Positions 1-64,000 of a stretch of 64,000 bases of DNA are shown piece after piece; within the stretch, counting starts at the first letter, position 1; each line of letters opens with the position of its first letter. The position numbers and the translations under genes were made by a program. This DNA is from Acidobacteriota bacterium (GTDB taxonomy: Bacteria > Acidobacteriota > Terriglobia > Terriglobales > SCQP01), in NCBI GenBank assembly GCA_021789895.1, contig JAJYIU010000020.1:1-64000 (forward strand), read 5' to 3'. Below the pieces are notes generated by a model, which saw only the letters and a program-made list of their open reading frames with translations, searched no databases and was not told where the DNA came from.

Positions 1-121
1 GATTGTGCTTCGACAGCACTTTCGTGATCGCCGCCGTCAGCGTCGTCTTCCCGTGATCGATGTGCCCGATCGTGCCCACGTTCACGTGCGGCTTGCTGCG
101 GTCAAATTTCTCTTTCGCCAT
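1..121 (-). CDS. tuf: Elongation factor Tu, N-terminal part (cut by window edge)
   Basis: The first 40 residues of EF-Tu are visible, running from the ATG at 119-121 to the left edge. They begin [20 protein letters not shown] and continue with the P-loop GHIDHGKTT, where Lys and Thr hold the GTP phosphates. EF-Tu delivers aminoacyl-tRNA to the ribosome as a GTP complex. It is the last visible member of a minus-strand run, downstream of four tRNA genes. This is the thrU-tyrU-glyT-thrT-tufB type of linkage known from E. coli, here with Gly and Thr(GGT) swapped. The rest of the gene lies outside the window. Confidence 0.97.
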
Positions 122-148
122 GGAAGGTCTCTTTTCCGGCCGTGCCGT

Positions 149-223
<75 letters not shown>

Positions 224-272
224 TCTCGCCCGCCTATTTTCCTCTCCGAACACCGTTTCGCGGTGCCAAATC

Positions 273-348
<76 letters not shown>

Positions 349-366
349 CCGCCGCTTTGAACCGGC

Positions 367-621
367 TCAGGCCGGGGGCGGCATGGGGTCCTCGGCATCG
401 GTTCGCGCATCGGCGTCGCGCTGCCAGGGACCTGGCGCCGGTTGCGGCGTCGCGCGCAGGGTCAAAAACAGCAGCCCGGCCAACACCGCCAGGGTTGCGA
501 ACAGCAACCGCCGGTCGTGCAGCCACAGCAAAGCTGCCGCCATCAACGCTCCATACGCGATTCCCGCTATCAGCCGCCGTTTCCCCGGCTGCCAGCGCCA
601 ACTGCCAGTCATCGAACTCAT
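367..621 (-). CDS. Small two-TM membrane protein inside the tRNA-tuf operon
   Basis: An 84-residue protein, or 81 if the second ATG at 612 is used. Longer upstream starts would overlap tRNA-Tyr and are unlikely. After a basic N-terminus (GSWRWQPGKRR) come two hydrophobic stretches, about residues 18-34 and 39-55, then a polar Pro/Asp-rich tail. This suggests a small inner-membrane hairpin. I recognise no family. It lies between tRNA-Tyr and tRNA-Thr(GGT) on the same strand, so it would be co-transcribed with the tRNAs and tuf. It resembles SecE in size and rough neighbourhood, but it has two TM segments and no SecE motif, so I do not call it SecE. No strong ribosome-binding site is visible. 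Confidence 0.55.
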   Translation of the reverse strand: MSSMTGSWRWQPGKRRLIAGIAYGALMAAALLWLHDRRLLFATLAVLAGLLFLTLRATPQPAPGPWQRDADARTDAEDPMPPPA

Positions 622-634
622 GCCACGAAAACTC

Positions 635-722
635 TGGTGGACAGGGGAGGATTCGAACCTCCGTAGCCCCAAGGGGCGACAGATTTACAGTCTGTTGGTA
701 TTAACCACTCACCCACCTGTCC
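635..722 (-). tRNA. tRNA-Tyr (anticodon GTA)
   Basis: A class II tRNA with a long variable arm (GTCGCCCCTTGGGGCTAC region). The acceptor stem is GGACAGG/CCTGTCC, and the anticodon loop CTGTAAA reads GTA. The discriminator is A and CCA is encoded at 635-637. It is the second tRNA of the minus-strand cluster leading to tuf. Confidence 0.96.
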
Positions 723-808
723 TTGGGCCCTCCCGGGCGACGCTTCGCCCTTCGCTTCGAACAATGCGAAGCGCGGCATGCATCGCCGGATGTCGTGGAG
801 TGGCTCCT

Positions 809-883
809 TGGAGCTGGCGAAGGGATTTGAACCCCTGACCGGCTGATTACAAATCAGCTGCTCTACCCCTGAGCTACGCCAGC
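809..883 (-). tRNA. tRNA-Thr (anticodon TGT)
   Basis: The acceptor stem is GCTGGCG/CGCCAGC, the anticodon loop TTTGTAA reads TGT, the T-arm is AGGGG/CCCTT, and CCA is encoded at 809-811. It is the first gene of the tRNA-tuf operon, so the operon promoter should lie just upstream, in 884-960 on the minus strand. Confidence 0.96.
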
Positions 884-1244
884 CAACAATTGCATAATAG
901 CAATACAGCACCGCATGCCCCCGCTTTGGGGACATAACCTCCTCATGATAAGGAATTGGAACTCGAATTGCAACCAGCTGCTTGCCCGCTCCGCCTTTCC
1001 CGCGCAACCGGATTGATTTTACACCCGAAAGCTGCCCTCTGGCCAGCCCACCCGCCCGCGTCCAACCGGCCTTTTCCCGGCCCTGCCGGCCCGGCAGCCT
1101 TATATATAGACGGCGCGGCGCCGATTTATTATCTGGCTGGATTTACATCTTCCGACTCGGCCGAGCCGCAGCCGATTTGGGAACAGTTCCCGCGCTTGCA
1201 GGCAACACTACGGGGCCACGGCGTTTTTCAACTATGCTGAAGAC
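884..1244. other. Intergenic, divergent promoters expected
   Basis: About 360 bp between the tRNA operon (minus) and the next gene (plus). The first 80 bases are AT-richer and contain a TATTAT-like box on the minus strand (near 893-898), but no good -35 pairs with it. The remainder is GC-rich, with a TATATATA run near 1101. The open frames here have composition typical of chance frames, and I see no supportable gene. Confidence 0.4.
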
Positions 1245-2270
1245 ATGAGTCCGTTCCAGCGGATTTCGATTTTCCTATACTTGGTGCTGTTGGCGCCGGC
1301 AATGAATGTGCGCGCGCTGAAACGCCCGGCCACACCGCCGCCATTGCGGCTGCTGCCCAACTCGCCCGGCGTGATCTATTTCGATTTGCGCCCGCTGCGC
1401 GCGGAAGGGCTGTTCCGCACGCCGGTTGCACCGGCGCCCAGTTACGCCCGCTTTCTGCGCGAAACCGGATTCAATTGGGAACACGATCTGGACCAGGTCG
1501 CCATGGCGTTGTGGCCGTTGCCAAACGATACTCGGGCCCTGATGGTCATGACCGGGCGATTTTCTCCGCGCATGCACGCCTGGATCGAGAAACAGGCGCA
1601 GCGCCGTTGGACGATACACGGGCGGCAATTTTTCCGCATCGAAGGCCTGCACCGCCCGTTGGTGCTTAGCTGGCTCAGCCGCGGCGAATTGGCGCTGAGC
1701 AATCAACCCGCTCCATCCAGCTTGCAGCCGTTGTTGCAGCGCTGGGAAGGAGCGCATGCAACGCCGCTGCCGCGGCTGCTGCGTGATTTGAACTGGAGCA
1801 GACGGCGGCGGGATTTCCTGCTGGCCGCAATGCAGCCTTCCGCCTGGCCCACTTCCGTCCACCAAGCGCGACCGGAATTGAATCTGTTTCAGGGCGCGCG
1901 GCGGCTGCGCCTCAGCGCGCAAGCCGGCGCGGCGGGGCCGCGGCTCAGCCTGCAAGTGGACGCCGCCAATCTCGAGCAGGCGCGCAATCTAGCCGCCGAG
2001 CTGATAACCCTGCGGCTCATGCTGCTCAACGCCGCCCCGTCCCGCGCCAACGGCGCCCAGGAAGCTGCGCCGGCGGCAGCGCCCAACCCGAAGTTGACCG
2101 GGCTGGCGGCTGGATTGGGCAAGCTGGTTTCCCATAGCTCGGTGCATCGCGTCCGCAATCGGGTGTGGCTGCGGCTGCAGGTGCCCATCAACGAACTGCG
2201 CGCATGGTTCAACGCGCAGCAGGTCCACCTGGCGCCGAAACTCGCGCCGCAGCAGCAGCCGCGTCCCTGA
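1245..2270 (+). CDS. Hypothetical secreted protein
   Basis: A 341-residue protein of unknown function. The N-terminus has a plausible signal peptide (hydrophobic ISIFLYLVLLAPAM, possible cleavage after NVRA). The mature part is rich in Arg, Leu and Ala. It contains motifs such as VIYFDLRPLR and ALMVMTGRFS, and near the C-terminus VSHSSVHRVRNRVWLRLQVP, which reads as alternating beta strands. The pattern loosely recalls acidobacterial secreted proteins with DUF3352-like folds, but I cannot confirm that. It stands alone on the plus strand and converges with the glycosylase gene 66 bp downstream. The ATG at 1245 is chosen because the hydrophobic leader follows at once. Confidence 0.6.
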   Translation: MSPFQRISIFLYLVLLAPAMNVRALKRPATPPPLRLLPNSPGVIYFDLRPLRAEGLFRTPVAPAPSYARFLRETGFNWEHDLDQVAMALWPLPNDTRALMVMTGRFSPRMHAWIEKQAQRRWTIHGRQFFRIEGLHRPLVLSWLSRGELALSNQPAPSSLQPLLQRWEGAHATPLPRLLRDLNWSRRRRDFLLAAMQPSAWPTSVHQARPELNLFQGARRLRLSAQAGAAGPRLSLQVDAANLEQARNLAAELITLRLMLLNAAPSRANGAQEAAPAAAPNPKLTGLAAGLGKLVSHSSVHRVRNRVWLRLQVPINELRAWFNAQQVHLAPKLAPQQQPRP

Positions 2271-2336
2271 AACGTTCCCGCCGCGAAAAACCTGGTCGCC
2301 GATGGCGGCGTTACCGCAGCGCCAACCCGACGCCGG

Positions 2337-2951
2337 CTATGGAAGGCGGATATCGAGGCTATCCCATAGATAAAGGCAGGCGAGCGAGCGGTAGGGGCGC
2401 CAGCGTTCAGCCAGCGCCAGCACCTGGCGGGGCTGAGGCAGCCGGCGCTTGCGGTAATGCTTTTTGATGGCCAGATTGATCGCCAGATCGGCGGTGGGCA
2501 TGACGTCGGGGCGCCGCAGGGCGAAGATGAGAAACATCTGCGCCGACCAGACGCCGATGCCCTTGACACGGGTGAGATGCTCAATCACTTGCCGATCGTC
2601 CAGCCGCGGCAACCGGTCGAACTGTAACTCGCCCGCCTGGGTGCGCGCCGCCAGATCACGAAGGTAGGCCATTTTCTGCCGCGACAGCCCGGCCGCGCGC
2701 AGCTGGCCGTCATCCAGCGTCAGGAGGGCGGCGGGGGTCAGCGCGCCGCCGGCAGCGGCGAGCAAACGCGCATAAATGGCCGCGGCGGCTTTGCCATGCA
2801 ATTGCTGGAACACGATCGCACGCGCCATCGCTTCGAAATTGGGGGCGGGGCGATGGCGTCGGCGCGGGCGGCCCAACTGCGCAATCAAACCTGCCATGAC
2901 CGGGTCAGCGGCGGATAAATGGGCGATGGCTTTGCGGGTCATAGCTGGCAT
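2337..2951 (-). CDS. DNA-3-methyladenine glycosylase II-like (HhH-GPD)
   Basis: A 204-residue base-excision glycosylase expected to remove alkylated bases. The helix-hairpin-helix is visible as LTRVKGIGVWSAQMFLIFAL. The conserved catalytic Asp follows in VMPTADLAI, the AlkA/MAG-type position. The N-terminal region FEAMARAIVFQQLHGKAAAAI matches the family's 'IxxQQ' helix. It lacks the extra N-terminal domain of E. coli AlkA and so resembles the short bacterial/yeast MAG type. Starts at 2951 (MPAMTRK) or 2942 (MTRK) are both possible, and neither has a strong Shine-Dalgarno site. It is on the same strand as and downstream of comM, with a gap of about 150 bp. Confidence 0.88.
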   Translation of the reverse strand: MPAMTRKAIAHLSAADPVMAGLIAQLGRPRRRHRPAPNFEAMARAIVFQQLHGKAAAAIYARLLAAAGGALTPAALLTLDDGQLRAAGLSRQKMAYLRDLAARTQAGELQFDRLPRLDDRQVIEHLTRVKGIGVWSAQMFLIFALRRPDVMPTADLAINLAIKKHYRKRRLPQPRQVLALAERWRPYRSLACLYLWDSLDIRLP

Positions 2952-3100
2952 TCGAGGTGAGGGCGGCGAAGCGCCAGGCCGGCATTTTTCCCTATGCTGG
3001 CGATCGTGCCCGGCATAGCAACGGCGGCCGGAATATTCCGATTGTAAACGCATCGGGAGGCCGGCAGCCCGCGTCCGCAGGCCGGCGGCGAGCGCTCCGG

Positions 3101-4690
3101 TCAGGCCCAATAGGCACGATCGAGGGAGCGGTATTGAATGGCCTCGGCCAGGTGTTGCGGGGCGATATCCTGGCTGCCGGCGAGGTCGGCGATGGTGCGG
3201 CCGACTTTGAGGATGCGGTCGTGGGCGCGGGCGCTGAGGCCCATGCGCACGATGGCTTGTTCCAGCAAGCGCCCGGCCTCGGGGCTGATGGCGCAGAAGC
3301 GGCCGAGCAATCGGGAATTCATTTGCGCATTGGCGTAGATTCGCTCGCCGGCAAAGCGTTCGAGCTGGCGGCCGCGGGCGGCGATTACGCGGGCGCGCAC
3401 CTGCATCGAGGTCTCGCCGGGACGCTCCGACTGGCGCAGCTCGCGGACTTTGACGGCGGGCACGTCCACATGGATGTCAATGCGGTCGAGCAGCGGGCCG
3501 GAGAGGCGCGAGACGTAGCGCTGAATCTGCAGCGGCGTGCAGTGGCACTCGCGGGTGGGGTCGTGATGATAGCCGCAAGGGCAGGGATTCATCGCCGCGA
3601 CCAGCATGAAGCGAGCGGGGAAACTGACCGACATGGCGGCGCGCACGATCGCGACCTGGCCATCTTCCAGCGGCTGGCGCAGCACTTCCAGCACGGTACG
3701 CGGGAACTCGGGCAATTCATCGAGAAACAAGATTCCGTTATGCGCCAGGCTGACCTCGCCCGGGCGGGGAGTCGAGCCGCCGCCAATCAGACCGGCATCG
3801 GAGATGGTGTGATGGGGGGCGCGGAACGGCCGCTGCACCAGCAATCCCTGGCCGGAAAGGGTACCGGCGACGGAATGGATTTTGGTGCTTTCGAGGGCCT
3901 CGTCGAAGGTCAGCGCGGGCAGAATGGACGGCAGGCGGCGGGCCAGCATGGTCTTGCCCGAGCCGGGAGGGCCGATTAGCAGCGCGTTATGGCCGCCGGC
4001 GCAGGCCACTTCCAGCGCCCGCTTGACCGTCTGCTGGCCGCGCACGTCGGCAAAATCTTCCGCGTACTGCTCGGTGCGGGACAGCAATTCGGCGATATTC
4101 ACCGTGGCCACGGCGGGAGCGGCGCGGCCGTTGATCCAGTCCATGACTTCGACCAGGTTGCGCGCACCGCAGACCTCGATGCCGGAAACCACCGCTGCCT
4201 CGCTGGCGTTGGCCTGGGGAACGATCAGGCGGCGCAGGCCGCGCTCGCGCGCCAGCACGGCGATGGGCAGCGCGCCGCGGATAGGGCGCAGGCTGCCGTC
4301 GAGCGCCAGCTCGCCGACAAAAAGATGGTCGTCCAGGCCATAGCGTCCAGCCCCGGCGGCACCCTCGGCGCCGGCGGCAGCGCCGCGCGGGCGCTGAATT
4401 TCGCCCCAGGCGCCCAGCAGCGCCAGCGCCATCGGCAGATCAAAGCCGGAGCCCTCTTTGCGCACGTCGGCGGGCGCAAGATTAATGATGACGTTGGCAT
4501 TGGGCAACTCGTAGCCGCAATTGCGCATAGCCGCGCGAAGGCGCTCGCGGCTTTCGCGCACGGCCGCATCGGGCAAGCCGACGGTTGCAAACTGCGGTTC
4601 TTCGCGCGCCGCGGGCGAAGTATCCACCTCCACCTCGACCAGGGTGGAATCAATGCCGAAGACCGACGCGCTGAGGGTGCGAAAAAGCAT
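3101..4690 (-). CDS. comM: ComM/YifB family Mg-chelatase-like AAA+ ATPase
   Basis: About 529 residues, the usual size for YifB/ComM. In naturally transformable bacteria ComM is a branch-migration helicase that helps integrate incoming DNA. The N-terminal Lon-like fold starts with the typical [18 protein letters not shown] and [17 protein letters not shown]. Then come Walker [11 protein letters not shown], Walker [11 protein letters not shown], the NPCPCG cysteine motif and the sensor region [21 protein letters not shown] choose the ATG at 4690 (MLFRTLSAS) over the in-frame ATG at 4720, because family members begin with this sequence. It lies on the same strand as the glycosidase gene that starts at 7480, 129 bp after that gene ends. 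Confidence 0.93.
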
Positions 4691-4819
4691 GGCGCCCCGG
4701 GCCGCGGTACATTCGAGCACTCCGCGGCGATTCAGGCCATGTTAAGCCCGGAACCCGGGGGAACTCCAGCCGCAGCCCTGGTTTTTAAACTTGAGCTTGG
4801 ACAAGCCGCGGCCCGCCGC

Positions 4820-7480
4820 TTAGGGGCGCAGCCGCAGGGTTTGGATTTGAAACGGACGCAGGCGCAAGCGGCGCCGGCGCACCGGCCCTTGCGCTTGCTC
4901 CAGCAGATCGGCAGGCCGGAAAGCCCGCGCCCGGCCGAGAAATACGACCGGCGACTCCGTCTTCAAGCCTTGAATTTCATAGAGCCGCAGCACGATCGCG
5001 TTGCCGGTTTGCGCCTTTTTTAAAGCGCTGATGACCAGGTTAGGAGCGGGCACGGAGCAGAAGGAATTCACAGGCGGCAGCGATTTCGGGGAAAGATCGT
5101 CGGCCACCTCGACCGGTAGCAGCGGATTTTCCAGCGCCATGCCCGCGCGCCAGGATTGATTGCGGCGCCATCCGCCCGCGCCCGAACTCAGCGAGTAGTG
5201 AAAGACGTAGTCGCCCGGCCAGGGATAATGCATGCTGCTCCGGCGGCCGCCACGATCAATTTTAACCGAGGTATAGCGCTGGCCGCGGATCATATCGGCG
5301 CGAATCATTTGCGGTTCGAGCGCGACGATAGGATGATCGCCGGCCAGGGTCAGCCCCCACTGCGCGCTGCCGGCAAACAGCCAGCCATGCATTTCGCGGT
5401 ACCGATGCCACAGCGCCGGCTGAATTTCGTCGCCGGCGGAAGGGCCGGCGCCCGGCAGCACGCGATCGGAGGCATTTTCCCCGAATGCGACCCCGTAATG
5501 AAAGGCGGTATGAGGCTGCGCCAGCGGGATCCATTGCTCGATATTCAGCAGGCGGTTGCGGCGCCAGCGGATGCGGTTTTCGATATCCAACCGCTTCAGT
5601 TGCGCATACAGCGTAAGCCGCTGGACGATACGAATATCGGCGATCCGCTCGTCAATGCGCAGCACGGTCCGGACCGAATCGTTTTCCACTAGTCGGACGT
5701 GGTTGACGCTGGCGTAGATGGTCCGGCCGGTGAGCAGCTCGGGGGTGACGTTGTTGCCGCCGCGTTCCTCCTCGGCGGCGATCACCATGCCAGGGGTCAC
5801 TACCCGGCCGAGCGCGCGATCGAAGACCGAGACGGCGCCGGTAGCGCGGTCCACGGTCACGCGATAAAAGCGGTTTTGCAGCACCTCGACGCCGAGCGGG
5901 CGGCGTGGTTCCCTCCGGTCGCGCGTCTGATCGAGCGTGACCTGGGCGGCGGCGGGCCCGGGCGTGGCACCGGCGGCGGGCCGCAGGAAATACGTGCGAT
6001 AGCCCAGTGACGGAACGCCGCGCGCGACAAAGACCAGAGTCAGCGCCCGCGAGATGTTTTCGCTGGTTTCCAGCACCTGAAACGGAACGGCATGGCCATT
6101 CGCGTCCACCAACTGGACGCCTTTCCGGAAGGCCCCGAGCTGCCCGGGCACGACATCGCCGAAAAGCGTTACATGGGCACGAACGATGCCGTCGCGGGTC
6201 CAACCGAGCGGGTTGAAGACCACGACGGGAAAGCTGCCGGGAAAAGGGATTTGGACGCGCTCGGCGATATTGCGCAGCATGCGGCGCAAAATGTCGCCGC
6301 CGCCGAGGAGCGCCATCTGCGAGTACTGCAGCTTGCGCTCATCGCCGATGCGGCCGCCCTGGCCGTCGTGGTTATGGTCCATCGAGGTCAGCAGCCGGCG
6401 CCAAAGCAGATTCAACGAATGCCGCGGATAGGGAGCATAGCCCAGCGCGTCATTAATGGCGGCGAATTTTTCCGCATTCAACAGCGTATGGGTGGCGGGC
6501 GCGGTCCATTGCCAGAGGTGCAGGATCGAGGTTTCGATCATCGGCCAGCCGGAGGGAATTTCGCCCGCCAGCGCGGGCAAGGAAGGCGTGGACGCGACGC
6601 GGTCGAAAAACGCCTGCGGCGTCGCCACCACGAAATGCGCGCGCGGCAGGCTGCGGTTGAGCGCATTGAGGTTGGCGAGCAACTGCGCGGTGGACGCCCA
6701 AAGATCGCAGCCCGAGCTCATCAACAGCGGGCCGGGCGCGGTGGCCTCGACGCGCGCGATCTGGCCCGCCAGCCGCTGCCGCTGCTGTGCGCCAACCACG
6801 CCGGGAGAATCCAATTGGGCTCCCCAGCAGTAGCCATAGAGGTCGTTCCAGACCAGCGCCTGCGAGCCATCGGGCGCCCGCCAGTGAAACAGCGAGCGAT
6901 TGCGCGGGCCCATGCGCGAGAGGATCATGAACGGGATGCCGGCCTCGCTCAGCATTTGCGGAAACTGTGGAGTGACGCCGGGGATATCGCTCAAGGCATC
7001 TACGCGCGGAGTCACGCCGAAGACCCGCTGAGCATATTGCTCACCATAGAGCAGGTTGCGCGCCAGCGCTTCGCCCGGTGGGAACTCCTGGAAAATTCCC
7101 GCCCATTCCGGGGCGATGGCGATGCGGCCCTTGCGCACCAGTTGCTTCAACGCCGCCACTGCGGGCGTGCCCCGGTGACTGTGGACGTAATTATTGACGA
7201 AATTATCTGTTTCGAGAAAAAAGCGAAATTGCGGATACTTCAGAGCCAGCGCGATGGCTTTGGCGATGATGCGATTGCCGCGGGCCAGGGTTTCCTCGCC
7301 CGTCCCCGCCCAGAAACGGTCGAGATGCGAAAACGGGATAACGTAAACGTCCACTTTCCTGGCCGCCGGCGGGGCGGCGCCCGCTGCCGGCCGGGCCGCG
7401 CGCATCGAGCCGGAGGCGGCTAGCCAAGCAATCCCTAAAGCGGAGGCCATGAATTGTAGCCGGCAGAATATTTGCGCCAT
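4820..7480 (-). CDS. Secreted GH38-like alpha-mannosidase family protein
   Basis: An 886-residue protein with an N-terminal hydrophobic leader (residues 11-30), so probably exported. The start of the catalytic domain shows the GH38 zinc motif as IPFSHLDRFW (His52, Asp54). The likely nucleophile is Asp165 in DALSDIPGVT, matching the conserved Asp that follows the second strand of GH38 enzymes. The mid and C-terminal parts contain long beta-sandwich-like stretches with RLTLYAQLKRLDIENRIRWR, typical of the GH38 C-terminal domains. GH38 enzymes hydrolyse alpha-mannosides with zinc. The exact substrate cannot be read here. The ATG at 7480 has a GGAGAGAA ribosome site about 8 bases upstream. Confidence 0.82.
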   Translation of the reverse strand: MAQIFCRLQFMASALGIAWLAASGSMRAARPAAGAAPPAARKVDVYVIPFSHLDRFWAGTGEETLARGNRIIAKAIALALKYPQFRFFLETDNFVNNYVHSHRGTPAVAALKQLVRKGRIAIAPEWAGIFQEFPPGEALARNLLYGEQYAQRVFGVTPRVDALSDIPGVTPQFPQMLSEAGIPFMILSRMGPRNRSLFHWRAPDGSQALVWNDLYGYCWGAQLDSPGVVGAQQRQRLAGQIARVEATAPGPLLMSSGCDLWASTAQLLANLNALNRSLPRAHFVVATPQAFFDRVASTPSLPALAGEIPSGWPMIETSILHLWQWTAPATHTLLNAEKFAAINDALGYAPYPRHSLNLLWRRLLTSMDHNHDGQGGRIGDERKLQYSQMALLGGGDILRRMLRNIAERVQIPFPGSFPVVVFNPLGWTRDGIVRAHVTLFGDVVPGQLGAFRKGVQLVDANGHAVPFQVLETSENISRALTLVFVARGVPSLGYRTYFLRPAAGATPGPAAAQVTLDQTRDRREPRRPLGVEVLQNRFYRVTVDRATGAVSVFDRALGRVVTPGMVIAAEEERGGNNVTPELLTGRTIYASVNHVRLVENDSVRTVLRIDERIADIRIVQRLTLYAQLKRLDIENRIRWRRNRLLNIEQWIPLAQPHTAFHYGVAFGENASDRVLPGAGPSAGDEIQPALWHRYREMHGWLFAGSAQWGLTLAGDHPIVALEPQMIRADMIRGQRYTSVKIDRGGRRSSMHYPWPGDYVFHYSLSSGAGGWRRNQSWRAGMALENPLLPVEVADDLSPKSLPPVNSFCSVPAPNLVISALKKAQTGNAIVLRLYEIQGLKTESPVVFLGRARAFRPADLLEQAQGPVRRRRLRLRPFQIQTLRLRP

Positions 7481-7881
7481 GCATTCTCTCCAGCGCCCGG
7501 CGGTCTTCCGCCCGCCGCGCGCTCCAGATCGGCGTCTGAACGACTGATGATTGTAAGCTTCTGCAACAGCCGGCGCCAGCCGCGTGAAGAAGGAAAGCGG
7601 CCGGGTTGGAACGGGAGGCAGAATCGGAAGGCGGCGAACCTCGCCGCCGCCTGAGGAAACACCCGCCGCGCCGCCGTGGGCCCTCTATCCTCTCGATTCG
7701 AGAATCTTTGTTTGCCCACAATTATTAGGACGTGTAGCTGCGGCGCCGTGATTCCAGTTCATCCGGCGTGCTGGTTTCCCCCGGCATCCGTTGGCGCCAC
7801 TAACAACGTCTGGGGCGCGCGTGCTGGGGGCGCTCACTCACCCGCCCGATCTGGTGGTTTTATGTCTGCTGGCGCTTTATT
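7481..7881. other. Intergenic region without recognised genes
   Basis: About 400 bp between the GH38-like gene and tRNA-Ser, both on the minus strand. It should hold the GH38 promoter and the end of the tRNA-Ser transcript. A perfect odd palindrome TCTCGATTCGAGA lies at 7691-7703 and could be a small operator. I see no coding frame with protein-like composition. Confidence 0.35.
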
Positions 7882-7975
7882 TGGCGGAGAGGGGGGGATT
7901 CGAACCCCCGATACAGGTTTTGGCCCGTATAACGGTTTAGCAAACCGCCGCCTTCAGCCACTCGGCCACCTCTCC
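7882..7975 (-). tRNA. tRNA-Ser (anticodon GCT)
   Basis: A class II tRNA. The acceptor stem is GGAGAGG/CCTCTCC, the anticodon loop TTGCTAA reads GCT, and there is a long variable arm. The T-arm is GGGGG-TTCGAAT-CCCCC, the discriminator is G, and CCA is encoded at 7882-7884. It decodes AGC/AGU serine codons and stands alone, with an AT-richer upstream region (7976-8030 on the minus strand). Confidence 0.95.
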
Positions 7976-8231
7976 GTTATGCTATAGTTTCTAGTTTTAT
8001 GTCCTGTGCACGGATTTTCCGGCATGGCTGATTTACCGGAATTCACCTCAATGCCGCTTTCGGCCCGCTCTGCGCAGCCTATGCTCCATAATAGCAAGCT
8101 GACCGGTTCCGTGCGATAGCATAGCAAAAAAGACAAACGCTCAAACCACAACCCCGAGCAAAGCCCTTCCAATTTTGCCTTACACGGGAAGTCCAGTGGC
8201 GGGGCAACGGTTTCAGTGGAAAAAAAATCAT

Positions 8232-9173
8232 ATGGCCGGATTTCGGATGGCATTGCTGGTCCTGACCATGGCGGCAGGGGTCACCCCGGTTTCGGCCCAA
8301 GCGCATTGGAAAGTGGCGAATACCATTCATATCGGGCGGAAAGGCAACTGGGATTATGTCACTGTGGACGCGCCGCGCCATCGCTTCTTCGTGACCCGCG
8401 CCACTTACACCCTGGCGATCTCGGAAAGCAGCGGCAAAGTTCTGGCTGACATCCTGGGCCAGATACGCTCGCATGGCGTCGCTCTCGTGTCCCGGCTCAA
8501 CCGCGGGTTTATCACAGATGGCGGCGGCAGCGGGGCCATTCTGGTCTTCAATACGCGGACTTATAAAGTGCTGGGCCGCATCGCCACCATGCCGGTTTCC
8601 GACGGCATCATTTACGATGCGAAGCTGAACCGGGTGCTGGCGGTTTCGGGCGACGGCAACGCCTTGATGGTATTCAATCCCGACATCAATCCCCAGCATG
8701 GCCGCATCGGACGGCCCATCCCGCTGGGCGGCGCGCCCGAATTTCTCGCCACCGACGGCTCGGGCAAGGTGTACGTAAACCTGGCGAACAAAGACCTGGT
8801 GGCGGTGGTGGATCTGCATCGGCGCAAAGTCATCGCGCGCTGGCCCGTAGCCCCCGGCGGCCGGCCGACGGGCATGGCCATGGACGCGGCCCGGCATCTG
8901 CTCTTTATCGGCTGCCGCCATCCACAAAAGCTGATTGTGATGGATGCGCGCAACGGCAAGATCGTCGCGGCGCTGCCCATCGGCGGGGTGAACGACGCTG
9001 TAAGCTATGCCGCCGGCCAGGTCTTTGCCAGTTGCGGCGATGGGACGCTGACGGTGATTGGCGAAAAAGCCGGCAAATTCGAGGTGGAACAGAAGCTGAC
9101 AACCGCCCGCGGCGCGCGCACCATGGGCCTGGACTGGGGGCGGCAGGAGATTTTTCTGCCTGCCGCCCAATAG
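8232..9173 (+). CDS. YncE-like beta-propeller protein, ended by a premature amber codon
   Basis: A secreted propeller of 313 residues as read. The ATG at 8232 begins a signal peptide (MAGFRMALLVLTMAAGVTPVSAQA). Repeated blade motifs follow, for example GFITDGGGSGAILVFNTRTYKVLGRI, KVYVNLANKDLVAVVDLHRRKVIARW and LLFIGCRHPQKLIVMDARNGKIVAAL, as in the YVTN/YncE family. The frame stops at TAG 9171-9173 just after EIFLPAAQ. The next 25 codons in the same frame encode a tail ending in RPGSFEIVVVKRG and then TGA (9249-9251). That tail looks like the usual C-terminal strand of this family. The gene is therefore either interrupted by a nonsense mutation, affected by a base-call error, or read through. 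Function of such proteins is poorly defined. Confidence 0.8.
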   Translation: MAGFRMALLVLTMAAGVTPVSAQAHWKVANTIHIGRKGNWDYVTVDAPRHRFFVTRATYTLAISESSGKVLADILGQIRSHGVALVSRLNRGFITDGGGSGAILVFNTRTYKVLGRIATMPVSDGIIYDAKLNRVLAVSGDGNALMVFNPDINPQHGRIGRPIPLGGAPEFLATDGSGKVYVNLANKDLVAVVDLHRRKVIARWPVAPGGRPTGMAMDAARHLLFIGCRHPQKLIVMDARNGKIVAALPIGGVNDAVSYAAGQVFASCGDGTLTVIGEKAGKFEVEQKLTTARGARTMGLDWGRQEIFLPAAQ

Positions 9174-9251
9174 GAACCTCGCGCTCCGGAAAGACGGCGG
9201 CCGCACATCCGGCCCGGCAGCTTCGAAATCGTCGTTGTGAAGCGCGGTTGA
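9174..9251 (+). other. In-frame C-terminal extension beyond the amber stop
   Basis: These 25 sense codons plus TGA continue the YncE-like frame after TAG 9171-9173. The ending PGSFEIVVV is a typical closing beta strand of the propeller, which usually completes the last blade. It is reported separately because it would be translated only by readthrough, or if the TAG is a base-call error. Confidence 0.6.
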
Positions 9252-9282
9252 GCGGCACGCGGGCCGCGCGGCCGCACACCGG

Positions 9283-10125
9283 TTATTTCGGCAGTTTTTT
9301 CGGCGGAGTGAACAGGCCGGCATCCAGGCTGGGCGGATACTGCACTTTGTAATAGATCCGCTCCACCACCGGCTGAGTGCCGGCATAGCGCTGCACCATC
9401 ATCGGCGTCATCACGCCGTCCACCCGCTGGTAATTACCGTAGATCACTTTTTGCGGCACCAGAATGCCCAGCAGCCGGTCGCGCCGACTCCAGCTCAACT
9501 GCTGCGGCAGATGGCTGTAAAGTCCGAGCGAGAGATGGACAGTTAAGTCTTGCGGGCTGATCAGGTCCACCTGTTCGAGTTGTTGCCCGCTGGCTTGCGA
9601 CAACCCGCGCGCGATCATCAAGGTTCCGGGTGAATCCGCCCACTGGCGCAGCACGCGGCCGAGCGAATGCGCGTCCACGTCGGTGTAGTCGCGCATCTGT
9701 TCGCGATTGAGCGGGAAGGCGCCGCGATACGTCACCTGCCAGGCATGGGGGCCGTTATAGATATAAAAGATGTCGCGCTTCTTAGTCAGCTCTACCCGCT
9801 GCTTGCCGGGGAAAGCGGTGAAGCTCCAGAACTGGGTGCCATAACCATTCAGTTCTCCGCTGCCGTTATAGGAGTACACCCGGCCCCAACCGGTCTTAAA
9901 GGTGGCATGCAGATAAGCCGGGCCGCCGAGCGCGGCAATGGCCTCAGCCACGAGCTGGCGGGCGCGGTCGGGAGGCGCGGGCGCCGGTTTGGGCGCGCGC
10001 GCGAAAGCGGAGAGCGGGGCGAGCGCCAGCCAGCAGCCGAGGGCGGCGGCGGGAAATGCGGCGCGACGCGGCTCGGTGCGAAAGAGGCGATGCTTTCGCG
10101 GGCTGAGGGGATGCAGGGTCGGCAT
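9283..10125 (-). CDS. Exported LolA-like/outer-membrane lipoprotein-sorting-type protein
   Basis: About 280 residues with a long basic N-region followed by a hydrophobic segment (AAFPAAALGCWLALAPLSAFARA), consistent with a signal peptide. The body begins with a helix (LVAEAIAALGGPAYLHATF). Repeated strand patterns follow, such as FWSFTAFPGKQRVELTKKRDIFYIYNGPHAWQV and LGILVPQKVIYGNYQRVDGVMTP, which resemble the lipoprotein-sorting (LolA/LolB-like) half-barrel of many acidobacterial secreted proteins. The family call is inference. The ATG at 10125 is one base after the pcrA stop codon, so translation is probably coupled to pcrA. An alternative start exists at 10149. Confidence 0.6.
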   Translation of the reverse strand: MPTLHPLSPRKHRLFRTEPRRAAFPAAALGCWLALAPLSAFARAPKPAPAPPDRARQLVAEAIAALGGPAYLHATFKTGWGRVYSYNGSGELNGYGTQFWSFTAFPGKQRVELTKKRDIFYIYNGPHAWQVTYRGAFPLNREQMRDYTDVDAHSLGRVLRQWADSPGTLMIARGLSQASGQQLEQVDLISPQDLTVHLSLGLYSHLPQQLSWSRRDRLLGILVPQKVIYGNYQRVDGVMTPMMVQRYAGTQPVVERIYYKVQYPPSLDAGLFTPPKKLPK

Positions 10126-10126
10126 T

Positions 10127-12598
10127 TCAAGCACGTTCCAGCGAGGCATATTTTTCCATGAACTTTTTCTGGCCGTAGCCGGGGAAGGAGATGGTCAATC
10201 GGGCCTGATCGTCCACTCCCTCGACTTTGAGAATGGTGCCGGCGCCGTAGCGGGCATGGCGCACGCGCATGCCCGGCCGCCAGCCGGCTGCGGCGGCGGG
10301 GGCCGGAGCAGGGGCGGAGGCGGGCGGGCGCCAGCCGGGGCTCGCCGCCGGCTCTTTCCATTCCGCCTGCTCGTAGCCATCGCGGACATAGCGCCGTCCG
10401 GCATAGCTGCCGGCGGCGAGTTCGCCCCCGCCGGGAGGCGAGAGGTCGCGCAGCAGCTCACGCGGCAGTTCGCTGAGGAAGCGCGAAGGCGGCTGCGGCA
10501 TCGGCATGCCGGCGCCAAAACGCCGCCGCAGCCGGGCGCAGGTCACCACCAGGCGTTCGCGGGCGCGGGTCATGCCGACGTAGCATAAGCGGCGCTCTTC
10601 TTCCAACTCGTCCGCTTCCAGCCGCATTCCGCCCGGCTCGCCGGCGCTGAGCGCGTTCACCGCCCGCGCATGCGGCAGCAGGCCTTCTTCCAGCCCCACC
10701 AGGAACACCAGTGGAAACTCCAGCCCCTTGGCCGCGTGCAGGGTCATCAGCGTGACCGGAATCGAGCGGTCGAGACCATCCTGTTCGCTGATCAGGGCGG
10801 CATGATCGAGGAAATCGCCCAGCCGCTCGCCGCGCTCATCGGCTTCGGCCGCCGCGGCCAGCAATTCGTCAATATTTTCCAGCCGCGCCTGCGCTTCCGT
10901 CGTCTCTTCGTCGCGCAGCCGGTTGGCGTAGCCGGTGCGTTCCAGCAACAATTCCAGCATGTCGCGCAACGGATACGGCGGGGCGGCCGCCGCACTTGCC
11001 GCGCCGGCCGGCGCCTCCAGCCCGATCGCGCCGGGTTCTTCCCCCTTTGCCGCAGCCACGGGCGAGTCGCTTGCCGGCGCGGCCGCTTCGGCCGCCGGCT
11101 GCGTCTCGAACTGAGCCGGATCGAAGCTGGCGTCAGCGCCTTCGCCGGGCTCCGGCTCGGCGGCATCGCCGGCGAGCCGGGCCGTGCCGGCAAAGCGGCG
11201 CAGTTCCAGCATCAAATCGTGAAACTGTTTCAGGCCGGCGCTCGCGCGTCCCGGCTCGGGCGCCGACACTTGCTCCGACAGCGCCTGCCAGAGCGACCGG
11301 CCCTGGCGGCGCGCCCGGGCCTCCAATGCTTCCACCGAGGCGCGCCCCAGGCCGCGCGGGGGAGTATTGATCACCCGCAGCAGCGACACCGAATCATCGG
11401 GATTGAGCGCCAGTTTGAGGTAGGCGAGCAGGTCTTTGATCTCGGCGCGCTCATAAAAGCTGAAGCCGCCGAGCAGGCGGTACGGCAGGTTATAGCGCCG
11501 CAGCGCCTCTTCAAAGGCGCGCGATTGGGCGTTGATGCGGTAAAGCACCGCCGCCGGCCGGTCGGGATGGCGGCTGAGCCAGGCGCGCAGGGTGCCGGCG
11601 ACGTACAGCGCTTCCTGTTCGCCGTCGGCGGCGCGGTAAAAATCCAGCGGCTCGCCCTTCGCCGCCTCGGTCCATAGCCGCTTGCCCTTGCGATGGCGGT
11701 TGTTTTCCACCAGCGCCGAGGCAGCGGCCAGGATATTGCCGGTCGAGCGATAGTTCTGCTCCAGCCGCAGCACCCGCGCGCCGGGAAAATCGCGCTCGAA
11801 ATCCAAAATATTGCGCAGGTCGGCGCCGCGCCAGGAATAGATGCTCTGGTCTTCGTCGCCGACGACGCACAGGTTCTGATGGGCGCGGGTAAGCTGCCGC
11901 AGCAGCAGATATTGCGGGCGATTGGTGTCCTGGTACTCATCCACCAGCAGATAGCGGTAGGTGGCGCCGCAGCGCGCGGCACAAGCCTCGCTTTCCCGCA
12001 GCAGGCGCTCGGCTTCGAGCAGCAGATCGTCGAAGTCGAGCGCGTTGGCGCGGCGCAACTCGCGCTGGTACTCCTGAAAGAGCGCCGCCAGCGCCTCGTC
12101 TCCCGGGCGCCCCAGGGCCGCCTGGGCCACCGCTTCCGGCCCGAGGCCGCGGTTCTTGGCGGCCGAGATGCGGCCCAGCAGGGCGCGCACCGGCTGCCGT
12201 TTTTCGTCATAACCGAGCCGGCGATAGACCGACTTCAGCAGCTTTTCCTGATCGTCGGCGTCGTAGATGACGAAATCGCGCCGGCCGCCGATCAGCGGGT
12301 AATCGCGGCGCAGCAGTTGCACGCAAAAGGAGTGGAAAGTGGCAATCGGCGGCAGCTCGGCCGCGGCCGCCGCCAACTGGGCCACCCGCGAGCGCATTTC
12401 CGCCGCCGCCTTATTGGTAAAAGTCACGGCCAGCAGATGGCGGCCGGGCACGCGCTTCGCCGTCATCAGATGGGCGATGCGGTAGGTGATCACCCGCGTC
12501 TTGCCGCTTCCCGCCCCGGCAAGAATCAGCAAGGGGCCCTCGACGGCCAGAACGGCTTCGCGCTGTTGAGGATTGAGATCGGACAGCAGATCGGACAT
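10127..12598 (-). CDS. pcrA: UvrD/PcrA-type superfamily I DNA helicase
   Basis: An 823-residue 3'-5' helicase for repair and replication-fork maintenance. Visible motifs are Q/motif I LNPQQREAV...LAGAGSGKT, motif Ia VTFTNKAAAEM, motif II LLVDEYQDTN, motif III VVGDEDQSIYSWRGAD, motif IV LEQNYRST, motif V MTLHAAKGLEF and motif VI LCYVGMTRARERL. The C-terminus ends in a Tudor-like segment (VRHARYGAGTILKVEG) used by PcrA/UvrD to bind RNA polymerase. Between motifs IV and V there is a low-complexity Ala/Pro/Glu-rich insertion of about 65 residues (near 10975-11175). The ATG at 12598 (MSDLLSDLNPQQ) is chosen because the family begins there. It is divergent from waaA. Confidence 0.95.
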   Translation of the reverse strand: MSDLLSDLNPQQREAVLAVEGPLLILAGAGSGKTRVITYRIAHLMTAKRVPGRHLLAVTFTNKAAAEMRSRVAQLAAAAAELPPIATFHSFCVQLLRRDYPLIGGRRDFVIYDADDQEKLLKSVYRRLGYDEKRQPVRALLGRISAAKNRGLGPEAVAQAALGRPGDEALAALFQEYQRELRRANALDFDDLLLEAERLLRESEACAARCGATYRYLLVDEYQDTNRPQYLLLRQLTRAHQNLCVVGDEDQSIYSWRGADLRNILDFERDFPGARVLRLEQNYRSTGNILAAASALVENNRHRKGKRLWTEAAKGEPLDFYRAADGEQEALYVAGTLRAWLSRHPDRPAAVLYRINAQSRAFEEALRRYNLPYRLLGGFSFYERAEIKDLLAYLKLALNPDDSVSLLRVINTPPRGLGRASVEALEARARRQGRSLWQALSEQVSAPEPGRASAGLKQFHDLMLELRRFAGTARLAGDAAEPEPGEGADASFDPAQFETQPAAEAAAPASDSPVAAAKGEEPGAIGLEAPAGAASAAAAPPYPLRDMLELLLERTGYANRLRDEETTEAQARLENIDELLAAAAEADERGERLGDFLDHAALISEQDGLDRSIPVTLMTLHAAKGLEFPLVFLVGLEEGLLPHARAVNALSAGEPGGMRLEADELEEERRLCYVGMTRARERLVVTCARLRRRFGAGMPMPQPPSRFLSELPRELLRDLSPPGGGELAAGSYAGRRYVRDGYEQAEWKEPAASPGWRPPASAPAPAPAAAAGWRPGMRVRHARYGAGTILKVEGVDDQARLTISFPGYGQKKFMEKYASLERA

Positions 12599-12712
12599 CC
12601 GGAAATCCAGTTTACCATTCGCTCTTATGGATGGAATGCCGCCGGAATCCAGTTTTGCGGCTAAAGGCAGCAGGCTTGCCCCGCCTGTTACACTGGGCAT
12701 ACTGATCGCCCT

Positions 12713-14017
12713 ATGTACTGGCTCTACAGCGTTTTCCTAACTATCGGGCTGTTGGCCGTCGCCCCCTACCTGCTGCTGAAAGACACGCAGGACGGGCGTT
12801 ATACACGTTTTCTGGGCGAGCGGTTTGGGCGCATCGCGCCCATGCCGCCGGGGGGCGTGATTTGGGTGCACGCGGTTTCGGTGGGCGAAACCCTGGCCAT
12901 CGAGCCGCTAGTAGCGCGCCTGCGGGAGCTTTACCCCGAGCGGCCGCTGGCGCTGTCGGTCACCACCGCCGCGGCCCGCAACCTCGCCGAACGCCGGGTG
13001 CCGGCGAGCCGTATTTTTTATTTTCCGCTCGATCTGCCCCGCGCCGCCCGCCGCGCCCTGGCCGCGGTCGCGCCCGCTCTGGTGCTGATCGTCGAGACCG
13101 AAATCTGGCCTAATTTTCTGCGCGAAGCGGCCACCCGCAACACCCCGGTACTCTTCATCAACGGGCGTATTTCCGGGCGCAGCTTTGCGCGCTATCGCCT
13201 GCTCGGGCGGCTGCTGCGCAAGCCACTTGGCTGCGTGCGCGGCTTCCTGATGCAGAGCGAAACCGATGCCCGCCGCATCGTCGAACTAGGGGCGCCGCCG
13301 GAGCGGGTGCAGGTCATCGGCAATTTGAAATACGATCTGCTGCCGGCGGAAAATCTCAGCTTCCGCAAGAGCATGCAGAACGCGCTGCGCCGCGCCGGCA
13401 TCCGCCAGGTGCTGGTCGCCGGCAGCACGATGGAAGGCGAAGAGGAGCTGGTGCTGGAAGCCTGGCGCACTCTCAAGCCGGCCTACGGACGCTTGCTGGT
13501 GATCGCCCCGCGCCATCCGCAGCGCTTTGAGGCGGTGGCGCGCAAGCTCACAGCCAGCGGCCTGCCCTGGACGCGGCGCACGCGGCTGGACACCGACGGC
13601 CTCGCCGCCGACGGCATCCTGCTGCTGGATACGATTGGCGAACTGGCGGCCATGTACCAGTTCGCCCAGGCGGTCTTCGTTGGCGGCAGCCTGGCGCCGC
13701 ATGGCGGGCATAATCTGCTCGAGCCCGCCTATTTCGGCGTCCCGGTCACCTTTGGCCCTTACATGTTCAATTTCAGCTCCATCGCCGAACAGTTTCTCAA
13801 GCAGGGAGCGGCCTTTCGCACCGACAGCGCGCCCGAGCTGGCGCGGGTCTGGCAACGCCTGCTGGACGAGGAACCGCTGCGGCGCCGCATGGGCGAGGCG
13901 GCGCGCCAATTGCTGGCTGCCAAACGCGGCGCCACCGACCGGGTGCTGGAAGTGATCGCGCGCCAACTCGAACACAGCGCGGCGGCGGAAGCCTTGCCAT
14001 GCCCTCCACCAAACTGA
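12713..14017 (+). CDS. waaA: 3-deoxy-D-manno-octulosonic acid (Kdo) transferase
   Basis: A 434-residue GT30-type glycosyltransferase that adds Kdo to lipid IVA at the inner membrane. It has the N-terminal anchor (YSVFLTIGLLAVAPYLLLK), followed by RFLGERFG, whose Glu36 aligns with the catalytic Glu of WaaA. Further family motifs are VIWVHAVSVGETLAIEPL, LIVETEIWPNFL, INGRISGRSF and, in the C-terminal domain, VFVGGSLAPHGGHNLLEPAYFGVPVTFGP. It starts a three-gene lipid A/core operon and overlaps lpxK by 19 bp. The presence of this gene supports an LPS-containing Gram-negative host. Confidence 0.95.
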   Translation: MYWLYSVFLTIGLLAVAPYLLLKDTQDGRYTRFLGERFGRIAPMPPGGVIWVHAVSVGETLAIEPLVARLRELYPERPLALSVTTAAARNLAERRVPASRIFYFPLDLPRAARRALAAVAPALVLIVETEIWPNFLREAATRNTPVLFINGRISGRSFARYRLLGRLLRKPLGCVRGFLMQSETDARRIVELGAPPERVQVIGNLKYDLLPAENLSFRKSMQNALRRAGIRQVLVAGSTMEGEEELVLEAWRTLKPAYGRLLVIAPRHPQRFEAVARKLTASGLPWTRRTRLDTDGLAADGILLLDTIGELAAMYQFAQAVFVGGSLAPHGGHNLLEPAYFGVPVTFGPYMFNFSSIAEQFLKQGAAFRTDSAPELARVWQRLLDEEPLRRRMGEAARQLLAAKRGATDRVLEVIARQLEHSAAAEALPCPPPN

Positions 14018-15015
14018 CCGATGCCGCCGCCGCCTGCTATGCCGCGCTGCTGCGCCGCCGCGGCGCGGCATTCGATTCCGGCCGCCGCCCCGCCGCCCGG
14101 CTGGCCGGCGCCGTGGTTTCCATCGGCAATCTCTCACTCGGCGGCACGGCTAAAACCCCCGCCACTATCCTGCTCGGCGGCGAACTCCGCCGCCGCGGCT
14201 TCCGCGTGGACGTGCTCAGCCGCGGCTACCGCCGCCGCACCCGCGGGCTGGCGATCGCCGAAAGCGGCGCGGCGCCGACCGCCCTGGTAGGCGATGAACC
14301 CCGGCTGATCGCCCGCCGCCTGGGCGCGCCGGTGTTGGTGGCGCGCCGCCGCGCCGTTGCCGGCCGCGAGGCCGAGCGCCGATATCACACCAATCTCCAC
14401 CTGCTCGACGACGGCTTCCAGCATCGCCAGTTGGCCCGCGATTTCGACCTGGTGCTGCTCGATCCCAGCGATCTGGACGACCGCCTGCTGCCCGCCGGAC
14501 GGTTGCGCGAGCCGCCGGCCGCGCTCGCCCGCGCCTCGGCGGTGACGCTGCTGTGCGAGCCCGATGCCCGCCAGGCGGAACGCAACGCGCTGATCGAGCG
14601 GGTGCGGCGCTGGACTCCGGCGCCGGTGTTTTTTGCCCATAAGCGGCTGCTGGCCCCGGCTCCGCCCGACTCGCCCGCGGTCGCCTTTTGCGCCCTGGCG
14701 CGCCCGCAATCCTTCTTCACCGGCTTGCAACGCGCCGGCTGGCAACTGCTGGAAGCCGTTGCCTTCCGCGACCATCATGCTTACACTCGCCGCGATCTCC
14801 GGCGGCTGCGCCAACTGATGCTGCGCCACTGCGCCGTACTCGCCACAACCGAAAAAGACGCCATGAACCTGCCTGCCGATCATTGCCTGAGCGCGTTGCA
14901 GGTCATTCCGATGGAGCTGGAAATTGAAGAACTGGAGGCGCTGGTGGAGCTGATCGCCGCCGCCGCCCGGCGGCGGCTGGCGCTGGCCGAATACGAAGCC
15001 GAGGCGGGCGCATGA
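13999..15015 (+). CDS. lpxK: Tetraacyldisaccharide 4'-kinase
   Basis: A 338-residue membrane-associated kinase that phosphorylates the 4' position of the lipid A disaccharide. Family motifs are VVSIGNLSLGG...KTP (P-loop), VDVLSRGYRRRTRG, VGDEPRLIARRLGAPV, LHLLDDGFQHRQLARDFDLVLLD and, late, FRDHHAYTRRDL and LATTEKDAMNL. One oddity is the Walker A segment, which reads GGTAKTP instead of the usual GGTGKTP or GGSGKT: a Gly-to-Ala change just before the invariant Lys (codon GCT). The gene overlaps waaA by 19 bp and waaF by 4 bp (ATGA), so translation is probably coupled. Confidence 0.93.
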   Translation: MPSTKLTDAAAACYAALLRRRGAAFDSGRRPAARLAGAVVSIGNLSLGGTAKTPATILLGGELRRRGFRVDVLSRGYRRRTRGLAIAESGAAPTALVGDEPRLIARRLGAPVLVARRRAVAGREAERRYHTNLHLLDDGFQHRQLARDFDLVLLDPSDLDDRLLPAGRLREPPAALARASAVTLLCEPDARQAERNALIERVRRWTPAPVFFAHKRLLAPAPPDSPAVAFCALARPQSFFTGLQRAGWQLLEAVAFRDHHAYTRRDLRRLRQLMLRHCAVLATTEKDAMNLPADHCLSALQVIPMELEIEELEALVELIAAAARRRLALAEYEAEAGA

Positions 15016-16097
15016 AGCCGATCGCGTGGGCGCAATGCCGGCATGGCATTGTCATCGCGCCCAACTGGCTGGGGGATGCCTTGATGGCGCTGCCGGCGCT
15101 GCGCGCGCTGGAAACCGCCCTGCCGGAAGCCGATCTGGCCGTGCTCGCCCGCCCCGCCCCCGCCGCCGCGCTGGCAGCGGCCCGCCTGCGTACTCCCATC
15201 CTGCCGTGGCCGGCGGCCTTGCGCTTTACGGAACTGCTGGCCGAGCTGCGCCATCTGCGCCGCGACGGGCGCCGGCTGCGGAATCTGGATTTTGCCCTGC
15301 TGCTGCCCAATTCCTTTCATGCCGCGCTGCAGGCTTTCACTCTGGGAGCGCGCCTGCGCATCGGCTACCAGCGCGATCGCCGCGGGTGGCTCCTGACCCA
15401 TGCCCTGCCGCTACCACAAAACGGCGAAACGCCCAGCCATGAATCGTTTTATTACCTGGAGCTGCTGCGGCGCGCCGGGCTGATTGCCAGCCTGCCGCCC
15501 ACGCCGACGGCGCAGCTTTGGGCCGACGAGGCGCTATGCCGGCGCTGGAGCGGGCGGCTGGCCGGCGCCGGCCCGCTGATCGTGATTCACGCCGGCGCCG
15601 CGCATTGCGAAGCCAAGCGCTGGCCGCCAGAGTATTTCGCCGCCCTGCTGGCGCGGCTGCCGTCCGGCTGCCGCGCGGCGCTAGTGGGCCGCGCTGCCGA
15701 ACGGCCGCTGACCAACTGGCTGCGCGAGCAGGCCGCCGCGCGCCTCCCGCTCTTCAACCTGGCGGGCGAAACCAGCCTGCCCGAGCTGCTGGCGGTACTC
15801 AGCCTGGCCGACCTGGTGGTGGCCAACGATTCCGGGCCGATGCACCTGGCCGCCGCCCTGGGCCGCCCGTTGATCGCGCTGTTCGGTCCGACCAATGAAA
15901 AAGAGACTTACCCGCTGGGCCCGGAAGGATGGCCGGGGCCGCGGCTGTTGCTGGCGGAAAATATCGCCTGCCACCCCTGCAAGCTGCGCACCTGCCCCAT
16001 TGATCATCGCTGCATGCAGCGCCTGCGGGTGCAGACCGTGCTGGCGGCGATCGAAGAGCACTTGCGGGCCGCCGCCGTATTCGGCGTTGAGCACTAA
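15012..16097 (+). CDS. waaF: LPS core heptosyltransferase (WaaF-like, GT9)
   Basis: A 361-residue ADP-heptose:LPS heptosyltransferase. It opens with IVIAPNWLGDALMALPALRAL, the GT9 signature with the catalytic Asp in 'GD'. It continues with LRIGYQRDRRGWLLTHALP, the nucleotide-sugar site IVIHAGAAHCEAKRWPPEYFAAL, and ends with LVVANDSGPMHLAAALGRPLIALFGPTNEKETYPLG and the Cys-rich IACHPCKLRTCPIDHRCMQ region seen in WaaF proteins. It is the last gene of the waaA-lpxK-waaF run and is followed by a rho-independent terminator. Whether it is heptosyltransferase I or II cannot be settled from motifs alone. WaaF is preferred because of the CxxC-type C-terminus. Confidence 0.9.
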   Translation: MKPIAWAQCRHGIVIAPNWLGDALMALPALRALETALPEADLAVLARPAPAAALAAARLRTPILPWPAALRFTELLAELRHLRRDGRRLRNLDFALLLPNSFHAALQAFTLGARLRIGYQRDRRGWLLTHALPLPQNGETPSHESFYYLELLRRAGLIASLPPTPTAQLWADEALCRRWSGRLAGAGPLIVIHAGAAHCEAKRWPPEYFAALLARLPSGCRAALVGRAAERPLTNWLREQAAARLPLFNLAGETSLPELLAVLSLADLVVANDSGPMHLAAALGRPLIALFGPTNEKETYPLGPEGWPGPRLLLAENIACHPCKLRTCPIDHRCMQRLRVQTVLAAIEEHLRAAAVFGVEH

Positions 16098-16127
16098 ACC
16101 GCCCGCGGCCGGGCGAGGATCTCGCAC

Positions 16128-16145
16128 GCGGCCGGGCCGCTTTTT
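16128..16145 (+). terminator. Rho-independent terminator after waaF
   Basis: The hairpin GCGGC-CGG-GCCGC (16128-16140) is directly followed by TTTTT (16141-16145), 30 bp after the waaF stop. It separates the lipid A operon from the MscS gene, which has its own AGGAG ribosome site. Confidence 0.65.
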
Positions 16146-16166
16146 AAGTTATAGGATAGGAGTACC

Positions 16167-18020
16167 ATGCCGCGGATGCGCCTTCGCTGGATATTCTTCC
16201 TTTTGCTGTTGGCCGGCTGCGCCGTGGCCTGGTTCTGGACCGGCGCCGCCGCCGGCTCCAGTTTCACCACCAACAAGCCCAACAGTTCCCTCACCCCCGC
16301 AGAGCGCACGCTGGCCATTCCGCGCAGTCTTTATGGCATGGCCGATACGCCCGAAGAACAGCAACTCGACACTCAGGCCGCGAAGCTGGCCGATCAATCC
16401 ATGGATCTGGGTTACCAGCAGCAGTTACAGGCCGCCGCCGGCCAGCCGCAAGCGAAAGGCCCGGAATGGCAGCGGCTGAAAGCGGCGGAAAGCGCCATCG
16501 CTGCAACGCAGAACCAATTGGCCGCGCTGCGCGCCAGCCTGGCCAAGGCCAAGCCGGCGCAGCTCGCCGCGATGCAGGCGCGCCAACAGTTGCTGCAGGC
16601 GCATCTCGGGCTGCTACAGGCGAAGTTAGCCGACGCGCGCCAGGACCTGCTGCGCTCCCAGATCAGCGGCGCCCCGGCGATCAATCGGGCTCACGAGGCG
16701 GCGCACGCCGCGGTCGAGCAGATTTCCGCGCCCTGGCGCAACCGCTTCCAGACGCAATCCGCGGAGCGCAATCCGGATACCGCCGCCGGGCTGGCGGCGC
16801 TGGTGCGCTGCTGGCAACTGCTGGGGCAAAAACAGAAAGCGCTCGCGTTCGTGGAGAACTGGGAAGGGCAGGAAGCGGCGCGCATGCTGCGGCTGCACAA
16901 CCAGCTCGAAGCGCGGTTGAATGCCGAAGGCCGGCAGCGAACGCAAGCCATGCAAATGGCCGGCGCCCTGCTTACGGCTGACGGCAGCTCCGCCAGCGCG
17001 AGTTTGCATACCGCGCTCCAGTTGCAGGAACGCGCCGCGCTGCTGCAGCGCCGGATGAGCGAATACGACCAGCGTTATCAGATCCAGCAACAGCTTGCCG
17101 GCATTTATCAACATTGGGAAGCAATCGCGGTGGCGCAGCGCTATTACGCCCTGCACCGCATTTTCGGCGACCTGCTGTACCTGCTGATCGGGCTAGGAGT
17201 GCTGGGCTTCAGCGCCGGCCTGCTGACCGCCAGCCTGCACCACCGCCGCGCCGAGGCGCGCCGGATGCGCACGTTGCGCCATTTATTGCGGCTTACCGTC
17301 TATGCCGCCGGCGTCCTCTGGGCGCTGATGCTCATCTTCGGCCGTCCCACCCAACTGGTCGCCATTCTAGGGCTGGCGGGCGCCGGCCTCACTGTCGCCC
17401 TGCAGGACATGATTCTCAGCCTCTGCGGCTGGTTCGTGCTAATCGGCCGCCACGGGGTTTCGCCCGGCGACTGGGTCGAAATTGACGACGTCGTCGGCCA
17501 GGTCGTCGGCGAGGTTGTCGAAGTCGGGCTGCTGCGCACGGTGCTGCTGGAAACCGGCAACTGGACCGAAGCCGGACATCCCACCGGCCGCCGCGTCTAT
17601 TTCCCCAACAGCTACGTCTTCCAGGGCCATTACTTCAACTTCACCACCTCCGGCCAATGGCTCTGGGACGAGCTGCAGGTGCAACTCCCCGCCGGCTGGG
17701 ACGAGCAAAAGCTGGTCGCCACCGTCACCGAACGAGTGCGCCGCGAGACCGAAAACGAAGCCCGCGCGGCCGAGGCGGAATGGCGCAAGCAGACCCACCT
17801 GCACGCCGATTCCGGTCTCAGTTTCAGCCCCACGGCGCAGATCAAGCCCACCGCTACCGGCATCAATCTCAGCATCCGCTATATCACCACCTCGGCGCTG
17901 CGCTCCCAGATGCGCTCCCGGCTCTATCGCCACATTTACCAGCTTTTCGGCGGCGAAGCCGCGGTAACCGGTAGGAACGCCGGCCCCGGCGCCAGCTCCG
18001 AGGCCACCAGCACAACCTAA
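16167..18020 (+). CDS. Large MscS-family mechanosensitive channel with periplasmic coiled-coil domain
   Basis: A 617-residue protein with a signal-anchor leader at residues 5-22. A long Gln/Ala/Leu-rich helical region (about 75-310) follows and is likely a coiled coil in the periplasm. Then come three TM segments: about 332-352, 370-388 and 393-425. The last is the Gly/Ala-rich pore helix VAILGLAGAGLTVALQDMILSL. After it comes the MscS beta domain (HGVSPGDWVEIDDVVGQVVGEVVEVGLLRTVLLE, then RVYFPNSYVFQGHYFNFT). Such channels open under osmotic downshock. It resembles the larger YnaI/MscK group rather than minimal MscS. The start has GGATAGGAG about 6 bases upstream. The gene lies downstream of the waaF terminator. 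Confidence 0.9.
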   Translation: MPRMRLRWIFFLLLLAGCAVAWFWTGAAAGSSFTTNKPNSSLTPAERTLAIPRSLYGMADTPEEQQLDTQAAKLADQSMDLGYQQQLQAAAGQPQAKGPEWQRLKAAESAIAATQNQLAALRASLAKAKPAQLAAMQARQQLLQAHLGLLQAKLADARQDLLRSQISGAPAINRAHEAAHAAVEQISAPWRNRFQTQSAERNPDTAAGLAALVRCWQLLGQKQKALAFVENWEGQEAARMLRLHNQLEARLNAEGRQRTQAMQMAGALLTADGSSASASLHTALQLQERAALLQRRMSEYDQRYQIQQQLAGIYQHWEAIAVAQRYYALHRIFGDLLYLLIGLGVLGFSAGLLTASLHHRRAEARRMRTLRHLLRLTVYAAGVLWALMLIFGRPTQLVAILGLAGAGLTVALQDMILSLCGWFVLIGRHGVSPGDWVEIDDVVGQVVGEVVEVGLLRTVLLETGNWTEAGHPTGRRVYFPNSYVFQGHYFNFTTSGQWLWDELQVQLPAGWDEQKLVATVTERVRRETENEARAAEAEWRKQTHLHADSGLSFSPTAQIKPTATGINLSIRYITTSALRSQMRSRLYRHIYQLFGGEAAVTGRNAGPGASSEATSTT

Positions 18021-18380
18021 AACGTCACGGCCGCTATTAAGTTCATGCGCTTTTTTTTCACCACGCAAGAAGACTATCGCGTTTTGCTTGCGCTGCCGCC
18101 ACACCCCATTTAAAGCCTTTGGAATCTATCTATTACGTGTGGCGGCAAACGAAAAATTGCCGCCACATTGCCGCCACACTGCCGTTACTTCGCCGTCTCT
18201 TCCCTCCGGGCCCGACATGTTACGACTCGATCTTAACGATTCAGGAGGCAATAACCTAATATTTTCAATAAGTTACATGACAGATCGCCGGAATTAAATG
18301 CCGGTAAAAACTGCGAAAAATCGCATTAAGCCCTTTCTTATCTAGATTTTCAGGCTCCCGTCACCCCCGCCGCACCGGCT
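18021..18380. other. Intergenic region with iterated TGCCGCCACA elements
   Basis: About 360 bp between the MscS and carboxyltransferase genes, which are convergent. The middle part carries four copies of TGCCGCCACA or its complement (see the repeat entry). The remainder is unusually AT-rich for this genome (18225-18350). No coding frame is supported. Confidence 0.45.
18138..18178. repeat. 11-bp inverted repeat plus tandem copy (TGTGGCGGCAA / TTGCCGCCACA)
   Basis: TGTGGCGGCAA at 18138-18148 pairs perfectly with TTGCCGCCACA at 18157-18167 across an 8-base loop. A second identical TTGCCGCCACA follows immediately at 18168-18178. Another TGCCGCCACA stands at 18094-18103. There is no T-run after the hairpin, so a terminator is not obvious. 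An operator or small structured RNA is possible. Confidence 0.6.
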
Positions 18381-19946
18381 TCAGAGCGGCGGGTTGCCGT
18401 GTTTTTTAGGGGGGAGCGCAGCGCGCTTGTTGCCGAGCATTTCCAGCCCGTCAATCAGGCGCCGGCGGGTCTGGCGCGGGGCGACGACGGCATCCAGAAA
18501 ACCGCGTTCGAGGGCGATAAAAGGATTGGCGAACCGGCCGCGGTATTCGGAGATTTTCTGCTGCAGCAGGGCGGCGCGCGCCGGTTCGCCGCCGCTCTTT
18601 TCCGCCGCTGCCAGCTCGCGGCGATAGAGCACCTGCACCGCGCCTTCCGCGCCCATGACCGCCACTTCGGCGGTGGGCCAGGCGTAGTTGATATCGGTGC
18701 GCAGGTGCTTGGAAGCCATGACGCAGTAAGCGCCGCCGTAAGCCTTGCGCAAAACGACGGTGATTTTGGGCACGGTAGCTTCGGCGTAGGCGTAGAGCAG
18801 CTTGGCGCCATGGCGGATGATGCCGCCGTATTCCTGCTGGGTGCCGGGCAGAAAGCCGGGCACGTCTTCGAGCGTGATTAGCGGCAGGTTGAAGGCGTCG
18901 CAGAAGCGCACGAAGCGGGCGCCTTTGACGCTGGCGTTGATGTCGAGCACGCCGGCAAGATGCGCCGGCTGGTTGGCCACCATCCCCACCGGGCGTCCAT
19001 TGAGGCGGGCAAAGCCGACCACCAGGTTGGGGGCGAACAGTTCCTGCACTTCGAGAAAATCGCCGTCGTCCACGATGGCGTGGATGGCGGCGCGCACGTC
19101 GTAGGGCAGGTGCGAGGCCTCCGGCACCAGCCGGTCCAACTCGGGCGCTTCCCTTCCCGGCGTATCGCGCGGGACGCGGCGCGGCGGGTCTTCCTGGTTA
19201 TTGGCCGGCAAAAACGAGAGCAGCTCGCGGATGCGGCGGAGGCAGTCGGCATCGTCGGCGGCCAGGAAATGAGCCACGCCGCTGGTGCGATTGTGGGTGA
19301 GCGCCCCGCCCAAATCTTCCTTGCTGACGGTTTCGTGCGTCACCGCCTGGATCACGTCCGGGCCGGTGACGAACATATGCGCCGTGCCGGCGGTCATGAA
19401 AATAAAATCGGTGATGGCGGGCGAATAAACCGCCCCGCCGGCGCAGGGGCCGAGGATGGCGGAGATCTGGGGCACCACGCCGCTGGCCAGCGTATTGCGC
19501 AGGAAGATATCGGCATAGCCGCCGAGCGACACCACGCCTTCCTGGATGCGCGCGCCGCCGCTATCGTTCAGGCCGACGATGGGCGCGCCCACCCGAAGCG
19601 CCGCATCCATCAGCTTGCAGATTTTGGCGGCGTTGGCTTCCGAAAGGCTGCCGCCGAGCACGGTGAAATCCTGGGCAAAAACGAAAACCCGGCGGCCGTC
19701 GATTTTTCCATAGCCGCCGATCACGCCATCGCCGGGAACGCGCTGGGCGTCGAGGCCAAATTCGCTGGAGCGGTGCTCGACGAGCTGGTCCCATTCCTCG
19801 AAACTGCCCTCGTCGAGCAGCAGCTCGATACGCTCGCGGGCGGAAAGCTGGCGGCGCTCGCGCTGGCGCTTGCGCCGCTCTTCACCGCCGCCGGCTTCCG
19901 CGGCGCGCTGCCGGCGTTCAATTTCCGTCTGATGGGACGAAGCCAT
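18381..19946 (-). CDS. Acyl-CoA carboxylase carboxyltransferase (beta) subunit
   Basis: 521 residues, the usual size for propionyl-/methylmalonyl-CoA type carboxyltransferase subunits. The enzyme moves a carboxyl group between biotin and an acyl-CoA. N-terminal crotonase-like half: [66 protein letters not shown] and the oxyanion loop [17 protein letters not shown]-terminal half: [94 protein letters not shown]. The biotin carboxylase partner is not in this window. Propionyl-CoA is the likeliest substrate by family resemblance, but the substrate cannot be fixed from the sequence. Confidence 0.92.
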
Positions 19947-20094
19947 GTCCTAACGTTATCAGCTTTGCCGGCGCCGGCGAATGGCTTTTCCAGACGCAAT
20001 CCCTGGCGGGATGGCGAAGGCCGCCGGCGGCGGCCGCGGCGGCACGACGAATCGCACCTGTTTAATAGAAATTCAGCACAGTTACACATATACT

Positions 20095-20331
20095 GTGGAA
20101 GTGAAGAATATAACCTTGAGCGTGGACGAGGCGACCTTGGCCAAGGTCAGAAAACTAGCGGTGGAGCGCAACTCCAGCATCAATGCCCTCGTCCGTGAAT
20201 ACCTGGCTCAACTTGCCAGCCAAGCGGATCGCGCACAGCGCGCGCGAAAGCGCCTGATTACGCTCAGCCGGCAATCGTCCGCCCGCATCGGCGATAAAAC
20301 CTGGACGCGCGTGGAACTACATGAGCGCTAA
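20095..20331 (+). CDS. Ribbon-helix-helix antitoxin (VapB-like)
   Basis: A 78-residue protein starting at GTG 20095, or at GTG 20101. Both give the RHH N-terminus VKNITLSVDEATLAKVRKLAVERNSSINALVREYL, the pattern of VapB antitoxins: a beta strand for operator binding, then two helices. The basic tail probably wraps its toxin. It overlaps the PIN toxin by 11 bp. Antitoxins of this kind usually repress their own promoter, and the short region 19947-20094 is the likely operator. Confidence 0.82.
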   Translation: MEVKNITLSVDEATLAKVRKLAVERNSSINALVREYLAQLASQADRAQRARKRLITLSRQSSARIGDKTWTRVELHER

Positions 20332-20734
20332 GGTTTTTCTCGACACCAATATCCTGGTTTATGCCGCGATCCGGGATACCCATCAGCTTGCAAAACATGA
20401 ACGCGCGCTCGCTATTATCCGCCGGGAAGCCTTCTGTTCTTCCGCGCAAGTCCTGCAGGAATTCTATGTGACCATGTCGCGCAAAATCGCCCAGCCATTA
20501 ACTCCGCTGCAAGCTCTAGCATGGATTGAACAACTCACTGCTTTTCCCTGTCTGGCCATTGATCATTACCTCGTCCGCTCGGCTATCGAAATTTCTGAAC
20601 GGTATAGGCTGGCATATTGGGATGCCGCAATTATTGCCGCCGCCGAGGCGCTGAGTTGCGAGCAGGTTTATTCAGAAGATTTCAATCACGGCCAACACTA
20701 TGGAGCCGTACAAGTTCTAAATCCATTTTTATAG
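20321..20734 (+). CDS. vapC: PIN-domain ribonuclease toxin (VapC-like)
   Basis: A 137-residue PIN domain with the four acidic metal ligands in place: Asp8 (FLDTNIL), Glu47 (VLQEFY), Asp101 (YWDAAIIAAAE) and Asp120 (SEDF). PIN toxins cleave RNA, often tRNA or rRNA, when freed from VapB. It is coupled to the antitoxin gene by an 11-bp overlap. The pair lies between the carboxyltransferase and trehalose regions and looks intact and complete. Confidence 0.92.
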   Translation: MSAKVFLDTNILVYAAIRDTHQLAKHERALAIIRREAFCSSAQVLQEFYVTMSRKIAQPLTPLQALAWIEQLTAFPCLAIDHYLVRSAIEISERYRLAYWDAAIIAAAEALSCEQVYSEDFNHGQHYGAVQVLNPFL

Positions 20735-20758
20735 ACCGGACTGCCACCATAACCGCTA

Positions 20759-21760
20759 TCAGTGCTGTGGCCGCCACCAGGGGGCCTGCGTGGTCCAAAA
20801 GATGATCCGCGCGCCCAGGTAATTTTGGGCAAAGTGGGCAAATTCGGATTGGGTGAAAGGCCGGCGGGTTTTCGGGTTCAGATATTTCAAATCGGGCTCC
20901 TGCACCGCCATGGCCACCAGCGGCAGGCGGCCGCGGTAGCGGTGAAAGAAGCGATAGGAGTTGCGCATTTGGCCGCGCAGGTAAGGGACCACGTCCGGCC
21001 CGCCCAAGCCGATGCCGCGGCGGCGGGCGAAGGCAAAAAAGCGGGACATATAGCGATGGTGGTTGCTCCAGCCGCAGGGCCAGAAGTTGACGTACTGCAC
21101 CACCGCCGATCGGCGGAAGACGCGGCGGGCGAAGGCGATATTTTCTTCGGTAGCGCGAAAATAGCGGCCGCAGGAAAAGCCGGCAGGGGTGCGTTGGGCG
21201 AGTATTTCGATGGAGGATTCGGGCAGGTTGATGCCCGCGACGCGGCCATCGAAGCGCCGGGCGAGGGCGGCAAGCAGGCGTTGAAAACGGCGGCGCACCG
21301 CCGGATTCCATTGCGCGGCGACCCAGCCGCGGAAGACCAAACGCCGTCCATGGCGGGCAAATTCCGGCGCCAGGCCGCCGCCATACCGCGGCCGGCGCAA
21401 TAGATATGCAGGAAGGCGGCGAGCCTGGCGGCTGAAAAACCGGTCTTGAAGCTGAACGAACAGCTTTTTATGCCGGCGCCGGAGGAAGCGGAGATCGCGC
21501 TCAATGGGGGAAAAATCGTAAGCGCCGGGCGCGGTCTCCAGCATCTTCCAGGAATATAAGACCTGCACGCCTTGAATTTCCGAGCGTTGAATCAGAGCGG
21601 CGAGGTTTTTTAGCCGGACCGGGCCGGTATAAAGGTAGTTTTTCACCGCGGGCGCGACGGCCAAGCCCGGCAGAGGAAAGCTGAAAAAACATACCCAGAA
21701 AAGCCGCCAGGGCGGATGCGCGAGGCGGGCGACGATATTGAAGTTTGCAGTATTTTTCAT
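20759..21760 (-). CDS. Secreted TIM-barrel glycoside-hydrolase-like protein
   Basis: 333 residues with an N-terminal hydrophobic leader ([20 protein letters not shown]). The pattern [42 protein letters not shown] is typical of clan GH-A TIM barrels such as GH5 or GH42: 'W..lE...G.Y.F' followed by a strand. Glu181 ([11 protein letters not shown]) and Glu288 ([10 protein letters not shown]) lie at positions that could be the acid/base and nucleophile. The family is not certain. The start codon overlaps the treS stop (ATGA), so it is the last gene of a four-gene operon with a two-component system and treS. A role in glycan turnover linked to trehalose metabolism is inference. Confidence 0.65.
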
Positions 21761-23415
21761 GCGCCTGCTTCAGGCGCCGGCGCCGCCGGGGGCTCCAACC
21801 GGAACAGGTAATAGCCGTAAGGGCCAAGCGTGATCTGGTAATCGCGGCTATTGATAGGGGGAAAGACGGCTTCGCCCAGCATCTCAATCGGGCGCCAGCC
21901 CTGAAAGCGGCGCAGATCCAAGCCGGCGGCCTGCGAGGTCTTGGCCAGGTTGGCGACCACCAGCACGGTGCGCTCCTGCGAGCTGCGCAGGTAGGCGAGC
22001 ACGCGGGGGTTGTCGGGCGAGAGAAATTCCAGCCGGCCGCGCGCCAGCACCGGATTCTGCTTGCGCAACTGAATCAGCGCCCGCATCCAATTGAGCAGCG
22101 AGCTGGGGTCCTGGAACTGCCGCTCGACGTTAACCGCCTGGTAGCTGTAGAGCGGATTTTGGATCAACGGCGAATAGAGCCGCTCCGGCGGCGCCTTGGA
22201 GAAGCCGCCGTTGCGGTCCACATTCCACTGCATCGGCGTGCGCACTCCGTTGCGGTCGGAAAGATAGATGTTGTCCCCCATTCCGATCTCGTCGCCATAG
22301 TAGAGGATGGGAGCGCCGGGCAGAGTGAAGAGCAGGATATTCATCAGCTCAATCTGGTGGCGGCTGTTTTCGACAATCGGCGCCAGGCGGCGGCGGATGC
22401 CCAGATTCAGCTTCATGCGCGGGTCGCGCGCGTACTCGTAGTACATGTAGTCGCGCTCTTCGTCGGTGCACATTTCCAGCGTCAATTCATCGTGATTGCG
22501 CAGGAACAGGCCCCACTGGCAGTTTTCCGGAATCGCCGGCGTCTGCTGCAGGATATCCACCACCGGCCGGCGAGTTTCCTGGCGGATGGCCATGAACAGC
22601 CGCGGCATCAGCGGGAAGTGGAAGGCCATGTGGAACTCGTCGCCCTGGCCGAAGTACTGCACCACGTCGGCCGGCCATTGATTGGCTTCGGCCAGCAGCA
22701 CCCGGTCGCCGCCGTAGCGCGCCTCCACCCGGGCGCGCAGTTCTTTTAAAAAAGCATGCGTTTCCGGCAGGTTTTCGCAATTGGTGTTCTCGCGCTCGTA
22801 GAGATAGGGGACGGCGTCGCAGCGGAAGCCGTCCAGCCCCAGGTCGAGCCAGTGATAGACCACGTTCAGCATGGCCTCGCGCACCGCGGGCTCTTCGTAG
22901 TTGAGGTCGGGCTGGTGCGCATAGAAGCGATGCCAGTAATACGCCTTGGCCACCGGGTCCCAGGTCCAGTTGCTGGCTTCGGCGTCGAGGAAGATGATGC
23001 GGGCGCCGGCGTAGCGGGTGGCGTCGCGGCCCCAGACATACCAGTTGCGATAGGGCGAATCGGGCGAGCTGCGCGACTGCTGAAACCATTGATGCTGATC
23101 GGAAGTATGGTTGAGCACCAGGTCAGTCAGCACCCGCAGGCCGCGGTTATGGGCCTCGTCGAGAAATTCGCGAAAGTCTTCCAGGGTGCCGTATTCCGGG
23201 CTGACGGTGGTGAAGTCGGAGATATCGTAGCCGTCGTCGCGCAGCGGCGAAGGATAAAACGGCAGCAGCCAGAGGCAATCCACCCCCAGCCACTGCAAGT
23301 AATCCAGTTTATCGAGCAGGCCGGGAAAATCCCCGATACCGTCGGCATTCCAGTCGGAAAACGCGCGCACCGGCAGCTCGTAGAAGATCGCGTTTTGGAA
23401 CCAGGCAGGAAGCAT
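21757..23415 (-). CDS. treS: Trehalose synthase / maltose alpha-D-glucosyltransferase (GH13)
   Basis: A 552-residue GH13 enzyme that interconverts maltose and trehalose. The beginning [29 protein letters not shown] and the barrel motifs [18 protein letters not shown] and [25 protein letters not shown] are TreS-like. The catalytic triad is visible: nucleophile Asp200 ([11 protein letters not shown]), acid/base Glu243 (LLAEANQWP) and Asp309 ([11 protein letters not shown]). Length fits stand-alone TreS, with no fused maltokinase. It starts 2 bp after the sensor kinase stop and its stop overlaps the next gene, so it is co-expressed with a two-component system. Trehalose serves as an osmoprotectant and carbon store. 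Confidence 0.93.
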
Positions 23416-23417
23416 GG

Positions 23418-25559
23418 TCAGGGGCGAGCGGGAACGCCGGCGGCGTCGGTGGGGGCGGCGGCCGGCGCCGCGGGGGGGGCCAGCGGCAGCAGCACGCGGA
23501 AGCAGGTGCCCTGCCCCGGCTGGCTTTCCACCTGGATGGAGCCCTGGTGCAGCTCCACCACCGAGCGCGCGAAATAGAGCCCCAGGCCGCTGCCGAACTC
23601 GCGCGCGCTCAGCGGGTTCTGAATGCGGGTGAATTTCTGGAACAGGTGGGGCAACTGGTCGGCGGGAATGCCGACGCCGGTATCGCAGACCTCGAAGCGC
23701 GCCTGCTCCGCTTCCCGCCGCACCGCCAGCGCAATGCGCCCGCCCTCGGGGGTGTATTTGATGGCGTTGTCCACCAGATTGGCCAGCACCTCGCGCAAGC
23801 GCATGGGATCGCCGAGCGCGATCACCGGCTCCGGCGGCGGCGTCATCAGGAGCTGCTGGCGGTAGCGCTGGGCGCGCGCCTGATACTCGGCCGCGACCGC
23901 GGCGGCCAGATGGCCGAGGTCCAACGGCTCATGCCGAATCTGCAACTGGCCCTGCTCCAGCCGGCTGACGTTGAGCAGGTCGTTGACCAGCGCGATCAGG
24001 CGCTCGTTGGCGTCGTAGGCGCGGCGCAGATAATCGCGCTGCTGCGGGTTGAGCCGGCCGAGCACTTCTTCCAGCAGCAGCGAGAGCGCGCCCTTGACGC
24101 CGCTCATCGGCGTGCGGAGCTGGTGGCTGGCGATGGAAATGAACTCGGTCTTCATCCGGTCCACTTCGCGCTCCTGGCTGGCGTCGTTGATCACCGCCAC
24201 GCAGCCGCTGACCTGCCCCTGATCATCCAGCACCGGGGCGGCGCTGAGGCTGACCGGGAGGCGGGTGCCGTCGCGCCGCACCAGCAACAGATCGCGGGCG
24301 AAGCGCAGCGCCTGGCGTTTTGCGATCGCCTGCCGCACCGGGTCCTGGGCGGCGCGCCCCGGCAGCTCCGGCACCCAGGCGAAGACTTCATCGTAGCCCC
24401 GGCCCAGCGCCTCCTGCGGCGGCCAGCGGGTAATCACCGCGGCGGCGCGGTTGAACTCGATCAGCCGCAGCTCGGCATCCACCGCGAACACGCCATCGCC
24501 GATGGAGCTGAGCAGGGCTTCATTGCGGTTGCGCCCGCTCTCCACCTCCTTGGTATAGCGCAGGTAGTAGCGGAACGCCGCCCGCAGCAGCAGCCCGCTG
24601 ATCACCGCCAGCACAAAGACAATCACCGCAATCACCGCCAGCTTGTCATAAAAAACACTGACGACGTAGCTGCTGAAGCGCTCCGGACGCGCCACCAGCA
24701 CCGCCTGCGAGCTATCGGGCAGCGGCGCGAAGGTGAGCGAGTTGGATTCGAGCGCGGTGGGGCGCAAAAAGCCGGTGGTGCCGGTGCGTCCGGCCAGCGC
24801 GGCCGCAAGCGCGGGCGAGGCGGCGATGCGGCCGGCGTTGAGGGGAGAGTTGGGCGGCAGCGAGATGGGCTGGCGGCGGCGGTCGAAGACATAGAGAAAG
24901 CGGTCGCTGCCGCGGTTGATGCTGTGCACCCAAGACGCGGGAATGCCGGCCGGCAGCGCGCCCACCAGCACGCCTTCGAGGCGCCCGCCCCAGCGCACCG
25001 GAGCGGCCAGCAGCAGCACCCGATGGCCGCCGTCCCGGGCCGCCAGCAGGGAGGAGGCATACCAACTTTTTTGCGCCGCTTGGAACCAACGACGGCCATT
25101 GGCCAGCGGCGCCCAGAGGGCGGAGGCCGCGGGCCATTGCGCTTCCAGCAGCCCGTCGAGTTGATACCAGGCCAGCGAGGTGAACTCGCGATGCTGGCCG
25201 GCGATCGAGCCCAACTCGGCGGCCACCGCGGCGCTGCTGCCGGAGGCGAGCGCGTGCCGGAGCTCGGTCTCGCGCCCGGCCGCCTCCAACGCGCCGGCTT
25301 CGCTGGCGTAGCTGGTATGCAGCAGCGCCAGCGCGAAGCCGCGCGTCTCATAATCGCTCTTCAGCGCCTGGTTTTCCGCCGCCTCCAGGCTGGAGGCGAC
25401 AATGTAGTACGTCAACAGCAGGATCGGCACCAGGCTGAGCACCACGAAGATGGCGGTCGAGCGCACCACCGAGGCGGTCAGCCAGCGCAGCGCGCGCTCA
25501 TACCATTGCGAGTGCCGCTGCAGCCAGCTTTCACTTGGTGTCCGCGCTTGTTCCCACAT
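23418..25559 (-). CDS. Membrane sensor histidine kinase (extracytoplasmic sensor, PAS, HisKA, HATPase)
   Basis: 713 residues. TM1 is about 33-53, an extracytoplasmic sensing region about 55-300, and TM2 about 308-330 ([21 protein letters not shown]). A PAS domain follows ([28 protein letters not shown] to about 460). The HisKA phosphoacceptor is in [17 protein letters not shown], then N box [14 protein letters not shown]1 CDTGVGIP, F box LFQKFTR and G2 [10 protein letters not shown]. It lies 24 bp after a response regulator and 2 bp before treS, all on the same strand. The signal is unknown. Because of treS, osmotic or carbohydrate stress is a reasonable but unproven input. Confidence 0.93.
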
Positions 25560-25583
25560 GCCGCGCCCCGTCCCGGGGCCACC

Positions 25584-26216
25584 TTATTCCTGCTGCGGTT
25601 CCTTCGCCGGCGCCTCCGGCGCGCGCTGGCATTGCGGGCAGCGCAGCCGGGCGCGGAAGTTGCGCGTCCAGGGATCGGAGAAATCGCCGGAGAGCAGCAG
25701 CACCAGCGCGCCGCCGCACTGCGGACAGCGGTAATCGCGCGGATAGCCCAGCAGCGAGGCCAGGCCCGCCGCATCGCCGCGCTCCGGATCCACGAACAGC
25801 TCGAAATTAGCGATCGGACGCACCCCGCCGCCCTCGGCCAGCAGCTTCTTCACCCGCTGCACCACCTCCGCCGGCGTGACTTCGCTCTTGACCAGGTAAT
25901 CGGTGGCGCCCATGCGCGCCGCTTCGTGCTTGTCCATGTGCTGGCCGAGATTGGTGAACAGCACCACCGGCACGGAGGTAAAACGCCGGTCGGCGCGCAA
26001 GGCCTTGAGCACCTCAAAGCCGCTGAAGTCGGGCAGGATGACGTCGAGCAGGATCAGATGGGGCTGGTCCTGACGCGCCCGCGCCAGCGCTTCGCGTCCG
26101 TTTTTCGCCTGGCTGACGGTAAACCCTTCATGCGCCAGCCGCAGCGCATAGGCGTCGCGGATGAGGTCTTCATCTTCAACAATCAGCACGTTGGGAGTTT
26201 CGGCGATGCCCGGCAT
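25584..26216 (-). CDS. Response regulator: receiver domain with C-terminal zinc ribbon
   Basis: 210 residues. The receiver domain (about 8-128) has the acidic pair VEDEDL, phosphoacceptor Asp58 (HLILLDVILPDFSG), the switch Thr/Ser region LFTNL and Lys110 (DYLVKSE). In place of a DNA-binding domain, the C-terminus (160-198) carries two CxxC knuckles: Cys164-Cys167 (YRCPQCGG) and Cys193-Cys196 (LRCPQCQR). This is a probable zinc ribbon for protein or nucleic-acid contact. It heads the operon with the kinase, treS and a glycosidase-like gene. It may act post-transcriptionally or by protein binding rather than as a classical activator; that is inference. Confidence 0.9.
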   Translation of the reverse strand: MPGIAETPNVLIVEDEDLIRDAYALRLAHEGFTVSQAKNGREALARARQDQPHLILLDVILPDFSGFEVLKALRADRRFTSVPVVLFTNLGQHMDKHEAARMGATDYLVKSEVTPAEVVQRVKKLLAEGGGVRPIANFELFVDPERGDAAGLASLLGYPRDYRCPQCGGALVLLLSGDFSDPWTRNFRARLRCPQCQRAPEAPAKEPQQE

Positions 26217-26336
26217 GAAGGCGTTCCTGTCTCCAGTATCCGGAATTCAGGGCCTGGTTTCCAGTGGGGGCCACCGCCCGGCTAAAGCCGGCGGGAAATG
26301 GGTGTAGATTGAAACACAGTCAACTCTGGAGCCAGC

Positions 26337-27974
26337 ATGTACTCTAACTGCCGAGTTGTTGGCTTGAGCCTGGCGTGCGCTACGCTTGCCGGGTTCGCCA
26401 CCGCCGCCCCCACTCCCAGACCGGCCGGCCCGGTTGTGCAAACCGCCGCCGGCCGCATCCGCGGCGCGCAGCGCGGCGGCGAGTGGGTATTCAAAGGCAT
26501 TCCCTATGCCCGGCCGCCGCTGGGGCGCCGTCGCTGGGCGCCACCGCAGACGCTGGCTCCCTGGCGCGGCGTGCGCGCCGCCACCCGCTTTGGCCACGAC
26601 TGCATGCAAAAGCTCTTTCCCGGCGATGCCGCCCCGCTGCGCACCACCCCCAGCGAAGATTGCCTGTATCTCAATGTCTGGGCGCCGGCGCCGCGCCGGA
26701 ACGCCGCGCCCCTGCCGGTGATGGTCTGGATCTACGGCGGCGGCTTCGTCAACGGCGGCTCATCACCCGCGCCCTACAGCGGCCGCGCCTTTGCCCGCGA
26801 CGGCGTGGTGTTTGTCAGTTTCAACTACCGCCTCGGCCGCTTTGGCTTTTTTGCCTTCCCCGCGCTGGCGCGATCCGGGCGCCGCTTTGGCAACTACGCT
26901 TTCATGGACCAGATTGCCGCGCTGCATTGGGTACAGCGCAATATCGCCGCCTTTGGCGGCAATCCCGGCCAGGTAACCGTCTTCGGAGAATCCGCCGGCG
27001 GCGCTTCGGTGCTCGATTTGATGAGCTCACCCTTAGCGCGCGGGCTCTTCGCGCGCGCCATTGTCGAATCCGGAGGCGGCCGCGATTCCATTCTTCCCCC
27101 CACGCCCTTGGACCATCCCGGGCCGCATGGGCAACCCTCGGCCGAGCAGGATGCGATCACCTTTGCCCGCCAGATGGGCATACCGGGCACGGGGGCGCGG
27201 GCGCTGGCGGCCCTGCGCCGCCTGCCCGCCTCCGCGATCGAACATGGACTCAACATGGCCAGCATGTTTGCCCAGCGCCGGATTTATTCCGGCCCCCTGC
27301 TCGACGGCACCATCATCGTGAATTCGGCGGAGGAAATTTTCCGGCAAGCGAAGCAGGCGGCGGCGCCGCTGATGATCGGGGCCAACAGCGCCGACCTCGG
27401 CTTCACTTTCGCGCCCACCATGACCGCGCTGCTCGCGCCCTTTGGCGCGCACGCCGCGGCGGCGCGGGCCGCCTTCGATCCCGGAAACACCACCCGCGGC
27501 TGCACCCGTTTCGCCGCCCCGCCCTGTTCGCAAGCGCTCCGCGCGGTGGCGCAGCGCATCGGCAAGGTCAAAGCCATGCTCGAGCCGGCGCGGTATATCG
27601 CGCGCGAGAACGCGCTCGCCGGCGAACCCGCGTACGAATACCGCTTCTCATACGTGGCCGCGGCAGTGCGCTCGAAGTTCTCCGGCGCGCCGCATTCATC
27701 CGAGATCCCCTATGTCTTTGACACCCTGCGGCACTCGATGTGGGCGGCCTTCGGACGCGGCCTGACCGCGCGGGACGAAGCCATTGCCGGCGCCATGCAC
27801 GCCTACTGGGTCCATTTTGCCAAAACCGGCAATCCCAACGGCGCCGGCCTGCCGCACTGGTCCCGCATCGGCGGCAAGGGCAATCAACTGATGAATTTCA
27901 CCTGGCGCGGCCCCCGCCCGGAAACCGACCCCGGGCGCCGCCAACTCGATTTGGTGGAGCAGATTCAGAAGTAA
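26337..27974 (+). CDS. Secreted type-B carboxylesterase
   Basis: A 545-residue alpha/beta hydrolase with a signal peptide (MYSNCRVVGLSLACATLAGFATAA). Type-B motifs are GEWVFKGIPYARPPLG, EDCLYLNVWAP, the oxyanion hole VWIYGGGFVNG and the nucleophile elbow Ser219 in FGESAGGASVL. A His comes in GAPHSSEIPYVFDTL. The acid member probably lies in GANSADLGF, slightly divergent from the usual 'DEG'. The enzyme hydrolyses carboxylic esters, with substrate unknown. It is divergent from the response-regulator operon (120 bp gap) and converges with the dehydrogenase gene (11 bp). Confidence 0.92.
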   Translation: MYSNCRVVGLSLACATLAGFATAAPTPRPAGPVVQTAAGRIRGAQRGGEWVFKGIPYARPPLGRRRWAPPQTLAPWRGVRAATRFGHDCMQKLFPGDAAPLRTTPSEDCLYLNVWAPAPRRNAAPLPVMVWIYGGGFVNGGSSPAPYSGRAFARDGVVFVSFNYRLGRFGFFAFPALARSGRRFGNYAFMDQIAALHWVQRNIAAFGGNPGQVTVFGESAGGASVLDLMSSPLARGLFARAIVESGGGRDSILPPTPLDHPGPHGQPSAEQDAITFARQMGIPGTGARALAALRRLPASAIEHGLNMASMFAQRRIYSGPLLDGTIIVNSAEEIFRQAKQAAAPLMIGANSADLGFTFAPTMTALLAPFGAHAAAARAAFDPGNTTRGCTRFAAPPCSQALRAVAQRIGKVKAMLEPARYIARENALAGEPAYEYRFSYVAAAVRSKFSGAPHSSEIPYVFDTLRHSMWAAFGRGLTARDEAIAGAMHAYWVHFAKTGNPNGAGLPHWSRIGGKGNQLMNFTWRGPRPETDPGRRQLDLVEQIQK

Positions 27975-27985
27975 GCCGCCGGCGC

Positions 27986-29095
27986 TCAGGCGACTTCGCA
28001 GAAGACTTTGATCTGGTCGGGGGCGTTGGATTCCATCAGCGTCTTAAACAGATCCTGAAAGCGGCCCAGGCCGGCGACGGGGTGGGTCAGCATACGCTCC
28101 AGCCAGCCGGGATAGAGGGCTTCGGCGAGGACCATGTCGGAGACGCCGCGCACGAAATCGTCACGGCTGGCATTGACTGAGCCCAGCAGCAGCTTGTTGC
28201 CGAGCACAAACTCCAGGTTGATCTGATCGGAGTTGACGGTGGTGGTGCGGGCGCCGCCGGTGACGCTAGTCCAGACCAGGACGCCATTCTTCGCCAGCGC
28301 CTGCATGGCGTCAAAAGCCATGGGCGAATAGCCGGTGGCCTCGAGCATGAGATCGAAGGGGCCATATTTTTTGGCGGCATCGGCCAGAGTCACTTCCCGG
28401 CTGGAAAGATAGACCGCGCCGAGGTCCGCCAGCAGGCGCGCCTGGAGCGACGGCCCGGTGGTCAGGCCGAAGGTGACCACCTCCAGGCCGCGCAGGCGGA
28501 GCGCCAGCGTAGCCAGCAGTCCGATGCTGCCGGCGCCGGTGACGGCGGCGCGGCGGGGGCGCCAGATGCGCATGCGGCGCTGGGCCTCAAAGGCCTGGGC
28601 AATGCCCTTCTGGACGATGGAAAACGGCTCCATCATCACTGCGGGGTTGCGGATTGCCGGCGGGATTTTCACCAGGTAATCGGCGGATTCGACGTAGGCT
28701 TCGGCGAGATAGCCGTGCAGCAGATTGATGCCGCGCTCGTAATAGATGCCGTCGGTGGTCATATCCTGGGAGCCAATCTGGTCATAGAGGCTATGGCCTG
28801 GACGGCGAACGGTAGCCACCACCAGATCGCCGGGGGCAAACTCCTTCACCTCGGGCCCGGCCTGCTCCACCTGGCCCAGGCTTTCATGGCCTTCGATCAG
28901 GTAATCGCTGCCGGCGGGCGGGGCGCCATAAAGCCCTAACTGCAGCTCTTTATCGGTGCCATCCACGCCGACGCGCAAGACTTTGACGCGGACGCCGCGC
29001 CCGCCGGGAACCGAATCCTGTTCCGGCAGCGGGGCATCCACCAGGCGGGCGCTATGAGGCTGGCGGGGAGTAATCGCGACAGCTTGCATGGACAT
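27986..29095 (-). CDS. Zinc-type glucose 1-dehydrogenase-like MDR
   Basis: A 369-residue medium-chain dehydrogenase resembling archaeal-type glucose dehydrogenases that oxidise glucose to gluconolactone with NAD(P). The Zn site region reads RVGVDGTDKELQLGLYG, with Asp45 in place of the usual Cys as in haloarchaeal GDH, then IEGHESLGQV (His70, Glu71). The Rossmann motif is AAVTGAGSIGLLATLAL. Late motifs INLEFVLGNKLLLGSVNASRDDF are also GDH-like. Substrate assignment is by resemblance only. It lies 56 bp downstream of the OtsA fusion on the same strand. Glucose from trehalose breakdown would be a logical substrate, but this is inference. Confidence 0.82.
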   Translation of the reverse strand: MSMQAVAITPRQPHSARLVDAPLPEQDSVPGGRGVRVKVLRVGVDGTDKELQLGLYGAPPAGSDYLIEGHESLGQVEQAGPEVKEFAPGDLVVATVRRPGHSLYDQIGSQDMTTDGIYYERGINLLHGYLAEAYVESADYLVKIPPAIRNPAVMMEPFSIVQKGIAQAFEAQRRMRIWRPRRAAVTGAGSIGLLATLALRLRGLEVVTFGLTTGPSLQARLLADLGAVYLSSREVTLADAAKKYGPFDLMLEATGYSPMAFDAMQALAKNGVLVWTSVTGGARTTTVNSDQINLEFVLGNKLLLGSVNASRDDFVRGVSDMVLAEALYPGWLERMLTHPVAGLGRFQDLFKTLMESNAPDQIKVFCEVA

Positions 29096-29151
29096 GACCT
29101 CTTTTCGGGAGCAATCAGGATGCCAGCGGAGGGCAATCCGCCGATCGACGG

Positions 29152-31449
29152 TCAGCTCGCATCGGCGCGAGATAAAGAAGCCGCCGGCTCGCTGCCGGCG
29201 GGGTGGGCCGCCGGCCGGAGCTCGGCCAGATCGGAGATCAGCGAGCCCGCCCAGCGGAACACATTGCGTTCGCGCACAATCCGGCGCAGGTTTTGCATGC
29301 GGGTGCGGCGCTCGTCCGGGTCCATTTCCAGCGCCTGCCGGAGCGCATCGGCGAGGCTTTCGGTATCGTAAGGGTTGACGATCAAGGCCTCCGGCAGCTC
29401 GCGGGCTGCGCCGGTGAAGCGGCTGAGAATCAGCATTCCCTGCTCATCGTCGCGGGCGGCGATGAATTCCTTGGCCACCAGGTTCATGCCGTCATGCAGC
29501 GCGGTGACCAGGCAGACGTCGGCATGCTTGTAGTAAGGCTCGATTTCGGCGCGGGAATGCTCGCGCAACAGCAAGACAATGGGGCGCCATTGCGAGGTCT
29601 GGAAACGGCGGTTGATGCGGGCGGCCTCGGCCTGCACTTCCTCGATCAGGTCGCGATAACGGCCGATGCGGGTGCGGCTGGGGGCGCCGATCTGTATGAA
29701 GGTGAATTGCTGGCGATAGACCGGATATTTTTCCAGGAAGCGTTCGATGGCCGCCAGCCGCTCGAGGATGCCCTTGGTGTAATCCAGGCGGTCCACACCC
29801 AGGCCGAGAAAGATGGAGTTGACGCCGAGGTTTTGGAACAGGGTGGCGCGCTCCACAGTGTCGCCGCGCTCATCCGTCGGCGCCGGCATCATCGGCTCGG
29901 GGAACTCCACGCTGATCGGATAAGGGCGCACCAGGGTGCGCTGGCCGCCGCGGTTGACGGCGGAGCGGTCCCAATCAATGCGCGATTCCAGGGCGGCATC
30001 CACCGTCTCGAGAAAATAATTGCAGTGCGAGCGGATATGGAAGCCGATCAGGTCGGCGCCAAGCAGCCCATCGAGCAGTTCGCGTTGCCAGGGGCAAATG
30101 CCAAACGCCTGCGGGTTGGGCCAGGGGATATGCCAGAAGATGGCGACGCGGGCATCGGGACGATGCTGCTTGATCAGCCGCGGCAGCAGGGCGAAGTGAT
30201 AATCCTGCACCAGGACGCAGGGGGCCTCGGCGCCGGCCATTTCCTGCAGGGCGACGCGGGCGAATTTGCGGTTGACCTCCTGGTAGTGTTCCCAATCGGC
30301 GCCGCGGAACAAAGGCCGGGCATGGGCGATATGGCACAGCGGCCAGAGCCCTTCGTTGGCGAAACCGAAATAATAGCCTTCGTTTTCCTCGCCGCTGAGC
30401 CAGACCCGGCGCAAGGTGTAATGGGGGTCGTCGGGAGGGACGCGCAGCCGGTCCCAGGCGTCAACGGTCTGGCGGTCGGCGCTGCCGGTGCCCTGGGCGA
30501 TCCAAGTGCCGTCGCAGGCGCGCAGAATCGGCTCCAGGGCAGTCACCAGACCGCTGGCCGGCACGGAAACGGCGATGCCCCGGCCGGTGGCGGAGTGTAT
30601 ATATGGCTCGCGGTTGGAGATGACAAACAGGCGGCTGTCTTCAAGGCAGGTCTGCACATGGACGCGGAGGCGCTCGGCTGTCCAGAGCGAGAGCCCGGAG
30701 GCGCGCAACCGGGCTTCCAGGCTGGCGGCGGCGCGGGCCTCGTGCAGGGTTTGCGCCAGGCGCGCGGCTTCTTCCGCCAGCGGGCGCAGGGGATCGCCCA
30801 CCGGCGAAGGCGGCGGGCGGGGAGCGAGCGGTCGCTTGCGCAGCTCGCGCATCCAGTGCGCGGTCCGCGCCAGCGGGCGGATGAAATAGACGCGGTAAAC
30901 GGCCCAGGCCAGCAGCAGCACCAGCGGGATCACCACCAGCACCATCCAGAACGCGGAATGCCAGGTATGCAGAATATCGGCCTGGATATAGCTGGCGTCA
31001 TAAACCATCGCCAGCGCGCCGGTCACCGAGGCGCCGTGGTGCAGCGGCACGGCGAAGAGGTATATGGATTGGCCATCGAGGCTGAGGAATTGGCCGCGGC
31101 CGCCATTTTCCGCGGTGGCCTGCACCACCGCGGCCGGCAAGCGCGCCAGCCGGGGCTCCAGCCAGGAGGTGACGGCGAGATGGTTGCCCTGATCGTCGTA
31201 AACCGCGAGACCCAGCAGGTCTTCCCGGTTCCCCAGCCGCTGAATCTCCTCCGACAGGGCCGGCTGCCGTTGCGGCAACATCAGCGGATCTAAGCGGTCT
31301 TGAAAGTAACCGGCGAGGCCTTCGGCGCGGCGCTGCAATTCACGGCCGAGTCCTCGGCGCTGGGTGCGAACCTCCACCAGGGTCAACAGGAAGATGGAGG
31401 CCGCGGTCGAGAAGATCAGCAGCAGGATCCAATGCAGCCGAATCCTCAT
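29152..31449 (-). CDS. Membrane-anchored HAMP-linked trehalose-6-phosphate synthase (OtsA fusion)
   Basis: 765 residues with two parts. Residues 1-240 look like a sensor: TM1 ([21 protein letters not shown]), a periplasmic domain (about 35-155) with a PAS/Cache-like strand [21 protein letters not shown]2 ([23 protein letters not shown]) and a HAMP-like linker starting [18 protein letters not shown]. From about residue 272 a complete OtsA (GT20) domain follows: [12 protein letters not shown], the [14 protein letters not shown] motif, [29 protein letters not shown] and [12 protein letters not shown]. OtsA makes trehalose-6-phosphate from a nucleotide-glucose and glucose-6-phosphate. No otsB phosphatase is present nearby. 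It is tightly placed (18 bp) after polA on the same strand. Confidence 0.92.
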
Positions 31450-31467
31450 GCTTTATTTTACTCTGCC

Positions 31468-34092
31468 CTAATTCAGATCGCGCCAATTCGGTCCGGTGCC
31501 CGACTCCGCCACCAGGGGAACGCTCAGCTCCGCCGCGGTTTCCATTTCGCTGCGCACCAGTTCGGCCAGCGCGGGGGCGTCCGCGGCGGGTGCTTCCAGC
31601 ACCAGCTCATCATGCACCTGCAACAGCAAGCGGGCGGAAGCGCCGGCGAGGCGGGCCTGGACGCGCACCATCGCCAGCCGCATCAGATCGGCCGCCGTGC
31701 CCTGCAAGGGGCTGTTGATGGCGGTGCGTTCGGCAAAGCCGCGCTGCGCAGGGTTGCGGCTGTTCAAGTCGGGAATCGGACGCAGGCGTCCCCACAGGGT
31801 GCGCACGCTGCCGGTCTCGCGGGCGGCGCTCAACTGCTGGTCAATGTAGCGGCGGATGCCGGCATAGCGCTCGAAGTAGCGGCGGATGAAATCCGCCGCT
31901 TCCGCCTGCGGTATGCCCAACTGGCGCGCCAGGCCGAAGGCGGAGAGGCCGTAGACGATGCCAAAGTTCACGGCTTTGGCGCGGCGCCGCTGGTCTTCAT
32001 CAATCCGATCGGGCGCGATGCCGAACACTTCGGCGGCGGTGAGGCGGTGAATGTCGCCGCCGGATTGATAGGCGGCGAGGAGCAGCGGATCCTGGCTGAA
32101 ATGCGCCAGCAGGCGGAGCTCGATCTGGGAATAATCGGCGACTACCAGCAGATTGCCGGGAGCGGCGCAGAAGGCGGAGCGGATTTGGCGGCCCAAGCGG
32201 CTGCGAATCGGGATATTTTGCAGGTTGGGATTGCTGGAAGAAAGCCGTCCGGTGGCCGTTCCGATCTGCGAAAAACTGGTATGCAAGCGGCCGGTGGGGG
32301 CCACCAGCGGGGGCAAGGCATCCACGTAGGTGGACTGCAATTTCGCGAGCTGGCGGAATTCCAGCACCTTGGCCGCAATCGGATAATCGGGGGCCAGTTC
32401 TTCGAGCACGTCCCCCGCGGTAGAAAGCGACTTGGTTTTACCGCGGCGGGCGGGGGCCGGCAGGCCCAGCTTTTCAAACAAGATTTCGCCCAACTGGCGG
32501 GGGGAATGGAGATTGAAGCGGGCGCCGGCGAGCGCATAGATTTCCAGTTCCAAGGCCTGGCATTGCCGGCTCAGCTCGCTCGAGAGTGAGCGCAGGGCGG
32601 CGAGATCCACGCCCACGCCGGCGATTTCCATGGCTTCGAGCACCGGCGCCAGGGGCAGATCGAGATCGCCATAGACCGGCCAGAGGCGGGCGGCTTCGAC
32701 TTGCGCGCGCAGCGCCGGCGCGAGGCGCGCCAGGGCGCAGGCGGCCGCGGCGGCATCGGATTCCCAGGCCATTTCCAAGCGCGCGCGCGCCAGCGATTCC
32801 AGATCGTAGCGGCCGCGGGTAGGATCGAGCAAATAGGCCAGCAGTTGCGCATCGAGCAGGCGATCGGCGGCATGCGGCGGCAGGGGCTGGCGCCAGCTAC
32901 GCAACTGCCGGCGGAGCCGGCGGCAATCGTGGGTCAACCAGGCGCGGGCGGGGTGCGAGAGTTCCGCGGCCAGAGCGGGCAACAACTCCGGGCCGACCAG
33001 GCCGGCTTCGTTTTCCGTGGCCAGGCCCAGGCCGGCGACCCCGGGCAGCGGCGAAACGTCCGATTCGGCGGCAAACAGCGCCAGCGGGCGGGCGCCGTGC
33101 TCGCGCAGCCAACCCGTCAAATCCGCCGCCGTGGCCCAAGCCAGCCGGCGCCAGGGCGCGGCGACGGCGGCCGGCGGCGCCATCCCCGCTGCGGGGGGCG
33201 GCAAATCCTTCAGCAAAGTGTGGAATTCCAGCTCGGTAAAGAGCGCGCGGCAAGCATCCACGTCGGGTTCGGCGACTCGCAGCGCTGCAAGATCAAGGCG
33301 GATCGGCGCGGCGGTGTCGATGGCCGCCAATTGGCGGCTGAGCAGGATCTGGTCGCGATAGTTTTGCAGCGCTTCGCGGTACGATTTACGCTCGACCTCC
33401 GCGGCGCGCTGCAAAAGCGCATCCAGGGCGCCAAAGCGCGAGATCAGATCGCGCGCGCCTTTCTCGCCGATGCCGGGAGCGCCGGGAATATTGTCCACCG
33501 CATCGCCGCGCAGGGCCATCAGATCCACGACCTGATCGGGGCGGACGCCCAACAGGTTCTGCACTTCGGCGGTATCGCAGAGCAGGTCGCCGCGGGTAGG
33601 GTTGAGCACACAGATGCAGTCATTCACCAACTGCAGCATGTCTTTATCGCTGGAGACGATCACCACCGACAAGCGGCGTTCCGCCGCCTGGCGGGAGAGG
33701 GAGCCGATGAGGTCGTCGGCTTCGAAGCCGGACATTTCCAGGATCGGCAGACGCAGCGCTTCAGCCGCGCGGCGCACATAGGGAAGCTGCGCCGCCAGTT
33801 CTTCCGGCATGGCCGGGCGGTGGGCTTTATAGGCGGTGTAAGCCTGCTCGCGGAAGGTGGGGCCGGGAGCGTCCATCACCACGGCCAGATGGGGCGGTTG
33901 CGCCTGCTTCAGCAGCTTGCGCACCATGTTGAGGAAGCCCAGGGTGGCGTGGGTCGGCAGGCCGCGGGTATTGGTCATGCGCGGCAGGGCATGGAAGGCG
34001 CGGAAGACGTAGCCCATGGCATCCACCAGGTACAAGTCGGCGGAGGGCCAGGAGCGCCGGGCGGGGGCCGAGGATGGGGCGGCGTCAGGCAA
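31468..34092 (-). CDS. polA: DNA polymerase I
   Basis: 874 residues. The 5' nuclease domain (about 18-290) has LYLVDAMGYVFRAFHAL, GFEADDLIGSLS, VVIVSSDKDMLQLV and GDAVDNIPGAPGIGEKGA. The polymerase domain has motif A DYSQIELRLLAHFS, motif B RRRAKAVNFGIVYGLSAFGLA and motif C LLQVHDELVLE. The middle 3'-5' exonuclease-like domain lacks the DxE and other acidic motifs (for example LALFAAESDVSPLP), so proofreading is probably absent. The start codon appears to be TTG at 34092; no ATG or GTG is available before the conserved N-terminus. The upstream NTF2-like gene ends 13 bp before it. Confidence 0.95.
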   Translation of the reverse strand: MPDAAPSSAPARRSWPSADLYLVDAMGYVFRAFHALPRMTNTRGLPTHATLGFLNMVRKLLKQAQPPHLAVVMDAPGPTFREQAYTAYKAHRPAMPEELAAQLPYVRRAAEALRLPILEMSGFEADDLIGSLSRQAAERRLSVVIVSSDKDMLQLVNDCICVLNPTRGDLLCDTAEVQNLLGVRPDQVVDLMALRGDAVDNIPGAPGIGEKGARDLISRFGALDALLQRAAEVERKSYREALQNYRDQILLSRQLAAIDTAAPIRLDLAALRVAEPDVDACRALFTELEFHTLLKDLPPPAAGMAPPAAVAAPWRRLAWATAADLTGWLREHGARPLALFAAESDVSPLPGVAGLGLATENEAGLVGPELLPALAAELSHPARAWLTHDCRRLRRQLRSWRQPLPPHAADRLLDAQLLAYLLDPTRGRYDLESLARARLEMAWESDAAAAACALARLAPALRAQVEAARLWPVYGDLDLPLAPVLEAMEIAGVGVDLAALRSLSSELSRQCQALELEIYALAGARFNLHSPRQLGEILFEKLGLPAPARRGKTKSLSTAGDVLEELAPDYPIAAKVLEFRQLAKLQSTYVDALPPLVAPTGRLHTSFSQIGTATGRLSSSNPNLQNIPIRSRLGRQIRSAFCAAPGNLLVVADYSQIELRLLAHFSQDPLLLAAYQSGGDIHRLTAAEVFGIAPDRIDEDQRRRAKAVNFGIVYGLSAFGLARQLGIPQAEAADFIRRYFERYAGIRRYIDQQLSAARETGSVRTLWGRLRPIPDLNSRNPAQRGFAERTAINSPLQGTAADLMRLAMVRVQARLAGASARLLLQVHDELVLEAPAADAPALAELVRSEMETAAELSVPLVAESGTGPNWRDLN

Positions 34093-34104
34093 GGACGGAG
34101 AGGA

Positions 34105-34524
34105 TCATTGCAGCCAGCGGCCGGGGCTGGCCGCCAGCGGCGCGGCGTGATGCAGCACCAGGCGCCAGCGTCCCTGGCGCTTCCAGAACAGATTGGCGAC
34201 CCGCAGCCAGTTCTGGCGGCAGTGGATATCAACCACGCGCTGCATCCGCTCGCGGCAGTTGAGCCAGGCGCGATCGCCTTCGATCTGCACCGTCACCCGA
34301 TCCACGGAGACGCTCAATTCGCGCGTGCAGTCGAACAGGGCCTGCCATCCGCGCCGGATCGAGCTCCAGCCGTACAGCAAGGGCCAGCCGGGCAGCAGGC
34401 AGCGGCAGGCCTCCGAGGGCAGCCAGATATCGTCTAAATCCGGTAGACTTTGGGCGGCGACAGCCTGGTAGTAGTGGAGATTGGCTTCTTCGACGAACTC
34501 CACTTCCGCGGTGCAGGAGCGCAT
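34105..34524 (-). CDS. NTF2/SnoaL-like small protein
   Basis: About 139 residues from the ATG at 34524; an upstream in-frame ATG exists at 34548. The pattern fits the DUF4440/SnoaL-like cone fold: EFVEEANLHYYQAVAAQSLPDLDDIWLPSEACRCLLPGWPLLYGWSSIRRGW, then WQALFDCTRELSVSVDRVTVQIEGDRAWLNCRE, and a last strand WKRQGRWRLVLHHAAPL. Proteins of this fold may be enzymes, sensors or stress proteins; nothing specific can be read. It sits 13 bp upstream of polA and is probably co-transcribed with it. Confidence 0.72.
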   Translation of the reverse strand: MRSCTAEVEFVEEANLHYYQAVAAQSLPDLDDIWLPSEACRCLLPGWPLLYGWSSIRRGWQALFDCTRELSVSVDRVTVQIEGDRAWLNCRERMQRVVDIHCRQNWLRVANLFWKRQGRWRLVLHHAAPLAASPGRWLQ

Positions 34525-34569
34525 GCCTGCATGATGCCACGGTTTCAATTGTGAATGTCCGCCGGGGGG

Positions 34570-34812
34570 CTATTTCTCGGTGGATTTTTTAGCGGCGCGT
34601 TCCTTGGCCCAACGCTTCCGCGCGGCATCGGCGATCCGCTGCCGGCCTTCGGGAGAAAGCCGGTAAAGACTGCGGCCCATTTTTGGCGGCCGCCCCCGCT
34701 TCCTTCCCCGCCCCGCGCCCGGGCTCGACAAACTACGCAAACTACGAATGACAACTTCCAGACGCGCGCGCTCGTCCTCCAGCTCGCGTATGGCTCGCGA
34801 TAGAGAGTTCAT
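34570..34812 (-). CDS. Small basic protein with coiled coil and AT-hook-like motif
   Basis: 80 residues. A short N-terminal helix with heptad character (LSRAIRELEDERARLEVVIRSLRSL) is followed by GRGRKRGRPPKMGR, which contains the AT-hook core RGRPPK. Then comes a basic SPEGRQRIADAARKRWAKERAAKK helix, a motif often seen at the end of small acidobacterial and proteobacterial DNA-binding proteins. The net charge is strongly positive, so it may be a nucleoid-associated or regulatory protein. It lies between dnaB and the NTF2-like gene. Longer starts exist up to 34959, but the ATG at 34812 begins the recognisable helix. Confidence 0.65.
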   Translation of the reverse strand: MNSLSRAIRELEDERARLEVVIRSLRSLSSPGAGRGRKRGRPPKMGRSLYRLSPEGRQRIADAARKRWAKERAAKKSTEK

Positions 34813-35003
34813 ATCGGCTCCGCCACAAAAAGTGAACATCCCCTGACTCGATTGTAAGTTATAAGTGGATTTTTCGCCAGATTCTTCTAAGTGCAAGGCC
34901 AGCGGCGATGACCTGCAATATTTTGCGAGCCGCCGGCGAGGGCCTCCGGCCGAGCCCACGCAAGGGCTATCTTACTCAGTCAGGACTACTTCGCGGCGCG
35001 AAC

Positions 35004-36371
35004 TCAGGCGGGAGCGTCTTCGGGGCCGTCTTCGATCATGGTTTCAAAGCGGGTGTATTGGCGGAGGAAAGCCAGGCGGATGCGGCCGGTGGGGCCGTTG
35101 CGCTGCTTGGCGATGATAATCTCGGCCTTGCCGCGCTCGTTTTCCTCCAGATCGCGGTTATACATCTCCTCGCGGTAGATGAAGGCGACCAGATCGGCAT
35201 CCTGCTCAATCGAGCCGGACTCGCGCAGGTCGCTGAGCAGCGGCTCACGGCTTTTGCCCGGCCGCTGTTCCGGGGCGCGGCTGAGCTGGGACAGCGCGAT
35301 CACCGGCACTTCCAGCTCCTTGGCCAGCGCTTTGAGGCCGCGCGAGATCTGAGAGATTTCCAGGTTGCGGTTTTCCGCCCGGCCGGTGGAGCTCATCAAC
35401 TGCAGATAATCGATGATGATCAGGTCCAGCGCGCCGCGCTCGGCTTTCAGGCGGCGGCACTTGGAGCGCAGCGTCAGCAGGTCGATGCCGGAAGTATCGT
35501 CAATGAAGATGGGCGCATTGGCGAGTTGTCCCATGGCGGAGGCCAGGGTTTTGCGTGTGGCTTTATCCATGTGGCCCATGCGCAGATGGTGGTTGTCCAC
35601 CCGCGCGACAGAACAGAGCAGGCGCAAGATCAGTTGCAAGTTGGCCATTTCCAGGCTGAAGAGGGCCACGGTTTTGCCCTGGCGCAGGGCCACGTTTTCG
35701 GCGATATTCATGGCGAAGGCGGTTTTGCCCATGGAGGGGCGGGCGGCCAGCACGATCAATTCGGCGGGCTGCAAGCCGGCGGTCATGTTGTCGAAATCGC
35801 TGTAGCCGGTGGGAAGGCCGGGAATGGCGCTACCCTGCATGTCCTCGAGCTTTTTCAGCAGCTTTGGCGCCAGATCGCCGACTCCGATCAGGTCGCCGCG
35901 GACGCGCGCGGTGGCGATCTCGAAGATCATCTTCTCCGCCTGGTCGAGCACTACCGCGCTTTCTTCGCTGCCGGCCAGGGCCATTTCGCTGATCGCCTGG
36001 GCGGCGCCAATCAATTGCCGCAGCAGGGAGCGGTCTTTGACGATGCGGGCGTAATGCTCGACATTGACGCTACGCGGCAGGCCCTCGGTGAGAGCAAACA
36101 GGAAGGCATGGCCGCCCACGGTCTCCAGATGACCGCTGCGCTCGAGCGCTTCGCCGACGGTGATGAAATCGATCGCCCGATTCGCCTGCGCCAACTCGCC
36201 CATGGCGGCGAAGATGCGACCATGAGAATCGAGATGAAAATCCGCCGGGTGGAGGATTGCGGCGGCATAGTGAAAGGCCACCTGATCGAGCAGGATCGCA
36301 CCCAGCACCGAACGCTCGGCCAGCAGATGCGCCGGCAATCCCTTGCGATCGAGCAGTTCCGCTACCGCCAT
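35004..36371 (-). CDS. dnaB: Replicative DNA helicase DnaB
   Basis: A 455-residue hexameric fork helicase of normal length. The N-terminal domain (LPAHLLAERSVLGAILLDQVAFHYAAAIL) binds primase. The RecA-like domain has GYSDFDNMTAGLQPAELIVLAARPSMGKTAFAMNIA (Walker A), VALFSLEMANLQLILRLL, LDLIIIDYLQLMSS (Walker B) and VPVIALSQLSRAPEQR, ending with DADLVAFIYREEMYN. No intein is seen. The upstream intergenic region (36372-36531) carries a strong inverted repeat with DnaA-box-like halves, listed separately. Confidence 0.97.
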   Translation of the reverse strand: MAVAELLDRKGLPAHLLAERSVLGAILLDQVAFHYAAAILHPADFHLDSHGRIFAAMGELAQANRAIDFITVGEALERSGHLETVGGHAFLFALTEGLPRSVNVEHYARIVKDRSLLRQLIGAAQAISEMALAGSEESAVVLDQAEKMIFEIATARVRGDLIGVGDLAPKLLKKLEDMQGSAIPGLPTGYSDFDNMTAGLQPAELIVLAARPSMGKTAFAMNIAENVALRQGKTVALFSLEMANLQLILRLLCSVARVDNHHLRMGHMDKATRKTLASAMGQLANAPIFIDDTSGIDLLTLRSKCRRLKAERGALDLIIIDYLQLMSSTGRAENRNLEISQISRGLKALAKELEVPVIALSQLSRAPEQRPGKSREPLLSDLRESGSIEQDADLVAFIYREEMYNRDLEENERGKAEIIIAKQRNGPTGRIRLAFLRQYTRFETMIEDGPEDAPA

Positions 36372-36472
36372 CGTGCTGCGCCCTCCTGCGGCGCTGGTCT
36401 ATCTTGCCGCAGACGGTCCGCGCGGCCGGGAAAAAAAATTTTCCGCGCGCTCTCGCCCCGCGATATTGGAAA

Positions 36473-36508
36473 TTTCCACAGCCCCGGCTGTGCAAAAAGC
36501 TGTGGAAA
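36473..36508. repeat. 10-bp inverted repeat with DnaA-box-like halves, upstream of dnaB
   Basis: TTTCCACAGC (36473-36482) and GCTGTGGAAA (36499-36508) are perfect inverted copies separated by 16 bases. Read outward, the right copy gives TTTTCCACA, one mismatch from the DnaA box TTATCCACA. An AT-rich A8TTTT run lies nearby at 36431-36442. It could be a DnaA-regulated dnaB promoter, an origin element, or a hairpin ending the upstream minus-strand transcript. Confidence 0.6.
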
Positions 36509-36531
36509 ACACCGCGGGGGGGCCGGCGCCG

Positions 36532-38772
36532 CTACGGGCGGGGCGCGGGAATGGAGACCAGTACCTTGGCCGAGTTCATATTGCCCGCGGCATCTTCGAT
36601 GCGCAACATCAGCAGATGCTCTCCCGGAGAAAGCTGCCGCGCGCGAACGGTAAAGGTTTCGCGGCGCGAATCGATAATGCCGTCATCGGAATAAAGCAGC
36701 CGCCAGGGTCCACCGTCCACCGAATCGGCAGCGCGCACCAGCACCGTTCCGGGATCGTCCGCGGCGAAGCGGGCCACCGCCTCGCCCGGGCGGGGCTGGC
36801 TGGTGGAGAGCAGGCGCAGGCTGGGAGCGGCGGTATCCAGCGTAGCCAGCGGGCTGACCGCTTCGGCGCGCTTTACGAACCGGGGCGGATTGGAAGGCCC
36901 ATCGCTGGCCACCAGCTTGAAGCGATACACGCCGTCCGGCAGGCGGCGGTTATCAATCATCAGCCGGGAGGCGCTCAAATCACCGCGCAGCAGCTTCCAG
37001 TCGGATTCTCCCTCGGCCTGAAAATAGACGCTGTAGCGCAGCCGGTCGCCGTCGGGGTCATTCGCTTTCCAGCTCAGCTCGATGCCGTGCACATGCGCCG
37101 GCGCATGCGCCGGCGGCGGCGCCATGGACGGCAGCGGAGGCAGCAGCGGCCGGGCGGCGGCTTCGGAAGATACCGCAGAGCGGACATGAAACCAATGAAT
37201 CTCCGGACTGAGATTCACCGGCAGATAGGGGATGACGACTTCGTCCAGGTAAGGCGAGCCGGAGGGCGAGCCCTGAAAGACGGCCTTCCACTGGATATAA
37301 CGCGCCGCCGGGCTGGGAATGCGTTGCCCGAGCGGCACCACCTGCCAGGGGCTCCAGGTCTGATCGGGGCGGGGAGAGTTGCCGCTGCGGGTCCAGAGCC
37401 GCAGGCGGGTGTGCGGCGCCAACTGGCCGCGCCATTGCAAATCGCCCCAGTGGGAAATCACGCGGGTATCTTTGACCGGGGAAACGAACCAGCCACTGGC
37501 GGAAGCGCTGCCGCCCAGGCGATAGAGATCGCCGCGGTTGGCGGTGGTCGCCAGCACATAAGGGCCGGCGCGCAGCAGGCGGGTGGTTTCTTCCTGATTG
37601 GTTTGCGCCAGGATGGTGGTTTGGCGGTTGGGGCCCAGGCGATAAATCCGGCCATTGTGGTCGGTCGAGACCAGCAGCCCCTGGGCGGTAGGCAAGACGT
37701 CATCGGCATCCTGCGAGGTCGAACTCCAGAGCGTATCCACGGCCTGGTTGGGCGCGATGCGATACACCGCGCTGCGCATGCCGGCCAGATGCGGCACCGG
37801 AGAGAACTCGGGTGAAACCGGCGCTGGCGCTTTCTGGCCGGACGCCGGCGGAACGGCGGGCTTGGGCGTCAGGCCGGAGCCGCTGGAGGCGGTAATGGTC
37901 ATCGCCATCGGCGCGGCCAGGCCACCGGCCAGGACCGGCTCGACCGGAGGCGGATGCACCAACAAGGGCGCCGGCGCGCCTTGCGCGGTGGCGTAAATGG
38001 AGCCATCCGGGGCCAGCGCCAGACGATGGATTTCCTCAAGGGGCGAGTTATAGAGCACGAAGGCCTGGCCGGCAGGGGTAATCCGGTAAATCAATCCATT
38101 CGGTTCCGAGCCGGCCAGCAGATCGCCATTGGGCGCGGCGGCCAGCGCCATGACCTGCGCCTGCCGGGTATCGAAGAATTTTTCGCCTTGTTGCGCCGCG
38201 GTGACGCGATAAATCTTGCCGCGGTCGCCGGTGCCGACGTAGAGCGCCTTGCCGGAAAACGCCAGGGCCCAGATATAACGCTCATGCGGATCGAAATAAA
38301 CCGAGGCATGGCCGCCGGGAGTGATGCGATACACCTTGCCATTGGGCGAAGTGCCGGCGTAGAGATTACCGCCGGGGCCGAGGGCGAGGGCGAAGACTTC
38401 CGGCTGCGGGGCGCTGAACAGCAGCGCCCGGCGCGGCGGCACCGGATGCGCGCCGGCCAGATCGGCGGGGGTCAGGCGGTAGATGCGGCCTTCGTGCCCG
38501 GTGCCGAGGTAAATGCTGCCATGCGGGCCGGCGGCCACGCTCCAGATCAGCGCTTGCTGGGTGTGAAACACCAGGCGCAGATCGGGCGCCAGCCGCAGGC
38601 GGCCTTCGCGGCTGAGCGAGAGCCCATGCATCGAGCCGTGGGAAAACTGGCGAAAGCTGGCGGTGCGCCAGAAGACGGTATTGACGGCGGCAATCGGCAA
38701 AGCGCCGGCCAGCAGGAGCCCGGCGGCCAGCCACCAGCGCCGGAGATGCAAACCACGGGGGATAGGCTTCAT
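36532..38772 (-). CDS. Secreted beta-propeller protein with C-terminal Fn3-like region
   Basis: 746 residues with a signal peptide or anchor (RRWWLAAGLLLAGALPIAA). Residues about 70-430 hold repeated propeller blades: IWSVAAGPHGSIYLGTGHEGRIYRL, VFALALGPGGNLYAGTSPNGKVYRI, IWALAFSGKALYVGTGDRGKIYRV, VMALAAAPNGDLLAGSEPNGLIYRI. The C-terminal part contains a Fn3-like pattern (LSWKANDPDGDRLRYSVYFQAEGESDWKLLR, then YRFKLVASDGPSNPP) and an Ig-like ending. Such proteins usually bind carbohydrate or protein partners outside the inner membrane. It starts 31 bp after the S55 gene stop, so the two are likely co-expressed. Confidence 0.72.
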   Translation of the reverse strand: MKPIPRGLHLRRWWLAAGLLLAGALPIAAVNTVFWRTASFRQFSHGSMHGLSLSREGRLRLAPDLRLVFHTQQALIWSVAAGPHGSIYLGTGHEGRIYRLTPADLAGAHPVPPRRALLFSAPQPEVFALALGPGGNLYAGTSPNGKVYRITPGGHASVYFDPHERYIWALAFSGKALYVGTGDRGKIYRVTAAQQGEKFFDTRQAQVMALAAAPNGDLLAGSEPNGLIYRITPAGQAFVLYNSPLEEIHRLALAPDGSIYATAQGAPAPLLVHPPPVEPVLAGGLAAPMAMTITASSGSGLTPKPAVPPASGQKAPAPVSPEFSPVPHLAGMRSAVYRIAPNQAVDTLWSSTSQDADDVLPTAQGLLVSTDHNGRIYRLGPNRQTTILAQTNQEETTRLLRAGPYVLATTANRGDLYRLGGSASASGWFVSPVKDTRVISHWGDLQWRGQLAPHTRLRLWTRSGNSPRPDQTWSPWQVVPLGQRIPSPAARYIQWKAVFQGSPSGSPYLDEVVIPYLPVNLSPEIHWFHVRSAVSSEAAARPLLPPLPSMAPPPAHAPAHVHGIELSWKANDPDGDRLRYSVYFQAEGESDWKLLRGDLSASRLMIDNRRLPDGVYRFKLVASDGPSNPPRFVKRAEAVSPLATLDTAAPSLRLLSTSQPRPGEAVARFAADDPGTVLVRAADSVDGGPWRLLYSDDGIIDSRRETFTVRARQLSPGEHLLMLRIEDAAGNMNSAKVLVSIPAPRP

Positions 38773-38803
38773 GTAGCTACTCCGCGCCTCCAGCGGGAGG
38801 CGC

Positions 38804-40591
38804 TTAATTCTTCACCGTGAGCGCGACCATCTGGCGGCCGGAAACCGCAAACGGCAGCGGCCGGCTGTGATAGCGCAGCAAAGTGGACATCGGCTGGCTG
38901 CGCAGATCGCCGCCGAGCGCGTCGGGCGCGGTCAGGATGCGGGTCAGCGAGGGCGGCGCCATGGGAAATTCCACCCCCTGCAAGCGATAGCTGGCCCCGG
39001 GCTGAAGCACGCGCACATAGATTCGATTATTGCGGTGCACGCGATTCAAGTGCGCCACCAGCTGCGAAAGGCTGCGGGGCGGCGGTTGCGAGACCAGCAG
39101 CCCGCCGAGCGCGGCGATGCCGCTGCCCCCGCCGACGACGATATGCAGGGGCCCGGGAGCCACGCTGTACGGCAGGCGCAAATGAATCGGCAGGCGCAAT
39201 TGCTCGCCGCCGCTGGCGCGCAGCACGGCCGTCAACTGCAGTTGCGACCCGGGCTGCACTTGCAGACGGTTGCTCCAGACCTGCACCAGTTGCGCCGTGC
39301 GCTGGCGGTCGGAGGAACGCACATCGAGCGAGATGCCCTGCACGCGCAGGCCGGAGAGCTGGCTGGCGTACAACTCGGCCAACGGCGCCGCCACGGCCAG
39401 CGAAGCCTGGCCGGGAATATTCATCTCGCCGGAATACAAATTATCAATCCGCACCGGCGGGCTGCCCGCCAGGCGGATGGTCCCATGCACGGACAGGGTG
39501 GAAGGGCCGAGGGCGCGCTGGGTGGCGCTCAAGGTGGCGAGCACGCCCATGTTGGCCAGCAAGGGCGTCAGGAAGGGGTGGTCCACGACTTCAAAACGAT
39601 AGCGCTGCACTTCCCCGTCGGGGCTATGCACCAGGATCGAAACCGGGACCATCGGCGCCTGGCCGCCCAGCCGGCCATAGATGCCTTGGCTGCGATCCTG
39701 ATGGATGATGCCCAGTTGCGCGCCGGGGACGTCGATCTTGAACGAACTCATGTAGCCGGGCATGACCGCGATGACGTGGGCGCGGCTAAAGGGGAAATCG
39801 GTCGCGCCGGCGGAAAGAAAACGATGGCCGCAGGCGAACACCTGCCCGGCGTGCACATAGGTCACGGTGCAGTCGGCCGATACGCCGAGATCGCCGCGCA
39901 TCAACTGCACGCTGATCATTTCCCCCGGCTGCAAATGCGCCTGGGCCGGCGGCACCGGCGGCGCCGCGCTGCCGCCGCTCGAGCCGCCCAGCATGGGCAT
40001 CAGGTGCAAAGCGCGGAACTGCGGCATGAAGTACTGGAGGTCGCTGGCGGAAAACCCCGAGAGCATCAAGGCGGTGGTCGCTTGCGGCAGGCGCGGGGCG
40101 GCAAATGCATCGGCCGGTGGGGCGGCCGCTTCGGGCGAGAGCAGCGCATACAGCCGGCGCGCATCCACGCCCGGCGCCGGCGCTTGCCGGCGCGCCTGGC
40201 TGAGCATCTGCCCGATCGGGGTAATGCCGGCGATGGCTTGCCGGGCGAAGGGATAGCCCAGGGCGACCGCGCCGGCTAACTTGCCGTCCAGATACACCGG
40301 GCTGCCGCTCATGCCCTCGATGACGCCGGTCTGGGCCAGCGGCCCGCCGCTCAGTTTGGCCCAGATCACCGCCTGGCGCGGGCCCATATTGCGCACTACG
40401 CCCAGAATCCGCACCTGGAACCGCTGCGGGGTGTTTCCGGAGAAGACGGTGACCCCATAGCCGACCATGCCCGGGCGAACACGAGCCAGCGGAAAAAATT
40501 GACCGGCGGCGCCGGACGGCGGAAGGTTGTTTTGGCCCCAGGCCGCCGGAACGGCCACAAACAGCAAGATGAGAAAGTAGAAGCGACGCAT
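38804..40591 (-). CDS. SpoIVB-type peptidase S55 domain protein
   Basis: 595 residues with a signal peptide (FYFLILLFVAVPAAWGQ). The peptidase motif is TGVIEGMSGSPVYLDGKLAGAV, with the putative nucleophile Ser95 as in the GMSGSP of B. subtilis SpoIVB. A His follows in VFACGHRFLSAG (His256), similar to the 'GH' motif of the family. No His precedes Ser95, so the order of the motifs is Ser then His, unlike SpoIVB (His then Ser). Residues 260-450 contain further beta-rich segments. SpoIVB is a signalling protease. What this one cuts is unknown. It lies downstream of an S41-family pseudopeptidase (104 bp) and upstream of the propeller gene (31 bp). ATG 40591 is preferred to TTG 40603. Confidence 0.85.
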   Translation of the reverse strand: MRRFYFLILLFVAVPAAWGQNNLPPSGAAGQFFPLARVRPGMVGYGVTVFSGNTPQRFQVRILGVVRNMGPRQAVIWAKLSGGPLAQTGVIEGMSGSPVYLDGKLAGAVALGYPFARQAIAGITPIGQMLSQARRQAPAPGVDARRLYALLSPEAAAPPADAFAAPRLPQATTALMLSGFSASDLQYFMPQFRALHLMPMLGGSSGGSAAPPVPPAQAHLQPGEMISVQLMRGDLGVSADCTVTYVHAGQVFACGHRFLSAGATDFPFSRAHVIAVMPGYMSSFKIDVPGAQLGIIHQDRSQGIYGRLGGQAPMVPVSILVHSPDGEVQRYRFEVVDHPFLTPLLANMGVLATLSATQRALGPSTLSVHGTIRLAGSPPVRIDNLYSGEMNIPGQASLAVAAPLAELYASQLSGLRVQGISLDVRSSDRQRTAQLVQVWSNRLQVQPGSQLQLTAVLRASGGEQLRLPIHLRLPYSVAPGPLHIVVGGGSGIAALGGLLVSQPPPRSLSQLVAHLNRVHRNNRIYVRVLQPGASYRLQGVEFPMAPPSLTRILTAPDALGGDLRSQPMSTLLRYHSRPLPFAVSGRQMVALTVKN

Positions 40592-40695
40592 GCGAACCAG
40601 CAAGGCTGGATGTAGGAAATTGAGAACAGTTTAAAAGCAGTTCGGGCCGCGGTCAAGGCATTCCGCAGCCGCCAACGCGATGGCGGCCGGCGCGG

Positions 40696-41916
40696 CTAAG
40701 CCGGCGCGGCGAGGGCCTGCGGCAAGGGGTTCGCGCCCAAGACCTGCAGGGCTCGATTCAATTGCAGGTCCTGTTTGGGAGGCAACACGCCGAGCGGAGG
40801 CACATCCGCGTCGGGCAGCGCGCCGGGGAACCGGACCTGTTCGATATTGGGAGTGATGGCGGAGTCTTCGATCGCCTGATGCGCGGGCGTATAGTACTTC
40901 GCCACGGTCAGCAACACGGCCGTGCCGTCGCCGAGCGGGAATAACTTCTGCACGGCGCCCTCGCCGAAGGTCTTGTCACCCACGACGCTGCCACGATGAT
41001 TATCGAGAATGGCCGCGGCCAGCACTTCGGCCGGCCCGGCAGTGCCGGCGTTCACCAATACGGCCATCGGCAGCGAAGGCCAGCGGGCGCGGGCCGGCTG
41101 CGCCTCGACCAACTGGCGGGCATAGGTGCGGCCCTCGAGCGAGGTGATCATACCCTGGCGCAGGAACAGATTGGCGGCGGCTTCGGCGGCTTGATAGCTG
41201 CCGCTGCCGCAGCCGCGCAGATCCAGCACCAATTTTTTGGCGCCCTGCTGGACCAGGGCGGACAGATGCGCGGCCAGCGACGGCACCCGGCCGGAGTCGA
41301 GATCGGGCAGGCGCAAATAGGCGACCCGGCTGTCGAGCAGCTGCGCCTGCAGAGGCGTGTGGGGGAGCACCACCCGCTGCAGCGTCAGATTCCGCGGCTG
41401 CGTGTGGCGCATGAAAATCGCGCGCACTTGCACCGTGCTATCCGGAGCGCCGAGCAACAGGCGGCGGATGGCAAACAGTGACAACATGCTGGTGCGCTGG
41501 CCAGCGATGAGCTCCAGCAGATCGCCGCGGCGCAATCCCGCCTGATAGGCCGGACTGCCCGCCACGACATCCACGATGACGGCCTCGCCGCGCTTGGAAA
41601 CGACCAGGCCGGTCGAACCGCGGGGAGCGGGCTCGGCCAGGGCGGCGCGATAGGCGCGGTACTGCGAGGCGGTGAGATAGCTGGAACCGGCATCGAGCGA
41701 ATCCAGTAAACCATGCAGCGAGCCGTTGGCCACGGCGTGCAGGTTGGGCGCGGTGACATAATCGCGCTGGATGTAGGACAGCACTTGCGCATAGACGCCC
41801 AGTTGGGCATACGGCCGCGATTGACCGTCGCCGCCGGTCATGGCCATGCCGGCGACGATAAAGCCGGCCAGCAATAAAGAAATCACCCAAACCCACCAAG
41901 CGGAGCGATGACGCAT
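40696..41916 (-). CDS. S41 (CtpA-like) family protein with both catalytic residues replaced
   Basis: 406 residues: an N-terminal TM anchor (VWVISLLLAGFIVAGMAM), the helical S41 N-domain (VLSYIQRDYV...LLDSLDAGSSYLTASQY), a PDZ domain (about 100-165; VVAGSPAYQAGLRRGDLLELIAGQ) and the S41 core (VAYLRLPDLDSG, KKLVLDLRGCGSGSY). In CtpA enzymes the catalytic dyad is Ser in 'GTASASE' and Lys in 'FGKG', 25 residues apart. Here the sites read GTAGPAE (Gly294) and FGEG (Glu319), exactly 25 apart, so both are lost while the fold motifs remain. It is probably a binding or scaffold protein rather than a protease. It is the first gene of a minus-strand run with the S55 gene, divergent from dnaA. Confidence 0.88.
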   Translation of the reverse strand: MRHRSAWWVWVISLLLAGFIVAGMAMTGGDGQSRPYAQLGVYAQVLSYIQRDYVTAPNLHAVANGSLHGLLDSLDAGSSYLTASQYRAYRAALAEPAPRGSTGLVVSKRGEAVIVDVVAGSPAYQAGLRRGDLLELIAGQRTSMLSLFAIRRLLLGAPDSTVQVRAIFMRHTQPRNLTLQRVVLPHTPLQAQLLDSRVAYLRLPDLDSGRVPSLAAHLSALVQQGAKKLVLDLRGCGSGSYQAAEAAANLFLRQGMITSLEGRTYARQLVEAQPARARWPSLPMAVLVNAGTAGPAEVLAAAILDNHRGSVVGDKTFGEGAVQKLFPLGDGTAVLLTVAKYYTPAHQAIEDSAITPNIEQVRFPGALPDADVPPLGVLPPKQDLQLNRALQVLGANPLPQALAAPA

Positions 41917-42375
41917 AGTTATATCGAACCCCCGCGCGGCTTCAGCCGCACTGCGAATGATTCAATTATAATCCGGCGGCGCCGGCCGGAATGGCCCGCC
42001 CGGATGATTCATGAATTCTATGGCCGGCGCGCGGGCAAAATCCGGCCCGCACAGGCCGGGCAGCGGCGGGGAGCGCGAGACGGCATACTTTTTCAGACTG
42101 CCGTCCATTCGAATCCGGGCCGGCACAGCCGCGTAATCACGGCCACTTACCAATTGAACAACCATCTGCGAGGCGCACGATTGCTGAGGCGGAGCGATCC
42201 CGATTCGCGTATTGCTTGAGGGTTGGGCAGACAATTGACTGTCAGCGCGACGCGCGCGGCGAAGAAAATTTTTCGGCTTGCAAAATTTTGTCCGGGACGG
42301 TACAAACATACCTCGTCGTTAATTTTTGAAAGTGAGTGGATGCGAGGGTTCCCCCCTTCCCGCCAAAGTTTGCAT
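41917..42375. other. Intergenic region between the S41 gene and dnaA
   Basis: About 460 bp with divergent promoters expected. It holds the promoter-like pair at 42278-42306 before dnaA. I searched by eye for TTATCCACA-type DnaA boxes and found no cluster, so an origin here is not supported by reading alone. Confidence 0.45.
42278..42306 (+). promoter_or_regulatory. Candidate sigma-70-type promoter of dnaA
   Basis: TTGCAA (42278-42283) and TACAAA (42301-42306) are separated by 17 bases. Each matches four of six consensus positions. It lies 69 bp before the dnaA start used here. Confidence 0.4.
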
Positions 42376-43716
42376 ATGAACGCGGCGAGCGCGAAGACCG
42401 AGATGATCTGGGACGCCATTCTGAGCGAAGTTCGAAAAAAGGCCAATGCGCACAGTTTCGAAGTCTGGCTGCGGCCGACGCGGCAGCAGCGGCTGGACCA
42501 GGGCACCCTGTATGTGGCCGTGCCCAACGCGGATTTCGAACGGGTGCGGGAAAAGTTCGGGCCGCAAATCGAGCAGGCGATCGTGCGCCTGTCGCTGGGC
42601 GGCGAAGTGCAGCACATCAAATTCGTGCCCCCGACGGTCTCCGCGCCGGTGCAGGAGCGGCTGGATTTCGATTCAATCGCCAACCGGCTGAACCCCCGCT
42701 ACCGTTTTGCCACTTTCGTGGTGGGCAGTTCCAACCAGTTTGCCCACGCCGCCGCGCAGGCGGTGAGCGAGCGCCCCGGCAAAGCCTACAACCCGCTGTT
42801 TCTCTACGGCGGAGTGGGAATGGGCAAAACCCACCTGATGCAGGCGATCGGCCACCGCGCGCATGAGCTGTATCCGCACCTGCGCGTCGAATATGTCACC
42901 GCCGAGAAATTCACCAATGAGTTCCTGGCGGCGCTGCGGGGCGAGCGGGTCGCCGCTTTCAGCGACCGCTACCGATCGAACGACGTGCTGCTGATTGACG
43001 ACATCCAGTTCATCGCCAACAAGGAACGCACGCAGGAAGAGTTTTTTCACACCTTCAACACCCTGCACTCGTCGCAGAAACAACTGGTGATTTCCAGCGA
43101 CCGCTCGCCGCGCGACCTGACCCAACTGGAAGAACGCATGCGCTCGCGCTTCGAATCCGGCCTGATTGCCGACCTGCAGCCGCCCGACCTGGAAACGCGC
43201 ATCAATATTCTGCTGCAGAAGGCGCAAATGGAGCGGGAGGGCGCGCCTTATATGCCGGAGCTGCCGGCCGAGGTGGCGGAATTCATCGCCAGCCGGATCA
43301 AGAGCAACGTACGCGAGCTGGAGGGCGCACTGGTGCGCCTCTTGGCCTACTGTTCGCTGAAAGGCATGCACGTCACGGTCAGCAGCGCGCAGGAGGCGCT
43401 GCGGCACCTGTTCGACCAGCAGCAACGCAAGGTGGATATCGAGCTGATCGCCAAGGCGGTGGCGGAAGCCTTTGGGATGCGGGTTTCGGAGCTGAAGGCG
43501 CGCAACAATTCCAAGCCCATCGTCTATCCGCGCCAGATCGCGATGTATTTAGCCAAACAAATGACCCAGGCCAGCCTGCCGGAAATCGCGCGGTATTACG
43601 GCGGAAAGCATCACTCGACGGTCATCCATTCGATTCGCAAGATTGAACAGGAACGGCACCAGAACGCGGACCTGCAGCGCACGCTGGACCGGCTGGGCGA
43701 CCAGCTCAACGGCTAG
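42376..43716 (+). CDS. dnaA: Chromosomal replication initiator DnaA
   Basis: 446 residues, normal length. Domain I is MIWDAILSEVRKKANAHSFEVWLRPT, followed by a short linker. The AAA+ domain has FVVGSSNQFAHAAAQAVSERPGKAYNPLFLYGGVGMGKTHL (Walker A), VLLIDDIQFIANKERTQEEFFHTFN (Walker B) and SDRSPRDLTQLEERMRSRFESGL. Domain IV has VYPRQIAMYLAKQMTQASLPEIARYYGGKHHSTVIHSIRKI, the DnaA-box binding signature. The ATG at 42376 starts the usual domain I; in-frame starts at 42223 or 42340 would add unrelated residues. dnaN is not next to it. Confidence 0.96.
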   Translation: MNAASAKTEMIWDAILSEVRKKANAHSFEVWLRPTRQQRLDQGTLYVAVPNADFERVREKFGPQIEQAIVRLSLGGEVQHIKFVPPTVSAPVQERLDFDSIANRLNPRYRFATFVVGSSNQFAHAAAQAVSERPGKAYNPLFLYGGVGMGKTHLMQAIGHRAHELYPHLRVEYVTAEKFTNEFLAALRGERVAAFSDRYRSNDVLLIDDIQFIANKERTQEEFFHTFNTLHSSQKQLVISSDRSPRDLTQLEERMRSRFESGLIADLQPPDLETRINILLQKAQMEREGAPYMPELPAEVAEFIASRIKSNVRELEGALVRLLAYCSLKGMHVTVSSAQEALRHLFDQQQRKVDIELIAKAVAEAFGMRVSELKARNNSKPIVYPRQIAMYLAKQMTQASLPEIARYYGGKHHSTVIHSIRKIEQERHQNADLQRTLDRLGDQLNG

Positions 43717-43720
43717 CGGC

Positions 43721-44377
43721 TCAAGCAATTTTGATAATTTTATTTTTAATGGCGTACTGCACCAGTTGCGCCTTGTTGTGAATATCGAGTTTGCGCATGA
43801 GATTGAATTTATGCGCCTCGATGGTCTTAACGCTGAGGCCCAGGCGGGCGGCGATTTCCTTGACCGAGAGCCCTTCGGCGAGCAACTTCAGGGTTTCCCG
43901 CTCGCGCGGGGTGAGCATTTCCAGGCGGGGCTTGAAGCGGTCTTCGGGGGCGCGGGTGCGCAGGTCTTCAACGAATTTGGAGAGCACGCGCGGGCTCATG
44001 TATTTGCCGCCGCGGCGGATTTCGCGGATGGCGGCGATGAGTTGTTCGGCAGGCGTATCCTTGAGCACGTAGCCGGAAGCGCCGACTTCGAGGCATTGCG
44101 CCAGGTAGTCCTCGTCGTCATACATGGTGAGGAAAAGGACTTTTACGGCGGGCTGATTTTTGCGGATCCGGCGCACCGCCTCGAAGCTGGCCAGGCCGGG
44201 CATACCGATATCCATCAGCACCATATCGGGCTGCAGTTCCTGGGCGCGGCGCACCGCTTCCTCGCCCTCGCGGGCTTCGCCCGCCACTTCCAAGTCAAGT
44301 TCGCTTTCCAACAGATGGCGCAGCCCCTGGCGGAAAAGCATGTGATCGTCGGTGATCAGGATGCGGTATTTGGGCAT
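43721..44377 (-). CDS. NarL/LuxR-family response regulator
   Basis: 218 residues: a receiver domain with ILITDDHMLFRQGLRHLL, phosphoacceptor Asp56 (MVLMDIGMPG), FLTMYDDE and Lys about 106 (YVLKDTPAEQL). A LuxR-type HTH follows at about 150-210 (LTPRERETLKLLAEGLSVKEIAARLGLSVKTIEAHKFNLMRKL). It is a DNA-binding transcription regulator. It overlaps its kinase gene by 22 bp on the same strand and converges with dnaA (4 bp between stop codons). Targets are unknown. Confidence 0.95.
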   Translation of the reverse strand: MPKYRILITDDHMLFRQGLRHLLESELDLEVAGEAREGEEAVRRAQELQPDMVLMDIGMPGLASFEAVRRIRKNQPAVKVLFLTMYDDEDYLAQCLEVGASGYVLKDTPAEQLIAAIREIRRGGKYMSPRVLSKFVEDLRTRAPEDRFKPRLEMLTPRERETLKLLAEGLSVKEIAARLGLSVKTIEAHKFNLMRKLDIHNKAQLVQYAIKNKIIKIA

Positions 44378-46044
44378 GGCAGAGTCGCGCCATTGGGGGC
44401 GGCCGGGAGCGGAGCCGGCGCGGCCAGCGGCAGCCAGAAGGCGAGGCGGGTTCCGCCGCCCCGCCGGCGGCCAAGCTCGAAATCACCGCCGGCCATCAGG
44501 ATACGCTCGCGCATGCCGCGCAGGCCCAGTCCCCGGCCGGAGCCGTTGCGCGCCACGATCGCGCGCGCGTCCTGGGCTCTTCCGTTTTCGAGCCAGCCAT
44601 TGGCGCTGGGACCAATCCCATCGTCTTCAATCGTAACCTGCAGCCGGCCATCGGATGATTGGATGCGCACGCTAACGCGTCCGGCATGGGCATGCTTGAC
44701 CACATTGGTGAGGGCTTCCTGAACCACGCGATAAAGCACGGTCTGCAATTCATCGGGAAGGTTGAAGCTGTCGAGTTTGGGGGCGCTAAAATCCGTCTTT
44801 AGTCCATGCCAGCGGCGCAGGCGGCGCAGATCACGGCGCACGGCGGCGCACCAGCCCAATTCCTCCAAGACAGCGGGCGAGAGCCGGGCCATAATGCGGC
44901 GCAAGCCTTCAGCGGTGCGGTCCACCTCGCGCAGGGCGCCATTCAGGCTGGCGGCATCCGGAATTCCGCCGCGACGGCGCAGCAGTTCCAGTTGCAGCCG
45001 CAGAGCCATCAGGCGCTGCCCGCTTTCATCGTGCAACTCACGCCGAATACGGCGGCGTTCCTGCTCTTCAGCGAGCCAGAGCTGATGCGATAGCGAACGC
45101 ACCTGCGCCTGGCGCTCGCGGATGGAATCCAGCAGCAGGACCCGCTCGATCGCCAGGGCGGACCGTTGGCCGAGGGCGCTGAGCAGGTCCAGTTCCTGGG
45201 GAAGGTATTCGTAAACCTGGGCAAAATCCACATGCAGTACGCCTAATGGCTGGCGGACGGAAGTATCCTCGCCGGCGCATTCACCGTAGAGCGGCACGGC
45301 CCAGAGCGACTTCACTTCCAGCATACGGAAGCAGGGATGCGCGATGCCGGGGTCATTCGCCGCATCGAGCACCATGCCGGGCTTCTGTTGCCGCAGGCAT
45401 TGGGTGAAAAATGTGCCTTCATGACGATCGTCGGGCCGGCACTCGGCCGGCCAGCCGTAAACTGCGCGATGGCGAAGCGCGCCGCGCTCATTCAACAGCA
45501 GGATGCCGGACCAGCGCGCGCCAAAAGCCTCCGCAGCCAAACGGAGCAGGCGTTGCAACAGATCGTCGAGCCCGAACGATGCCAACTCCGCATCCAGAAC
45601 CCGCAAAAGAGTTTCCAAGGCGCCGCGCTGGACTTCATCGTAAGCCTGGCTGGCCTGCAGCAGGCTGAGATGATGCCAGGTTTCGAGCACCGCCAGCGCG
45701 CGTTCCGAACGGGCGCCAAGTCCGGCTTCCAGATAAGGCGTGGCTAAAACCCGCGCCAGGCTCCAGGCAGCGGCCATCTGCACCAGAGGGAATCGCAATT
45801 TGGCCAATTTTCGGGCGGAATAACTGAGCTGTTCGGCATATGCTTCCTGCTTCTGCCCGGAGCTTCCAAACCCGATCAGCACTAACGGCTCCAACACGCA
45901 GAGAATGTGTGTGGTGCAATTTTCAAAATGATGGGGGAAGTCGGTCCGCCAACGGGCCGCGATGCGCGCCAGATGCGGGCGCAGGCAGGCGGAGACCGCA
46001 CTTAAAGTGGAGCGATCGCGCTCAGATAATGCCAGAATTTCCAT
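44356..46044 (-). CDS. NarX-like sensor histidine kinase with GAF domain (cytoplasmic)
   Basis: 562 residues with no clear TM segment. An N-terminal helical region (about 1-150) comes first. Then a GAF-like domain with LLRLAAEAFGARWSGILLLNERGALRHRAVYG and SLWAVPLYGECAGEDTSVRQPLGVLHVDF. The HisKA_3 dimerisation region carries the phosphoacceptor in RRIRRELHDESGQRLMALRLQLELL, and the HATPase has VVQEALTNVVKHAHAG, TIEDDGIG and GRGLGLRGMRERI. It pairs with the overlapping NarL-type regulator. The signal (redox, gas or metabolite via GAF) cannot be read. Confidence 0.93.
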   Translation of the reverse strand: MEILALSERDRSTLSAVSACLRPHLARIAARWRTDFPHHFENCTTHILCVLEPLVLIGFGSSGQKQEAYAEQLSYSARKLAKLRFPLVQMAAAWSLARVLATPYLEAGLGARSERALAVLETWHHLSLLQASQAYDEVQRGALETLLRVLDAELASFGLDDLLQRLLRLAAEAFGARWSGILLLNERGALRHRAVYGWPAECRPDDRHEGTFFTQCLRQQKPGMVLDAANDPGIAHPCFRMLEVKSLWAVPLYGECAGEDTSVRQPLGVLHVDFAQVYEYLPQELDLLSALGQRSALAIERVLLLDSIRERQAQVRSLSHQLWLAEEQERRRIRRELHDESGQRLMALRLQLELLRRRGGIPDAASLNGALREVDRTAEGLRRIMARLSPAVLEELGWCAAVRRDLRRLRRWHGLKTDFSAPKLDSFNLPDELQTVLYRVVQEALTNVVKHAHAGRVSVRIQSSDGRLQVTIEDDGIGPSANGWLENGRAQDARAIVARNGSGRGLGLRGMRERILMAGGDFELGRRRGGGTRLAFWLPLAAPAPLPAAPNGATLPCPNTAS

Positions 46045-46174
46045 ACTGCCGAACGAGGAGGCGCGACCGGGTGGAAATCTCGAGCCCGAAAACTGCTGTG
46101 AATACGTTACATCGAATGCAGTACAAGCTGCAAGTTACGGGAATGGCGAGGTATAGGAAAAGGAAACGGAGGCT

Positions 46175-46585
46175 TCAGCCGGCCGAGGAAGCGGTCATGG
46201 CCGCCTCCGGTAGTGCCCGATGAGGGCCGCGACGGCGGGAAAATTCCTTGCGAATGGATTCCAGCAACTCTGCCGGGGTCAACTCCACCGGAGGCCGAAA
46301 TCGCGGCCGGGGCGGCTCCTCCTGGCCGGCCGGTCTTTCCCGAAAAACGATCGAGGTGCGGGGGTAATGCTGCAGCACGAAATCGGCAAGGGGCGGGGTC
46401 GAGGCCAGGGGCGGGTGGCGGAAGGTCACCAGCACTTCCACCGGGTTGGCGGCAAGCAGCGCCAGGGCGGATTCGGAGTTGGTGCTGGCGAGAACGCGAT
46501 AGCCGTGGGTTTCCAACAACAGCTTCAGATTCGAGAGCCGGCGCGGGTCGGAATCGAGCAAAAGAATGAGATGATGGCGGCGCAT
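46175..46585 (-). CDS. Receiver-like protein lacking the phosphoacceptor Asp
   Basis: About 136 residues from the ATG at 46585; an alternative start is at 46597. The fold pattern of a CheY-type receiver is clear at the beginning (HLILLLDSDPRRLSNLKLLLETHGYRVLASTNSESALALLAA). The phosphoacceptor strand, however, reads VEVLVTFRHPP, with no Asp at the expected end of the strand. The Lys region is also not recognisable. It is probably a phosphorylation-independent receiver (pseudo-receiver). It lies 130 bp upstream of the NarX-like kinase on the same strand and may belong to the same circuit. The Pro/Arg-rich loop in its second half is unusual. Confidence 0.62.
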   Translation of the reverse strand: MRRHHLILLLDSDPRRLSNLKLLLETHGYRVLASTNSESALALLAANPVEVLVTFRHPPLASTPPLADFVLQHYPRTSIVFRERPAGQEEPPRPRFRPPVELTPAELLESIRKEFSRRRGPHRALPEAAMTASSAG

Positions 46586-46668
46586 CGAACAGGGCATGCT
46601 ATACGCGCCGGCGGCGGAAAGTCAAATGCCGCGGGCGGAGGGCAGCATGATTCCGGACAGAGTGAACT

Positions 46669-47373
46669 ATGATATGGGGGATGGCGGACAAACAGGTTCC
46701 CGAATTCCAGCCGGACGGCGGGCGGCGGCCACGGCTGGGAATACTGTTTTCGGGCCGCGGCAGCAATTGCCAGGCCATCGCGACGGCCGTCGCCAATGGA
46801 CAATTGCAGGCCGAAATCGGGCTGCTGGTCTCCAATCGCGAACAAGCGGAAGGAGTCGCGTGGGCGCGGCAACGGCAATTGCCGCTGCGGGTGATTCCCA
46901 GCGCCCGGCGCGAACGTGAAGATTACGACCGCGAAGTCGTCGCCGTTTTGCGCGCGCAGGGCGTGGAATGGGTCTGCCTGGCCGGTTTCATGCGCCTGCT
47001 CAGCGCCTATTTCATATCGGCTTACCGGAATCGCATCCTGAACATCCATCCTTCGCTGCTGCCGGCTTTTCCCGGGCTGGAAGCGCAGCGCCAGGCGCTG
47101 GAATACGGGGTGCGCTACACCGGCTGCACCGTGCATCTGGTGGATGAGACGCTGGATGGCGGCCCGATCATTGCGCAGGCGGTGACGCCGGTCCGCGACG
47201 AGGATGATGAAGCGGCGCTGGCGGCGCGCATTCTGGGACAGGAACACCGGCTCTATGTCGAGGCGCTGCAACTGATGTTGAGCGGCAACTATCGCTTGCA
47301 AGGGCGCCGGCTGCTGCGTAGTTCCAGCCCGGCCAGCCTGATCGCCGGCGCCGCGCCAAGCCTAAAATGCTAA
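46669..47373 (+). CDS. purN: Phosphoribosylglycinamide formyltransferase
   Basis: 234 residues; a second possible start is the ATG at 46681. PurN transfers a formyl group from 10-formyl-THF to GAR in purine synthesis. The family pattern is complete: LGILFSGRGSNCQAIATAV (phosphate loop), the catalytic trio Asn125, His127 (ILNIHPSLLPAFPG) and Asp163 (VDETLDGGPIIAQ). The region GLEAQRQALEYGVRYTGCTVHLVDE is strongly conserved. It stands alone upstream of tRNA-Ala. Confidence 0.96.
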   Translation: MIWGMADKQVPEFQPDGGRRPRLGILFSGRGSNCQAIATAVANGQLQAEIGLLVSNREQAEGVAWARQRQLPLRVIPSARREREDYDREVVAVLRAQGVEWVCLAGFMRLLSAYFISAYRNRILNIHPSLLPAFPGLEAQRQALEYGVRYTGCTVHLVDETLDGGPIIAQAVTPVRDEDDEAALAARILGQEHRLYVEALQLMLSGNYRLQGRRLLRSSSPASLIAGAAPSLKC

Positions 47374-47414
47374 AATAACTGCGGCGGCCGGACTTCCGCC
47401 GCCGGCTGATTTCG

Positions 47415-47490
47415 GGGCGTGTAGCTCAGTTGGGAGAGCGCCGCGTTCGCAACGCGGAGGTCAGGGGTTCGACCCCCCTCACGTCCACCA
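47415..47490 (+). tRNA. tRNA-Ala (anticodon CGC)
   Basis: The acceptor stem GGGCGTG/CACGTCC contains the G3-U70 pair typical of tRNA-Ala. The anticodon stem is CCGCG-TTCGCAA-CGCGG with anticodon CGC, the T-loop is TTCGACC, the discriminator is A and CCA is encoded at 47488-47490. Confidence 0.95.
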
Positions 47491-47513
47491 ACCCTCATCC
47501 TGATACGGCTTTC

Positions 47514-47753
47514 ATGGCTGCAGCAGCCAGCCCGGCATCCACCCGCGCGCGGCGCGGCATACTCGCCCTGGGATTATGCGGATTGCTGCTGCTGGCGGCC
47601 GGCACGGCGCTTTGGCTGTTTCGATATATGCCGGCCTATCCGCGCCCGCAACTGCCGGCCATCCCCGTCATCACTGCCTGGGCATTGATGCTAATTGGCA
47701 TTCTGAGCTGCATTTTCAGCCGGATTTGGGAAAAGCGCCGGATGAAGCCGTAG
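47514..47753 (+). CDS. Small two-TM membrane protein
   Basis: 79 residues from the ATG at 47514; a longer frame would overlap the tRNA. After a basic N-terminus it has two hydrophobic segments, about 14-33 (GILALGLCGLLLLAAGTALWLF) and 49-66 (PVITAWALMLIGILSCIFS). The end is basic (RIWEKRRMKP), giving a cytoplasmic C-terminus by the positive-inside rule. No family is recognised. It lies between tRNA-Ala and gatB. Confidence 0.55.
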   Translation: MAAAASPASTRARRGILALGLCGLLLLAAGTALWLFRYMPAYPRPQLPAIPVITAWALMLIGILSCIFSRIWEKRRMKP

Positions 47754-47820
47754 CCGACGAGGGCGAAAACTGCAAACCGCAGGAGCCTCACGGCGGCCTG
47801 CCGGCGCAGGCTCGTGTAGC

Positions 47821-49311
47821 ATGAAAAGCATGGCCGTGCCCACGCCTAGCCGAACCGAATCCCGGCCGACATACGAGCCGGTGATCGGGCTGGAAGTGCA
47901 TGTGCAGTTAAACACGCGCTCGAAGGCGTTTTGCGCCTGCTCGACGCGCTTCGGCGCGCCTCCGAACAGCCAGACTTGCCCGGTCTGCCTGGGCCTGCCG
48001 GGAGCGATGCCAGTGCTCAATCGCGAGGCGGTGGCCAAGGCAGTGGCGGCAGGTCTGGCGCTGGGATGCCAAATCGCGCCGCGCTCGATCTTCGCGCGAA
48101 AGAATTATTTCTACCCCGATCTGCCCAAGGGCTATCAGATCAGCCAGTACGACCGCCCGCTGGCCGAAGCGGGCGGTCTGGACATCCCCGCGGCGGAAGG
48201 TGCGGAGGGCTTTAAACGCATTGGCATTACCCGCGTGCACCTGGAAGAAGACGCCGGCAAAAGCATGCACGACGGCCACGCGGATTCGGAGAGCTACTCC
48301 TACGTGGACTTGAACCGATCGGGCGTGCCGCTGATTGAAATCGTTTCCGAACCGGATTTGCGTTCCCCGCAAGAAGCGTATGCCTACTTAATCCGGTTAA
48401 AAGAACTGATGCTCTTTCTCGATGTTTCCGACTGCAACATGGAGGAAGGCAGCCTGCGCTGCGACGCCAATGTCAGTATCCGTCCACGCGGCACGATCGC
48501 GTTCGGCGCCAAGATCGAGATCAAGAATCTGAATTCGTTTCGGTACCTGCAGCAGGCGCTGGAGCATGAAATCGAGCGCCAGGCGGAGGTGCTCGACGGC
48601 GGCGGGCGGCTGAGCCAGGAAACCCGGCTCTTCGATCCGCATAGCGGCAAGACTTCGGTCATGCGCTCCAAAGAGCAGGCCCATGATTACCGCTATTTCC
48701 CCGAGCCCGATTTGCCGCCGCTCGAAGTTTCGCCTGCCTGGCGCGAGGAAATTGCCGCCCGGCTGCCGGAACTGCCGGAAGCCAAGCGGCGGCGCTGGCA
48801 GCGGGACTGGAAACTGCCGGCTTACGACACCGAGGTGCTGACCGCCAGCCCGGCGCTGGCCGCCTATACCGAGGCCGCGGCCGGAGGCGCAGCGAACCCC
48901 AAGGGGGTGGCCAACTGGATCATGGGCGACCTGACGGCCCAAATGAAAGCGCGGGGCGAGGATTGGAGCCGTCCGCCGGTCCAGCCGGCGCATCTGAGCG
49001 AACTGGTCGAGCTGGTGGATGCGGGCACGATCTCGGGCAAGATGGCCAAGCAGATCTTTGAAACGATGGTGACGAACGGGCAATCGCCGCGCGAGATCGT
49101 CGCAAAAAGCGGAGCGCGCCAGATCAGCGATCCCACGGCGATTGACGCCATCCTCGAGCAGGTGCTGGCCGCCAACCCCCAACAGGTGGAGCAGTATCGC
49201 AGCGGAAAAACCGCCGTGCTGGGCTATCTGGTGGGGCAGGCGATGAAGGCTTCGCGCGGGCAGGCGAACCCGGCCCTGGTGCAGGAGCGGCTGAAGCAGA
49301 AGCTGGCCTGA
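47821..49311 (+). CDS. gatB: Aspartyl/glutamyl-tRNA amidotransferase subunit B
   Basis: 496 residues. GatB is part of GatCAB, which converts mischarged Glu-tRNA-Gln and/or Asp-tRNA-Asn to the correct form. Typical motifs are YEPVIGLEVHVQLNTRSKAFC, CPVCLGLPGAMPVLN, RKNYFYPDLPKGYQISQYDRPL, HLEEDAGKSMHD, YVDLNRSGVPLIEIVSEPD, MEEGSLRCDANVS and the tail-domain VANWIMGDL. Two CxxC-type pairs in the zinc region (FCACSTRFG and QTCPVCLG) are present. gatA and gatC are not in the window. Confidence 0.96.
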   Translation: MKSMAVPTPSRTESRPTYEPVIGLEVHVQLNTRSKAFCACSTRFGAPPNSQTCPVCLGLPGAMPVLNREAVAKAVAAGLALGCQIAPRSIFARKNYFYPDLPKGYQISQYDRPLAEAGGLDIPAAEGAEGFKRIGITRVHLEEDAGKSMHDGHADSESYSYVDLNRSGVPLIEIVSEPDLRSPQEAYAYLIRLKELMLFLDVSDCNMEEGSLRCDANVSIRPRGTIAFGAKIEIKNLNSFRYLQQALEHEIERQAEVLDGGGRLSQETRLFDPHSGKTSVMRSKEQAHDYRYFPEPDLPPLEVSPAWREEIAARLPELPEAKRRRWQRDWKLPAYDTEVLTASPALAAYTEAAAGGAANPKGVANWIMGDLTAQMKARGEDWSRPPVQPAHLSELVELVDAGTISGKMAKQIFETMVTNGQSPREIVAKSGARQISDPTAIDAILEQVLAANPQQVEQYRSGKTAVLGYLVGQAMKASRGQANPALVQERLKQKLA

Positions 49312-49320
49312 CGGCGCGCC

Positions 49321-49614
49321 ATGTTCGCCCAAAAGCTGCAAATTCAACTGGTGAAGGACGCGGCGGCGCGCCCCTGCCCGCTGCGTTTTCTGGATAGTTT
49401 CGCGATGCGCAGCTTTACCGGTGAAAGCCGCTTCGATGAAATTCTGCCGGTCGGAGACGGCCAGCTGGAAGCCGGCTTTCGCGTGCCGCTGCCCCAACTC
49501 AGCGCCGCTCTGGAGGATTGGTTTCACCGCAAGGGCTACCTGGAAGCCGGCGAGAAGGTTCGAATTTCCTCCGCGGCCGGAGGAGAAAGCGAGGCGGTAA
49601 CACGCCTGCGATGA
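49321..49614 (+). CDS. Hypothetical 97-residue protein
   Basis: The gene starts 9 bp after gatB and its stop overlaps the Nudix gene start (ATGA at 49611-49614). This gives it operon support. The sequence LQIQLVKDAAARPCPLRFLDSFAMRSFTGESRFDEILP followed by LPQLSAALEDWFHRKGYLEAGEKVRIS looks like a small compact alpha/beta protein. No family is recognised and no signal peptide or TM segment is seen. Confidence 0.6.
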   Translation: MFAQKLQIQLVKDAAARPCPLRFLDSFAMRSFTGESRFDEILPVGDGQLEAGFRVPLPQLSAALEDWFHRKGYLEAGEKVRISSAAGGESEAVTRLR

Positions 49615-50066
49615 AGCGCCTGGGACCGAAGTTGTTTTACCTCGCTTCCAAGGTGTTTACCGCCGCCTACGGGCGCTGGCCGATTTTTGGCGAACTCCGC
49701 TCTGCGGCGGCGATCATTTACCACGGCGAGGCGCTGTGGATGGTCGAGCGCAGCGACGGCCGCGGGCGCTGTTTTCCAGGCGGCATTGCCTGGTTCCGGG
49801 AAAGCGAAGAAGCGACGCTGCGAAGGGAAGTAAAAGAGGAAACCGGGCTACGCGTCACCTGCTGCCGGCTGCTCTGGCGCTATCACACCCGGGTTTACCT
49901 GCCCAGCCGGGTGGCGGTTTTCCTGGCCGAAGTGGAAGGCGAGCCGCACGATTCCTGGGAAGGCCAGGTGCTCCTGGTGCCAAAATCGGACATCCGGCAA
50001 CAACTCTTCAAGATTCATGTCCCGATCGCCGATTACCTGGAAAGCAACGGAACGGCGGCCGAATAA
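49611..50066 (+). CDS. Nudix hydrolase
   Basis: 151 residues. The Nudix box is complete: GGIAWFRESEEATLRREVKEETGL, which fits G-x5-E-x7-REVxEExG with the metal-binding Glu residues. Nudix enzymes hydrolyse nucleoside diphosphates linked to another moiety, and the substrate is unknown. The ATG at 49611 overlaps the upstream stop codon, so translation is coupled to the gatB run. The N-terminal part (KLFYLASKVFTAAYGRWP) may add membrane affinity. Confidence 0.93.
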   Translation: MKRLGPKLFYLASKVFTAAYGRWPIFGELRSAAAIIYHGEALWMVERSDGRGRCFPGGIAWFRESEEATLRREVKEETGLRVTCCRLLWRYHTRVYLPSRVAVFLAEVEGEPHDSWEGQVLLVPKSDIRQQLFKIHVPIADYLESNGTAAE

Positions 50067-50192
50067 TCATCCTGGCCGGTTTTATTCCACTTGGGCGCGC
50101 AGCACGCGCGCCCTCCGTTCCAAGCGAAAAATTACCGCGAGCTTTTATGCGGGCATCTGATGGGAAAACGGCAAATTTCGCGGAGGTGAAGC

Positions 50193-50930
50193 ATGCGTTC
50201 CCGTTGGATGATGTTGATCGCGAGCATCGCGCTCGCGCTGGGCACCGGGTTGGCGCAGAGCGCCAATGCCGGCTCGAATCCAAGTTCCAACCCCGGATCG
50301 AAGGTCCGGGCCGGCGTGAATCAGCGCGCAGTGACGCTGATCCACAGCATCAACCAGGGCGAAATCCAGGTGGGAAAGCTGGTGGAGAAGAACAGCCGCT
50401 ATTCCAGCGTGAGGAATTATGCCCGCATGCTGGTCAGCGACCATCAAAAAGCAGATCGCAAATTGCAATCGGTGGCGAGCCAGGCCGGCCTGCAAATGAA
50501 CGTAAACCATCGGATGCAACAGAAGAACCGCCGGCTGATGCGCCGTTTGCAGCAAGGCGGGCGCTCCGCCGACCTGACCTTTGCGCGGTCGGAGGAACGC
50601 GACCATAGCCATGCGATTCACCAACTGCGGGGGTTTGAACGGCGGGTCACCGATCCGGGCTTGAAGAGCTATATCGCCCAGATCCTGCCAAGTTTACAGA
50701 AGCATCTGCGGTCGGCCCGCGCATTGCAGCGGAACCTGGCGCAAGGAGCGGCGGGTGCGGCGGCGACGCCAGCCGGCAAGGCGCATAACACCGGCGCTAG
50801 AACGAACATGCCGGCCACCGGCAGCCCGCTGCCAGCGGAGATGGCTGCGGGTCTGGCGCTGAGCGCAGCGGGGCTGGGCATGTACCGCCGGCGACTCCTG
50901 CGCGCCACCGCGCACGGCCATCGCGGCTGA
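50193..50930 (+). CDS. DUF4142 (ferritin-like) secreted protein with MPATG-type C-terminal anchor
   Basis: 245 residues: a signal peptide (residues 1-26, ending SANA), then the DUF4142 four-helix pattern (AVTLIHSINQGEIQVGKLVEKNSRYSSVRNYARMLVSDHQKADRKLQSVASQAGL). The C-terminus (206-236) reads MPATGSPLPAEMAAGLALSAAGLGMYRRRLLR: a short motif, a hydrophobic helix and an Arg cluster. That is the layout of sortase-type sorting signals. AGGTGAAGC before ATG 50193 gives a plausible ribosome site. DUF4142 proteins are common in acidobacteria, often linked to stress. Function is unknown. Confidence 0.85.
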   Translation: MRSRWMMLIASIALALGTGLAQSANAGSNPSSNPGSKVRAGVNQRAVTLIHSINQGEIQVGKLVEKNSRYSSVRNYARMLVSDHQKADRKLQSVASQAGLQMNVNHRMQQKNRRLMRRLQQGGRSADLTFARSEERDHSHAIHQLRGFERRVTDPGLKSYIAQILPSLQKHLRSARALQRNLAQGAAGAAATPAGKAHNTGARTNMPATGSPLPAEMAAGLALSAAGLGMYRRRLLRATAHGHRG

Positions 50931-51193
50931 AGATGCCTCTCGGGCACGGGCAGCCGCTTGCGCCGGTCACCGCGGGGCGGCTACCCATGGCGTTTTGCGC
51001 AGATATTCCTACAAAATCAAGCCGGGGCATGGATCAGGCCGGCGGCAGAGCCCCCTAGCCCAATCCAGGGAAGAAAAAGCGTGTATGTTTAGGGGAGCGG
51101 GAAAGCCTCCGCCCGGGCTGGAGTTGCAATTTCCCGTCCAAATTGGAAAAAATCTAAGGGGGGCTACCCCCAGGCAGGAATGCAGGAGGGAGC
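50931..51193. other. Leader region before the LysW-like gene
   Basis: 263 bp of GC-rich, locally self-complementary sequence ending in a strong AGGAGGGA ribosome site (51184-51191). The first 60 bases can pair in several ways, but I match no known riboswitch class. It is noted because the downstream gene is unusual. Confidence 0.35.
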
Positions 51194-51460
51194 ATGGCTG
51201 TGTGTCCAAAATGCGAGGCTGATCTCGATCTGGACGAAGATGAAGCAAGCGAGGGAGCAATGATTACCTGTCCCGATTGTGGCGCCGATTATGAAATCGT
51301 GAATGCGCATCCGCTCGAATTGGAGGCGCAGGACGACGAAGAACTGGACGAAGACGAAGAAGGAGACGAGGACGATTACGACGATGAAGACGAGGATGGG
51401 GATTTAGACGACGAAGACGACTACGACGAGGATGAAGACGAGGACGAAGATTACGAATGA
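51194..51460 (+). CDS. LysW-like zinc-ribbon carrier-type protein with long acidic tail
   Basis: 88 residues. The N-terminal 45 residues resemble LysW/ArgW amino-group carriers: VCPKCEADLDLDEDEASEGAMITCPDCGADYEIVNAHPLELE, with Cys4, Cys7, Cys26 and Cys29 for zinc. In LysW the C-terminus ends in EDWGE, whose terminal Glu holds the substrate amino group. Here a D/E/Y-only run of about 40 residues (47-88) ends in DEDYE, so a terminal Glu is kept. The AGGAGGGA ribosome site is strong. No lysX/argX ligase is nearby, so the role is open: amino-acid carrier, metal or basic-protein binder. The stop overlaps the next gene by ATGA. Confidence 0.75.
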   Translation: MAVCPKCEADLDLDEDEASEGAMITCPDCGADYEIVNAHPLELEAQDDEELDEDEEGDEDDYDDEDEDGDLDDEDDYDEDEDEDEDYE

Positions 51461-51867
51461 TTCGTTCGCGTCGAAATCCAACGAGCCCGCATCGGCAACC
51501 GCTTTGGCGCTGGGGATGGATCGCCATCGCGGCGGCGGGGCTGAGCCTGGGCCTGCATTCGCGTCCCCGGCACAAGCATAAGCAGATCGCGGCCATTTCC
51601 GGCAGCGTGTTCCTGCCGAATGGCATGCTGGCGGCGGGCGCGGAAGTCGACATCCATACTTTACCCAAGGGCCGGCATTGGACCGTATATTCCAATGAGG
51701 TAGGGGATTTCCTGCAAGAGGTGCCGATCCAGGCGGCGCGCTACCAGTTGCGAGCGACCCTGCACGGCTATGCTCCGGGGCTGGGCATGGTCGAGGTTCC
51801 GGGCCCGCAGATCGTGAATATCTTCCTCCATCTCGGCAAATTAGCTGGAACTCATTCCCACCATTGA
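51457..51867 (+). CDS. Exported regulatory-like (beta-sandwich) protein
   Basis: 136 residues with an N-terminal Arg-rich region and TM/signal segment (WGWIAIAAAGLSLGL). Then a carboxypeptidase-regulatory-like fold: AAISGSVFLPNGMLAAGAEVDIHTLPKGRHWTVYSNEVGDFLQEVPIQAARYQLRATLHGYAP. It ends with a His-rich tail (THSHH). The ATG overlaps the LysW-like gene's stop by 4 bp, so it is co-translated with it. Acidobacteria carry many such small exported beta-sandwich proteins, and their roles are not known. Confidence 0.72.
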   Translation: MIRSRRNPTSPHRQPLWRWGWIAIAAAGLSLGLHSRPRHKHKQIAAISGSVFLPNGMLAAGAEVDIHTLPKGRHWTVYSNEVGDFLQEVPIQAARYQLRATLHGYAPGLGMVEVPGPQIVNIFLHLGKLAGTHSHH

Positions 51868-51880
51868 GCATCTTACGATT

Positions 51881-52219
51881 ATGAAAACGCGAAAATTCCG
51901 CTTCGCCGCGCTCGCCGGCATGTGCCTGGCCTGGGGCCTGACGCTGGCCGCACAGCATACGCGCACCGTCACCGGCACGGTGCTGGATAGCCGCGAGAAT
52001 CCTATCGCCGGCGCGATTGTCTATCTAAAAAACGACCGCTCGCGCGCAGTGCGCACCTATATTTCCGACGACCATGGCCGCTATGTATTTCACGCCCTGG
52101 CGCCGAACACCGACTATAGCCTGCACGCTACTTATCGCGGCAAATCCAGCTCCCAGCGCCTAGTATCGTCATTCGATTCGCAGCAAACCATCCATATCAC
52201 GTTGAAAATCCCGCTCTGA
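51881..52219 (+). CDS. Secreted carboxypeptidase-regulatory-like protein
   Basis: 112 residues with a signal peptide (FRFAALAGMCLAWGLTLAAQ) and one regulatory-like beta sandwich: VTGTVLDSRENPIAGAIVYLKNDRSRAVRTYISDDHGRYVFHALAPNTDYSLHATYRGKSS. Closely spaced (13 bp) after the previous similar protein, so the two may act as a pair. No catalytic residues are expected in this fold. Confidence 0.82.
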   Translation: MKTRKFRFAALAGMCLAWGLTLAAQHTRTVTGTVLDSRENPIAGAIVYLKNDRSRAVRTYISDDHGRYVFHALAPNTDYSLHATYRGKSSSQRLVSSFDSQQTIHITLKIPL

Positions 52220-52279
52220 AACCGCACTGCGAGCCGCCGCCGCAAGCTGTTATACTATGTTTTCCGTAGAGGGATATAT

Positions 52280-52693
52280 ATGAATCGCACCCACTGGAAA
52301 ATCGGTTTGGCCGCGGCCATCATTCTGGCAACACTCGGCTGGCTGGCGTTTACCGGGATCCGCGACAGCGAAAGTTATTACCTCACCCTGGGCCAACTGA
52401 AACAGGTCAAAGCCGGCAGCCAGCGCCGCTTCCGGGTGGCCGGCACGGTGGTGCCCGGCAGCATCCAGCGGCATGCCGGCAGCTTTGATTTTGTGCTGAA
52501 GCAGGGTTCCCTGACTTTACCGGTCAGCTACATCGGCACCGCGCCGCCGCCGGATACTTTTGTCGGCAATGCCCAGGCGCTGGCCGAAGGCAGGCTGCTG
52601 GCGAATGGCCATTTTCAAGCCACCAGCATACAGGCCAAGTGCGCCTCTAAATACCAGCCAAAATCCTACGGCAAGCCGGCCTCGACGATGTAA
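52280..52693 (+). CDS. ccmE: Cytochrome c maturation heme chaperone CcmE (CxxxY type)
   Basis: 137 residues: an N-terminal TM anchor (WKIGLAAAIILATLGWLAFTG) and the OB-fold (RRFRVAGTVVPGSIQRHAGSFDFVLKQGSLTLPVSYIGTAPPPDTF). The heme-binding loop, normally KHDxxY with a covalent His, reads AKCASKYQPK: Cys121 replaces the His and Tyr125 is kept. This CxxxY form is known from archaea and some Deltaproteobacteria. It opens the ccm cluster. Confidence 0.9.
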   Translation: MNRTHWKIGLAAAIILATLGWLAFTGIRDSESYYLTLGQLKQVKAGSQRRFRVAGTVVPGSIQRHAGSFDFVLKQGSLTLPVSYIGTAPPPDTFVGNAQALAEGRLLANGHFQATSIQAKCASKYQPKSYGKPASTM

Positions 52694-52706
52694 ACGGCCG
52701 GCGCGC

Positions 52707-53378
52707 GTGCCCATCCCAGCCTCTCAACCCGTGCTCGATTGCCGTGGGGTGACACGTTTTTTCGGCCCCTGGCCAGCGCTGCGGGAGGTCAGTTTCCGCC
52801 TGCCCGCGGGGGCGCTGGTATTGTTATTAGGGCCGAATGGCGCCGGGAAAAGCACGCTCCTGCATATACTGGCAGGCGCCTTGCGCGCCTCCGACGGCCA
52901 GGTGGAAATTGAGGGTATTGCGATAGGAGAAGCGCGGGCGCGCCAGCGGGTCGGCTTGCTGGCGCACCGCAGCCTGTTGCATCCGGACCTGACCGTGCGC
53001 GAGAATCTGGCGCACTACGCCGCGCTCTACGGCTTTCCCGGCGCGGAGGTGGCCGCCGGTTTGGCCCGGGTGCGGGCCGATAGCTTTGCCGACGTTCCGG
53101 TGGGCGAGCTATCGCAGGGGATGCGCCAGAAGGCGGCGCTGGCGCGCGCCTTATTGCACTCGCCGCAGGTGCTTTTGCTGGATGAGGCGTTTTCCAGCCT
53201 CGATCACCGCACGGTGGAGGAAATGCGCGGGATATTGCAGGCTTTCCGCGCCGAAGGGCGCACCATCCTCGCCAGCACCCATAGCGAAGGCCAACTCAGC
53301 GATTTCGCCGACGGCGCGCTGGAGCTGGACCGCGGCCGGCTGGTCCAGGGCCGCGGTTGCATGGAGGCCGGCCGATGA
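52707..53378 (+). CDS. ccmA: Heme exporter ATP-binding protein CcmA
   Basis: 223 residues from GTG 52707, 13 bp after ccmE. ABC ATPase motifs: LLGPNGAGKSTLLHILAGAL (Walker A), LSQGMRQKAALARALL (signature), VLLLDEAFSSLDHRTVEEM (Walker B) and a switch His in LASTHSEG. With CcmB/C/D it supports heme transfer to CcmE. A longer frame upstream overlaps ccmE and has no family resemblance. The stop overlaps the ccmB start (ATGA). Confidence 0.93.
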   Translation: MPIPASQPVLDCRGVTRFFGPWPALREVSFRLPAGALVLLLGPNGAGKSTLLHILAGALRASDGQVEIEGIAIGEARARQRVGLLAHRSLLHPDLTVRENLAHYAALYGFPGAEVAAGLARVRADSFADVPVGELSQGMRQKAALARALLHSPQVLLLDEAFSSLDHRTVEEMRGILQAFRAEGRTILASTHSEGQLSDFADGALELDRGRLVQGRGCMEAGR

Positions 53379-54103
53379 GCGCGCCGCTCTCCACCGCATC
53401 GCGCGCCGCCGCCGCCGAACGGCCGGCGCCGAAGTTCTGGCGCGTGCTGGCGCGGGTCGTTTACCGCGACCTGAAGCTGGAGCTGCGCAGCCGCGAAGCC
53501 CTGCAGGCAATGGTGTTTTACGCGCTGCTGATCATCGTAATTTTCAGTTTTGCCTTCGATGCCGGCCAGGAGCTTACCTCGCACGTGGGCGGCGCCTTGC
53601 TCTGGGTGGCGTTTCTGTTTGCCGGGCTGGTGGCGCTCGACCGCGTGTTTTTACGCGAATTGCCGGAAGCCAGCCTGTTGGGCTTCCAAATCTCGCCGGC
53701 CAGCCGCACGGCTTTATTGGCGGGGAAATTCGCCTCCAGCTTCCTGCTGATGACCGCGGTGGAGCTGCTGCTGCTGCCGCTCTTCGCGATTTTCTTCAAT
53801 CCCCCGCCCGAAGCGCGCTGGGGAGCCATCGTGCTGGTCTTGCTGGCCGGCACCTGGGCGCTGGCCGCCAGCGGAACCTATTTTTCCGCGCTCAGCCTGC
53901 ACACCCGCTATCGCACTTTGCTGCTGCCGCTGCTGTTGCTGCCGCTGGCGATTCCCGCCATCGTCTCCATGGTGCAGGCGACCCAACACCTGCTCGACGG
54001 CCGCGGCATGGTGGGCTACTGGCTACGGCTGCTGATCGGATTCGATATCCTATACACAACCCTGGGCCTGGTTCTGGCCGATGCGGTGATGCAAACGGAG
54101 TAG
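53375..54103 (+). CDS. ccmB: Heme exporter membrane protein CcmB
   Basis: 242 residues with about six TM segments. It starts with FWRVLARVVYRDLKLELRSREALQAMVFYALLIIVIFSFAF, a typical CcmB N-terminus, then ALDRVFLRELPEASLLGFQISPASRTALLAGK. ATG 53375 overlaps the ccmA stop. It forms the ABC membrane part with CcmA. Confidence 0.9.
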   Translation: MSAPLSTASRAAAAERPAPKFWRVLARVVYRDLKLELRSREALQAMVFYALLIIVIFSFAFDAGQELTSHVGGALLWVAFLFAGLVALDRVFLRELPEASLLGFQISPASRTALLAGKFASSFLLMTAVELLLLPLFAIFFNPPPEARWGAIVLVLLAGTWALAASGTYFSALSLHTRYRTLLLPLLLLPLAIPAIVSMVQATQHLLDGRGMVGYWLRLLIGFDILYTTLGLVLADAVMQTE

Positions 54104-54104
54104 C

Positions 54105-54854
54105 ATGGCTTCCATGACCTTACAAACGGACCAGCCGGCGCAAGCAACAAGCAGTTCGTTCCCAGGCCGGGGCGCATGGTGGAGCGTATGCACGCTGCTG
54201 GCATTCGGGCTGATGGAAGCCGCGCTCTTCGAGGCGCTGAAGATCGCGCCAACCGAGAAAACGATGGGCATCTATCAACGGATCTTCTACGTTCACGTGC
54301 CCTCGTTCATTGCCGGATTTACCGCCTTCGCCATCAATTTTCTGGCCAGCGTGGCTTACTTGTGGAGGCGCACGCTCAAAGCCGACGCGCTGGCGGTGGC
54401 GGCGGCGGAAGTGGGCGTGGCGTTTACCGCCATCGGCTTGATCACCGGCCCGATCTGGGCCAAGCCGATCTGGGGCATTTGGTGGACCTGGGACGCCCGC
54501 CTGACGCTCACGCTGGTGCTCTGGGTGATGTATGTCAGCTATTTAATGCTGCGCCAACTGACACCGGCGAACGAACAGCAGCCGCGGCTGGCTGCCGTGC
54601 TGGCGGTTTTTTTCTTTCTCGACGTGCCGATTGATTACATGGCGATACGCTGGTGGCCGACGCAACATCCGCAGCCGGTGTTTTTCGGCGGGCCGAAATC
54701 GGGTGTTGCCGAACCCATCGCGGTGGCTTTTTTAATTTCAGCGATCGCGTTTCTGGCGCTGGCCGCGCTGCTGTTCTGGCAGCGATATCGCCTGGAATGC
54801 GACCGCCAGAAGCTGGCGGCGGTGCGCCGCGAACTGGCTCTGCGCCAGGCCTGA
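54105..54854 (+). CDS. ccmC: Heme-handling protein CcmC
   Basis: 249 residues, six TM segments. The tryptophan-rich WWD-type motif is clear (GPIWAKPIWGIWWTWDARLTLTLVLW). The two heme-ligand His residues lie in IFYVHVPS and RWWPTQHP. CcmC loads heme onto CcmE in the periplasm. It starts 1 bp after the ccmB stop. Confidence 0.94.
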   Translation: MASMTLQTDQPAQATSSSFPGRGAWWSVCTLLAFGLMEAALFEALKIAPTEKTMGIYQRIFYVHVPSFIAGFTAFAINFLASVAYLWRRTLKADALAVAAAEVGVAFTAIGLITGPIWAKPIWGIWWTWDARLTLTLVLWVMYVSYLMLRQLTPANEQQPRLAAVLAVFFFLDVPIDYMAIRWWPTQHPQPVFFGGPKSGVAEPIAVAFLISAIAFLALAALLFWQRYRLECDRQKLAAVRRELALRQA

Positions 54855-54868
54855 AGGAGAATGGCATC

Positions 54869-54988
54869 ATGACAAACGTGGTGGCAGCCTTTGCCGTTGC
54901 CTGGATCGTGCCGATGATCTATTTATTAACGCTGGGCTCGCGGCAACGCCGGCTGCGGCGCGAAATGCAACGGCTGGAACAGAAATAG
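54869..54988 (+). CDS. ccmD: Short CcmD-like membrane protein
   Basis: 39 residues, one TM helix (VVAAFAVAWIVPMIYLLTLGS) followed by a basic helix (RQRRLRREMQRLEQK). Size, topology and place directly after ccmC fit CcmD, which helps release heme-loaded CcmE. The ribosome site AAGGAGA lies about 9 bases upstream. Further ccm genes (ccmF, ccmG, ccmH) are not in the window. Confidence 0.8.
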   Translation: MTNVVAAFAVAWIVPMIYLLTLGSRQRRLRREMQRLEQK

Positions 54989-55075
54989 TTTAAAGTTAAA
55001 CGTTTTTTCAGCTTTTTTCGCGGATCGCAGAAGCGCGGGCGCGGGCGGGAAAGCGCCTGTGAAAGGAGCGTCCCG

Positions 55076-58000
55076 ATGCCGCTCGCGAAATGGATTGGAG
55101 CCGGCCGGTTTGGCCGGCTGGCCGGCATGGCGCTGTTGGGCATGAGCGCCGCGGCGGCGACGCCCCTGCCGGCCCCGATGAAGCCGCCCACAGCCGCCGG
55201 AAAAATCGTCATTTTTCAGCAAGCCGGTTTTCCGACCCTGGAGAGCCAGCCGGCGGCGCGGGCAGATTTGACGGCGGCGTTGGCCGGCCTACCGATTGAA
55301 TTCGTCAATCTGCGCCAATTGGCAGCGGCCGCCGCATGGCGCGAGGCAAGCGCATTGATTCTGCCCTACGGCTCGGCGGTGCCGGCGCCGGCCTGGGCGG
55401 CCATTCTCGCGTACTTGCGCCAGGGCGGCAACCTGGTGACGCTCGGCGGTCGGGGCCTGATGATTCCGGTTTACCTTCGCCAGGGGCGGTTCGTTCCCGG
55501 GCGGATGCAGGCCGCCTATGCCCGCGCCCTGGGCCTGGACGGCAGCTACGCCGCGCCGCTGACCTCCGGGCTGCGCCTGGCCTGGGATGCGCACGCGCCG
55601 TCGTTTCATGCCCTTTCCTTGCCGGCGAAACGCGTATTCGTGCTGGAAAGCAGCGAAGATGCCAACTACCACGGGTTGGGATTTTTGGAAAACGCCGGCG
55701 GCGAGCGGATCGCGGCGCCGATTACGCGCCTGGATTTCGACGGGCTGGGCCGGGCGGCGGCGCTGCGCGGCGACCGGTGCGTGTTTCTAAACTTCACTCC
55801 CGCGCGCGGTTTCTGGTCGAGCCGCGCCGGGCGGCGGCTGATTCGCGACGCGGCGCTGTACGCCCGCCGCGGGGCGACGGTATTTGAAGCGCGCATGCGC
55901 CTGGCGACACTCGAGCCGGGGGAAACGCCGGAAGTCGAGCTGCGCCTGCGTCGAGTGCTGGCCCAGCGCCAGGGGCGGCAGCCCGGGAAGGCGGCGGTCC
56001 AGATCGAAGTCCTTTCCGGGCAAAGGGTTCTATCCACCCGCCAATGGAGCTGCCGGACTGCAACCTGCGCCGCCAGCGTACCGCTGCCGGCGACGCCGCG
56101 TCCCGGCTTTTACCAGGTCAGGGCCCGGCTGCGGCAGGGCCAGCAGGCTTGGGAAGCCGAACGGCTCGGCTATTGGCAACAGGATTCGGGACTGCTCCAT
56201 ACGGGTATTGCCCTCACGGCCGGCCGGGATTCACTGCTGGCCGCGGGACAGCCGTTTTTCCCGGTGGGCGCCAATTACTTCACGACCGCCTGGTACGACG
56301 GCGGCTTCAGCGAAGGCAATGCGCTGACCTGGCAGCGCGACATGGCCGAAATGCAGCGGCGGGGCGTGAACTTCATACGCACCGGAATCTGGGGCGGACA
56401 GAGCCGGTACCTCAACCCGCTGGGGGGCGTGAACCTGCAATTCCGGCGCGGGTTGGAGGCGTTTCTGCTCGCCGCCGCCAACCATCACCTGCAAGTCAAT
56501 TTCACCTTCACCGCGTTCAATCCGCGCATCGGCTACCGGCCGGCGCATGCCGGCGGACGCAATCCCTATCTCGACCCGGTCGCGATCCGGGCGGAATTGA
56601 ATTACTACCTCTCGATCGTGCGGCGGTTTCGCCAGGTCCCGTTTCTGAGCTGGGACCTGATCAACGAGCCCAGCTTCTCCAATCCGCTGGTTCCCTGGAA
56701 GGGCAACATTCCGAACGGCGATGCGGTGGAGCGACGGAGGTGGCAGCAGTGGCTGCAGACGCGGTATGGAACACTGGAACGGCTGGCGCGCGCCTGGAAC
56801 ACGACGCCCGAGGCGCTGGGCGGCTGGAGCGCGATTCCGCTGCCCGCGCCGGCCGAATTGCAGCGCGAGCGATACGGCAACCGGCGCGAGGACCGGGCAT
56901 TCGATTACAACCTGTTTTCGCAGGCGATGTTCGGCCGCTGGGTGCGCACCCTGGCGGCGGCCATGCGGCAGACCGGCTCGCGGCAGTTGATTGACGTAGG
57001 CCAGGACGAAGGCGGAGTCACCGACCGGGTGCTGGACCAGTTTTTCAGCAGCGACGGGGTCAGCTTCACCGTCAACCACACCTATTGGCACGACAATGCC
57101 CTGCTCTGGGATTCACTGGTTTCGCATCGCATCGGGATGCCGGATTTCGTCGGCGAGACCGGGGTGCAGCCGGCGTGGAGGGCGGATAATCGCTGGCGCT
57201 GGAACGAGTTGAGCGCCGCCGGGCTGATCGAGCGCAAACTGGCGCTGGGGCTGGCGGCCGGCAGCACGGGCGGGCTGCTGTGGGCCTGGGAAAATGGCGA
57301 TGAATTCGGCATCCGGCGCCAGGACGGCTCGGACAAGATCTGGATGCCGATTTTGAGCGGCGTGGCGGCATTCGCCCGGCAAGCTGCGCCTTACGCGCGC
57401 GGGGTGAAGCAGCCCGAGACGGCCATCCTGCTGCCCGAATCGCTGCAGTTTTCCGTCTTCAACGGCTATGCGCTGGAAGCGCAGCAGCATAGCGTGCGGG
57501 CGCTGTACGATGATGCCCGCGGCGCGGCGTATGCGGCAGGCGAATACCAGATTGGACAGCTTGGCCATCCGCGGCTGATTCTGGCGCCTTCGCCCTGGAC
57601 GCTGAGCCGGGCAGCATGGCGCACGCTGCTCGAAAAGACGCGACGGGGCGCAACGCTGCTGATATCCGGCCGGTTCGACCTGGACGCGCATTTTCATCCC
57701 ACCCGGCGAACGGCCGAGATCGGATTGCACTACACCCCGCGTCCGCTGGCCGAGCGCATGTTCCGGATTCGCTGGCCGACGGGCGCGGCCTGGCTCAGCT
57801 ACCCCGGCGAGGACACGAATTACCTGGAATACGGCGCGCTGCCGGGCGGGCAAACCTTTACCAGCCTTCAGCTTGGTAAAGGAAAGCTCTTGTATTTCGC
57901 GCCCCCGCTGGAACTGAACGCCAACTATGACGCCCTGGGCGCGGTCTATCGCTATGCCATGCGGCAGGCCGGGGTAACGCCCGTCTATAGCACGAGCTGT

Positions 58001-58207
58001 TCCGACCCCGGCATTTCGATTATCCCGACCCAGTACGCGCAGGCGACGCTCTACGTGCTGACCTCGGAGAGCGCGGCGGCGCGGCGAGTGACGTTTGAAG
58101 ACCGGGCCAGCGGCAAGCGCTTCGCCACCTGGCTGGATCCGGGGCGAGCGGCCATGGCGCTGATCAGCCACTCCGGGACGATGATTGCCGCCTATAACTG
58201 GCGCTAG
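55076..58207 (+). CDS. Large secreted clan GH-A glycoside hydrolase
   Basis: 1043 residues with an N-terminal signal region (MALLGMSAAAATPLPAP). An N-terminal beta-rich part is followed by a TIM barrel from about 395: FFPVGANYFTTAWYDGGFSEGNALTWQRDMAEMQRRGVNFIRTGIWG. The acid/base Glu531 is in LSWDLINEPSFSN and the likely nucleophile Glu694 in MPDFVGETGVQPAW, the GH5/GH42-like arrangement. A C-terminal glutamine-amidotransferase-like region follows (RLILAPSPWTLSRAAWRTLLEKTRRGATLLISGRF), as in GH42 enzymes. The substrate is probably a plant or microbial beta-glycan. It stands alone with GAAAGGAGCG before its ATG. Confidence 0.85.
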   Translation: MPLAKWIGAGRFGRLAGMALLGMSAAAATPLPAPMKPPTAAGKIVIFQQAGFPTLESQPAARADLTAALAGLPIEFVNLRQLAAAAAWREASALILPYGSAVPAPAWAAILAYLRQGGNLVTLGGRGLMIPVYLRQGRFVPGRMQAAYARALGLDGSYAAPLTSGLRLAWDAHAPSFHALSLPAKRVFVLESSEDANYHGLGFLENAGGERIAAPITRLDFDGLGRAAALRGDRCVFLNFTPARGFWSSRAGRRLIRDAALYARRGATVFEARMRLATLEPGETPEVELRLRRVLAQRQGRQPGKAAVQIEVLSGQRVLSTRQWSCRTATCAASVPLPATPRPGFYQVRARLRQGQQAWEAERLGYWQQDSGLLHTGIALTAGRDSLLAAGQPFFPVGANYFTTAWYDGGFSEGNALTWQRDMAEMQRRGVNFIRTGIWGGQSRYLNPLGGVNLQFRRGLEAFLLAAANHHLQVNFTFTAFNPRIGYRPAHAGGRNPYLDPVAIRAELNYYLSIVRRFRQVPFLSWDLINEPSFSNPLVPWKGNIPNGDAVERRRWQQWLQTRYGTLERLARAWNTTPEALGGWSAIPLPAPAELQRERYGNRREDRAFDYNLFSQAMFGRWVRTLAAAMRQTGSRQLIDVGQDEGGVTDRVLDQFFSSDGVSFTVNHTYWHDNALLWDSLVSHRIGMPDFVGETGVQPAWRADNRWRWNELSAAGLIERKLALGLAAGSTGGLLWAWENGDEFGIRRQDGSDKIWMPILSGVAAFARQAAPYARGVKQPETAILLPESLQFSVFNGYALEAQQHSVRALYDDARGAAYAAGEYQIGQLGHPRLILAPSPWTLSRAAWRTLLEKTRRGATLLISGRFDLDAHFHPTRRTAEIGLHYTPRPLAERMFRIRWPTGAAWLSYPGEDTNYLEYGALPGGQTFTSLQLGKGKLLYFAPPLELNANYDALGAVYRYAMRQAGVTPVYSTSCSDPGISIIPTQYAQATLYVLTSESAAARRVTFEDRASGKRFATWLDPGRAAMALISHSGTMIAAYNWR

Positions 58208-58324
58208 AGGCGGACTGGCGTTCGCCGGGTGAGACACGAGCCGCAAAACGAATCGCGGAAAAATCGAAGTATCTATCTGATGTAGAGCGAGTTAGCGCGA
58301 ACGAGGAAAAATTGAGAAAGAGGT

Positions 58325-58339
58325 GAAGTGTCTCACTTC
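58325..58339. repeat. Palindromic element GAAGTG-TCT-CACTTC
   Basis: A perfect 6-bp inverted repeat with a 3-base centre, in an AT-rich intergenic patch between convergent genes. Part of it (GTGTCTCAC, 58328-58336) is the exact reverse complement of GTGAGACAC at 58229-58237, about 90 bp away. It may be a bidirectional terminator structure or a protein site; no T-run follows directly. Confidence 0.45.
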
Positions 58340-58391
58340 TCATTAATGGTTTCTAATAATCTCGTAGTGTATTTATTTACATTACAATCAC

Positions 58392-58592
58392 TCACTTGAT
58401 ATGGAGCGCGGCCAGTTTGCGGATCAAGGTATTCCGGTGCATGCCCAGGGCGCGAGCGGCATGGGAGCGGTTGCCATCATGCTGTTCGAGCACATGCCGG
58501 AGGAAGCGGCGCTCGAATTCCTGGCGGGCTTCTTCGAAAAGGATTCCCTTATCCACCATCAAGGCGACGATGCTATCCAAGACTTTTCCCAC
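58392..58592 (-). CDS. Fis-type helix-turn-helix protein
   Basis: 66 residues from GTG 58592, preceded by GGAAAAGAG. The C-terminal HTH_8 pattern is clear: FEEARQEFERRFLRHVLEQHDGNRSHAARALGMHRNTLIRKLAAL, as in Fis and the DNA-binding ends of NtrC-type activators. It is a stand-alone small Fis-like regulator, a form common in acidobacteria. It lies 23 bp after cvpA on the same strand. Longer frames upstream overlap cvpA. Confidence 0.82.
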   Translation of the reverse strand: MGKVLDSIVALMVDKGILFEEARQEFERRFLRHVLEQHDGNRSHAARALGMHRNTLIRKLAALHIK

Positions 58593-58615
58593 GAGGTTCT
58601 CTTTTCCGAATGAAA

Positions 58616-59161
58616 TTATGGATGCAAACTCGCCGTTTTCCCTGCCGAGGGGCGGTGGGCGAGGTAATGCTGCCAACCGTTCTCGAAACGCTGCCGCACC
58701 CGGGGGGGCAGCAGATGGACCATCCAGACGCCGGCCTGGAGCAGGTCGGGCGCCAGGCGGGACTGAGCCACCGCGGTTTCGGAGAGCGGAAAAGCAGTCA
58801 GTATAACCAGCAGCACGACGCAAATCAAGACGCCGCGGAGCAGGCCCAAAGCGCCGCCGAGGAGGCGGTCGAACCAGCGCAGACCGGCGGCGGAGAGCAG
58901 TTTACGCAGCAGAGCAGTCAGGAGCCAGGCGGCCACGATCACGCCGAAGAAGATCAGCAGAAAGCCGAGGCCGTGGCGCACTTCCGGACGCGCCACCCAA
59001 GGGCGGAAGAGGCGTCCGGCGGCCTGGTATTTCCAGGCGCCGAGGGCCAGGCCGGCGAGGGTGGCCAGCAGCATCAGGATTTCGGTCACGAAGCCGCGCA
59101 GCAGCGCGGCCGCGGCGGAAATCGCGATGATGATGAGCAATATCCAGTCGAGCCAGTTCAT
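58616..59161 (-). CDS. CvpA family membrane protein
   Basis: 181 residues, four TM segments: about 5-22 (WILLIIIAISAAAALLRGFV), 27-45, 66-85 (GFLLIFFGVIVAAWLLTALL) and 103-122. The CvpA pattern WLDWILLIIIAISAAAALLRGFVTEILMLLATLAGLALG is clear. CvpA is needed for colicin V production in E. coli, where it sits next to purF. Here it follows purC by 47 bp on the same strand. Its basic role is unknown, though envelope stress is often suggested. Confidence 0.9.
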   Translation of the reverse strand: MNWLDWILLIIIAISAAAALLRGFVTEILMLLATLAGLALGAWKYQAAGRLFRPWVARPEVRHGLGFLLIFFGVIVAAWLLTALLRKLLSAAGLRWFDRLLGGALGLLRGVLICVVLLVILTAFPLSETAVAQSRLAPDLLQAGVWMVHLLPPRVRQRFENGWQHYLAHRPSAGKTASLHP

Positions 59162-59208
59162 GACTCTTTATTCCAGACATTCCCTCGAGCCAGGCGTCCG
59201 GGCGAGGC

Positions 59209-60102
59209 TTACGCGGGCAGCTCGCGGCCGGCGAGCCGGCGGTAGGCTTCGCGGTATTTCTCGCTGGTGCGCGCGACGACCGGATCCGGCAAGGCCGGGC
59301 CGGGCGGCTGCTTATTCCAATCGAGGGTGAGCAGGTAATCGCGCACGTACTGTTTATCGAAAGAAGGCGGCGACTGACCGCGGCGGTACTCGGATTTAGG
59401 CCAGAAGCGGGACGAATCGGGGGTCAGCACCTCGTCGGCCAGGACGAGAGGACCGCCCGACTGGCGGCCGAACTCGAATTTCGTGTCGGCCAGGATGATG
59501 CCACATCCGGCGGCGTGGGCAGCGGCGCGGGAGTAGAGCTCGAGGCTAAGGCGTTCGAGCTCGCGCGCGGTTTCCCGGCCGACCAGCTCGGCGGCGCGGG
59601 CGGGGGAGATATTTTCATCATGCCCGGTGGCGGCTTTGGTGCTGGGGGTAAAGAGGGGCTGCGGCAGCGGGTCGGCCTCCTGCAGGCCGGGAGGCAGCGG
59701 GATGCCGCACACCGTGCCCTGCTTGCGGTATTCCAGCCAGCCGGAGCCGGCCAGGTAGCCGCGCACGACGCATTCAATCGGGACCATCTCCAGGCGGCGC
59801 ACCAGCATGGAGCGGCCGCGCAACTGTTCGGCGCAGGCGCGGGCGGCGGGCGGAAATTGGGCCACGTCGGCGGTGAGCAGGTGGTTGGAGCAGATGTCGC
59901 GCAGGTAATCGAACCAAAAGAGCGAGAGCTGGGTCAGCACGCGGCCTTTATCGGGAATCGGCGAGGGCAAGACCACGTCGAAGGCGGAGATGCGGTCGCT
60001 GGCGACCAGCAGCAGGGATGCATCCAAATCGTAGATATCACGCACTTTGCCGCGGGAGAGCAGATGCAATCCAGGGCAATCGCTGGAAAGAAGAACAGGC
60101 AT
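59209..60102 (-). CDS. purC: Phosphoribosylaminoimidazole-succinocarboxamide (SAICAR) synthase
   Basis: 297 residues, matching the longer (yeast-like) PurC type. It joins CAIR and aspartate with ATP. Motifs: LHLLSRGKVRDIYDLDASLLLVASDRISAFDVVLPSPIPDKGRVLTQLSLFWF, then VPIECVVRGYLAGSGWLEYRKQG, KAATGHDENIS and IILADTKFEFGRQSG. The C-terminus SPPSFDKQYVRDYLLTLDWNKQPPGPALP is family-typical. ATG 60102 is chosen; the frame continues upstream without homology. Confidence 0.95.
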   Translation of the reverse strand: MPVLLSSDCPGLHLLSRGKVRDIYDLDASLLLVASDRISAFDVVLPSPIPDKGRVLTQLSLFWFDYLRDICSNHLLTADVAQFPPAARACAEQLRGRSMLVRRLEMVPIECVVRGYLAGSGWLEYRKQGTVCGIPLPPGLQEADPLPQPLFTPSTKAATGHDENISPARAAELVGRETARELERLSLELYSRAAAHAAGCGIILADTKFEFGRQSGGPLVLADEVLTPDSSRFWPKSEYRRGQSPPSFDKQYVRDYLLTLDWNKQPPGPALPDPVVARTSEKYREAYRRLAGRELPA

Positions 60103-60339
60103 CACGAAAAGTTGTCCTCTTGAGAAAGCAACAGTATAGCGCCAGGCGCGCGTTGAAACCCGGAAAAATCGAACGGAATAAACGACGGCAAAATACATGG
60201 AAGGCGCGCGCGGCACCTCGCCACCCACGCACTGCGCGGGTGCCCGTTTCCGGGCAGAAAATTGTCCGGCCCGGCCAATAATGCTGACGAAGTTCCTTTT
60301 TCTGCGACCCGCAGGGCGCGCCGAGGCGTATAAAGAAAC

Positions 60340-62772
60340 ATGGATTGGCGGCATCTGTTTCGTTCCAGTTGGCGGGCGTTGAAAGCCAGTCCGGGGCTCA
60401 GCCTGGTGGCGATGGCGACGCTGGGGCTGGGAATTGGCGCCAACACGGCGGTTTTCAGCGTGGTGGATGCGGTGCTGCTGCGCCCGCTGCCTTACCCGCA
60501 CCCCGGCCGACTGGTGGTGGCGCTGGAGCAGACGAAGAAATTTCCGATGTCGGATTCCCTGCCCGACTATTACGACTGGCAGCAGCAGAACCGCGTATTT
60601 AGCCAACTGGCGGCCGGGCAATGGGCGGCTTACGACCTGACCGGGGCAGGGCGGCAGCCGGTCGAGCTGCAAGCGTCGAACATCACCGCCAACCTGTTTC
60701 AGACGTTGGGCGTGCGCCCGCTGCTAGGGCGGGATTTCATACAGGCGGACGACCGGCCGGGCGCGCCGCCGGTCGTGATGCTTTCGTACCGGCTCTGGCA
60801 GCAGAAATTCGGCGCCCGGCGGCGGCTGATCGGGCAGGCGATCGTGCTCGACAGCAAGCCGTATAGCGTGATTGGGGTGATGCCGCGGGGCTTCGATTTC
60901 CCCGGCAAGGCGCAGCTTTGGGTTGCGCTGGGGGCTATGCGCGGCGGCAATCCCTGCTTGAGCAGCCGCGGCTGCCATCCCGGCATCACCGCGCTGGGGC
61001 GGCTGAAGGCGGGCGTAAGCCTGGCGGCGGCGCAGGCGGAAATGTCGGCGATCGCGGGACGGCTGGCGGCGGCCTATCCCAAAAGCAACAGCTCGGTCGG
61101 CGTATCGCTGATGAATTATCAGCAATGGACGGTGCAGGATTCATCGAAAGGGCTGTGGCTGCTGCTGGCGGCGGTGGGGCTGATGCTGCTGATTGCCTGC
61201 GCCAATATCGCCAATTTATTGCTGGCGCGGGCGGAAGGGCGGCGCAAGGAATTTGCGATTCGCGCCGCGCTGGGCGCCTCGCGGGGACAACTGCTACGGC
61301 AGTTGCTGAGCGAGAGCCTGGGGCTGGGGCTGGCCGGCGGCGGGGTGGGGCTGGGGCTGGCGGTGCTGGCGATGCGCCTGGCGAAGCCGCTGCTGCCGGG
61401 AGATTTGCCGCGGGCCGAAACGGTGGGGTTGGATTGGCGGGTGCTGTTGTTTTGCCTGGGCACGGCCATCGCCTGCGGGCTGCTGTTCGGATTGGCGCCG
61501 CTCTGGCAGCAAGACCCGAGCGGCTTGAGCGCAAGCTTGAACGAGGGCGGGCGGGAAGGCCGCGGCAGCGGGCACCGGGTGCGCAGCGCCCTGGTGGCGG
61601 GCGAGATGGCATTGGCGCTGCTGCTGGCGGCAGGCGCGGGATTATTGCTGCGCAGTTTTTATCGGCTGCTGGCCTCCGGCCCGGGATTCGACCCGGGGCA
61701 GAAACTGGCCCTGACGATCTCGCTGCCCGCCAGCCGCTACCCGAAGGACGCGCAGCAGATTGTCTTCTTCCATGCCGCGCTCGACAAGTTGAAGGCCTTG
61801 CCCGGCGTGGAGCAGGCCGCGGCGGCGATGCCGCTGCCGTTCAGCGGCTCGGACTGGGAAATAGAGTTTCAGCTTCCCGACCGCGCGCCATATCCTCCGG
61901 GCAAGGAACCGCTGACAAATTTTGCCATGGTCAGCGCGAGCTATTTTCGAGCGATGAACATTCCCTTGCTGCGCGGGCGACTGTTTCAGCCGGGAGATAC
62001 GGCCTCATCCCGGCTGGTCGCGATCGTGGACACCGTCTTTGCCCGGCGATACTGGCCGGGACAAAGTCCGCTGGGCAAGCAGGTGGAATTCGGGCGCGGC
62101 GGCAAACATCCCAAGACGCTGACCATCGTCGGCCTGGTGCGGCATATCAAGCTCACCACGCTGAGCGGGGATGCCGTCATTGACCGGCTGCCGGAATTTT
62201 ATGTTCCCTACCCGCAGCAAGCGAACGACACCATGGACCTGGTATTGCGGGCGAAGGGCGGCCTGCCGCCGCTCAGCTTGCTGCACGGGGCGGAGGCGCA
62301 AATTCACGCCCTCGATCCCAACCTGGCGCTGGGGAACGTCCACACGATGGATGCGATGCTGGGCAAGGCAATGGCGCCGCGGCGGCTGGCGCTGGCTTTG
62401 ATGAGCGCCTTTGCCGGACTGGCGCTGCTGCTGGCGGCGATCGGCATTTACGGGGTGATGAGCTACAGCGTGGCGCAGCGGCGGCACGAGCTGGGAGTGC
62501 GCATGGCGCTGGGAGCGCCGCGCGGCAGCATCATACGGCTGGTGCTGGGCGAAGCGCTGCGGCTGGCGCTGGCCGGCGCCGGGATTGGACTGGCGGCGGC
62601 GCTGGCGCTGGGGCAGACGCTGGGCAGCTTTTTATACGGCGTGCAGGCGTATGATCCGGCCACGCTGGCGGCCTGCCTGGGGTTTCTGGTGGCGCTGGCG
62701 CTGCTGGCCTGCTATCTGCCCGCGCGCCGGGGCGCTGCCACCGACCCGGTGCAGTTACTGAAAAGCTTGTAA
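60340..62772 (+). CDS. ABC transporter permease, acidobacterial duplicated orphan permease (ADOP) type
   Basis: 810 residues with the MacB/FtsX layout twice. First half: TM1 ([27 protein letters not shown]), a periplasmic MacB_PCD domain with [29 protein letters not shown], then about three TM segments ([46 protein letters not shown]). The second half repeats with [32 protein letters not shown], and ends with [38 protein letters not shown] and a further TM pair. This double 'orphan' permease is a hallmark of acidobacteria. No ATPase gene is adjacent, and the substrate is unknown. Confidence 0.93.
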
Positions 62773-62792
62773 TCCGGCGCACCGCGAAACGC

Positions 62793-64000
62793 CTAATTCA
62801 CAACCAGGGTGAGCTGCACGGAATGCGAGGCCGAACCGATGACGCCGGTGAGGGTCAGGGTATAAGTCCCGGCCGGGGTGCCGGGGTCATGGTAGCCGCC
62901 GCCGCCGCCACCGCTGGGACTGCCACCACCGCAGGAAAGCAGCCAGACGAGGGAAAGGGTCAAGCCGGCGACCGCGAGCGCTTTCCGTCGCCGCAGCGCC
63001 AGCCACAGGGCCAGACCGAAGCCCAAACACCAGGCCAGCATTCGAGGCGACGGCCATTTTCGCGGCGGCGGCTGCGGTTTTCCCCAGGGCGCCAAGCCGG
63101 TGGGAGCGGTGGTGGTGATGTTCACGGTTGCGCTCACAGTGGAATTGCCAGCGGTTAGCGACACCGGGGAGGGGTTGACGGAGCAGACCGCTTCCGAAGG
63201 GGCGCCGGTGCAGCTCATATTCACGTCGCCGGTGAGCCCATTCAAGGCGGTGATATTCAGCGTATAGCTGGCGGTTTGCCCGGGTGAGATGCTGGCGCTG
63301 GTGGGATTTCCCGTCATGGTGAAATCTTCAATGTCCACTTCCAGCGGCACGGTTGAGGATTGCGTCCCGGACGTGCCCGTGACCTGAAACTTCACCCCCC
63401 CGGCCGGCACGTTGCCGACCGTCAAGGTCGTGGAACTGCCGGAATTAGTGGTTATAGTCGTGGGATTGAAGCTGCAAGTGGCGGGCGCAAGATTCGAACA
63501 GGCCAGCGTAATGGTTAGATTATTCGGGGCGCCCGGTGGCATTTTGGCGCTAATCCAGAATTGTGCCGTCTGACCGGGCATAATGGATAGGGCGGGGCCC
63601 GATGTCTGCAGGCTGAAATCCTGCTCTCCCGCGCCGTTCAAAGCGATGGTTCGCGGGCTACCGGCGCCGTCGTCGGCAATGGTCAACGTTCCCTGGATCG
63701 GCCCCAGCGACGTCGGCGAGAAATTCAGGAAGACGGCGCAACCGGTTCCCGGCGCGATCGAGCCGGAGCAAGCCGGCGGAGGATTGGGGAACTTGCTCAT
63801 ATCCACCAGGGTGAAATCGTCGCTTCCTCCCAGCGTCAGCGAGGAGATGTTTAAAGCCGTCGCTTGATTGTTTTCGAGGCCAATCGCCAGTGCCTCATTG
63901 TCGTACATAGGCAGCGTCGGCCAGGTCAGTGTGTGGCGGGTCAGAAACACCCCGCTTGCCGGCCCCGGATTGATCCGCGCTACAAAAGTAGCCGCGCCCG
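62793..64000 (-). CDS. Ig-like/choice-of-anchor-type surface protein, C-terminal part (cut by window edge)
   Basis: At least 402 residues; the frame stays open to the right edge. The visible part starts with a choice-of-anchor D-like module (ISSLTLGGSDDFTLVDMSKFPNP...CAVFLNFSPTSLGPIQGTLTIADDGAGSPRTIALNGAG). It continues with two Ig-like modules of the 'PGQTAQFWISAKMPPG' and 'SPGQTASYTLNITALNGLTGDVNMSCTG' kind. Near the C-terminus there are two hydrophobic stretches (PRMLAWCLGFGLALWLALRRRK, AVAGLTLSLVWLLSC) followed by a Gly/Ser-rich linker and the Ig-like end GTYTLTLTGVIGSASHSVQLTLVVN. Such modules are common in acidobacterial surface proteins. Confidence 0.8.
   Translation of the reverse strand, partial: GAATFVARINPGPASGVFLTRHTLTWPTLPMYDNEALAIGLENNQATALNISSLTLGGSDDFTLVDMSKFPNPPPACSGSIAPGTGCAVFLNFSPTSLGPIQGTLTIADDGAGSPRTIALNGAGEQDFSLQTSGPALSIMPGQTAQFWISAKMPPGAPNNLTITLACSNLAPATCSFNPTTITTNSGSSTTLTVGNVPAGGVKFQVTGTSGTQSSTVPLEVDIEDFTMTGNPTSASISPGQTASYTLNITALNGLTGDVNMSCTGAPSEAVCSVNPSPVSLTAGNSTVSATVNITTTAPTGLAPWGKPQPPPRKWPSPRMLAWCLGFGLALWLALRRRKALAVAGLTLSLVWLLSCGGGSPSGGGGGGYHDPGTPAGTYTLTLTGVIGSASHSVQLTLVVN

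Follow-up and report, generated by a model that had tools for sequence, protein, structure and literature searches.

A trehalose-6-phosphate synthase domain joined to a Cache-HAMP receptor in Acidobacteriota: a candidate one-component receptor-enzyme

The outputs known for HAMP relays are kinases, cyclases, diguanylate cyclases, and chemoreceptors. Known trehalose-6-phosphate (T6P) synthases of the OtsA type, for their part, are soluble, whereas the protein described here, encoded in a 64,000-nucleotide stretch of acidobacterial DNA (the whole of which is referred to below as the window), has a membrane receptor of 270 residues ahead of the enzyme. With the OtsA of Escherichia coli and the T6P synthase of Mycobacterium thermoresistibile it shares the whole GT20 fold and the substrate-contact residues, and the pairing with otsB that goes with such enzymes is common to most of its fused relatives, but it is only 33% identical to E. 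coli OtsA and lies below the NCBIfam equivalog cut-off. The second system to which it can be compared is that of the Cache-HAMP sensor histidine kinases (WalK/CitA-like, represented in Acidobacteriota by L092-L102), with which TM1, the single Cache domain, TM2, HAMP, and the ensuing helix are homologous end to end; in contrast to these kinases, the fused protein lacks HisKA and HATPase domains, contains a degenerate HAMP, and has a glycosyltransferase as its output.

A third comparison is offered by Na+/H+ exchanger-GT20 fusions of the same phylum (L116, L117, and others), which also tether a related GT20 enzyme to a membrane module, but in which an antiporter with approximately 12 TM helices (PF00999) takes the place of the Cache-HAMP part and which have a branch of their own in the GT20 tree; the tether possibly serves coupling to the envelope or to ions. 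In L117:292-3048 (plus strand) and L116:1569-4310 (minus strand), the exchanger (PF00999, 5e-25 and 2e-20, respectively) is in-frame with a GT20 OtsA domain and, judging by TM count, L125-L132 likely represent the same fusion. This arrangement suggests that trehalose synthesis may be tied to ion or proton transport in these proteins, and its separate occurrence in the phylum suggests that membrane-tied trehalose synthesis may have been favored more than once. In open-access full text, no paper was found on a HAMP- or Cache-linked OtsA or on an antiporter-OtsA fusion; omics data on the acidobacterium Granulicella sp. WH15 place OtsA, fused or not, among the proteins raised at high sugar (PMC7074687).

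We consider it probable, albeit by no means certain, that the fused protein is a one-component inner-membrane receptor-enzyme that tunes trehalose production in response to an envelope signal; that a ligand is bound, which direction the response takes, and that HAMP gates the enzyme are inferred parts of this reading. This reading draws on computed features, namely, the architecture, the homology to kinase receptors, the intact catalytic residues, the co-inheritance of both parts, the selection acting on the sensor, and the pairing with OtsB.

The fused gene and its surroundings

The fused gene is a single open reading frame on the minus strand, running from an ATG at 31449 to a stop at 29152, exactly as delimited in the initial annotation of this DNA (Table 1). 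Since the same fusion was found again in dozens of genomes, it is not an assembly artefact. The gene order polA-fused otsA-dehydrogenase is shared with the sister species (L004) but is lost at greater distance; the dehydrogenase neighbor is limited to the same genus and is absent in L044. A promoter scan returned nothing above chance.

Table 1. Positions of the fused gene, its domains, and neighboring genes in the window (residue numbers refer to the fused protein)
Feature	Position	Strand	Remarks
Whole fused gene, receptor plus T6P synthase	29152..31449	minus	765 aa; no internal stop; relatives with the same architecture
TM1, residues 7-25	31375..31431	minus	Hydropathy 2.41; one helix (2-56) in models, running into the periplasmic domain
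Predicted periplasmic single-Cache (PAS-like) sensor domain, residues ~29-158	30976..31365	minus	Fold H-H-EE-H-EEE; structural and profile matches; dN/dS 0.09
TM2, residues 166-184	30898..30954	minus	Hydropathy 2.69
Predicted degenerate HAMP, residues ~186-240	30730..30894	minus	Two helices joined by a connector that varies in length; retains P192 but lacks DExG
Helical linker, residues 241-272	30634..30729	minus	Same length in almost every relative of the main clade
GT20 trehalose-6-phosphate synthase domain, residues 274-742	29224..30630	minus	PF00982, E=1e-112
Upstream gene polA, DNA polymerase I	31468..34092	minus	NF004397, 944 bits; 18 bp gap to fused gene
Downstream gene, glucose-dehydrogenase-like MDR oxidoreductase	27986..29095	minus	PF16912, 1e-46; 56 bp gap
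TreS-type trehalose/maltose interconverting enzyme	21757..23415	minus	TIGR02456, 909 bits (cut-off 678)

Sensor region, linker, and descent

When the window protein was searched by itself, Pfam reported no HAMP (PF00672) and dCache_1 only at 0.24 (11.3 bits against a gathering cut-off of 45), and NCBIfam reported neither HAMP nor a significant Cache match. We ascribe this to limited sensitivity, since profile, shuffle, and reciprocal searches detect both domains. Among 22 fused relatives, Pfam found sCache_3_2 in six (best, 5e-6) and the PF00672 HAMP in two (best, 0.007). A profile built from these 22 relatives (A2) matched Cache-HAMP histidine kinases of the same phylum over positions 1-262, at 1e-21 to 1e-37; the four matched kinases that were tested in Pfam all contained HAMP (4e-14 to 5e-8), HisKA, and HATPase. 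Reciprocally, a profile built from nine Cache-HAMP histidine kinases only (A3) was searched against the entire genome to which the window belongs, and its top match was the N terminus of the fused protein (6.4e-20, positions 1-249). Aligned profile to profile with hhalign, A2 and A3 matched over 268 columns (99.8% probability, E 2e-28), and the HAMP region alone matched that of histidine kinases with 96% probability (E 3e-9). Finally, the HAMP region of the window protein scored 15.0 bits, compared with 9.3 at best among 1000 shuffled controls. The HMM search for HAMP and Cache domains that had been suggested as a check was thus negative on the protein alone and positive once profiles of its relatives were used, and the outcome named in advance as speaking against a receptor, namely, profile searches devoid of any HAMP or sensor fold, did not arise when relatives were included.

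As structural matches to the full-length model extended over the enzyme part only, the N terminus was folded and searched by itself. In the model of residues 1-275 (mean pLDDT, 80), a long helix and a shorter-range second one precede a PAS-like sheet, after which come TM2 and the helix pair of HAMP; it displays the layout of a single Cache domain, with a long N-terminal helix and a PAS-like sheet between the TM helices. Its best match among solved structures was the WalK sensor (VIA-align Z 13.7, rmsd 3.2 Å over 136 residues), followed by the CitA sensor (Z 12.1, rmsd 3.0 Å over 126 residues); sequence-profile matches of the sensor domain to solved sensors were 3b42, 5o7j, and 4u64. The two TM helices flanking a periplasmic domain, which the initial annotation had proposed along with a structure prediction of this region, are therefore recovered both by hydropathy and by a model in which a WalK/CitA-like single Cache lies between them. 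Its proposal of a HAMP-like linker also holds up, in the form of a degenerate HAMP that is Pfam negative but is supported by the relatives' profile, the reciprocal search, hhalign, and the shuffled controls. Following TM2, predicted helices 153-205 and 222-251 form a helix-connector-helix unit, and a proline in the first HAMP helix (P192) occurs in every one of the 20 main-clade rows. DExG, the motif with which the second HAMP helix would begin, is absent: the window protein has D-P-L-R where the kinases have D-E-F-G. Together, profiles and models support the view that the N-terminal 272 residues represent a single-Cache sensor plus a degenerate HAMP, homologous to kinase receptors.

The spacing between the second HAMP helix and the enzyme varies remarkably little: in the main clade, E227 and W256 are 29 residues apart in 20/20 rows, and the distance from W256 to N279 is 23 residues in 18 of the 20 rows and 24 in the other two. 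The HAMP connector, measured from P192 to E227, ranges from 32 to 44 residues among main-clade rows. In a sister subclade (L020, L021, L058, L060, and L063), HAMP is undetectable and the linker is 7 to 10 residues shorter. A mechanical relay requires a helical linker whose length is fixed, and a mere tether would tolerate a changed length. Purifying selection acts on the Cache domain and, in the closest pair (window versus sister species), is as strong there as on the enzyme (dN/dS, 0.091 and 0.119, respectively); Cache diverges faster than the enzyme in all other pairs that were compared, with its dN/dS remaining within 0.09-0.25 overall.

Among 396 evenly drawn Acidobacteriota genomes, 34, from at least a dozen families, carry the fusion. 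A scan of contigs from close relatives yielded one locus only, in a sister Acidobacteria MAG, and plasmid records searched beyond Acidobacteriota contained no full-length match to the fused protein. On the GT20 tree, receptor-bearing enzymes fall into one supported clade (96/89), in which 37 of 43 rows carry the receptor, and mapping receptor presence onto the tree takes 4 label changes, versus 26.9 in shuffles. This looks like one gain followed by a few losses and, more specifically, like the joining of a kinase-type receptor to the enzyme via domain fusion, with long co-inheritance afterward. The receptor has been lost in clade members L112, L113, L115, and L124; since, in addition, a member from Aminobacter has a single TM helix only, the enzyme does not strictly need the receptor.

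Two of these sequences deserve a remark. First, an apparent loss in genome G124 turned out to be a copy split by a frameshift (L103:2557-3681 and L059:1378-2799, on G124:C19); the frameshift lies inside the start of the GT20 domain, leaving sensor and enzyme in two frames, and reflects either an assembly error or a pseudogene. Second, the Aminobacter relative (L066:4779-6599), which has one N-terminal TM helix and no sensor, is located on plasmid pANY103b, where its neighbors encode a HAD-IIB hydrolase, a GT4 enzyme, and an amylo-alpha-1,6-glucosidase. Its position inside the receptor-bearing clade of the GT20 tree possibly reflects transfer from Acidobacteriota.

Proposed relay and the alternative of a passive anchor

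In the proposed receptor-enzyme, the periplasmic single Cache would bind a small molecule or sense the state of the envelope or the osmotic conditions. The resulting change would travel through TM2, the two HAMP helices, and the fixed-length helical linker into the cytoplasmic GT20 domain, where it might alter the oligomeric arrangement or the opening of the active site, such that glucose transfer from NDP-glucose to glucose-6-phosphate would go up or down with the outside condition. OtsB, encoded next to the fused gene in most relatives and elsewhere in the window genome, would then take off the phosphate, and trehalose would build up. Control of T6P synthesis by a signal from outside, as first proposed from the window alone, is plausible.

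The main rival holds that the N-terminal part merely keeps OtsA at the membrane and dimerizes it there, for example, near an exporter, with Cache and HAMP surviving as a relic of a kinase. The same observations that count against a receptor-enzyme speak for such an anchor: the HAMP is degenerate, lacking DExG, and is gone in one subclade, the receptor has been dropped by some clade members, and the Aminobacter relative retains nothing but a single TM anchor. The shorter linker of that subclade and the faster divergence of Cache outside the closest pair also count against a receptor-enzyme. Against an anchor stand the strong purifying selection on Cache, close to enzyme level in the closest pair, the retention of the Cache fold over many families, and the invariant length of the linker, and we consider a passive anchor unlikely.

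We would assign an even chance to the proposition that, in Acidobacteriota, osmolyte synthesis is regulated on the protein itself by a receptor-enzyme of this type, with a Cache-HAMP receptor directly gating a glycosyltransferase. If true, the receptor-enzyme would represent a new class of HAMP output, embodied in the only OtsA of many carrier species. A glycosyltransferase of central metabolism in that role would test the generality of HAMP signaling, and, in a phylum that is dominant in soil, a single protein would link an external cue to the making of a stress protectant, bypassing any signaling cascade.

The enzyme domain and the fate of its product

The enzyme part of the window protein matches PF00982 at 377.7 bits (gathering cut-off, 32.5) over profile positions 3-472 of 473 and contains both [16 protein letters not shown] and LHDGMNL, in keeping with its original description as an intact OtsA with the diagnostic motifs. 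Downstream of HAMP, Pfam gives only GT20 and weak GT-B matches; HisKA and HATPase are absent from the window protein. The E. coli OtsA residues that we take to be the contacts for glucose-6-phosphate and NDP-glucose (R10, Y77, W86, D131, H155, R263, K268, R301, and D362, plus LVAKE) are all retained in the alignment, their counterparts being R280, Y360, W369, D416, H440, R554, K559, R592, D653, and LVAKE at 657-661. In the GG pair, E. coli G22 is replaced by S299, a change also seen in the soluble OtsA paralog of the same genome, and F340 of E. coli OtsA aligns with H631. The full-protein model matched T6P synthases with Z scores of 40-43.5, including 43.5 for the M. thermoresistibile enzyme and 42.2 for E. 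coli OtsA.

With 410.9 bits, the window protein does not reach the cut-off of TIGR02400, the NCBIfam OtsA equivalog (564.85), and was therefore filed as an OtsA-like GT20 rather than as an OtsA equivalog; the glucosylglycerol-phosphate synthase model was matched as well (286.9, cut-off 569). T6P synthase activity is something that we strongly infer from the features above and not from a database assignment. While these two scores would accommodate an enzyme that makes a related product under receptor control, such as glucosylglycerol-phosphate or another glucoside phosphate, this is very improbable given that the positions through which E. coli OtsA contacts glucose-6-phosphate and UDP-glucose have conserved counterparts in the alignment, that the closest structural matches are T6P synthases, and that the partner gene encodes a trehalose-phosphatase (PF02358).

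The window contains no otsB, as noted in the initial annotation; the sole PF02358 match of the genome is on another contig, C76, where it adjoins a second, soluble OtsA. From the missing neighbor, it had been suggested that the product might persist as a T6P signal, and a survey of the fusion with and without otsB had been recommended. Run on 30 carriers, that survey speaks against the suggestion: in 19 of them, the gene directly downstream of the fused one, in the same orientation, is otsB; in 2, otsB is within about 2 kb on the same strand, and in 1 it is a convergent neighbor, while it is found elsewhere in 4 and a PF02358 match is missing in 4. Moreover, 25 of the 30 have no GT20 enzyme other than the fused protein, including the sister species G001, where otsB is likewise distant. 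With otsB directly downstream in so many carriers and no second GT20 in most, the fused proteins are, by gene content, predicted to serve most carriers as their regular OtsA for making trehalose, which disfavors T6P left undegraded as a signal; it also means that the question of receptor control touches the whole trehalose supply of these bacteria.

That the fused copy makes T6P as an intracellular messenger instead of a precursor is, accordingly, a reading to which we give very little credence. It could appeal to the lack of otsB inside the window, to the four carriers without a PF02358 match, and to the second, soluble OtsA beside otsB in the window genome, next to which the fused copy could be specialized, but it is at odds with the otsB genes that directly follow the fused gene in most carriers, with the sister species, which has the fused GT20 only plus a distant otsB, and with the presence of treS 5.7 kb from the fused gene in the window. 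It could apply mainly to genomes with a second OtsA, such as that of the window, and to the four without a PF02358 match.

One carrier that lacks a clear otsB, G056, has a gene for a HAD hydrolase (Hydrolase_3/S6PP-like; PF02358, 27.1 bits) directly upstream of the fused gene (L040:10630-11349, minus strand), which possibly encodes a replacement phosphatase. An operon comprising treS and the fused gene was considered and dropped, as treS is not near the fused gene in the sister species (L004). In the window, treS is packed on the minus strand (21757-26216) with the genes of a two-component system, namely, a response regulator (25584-26216) and, adjoining treS, a histidine kinase of the Cache/PAS type (23418-25559), with gaps of a few to approximately 25 bases.
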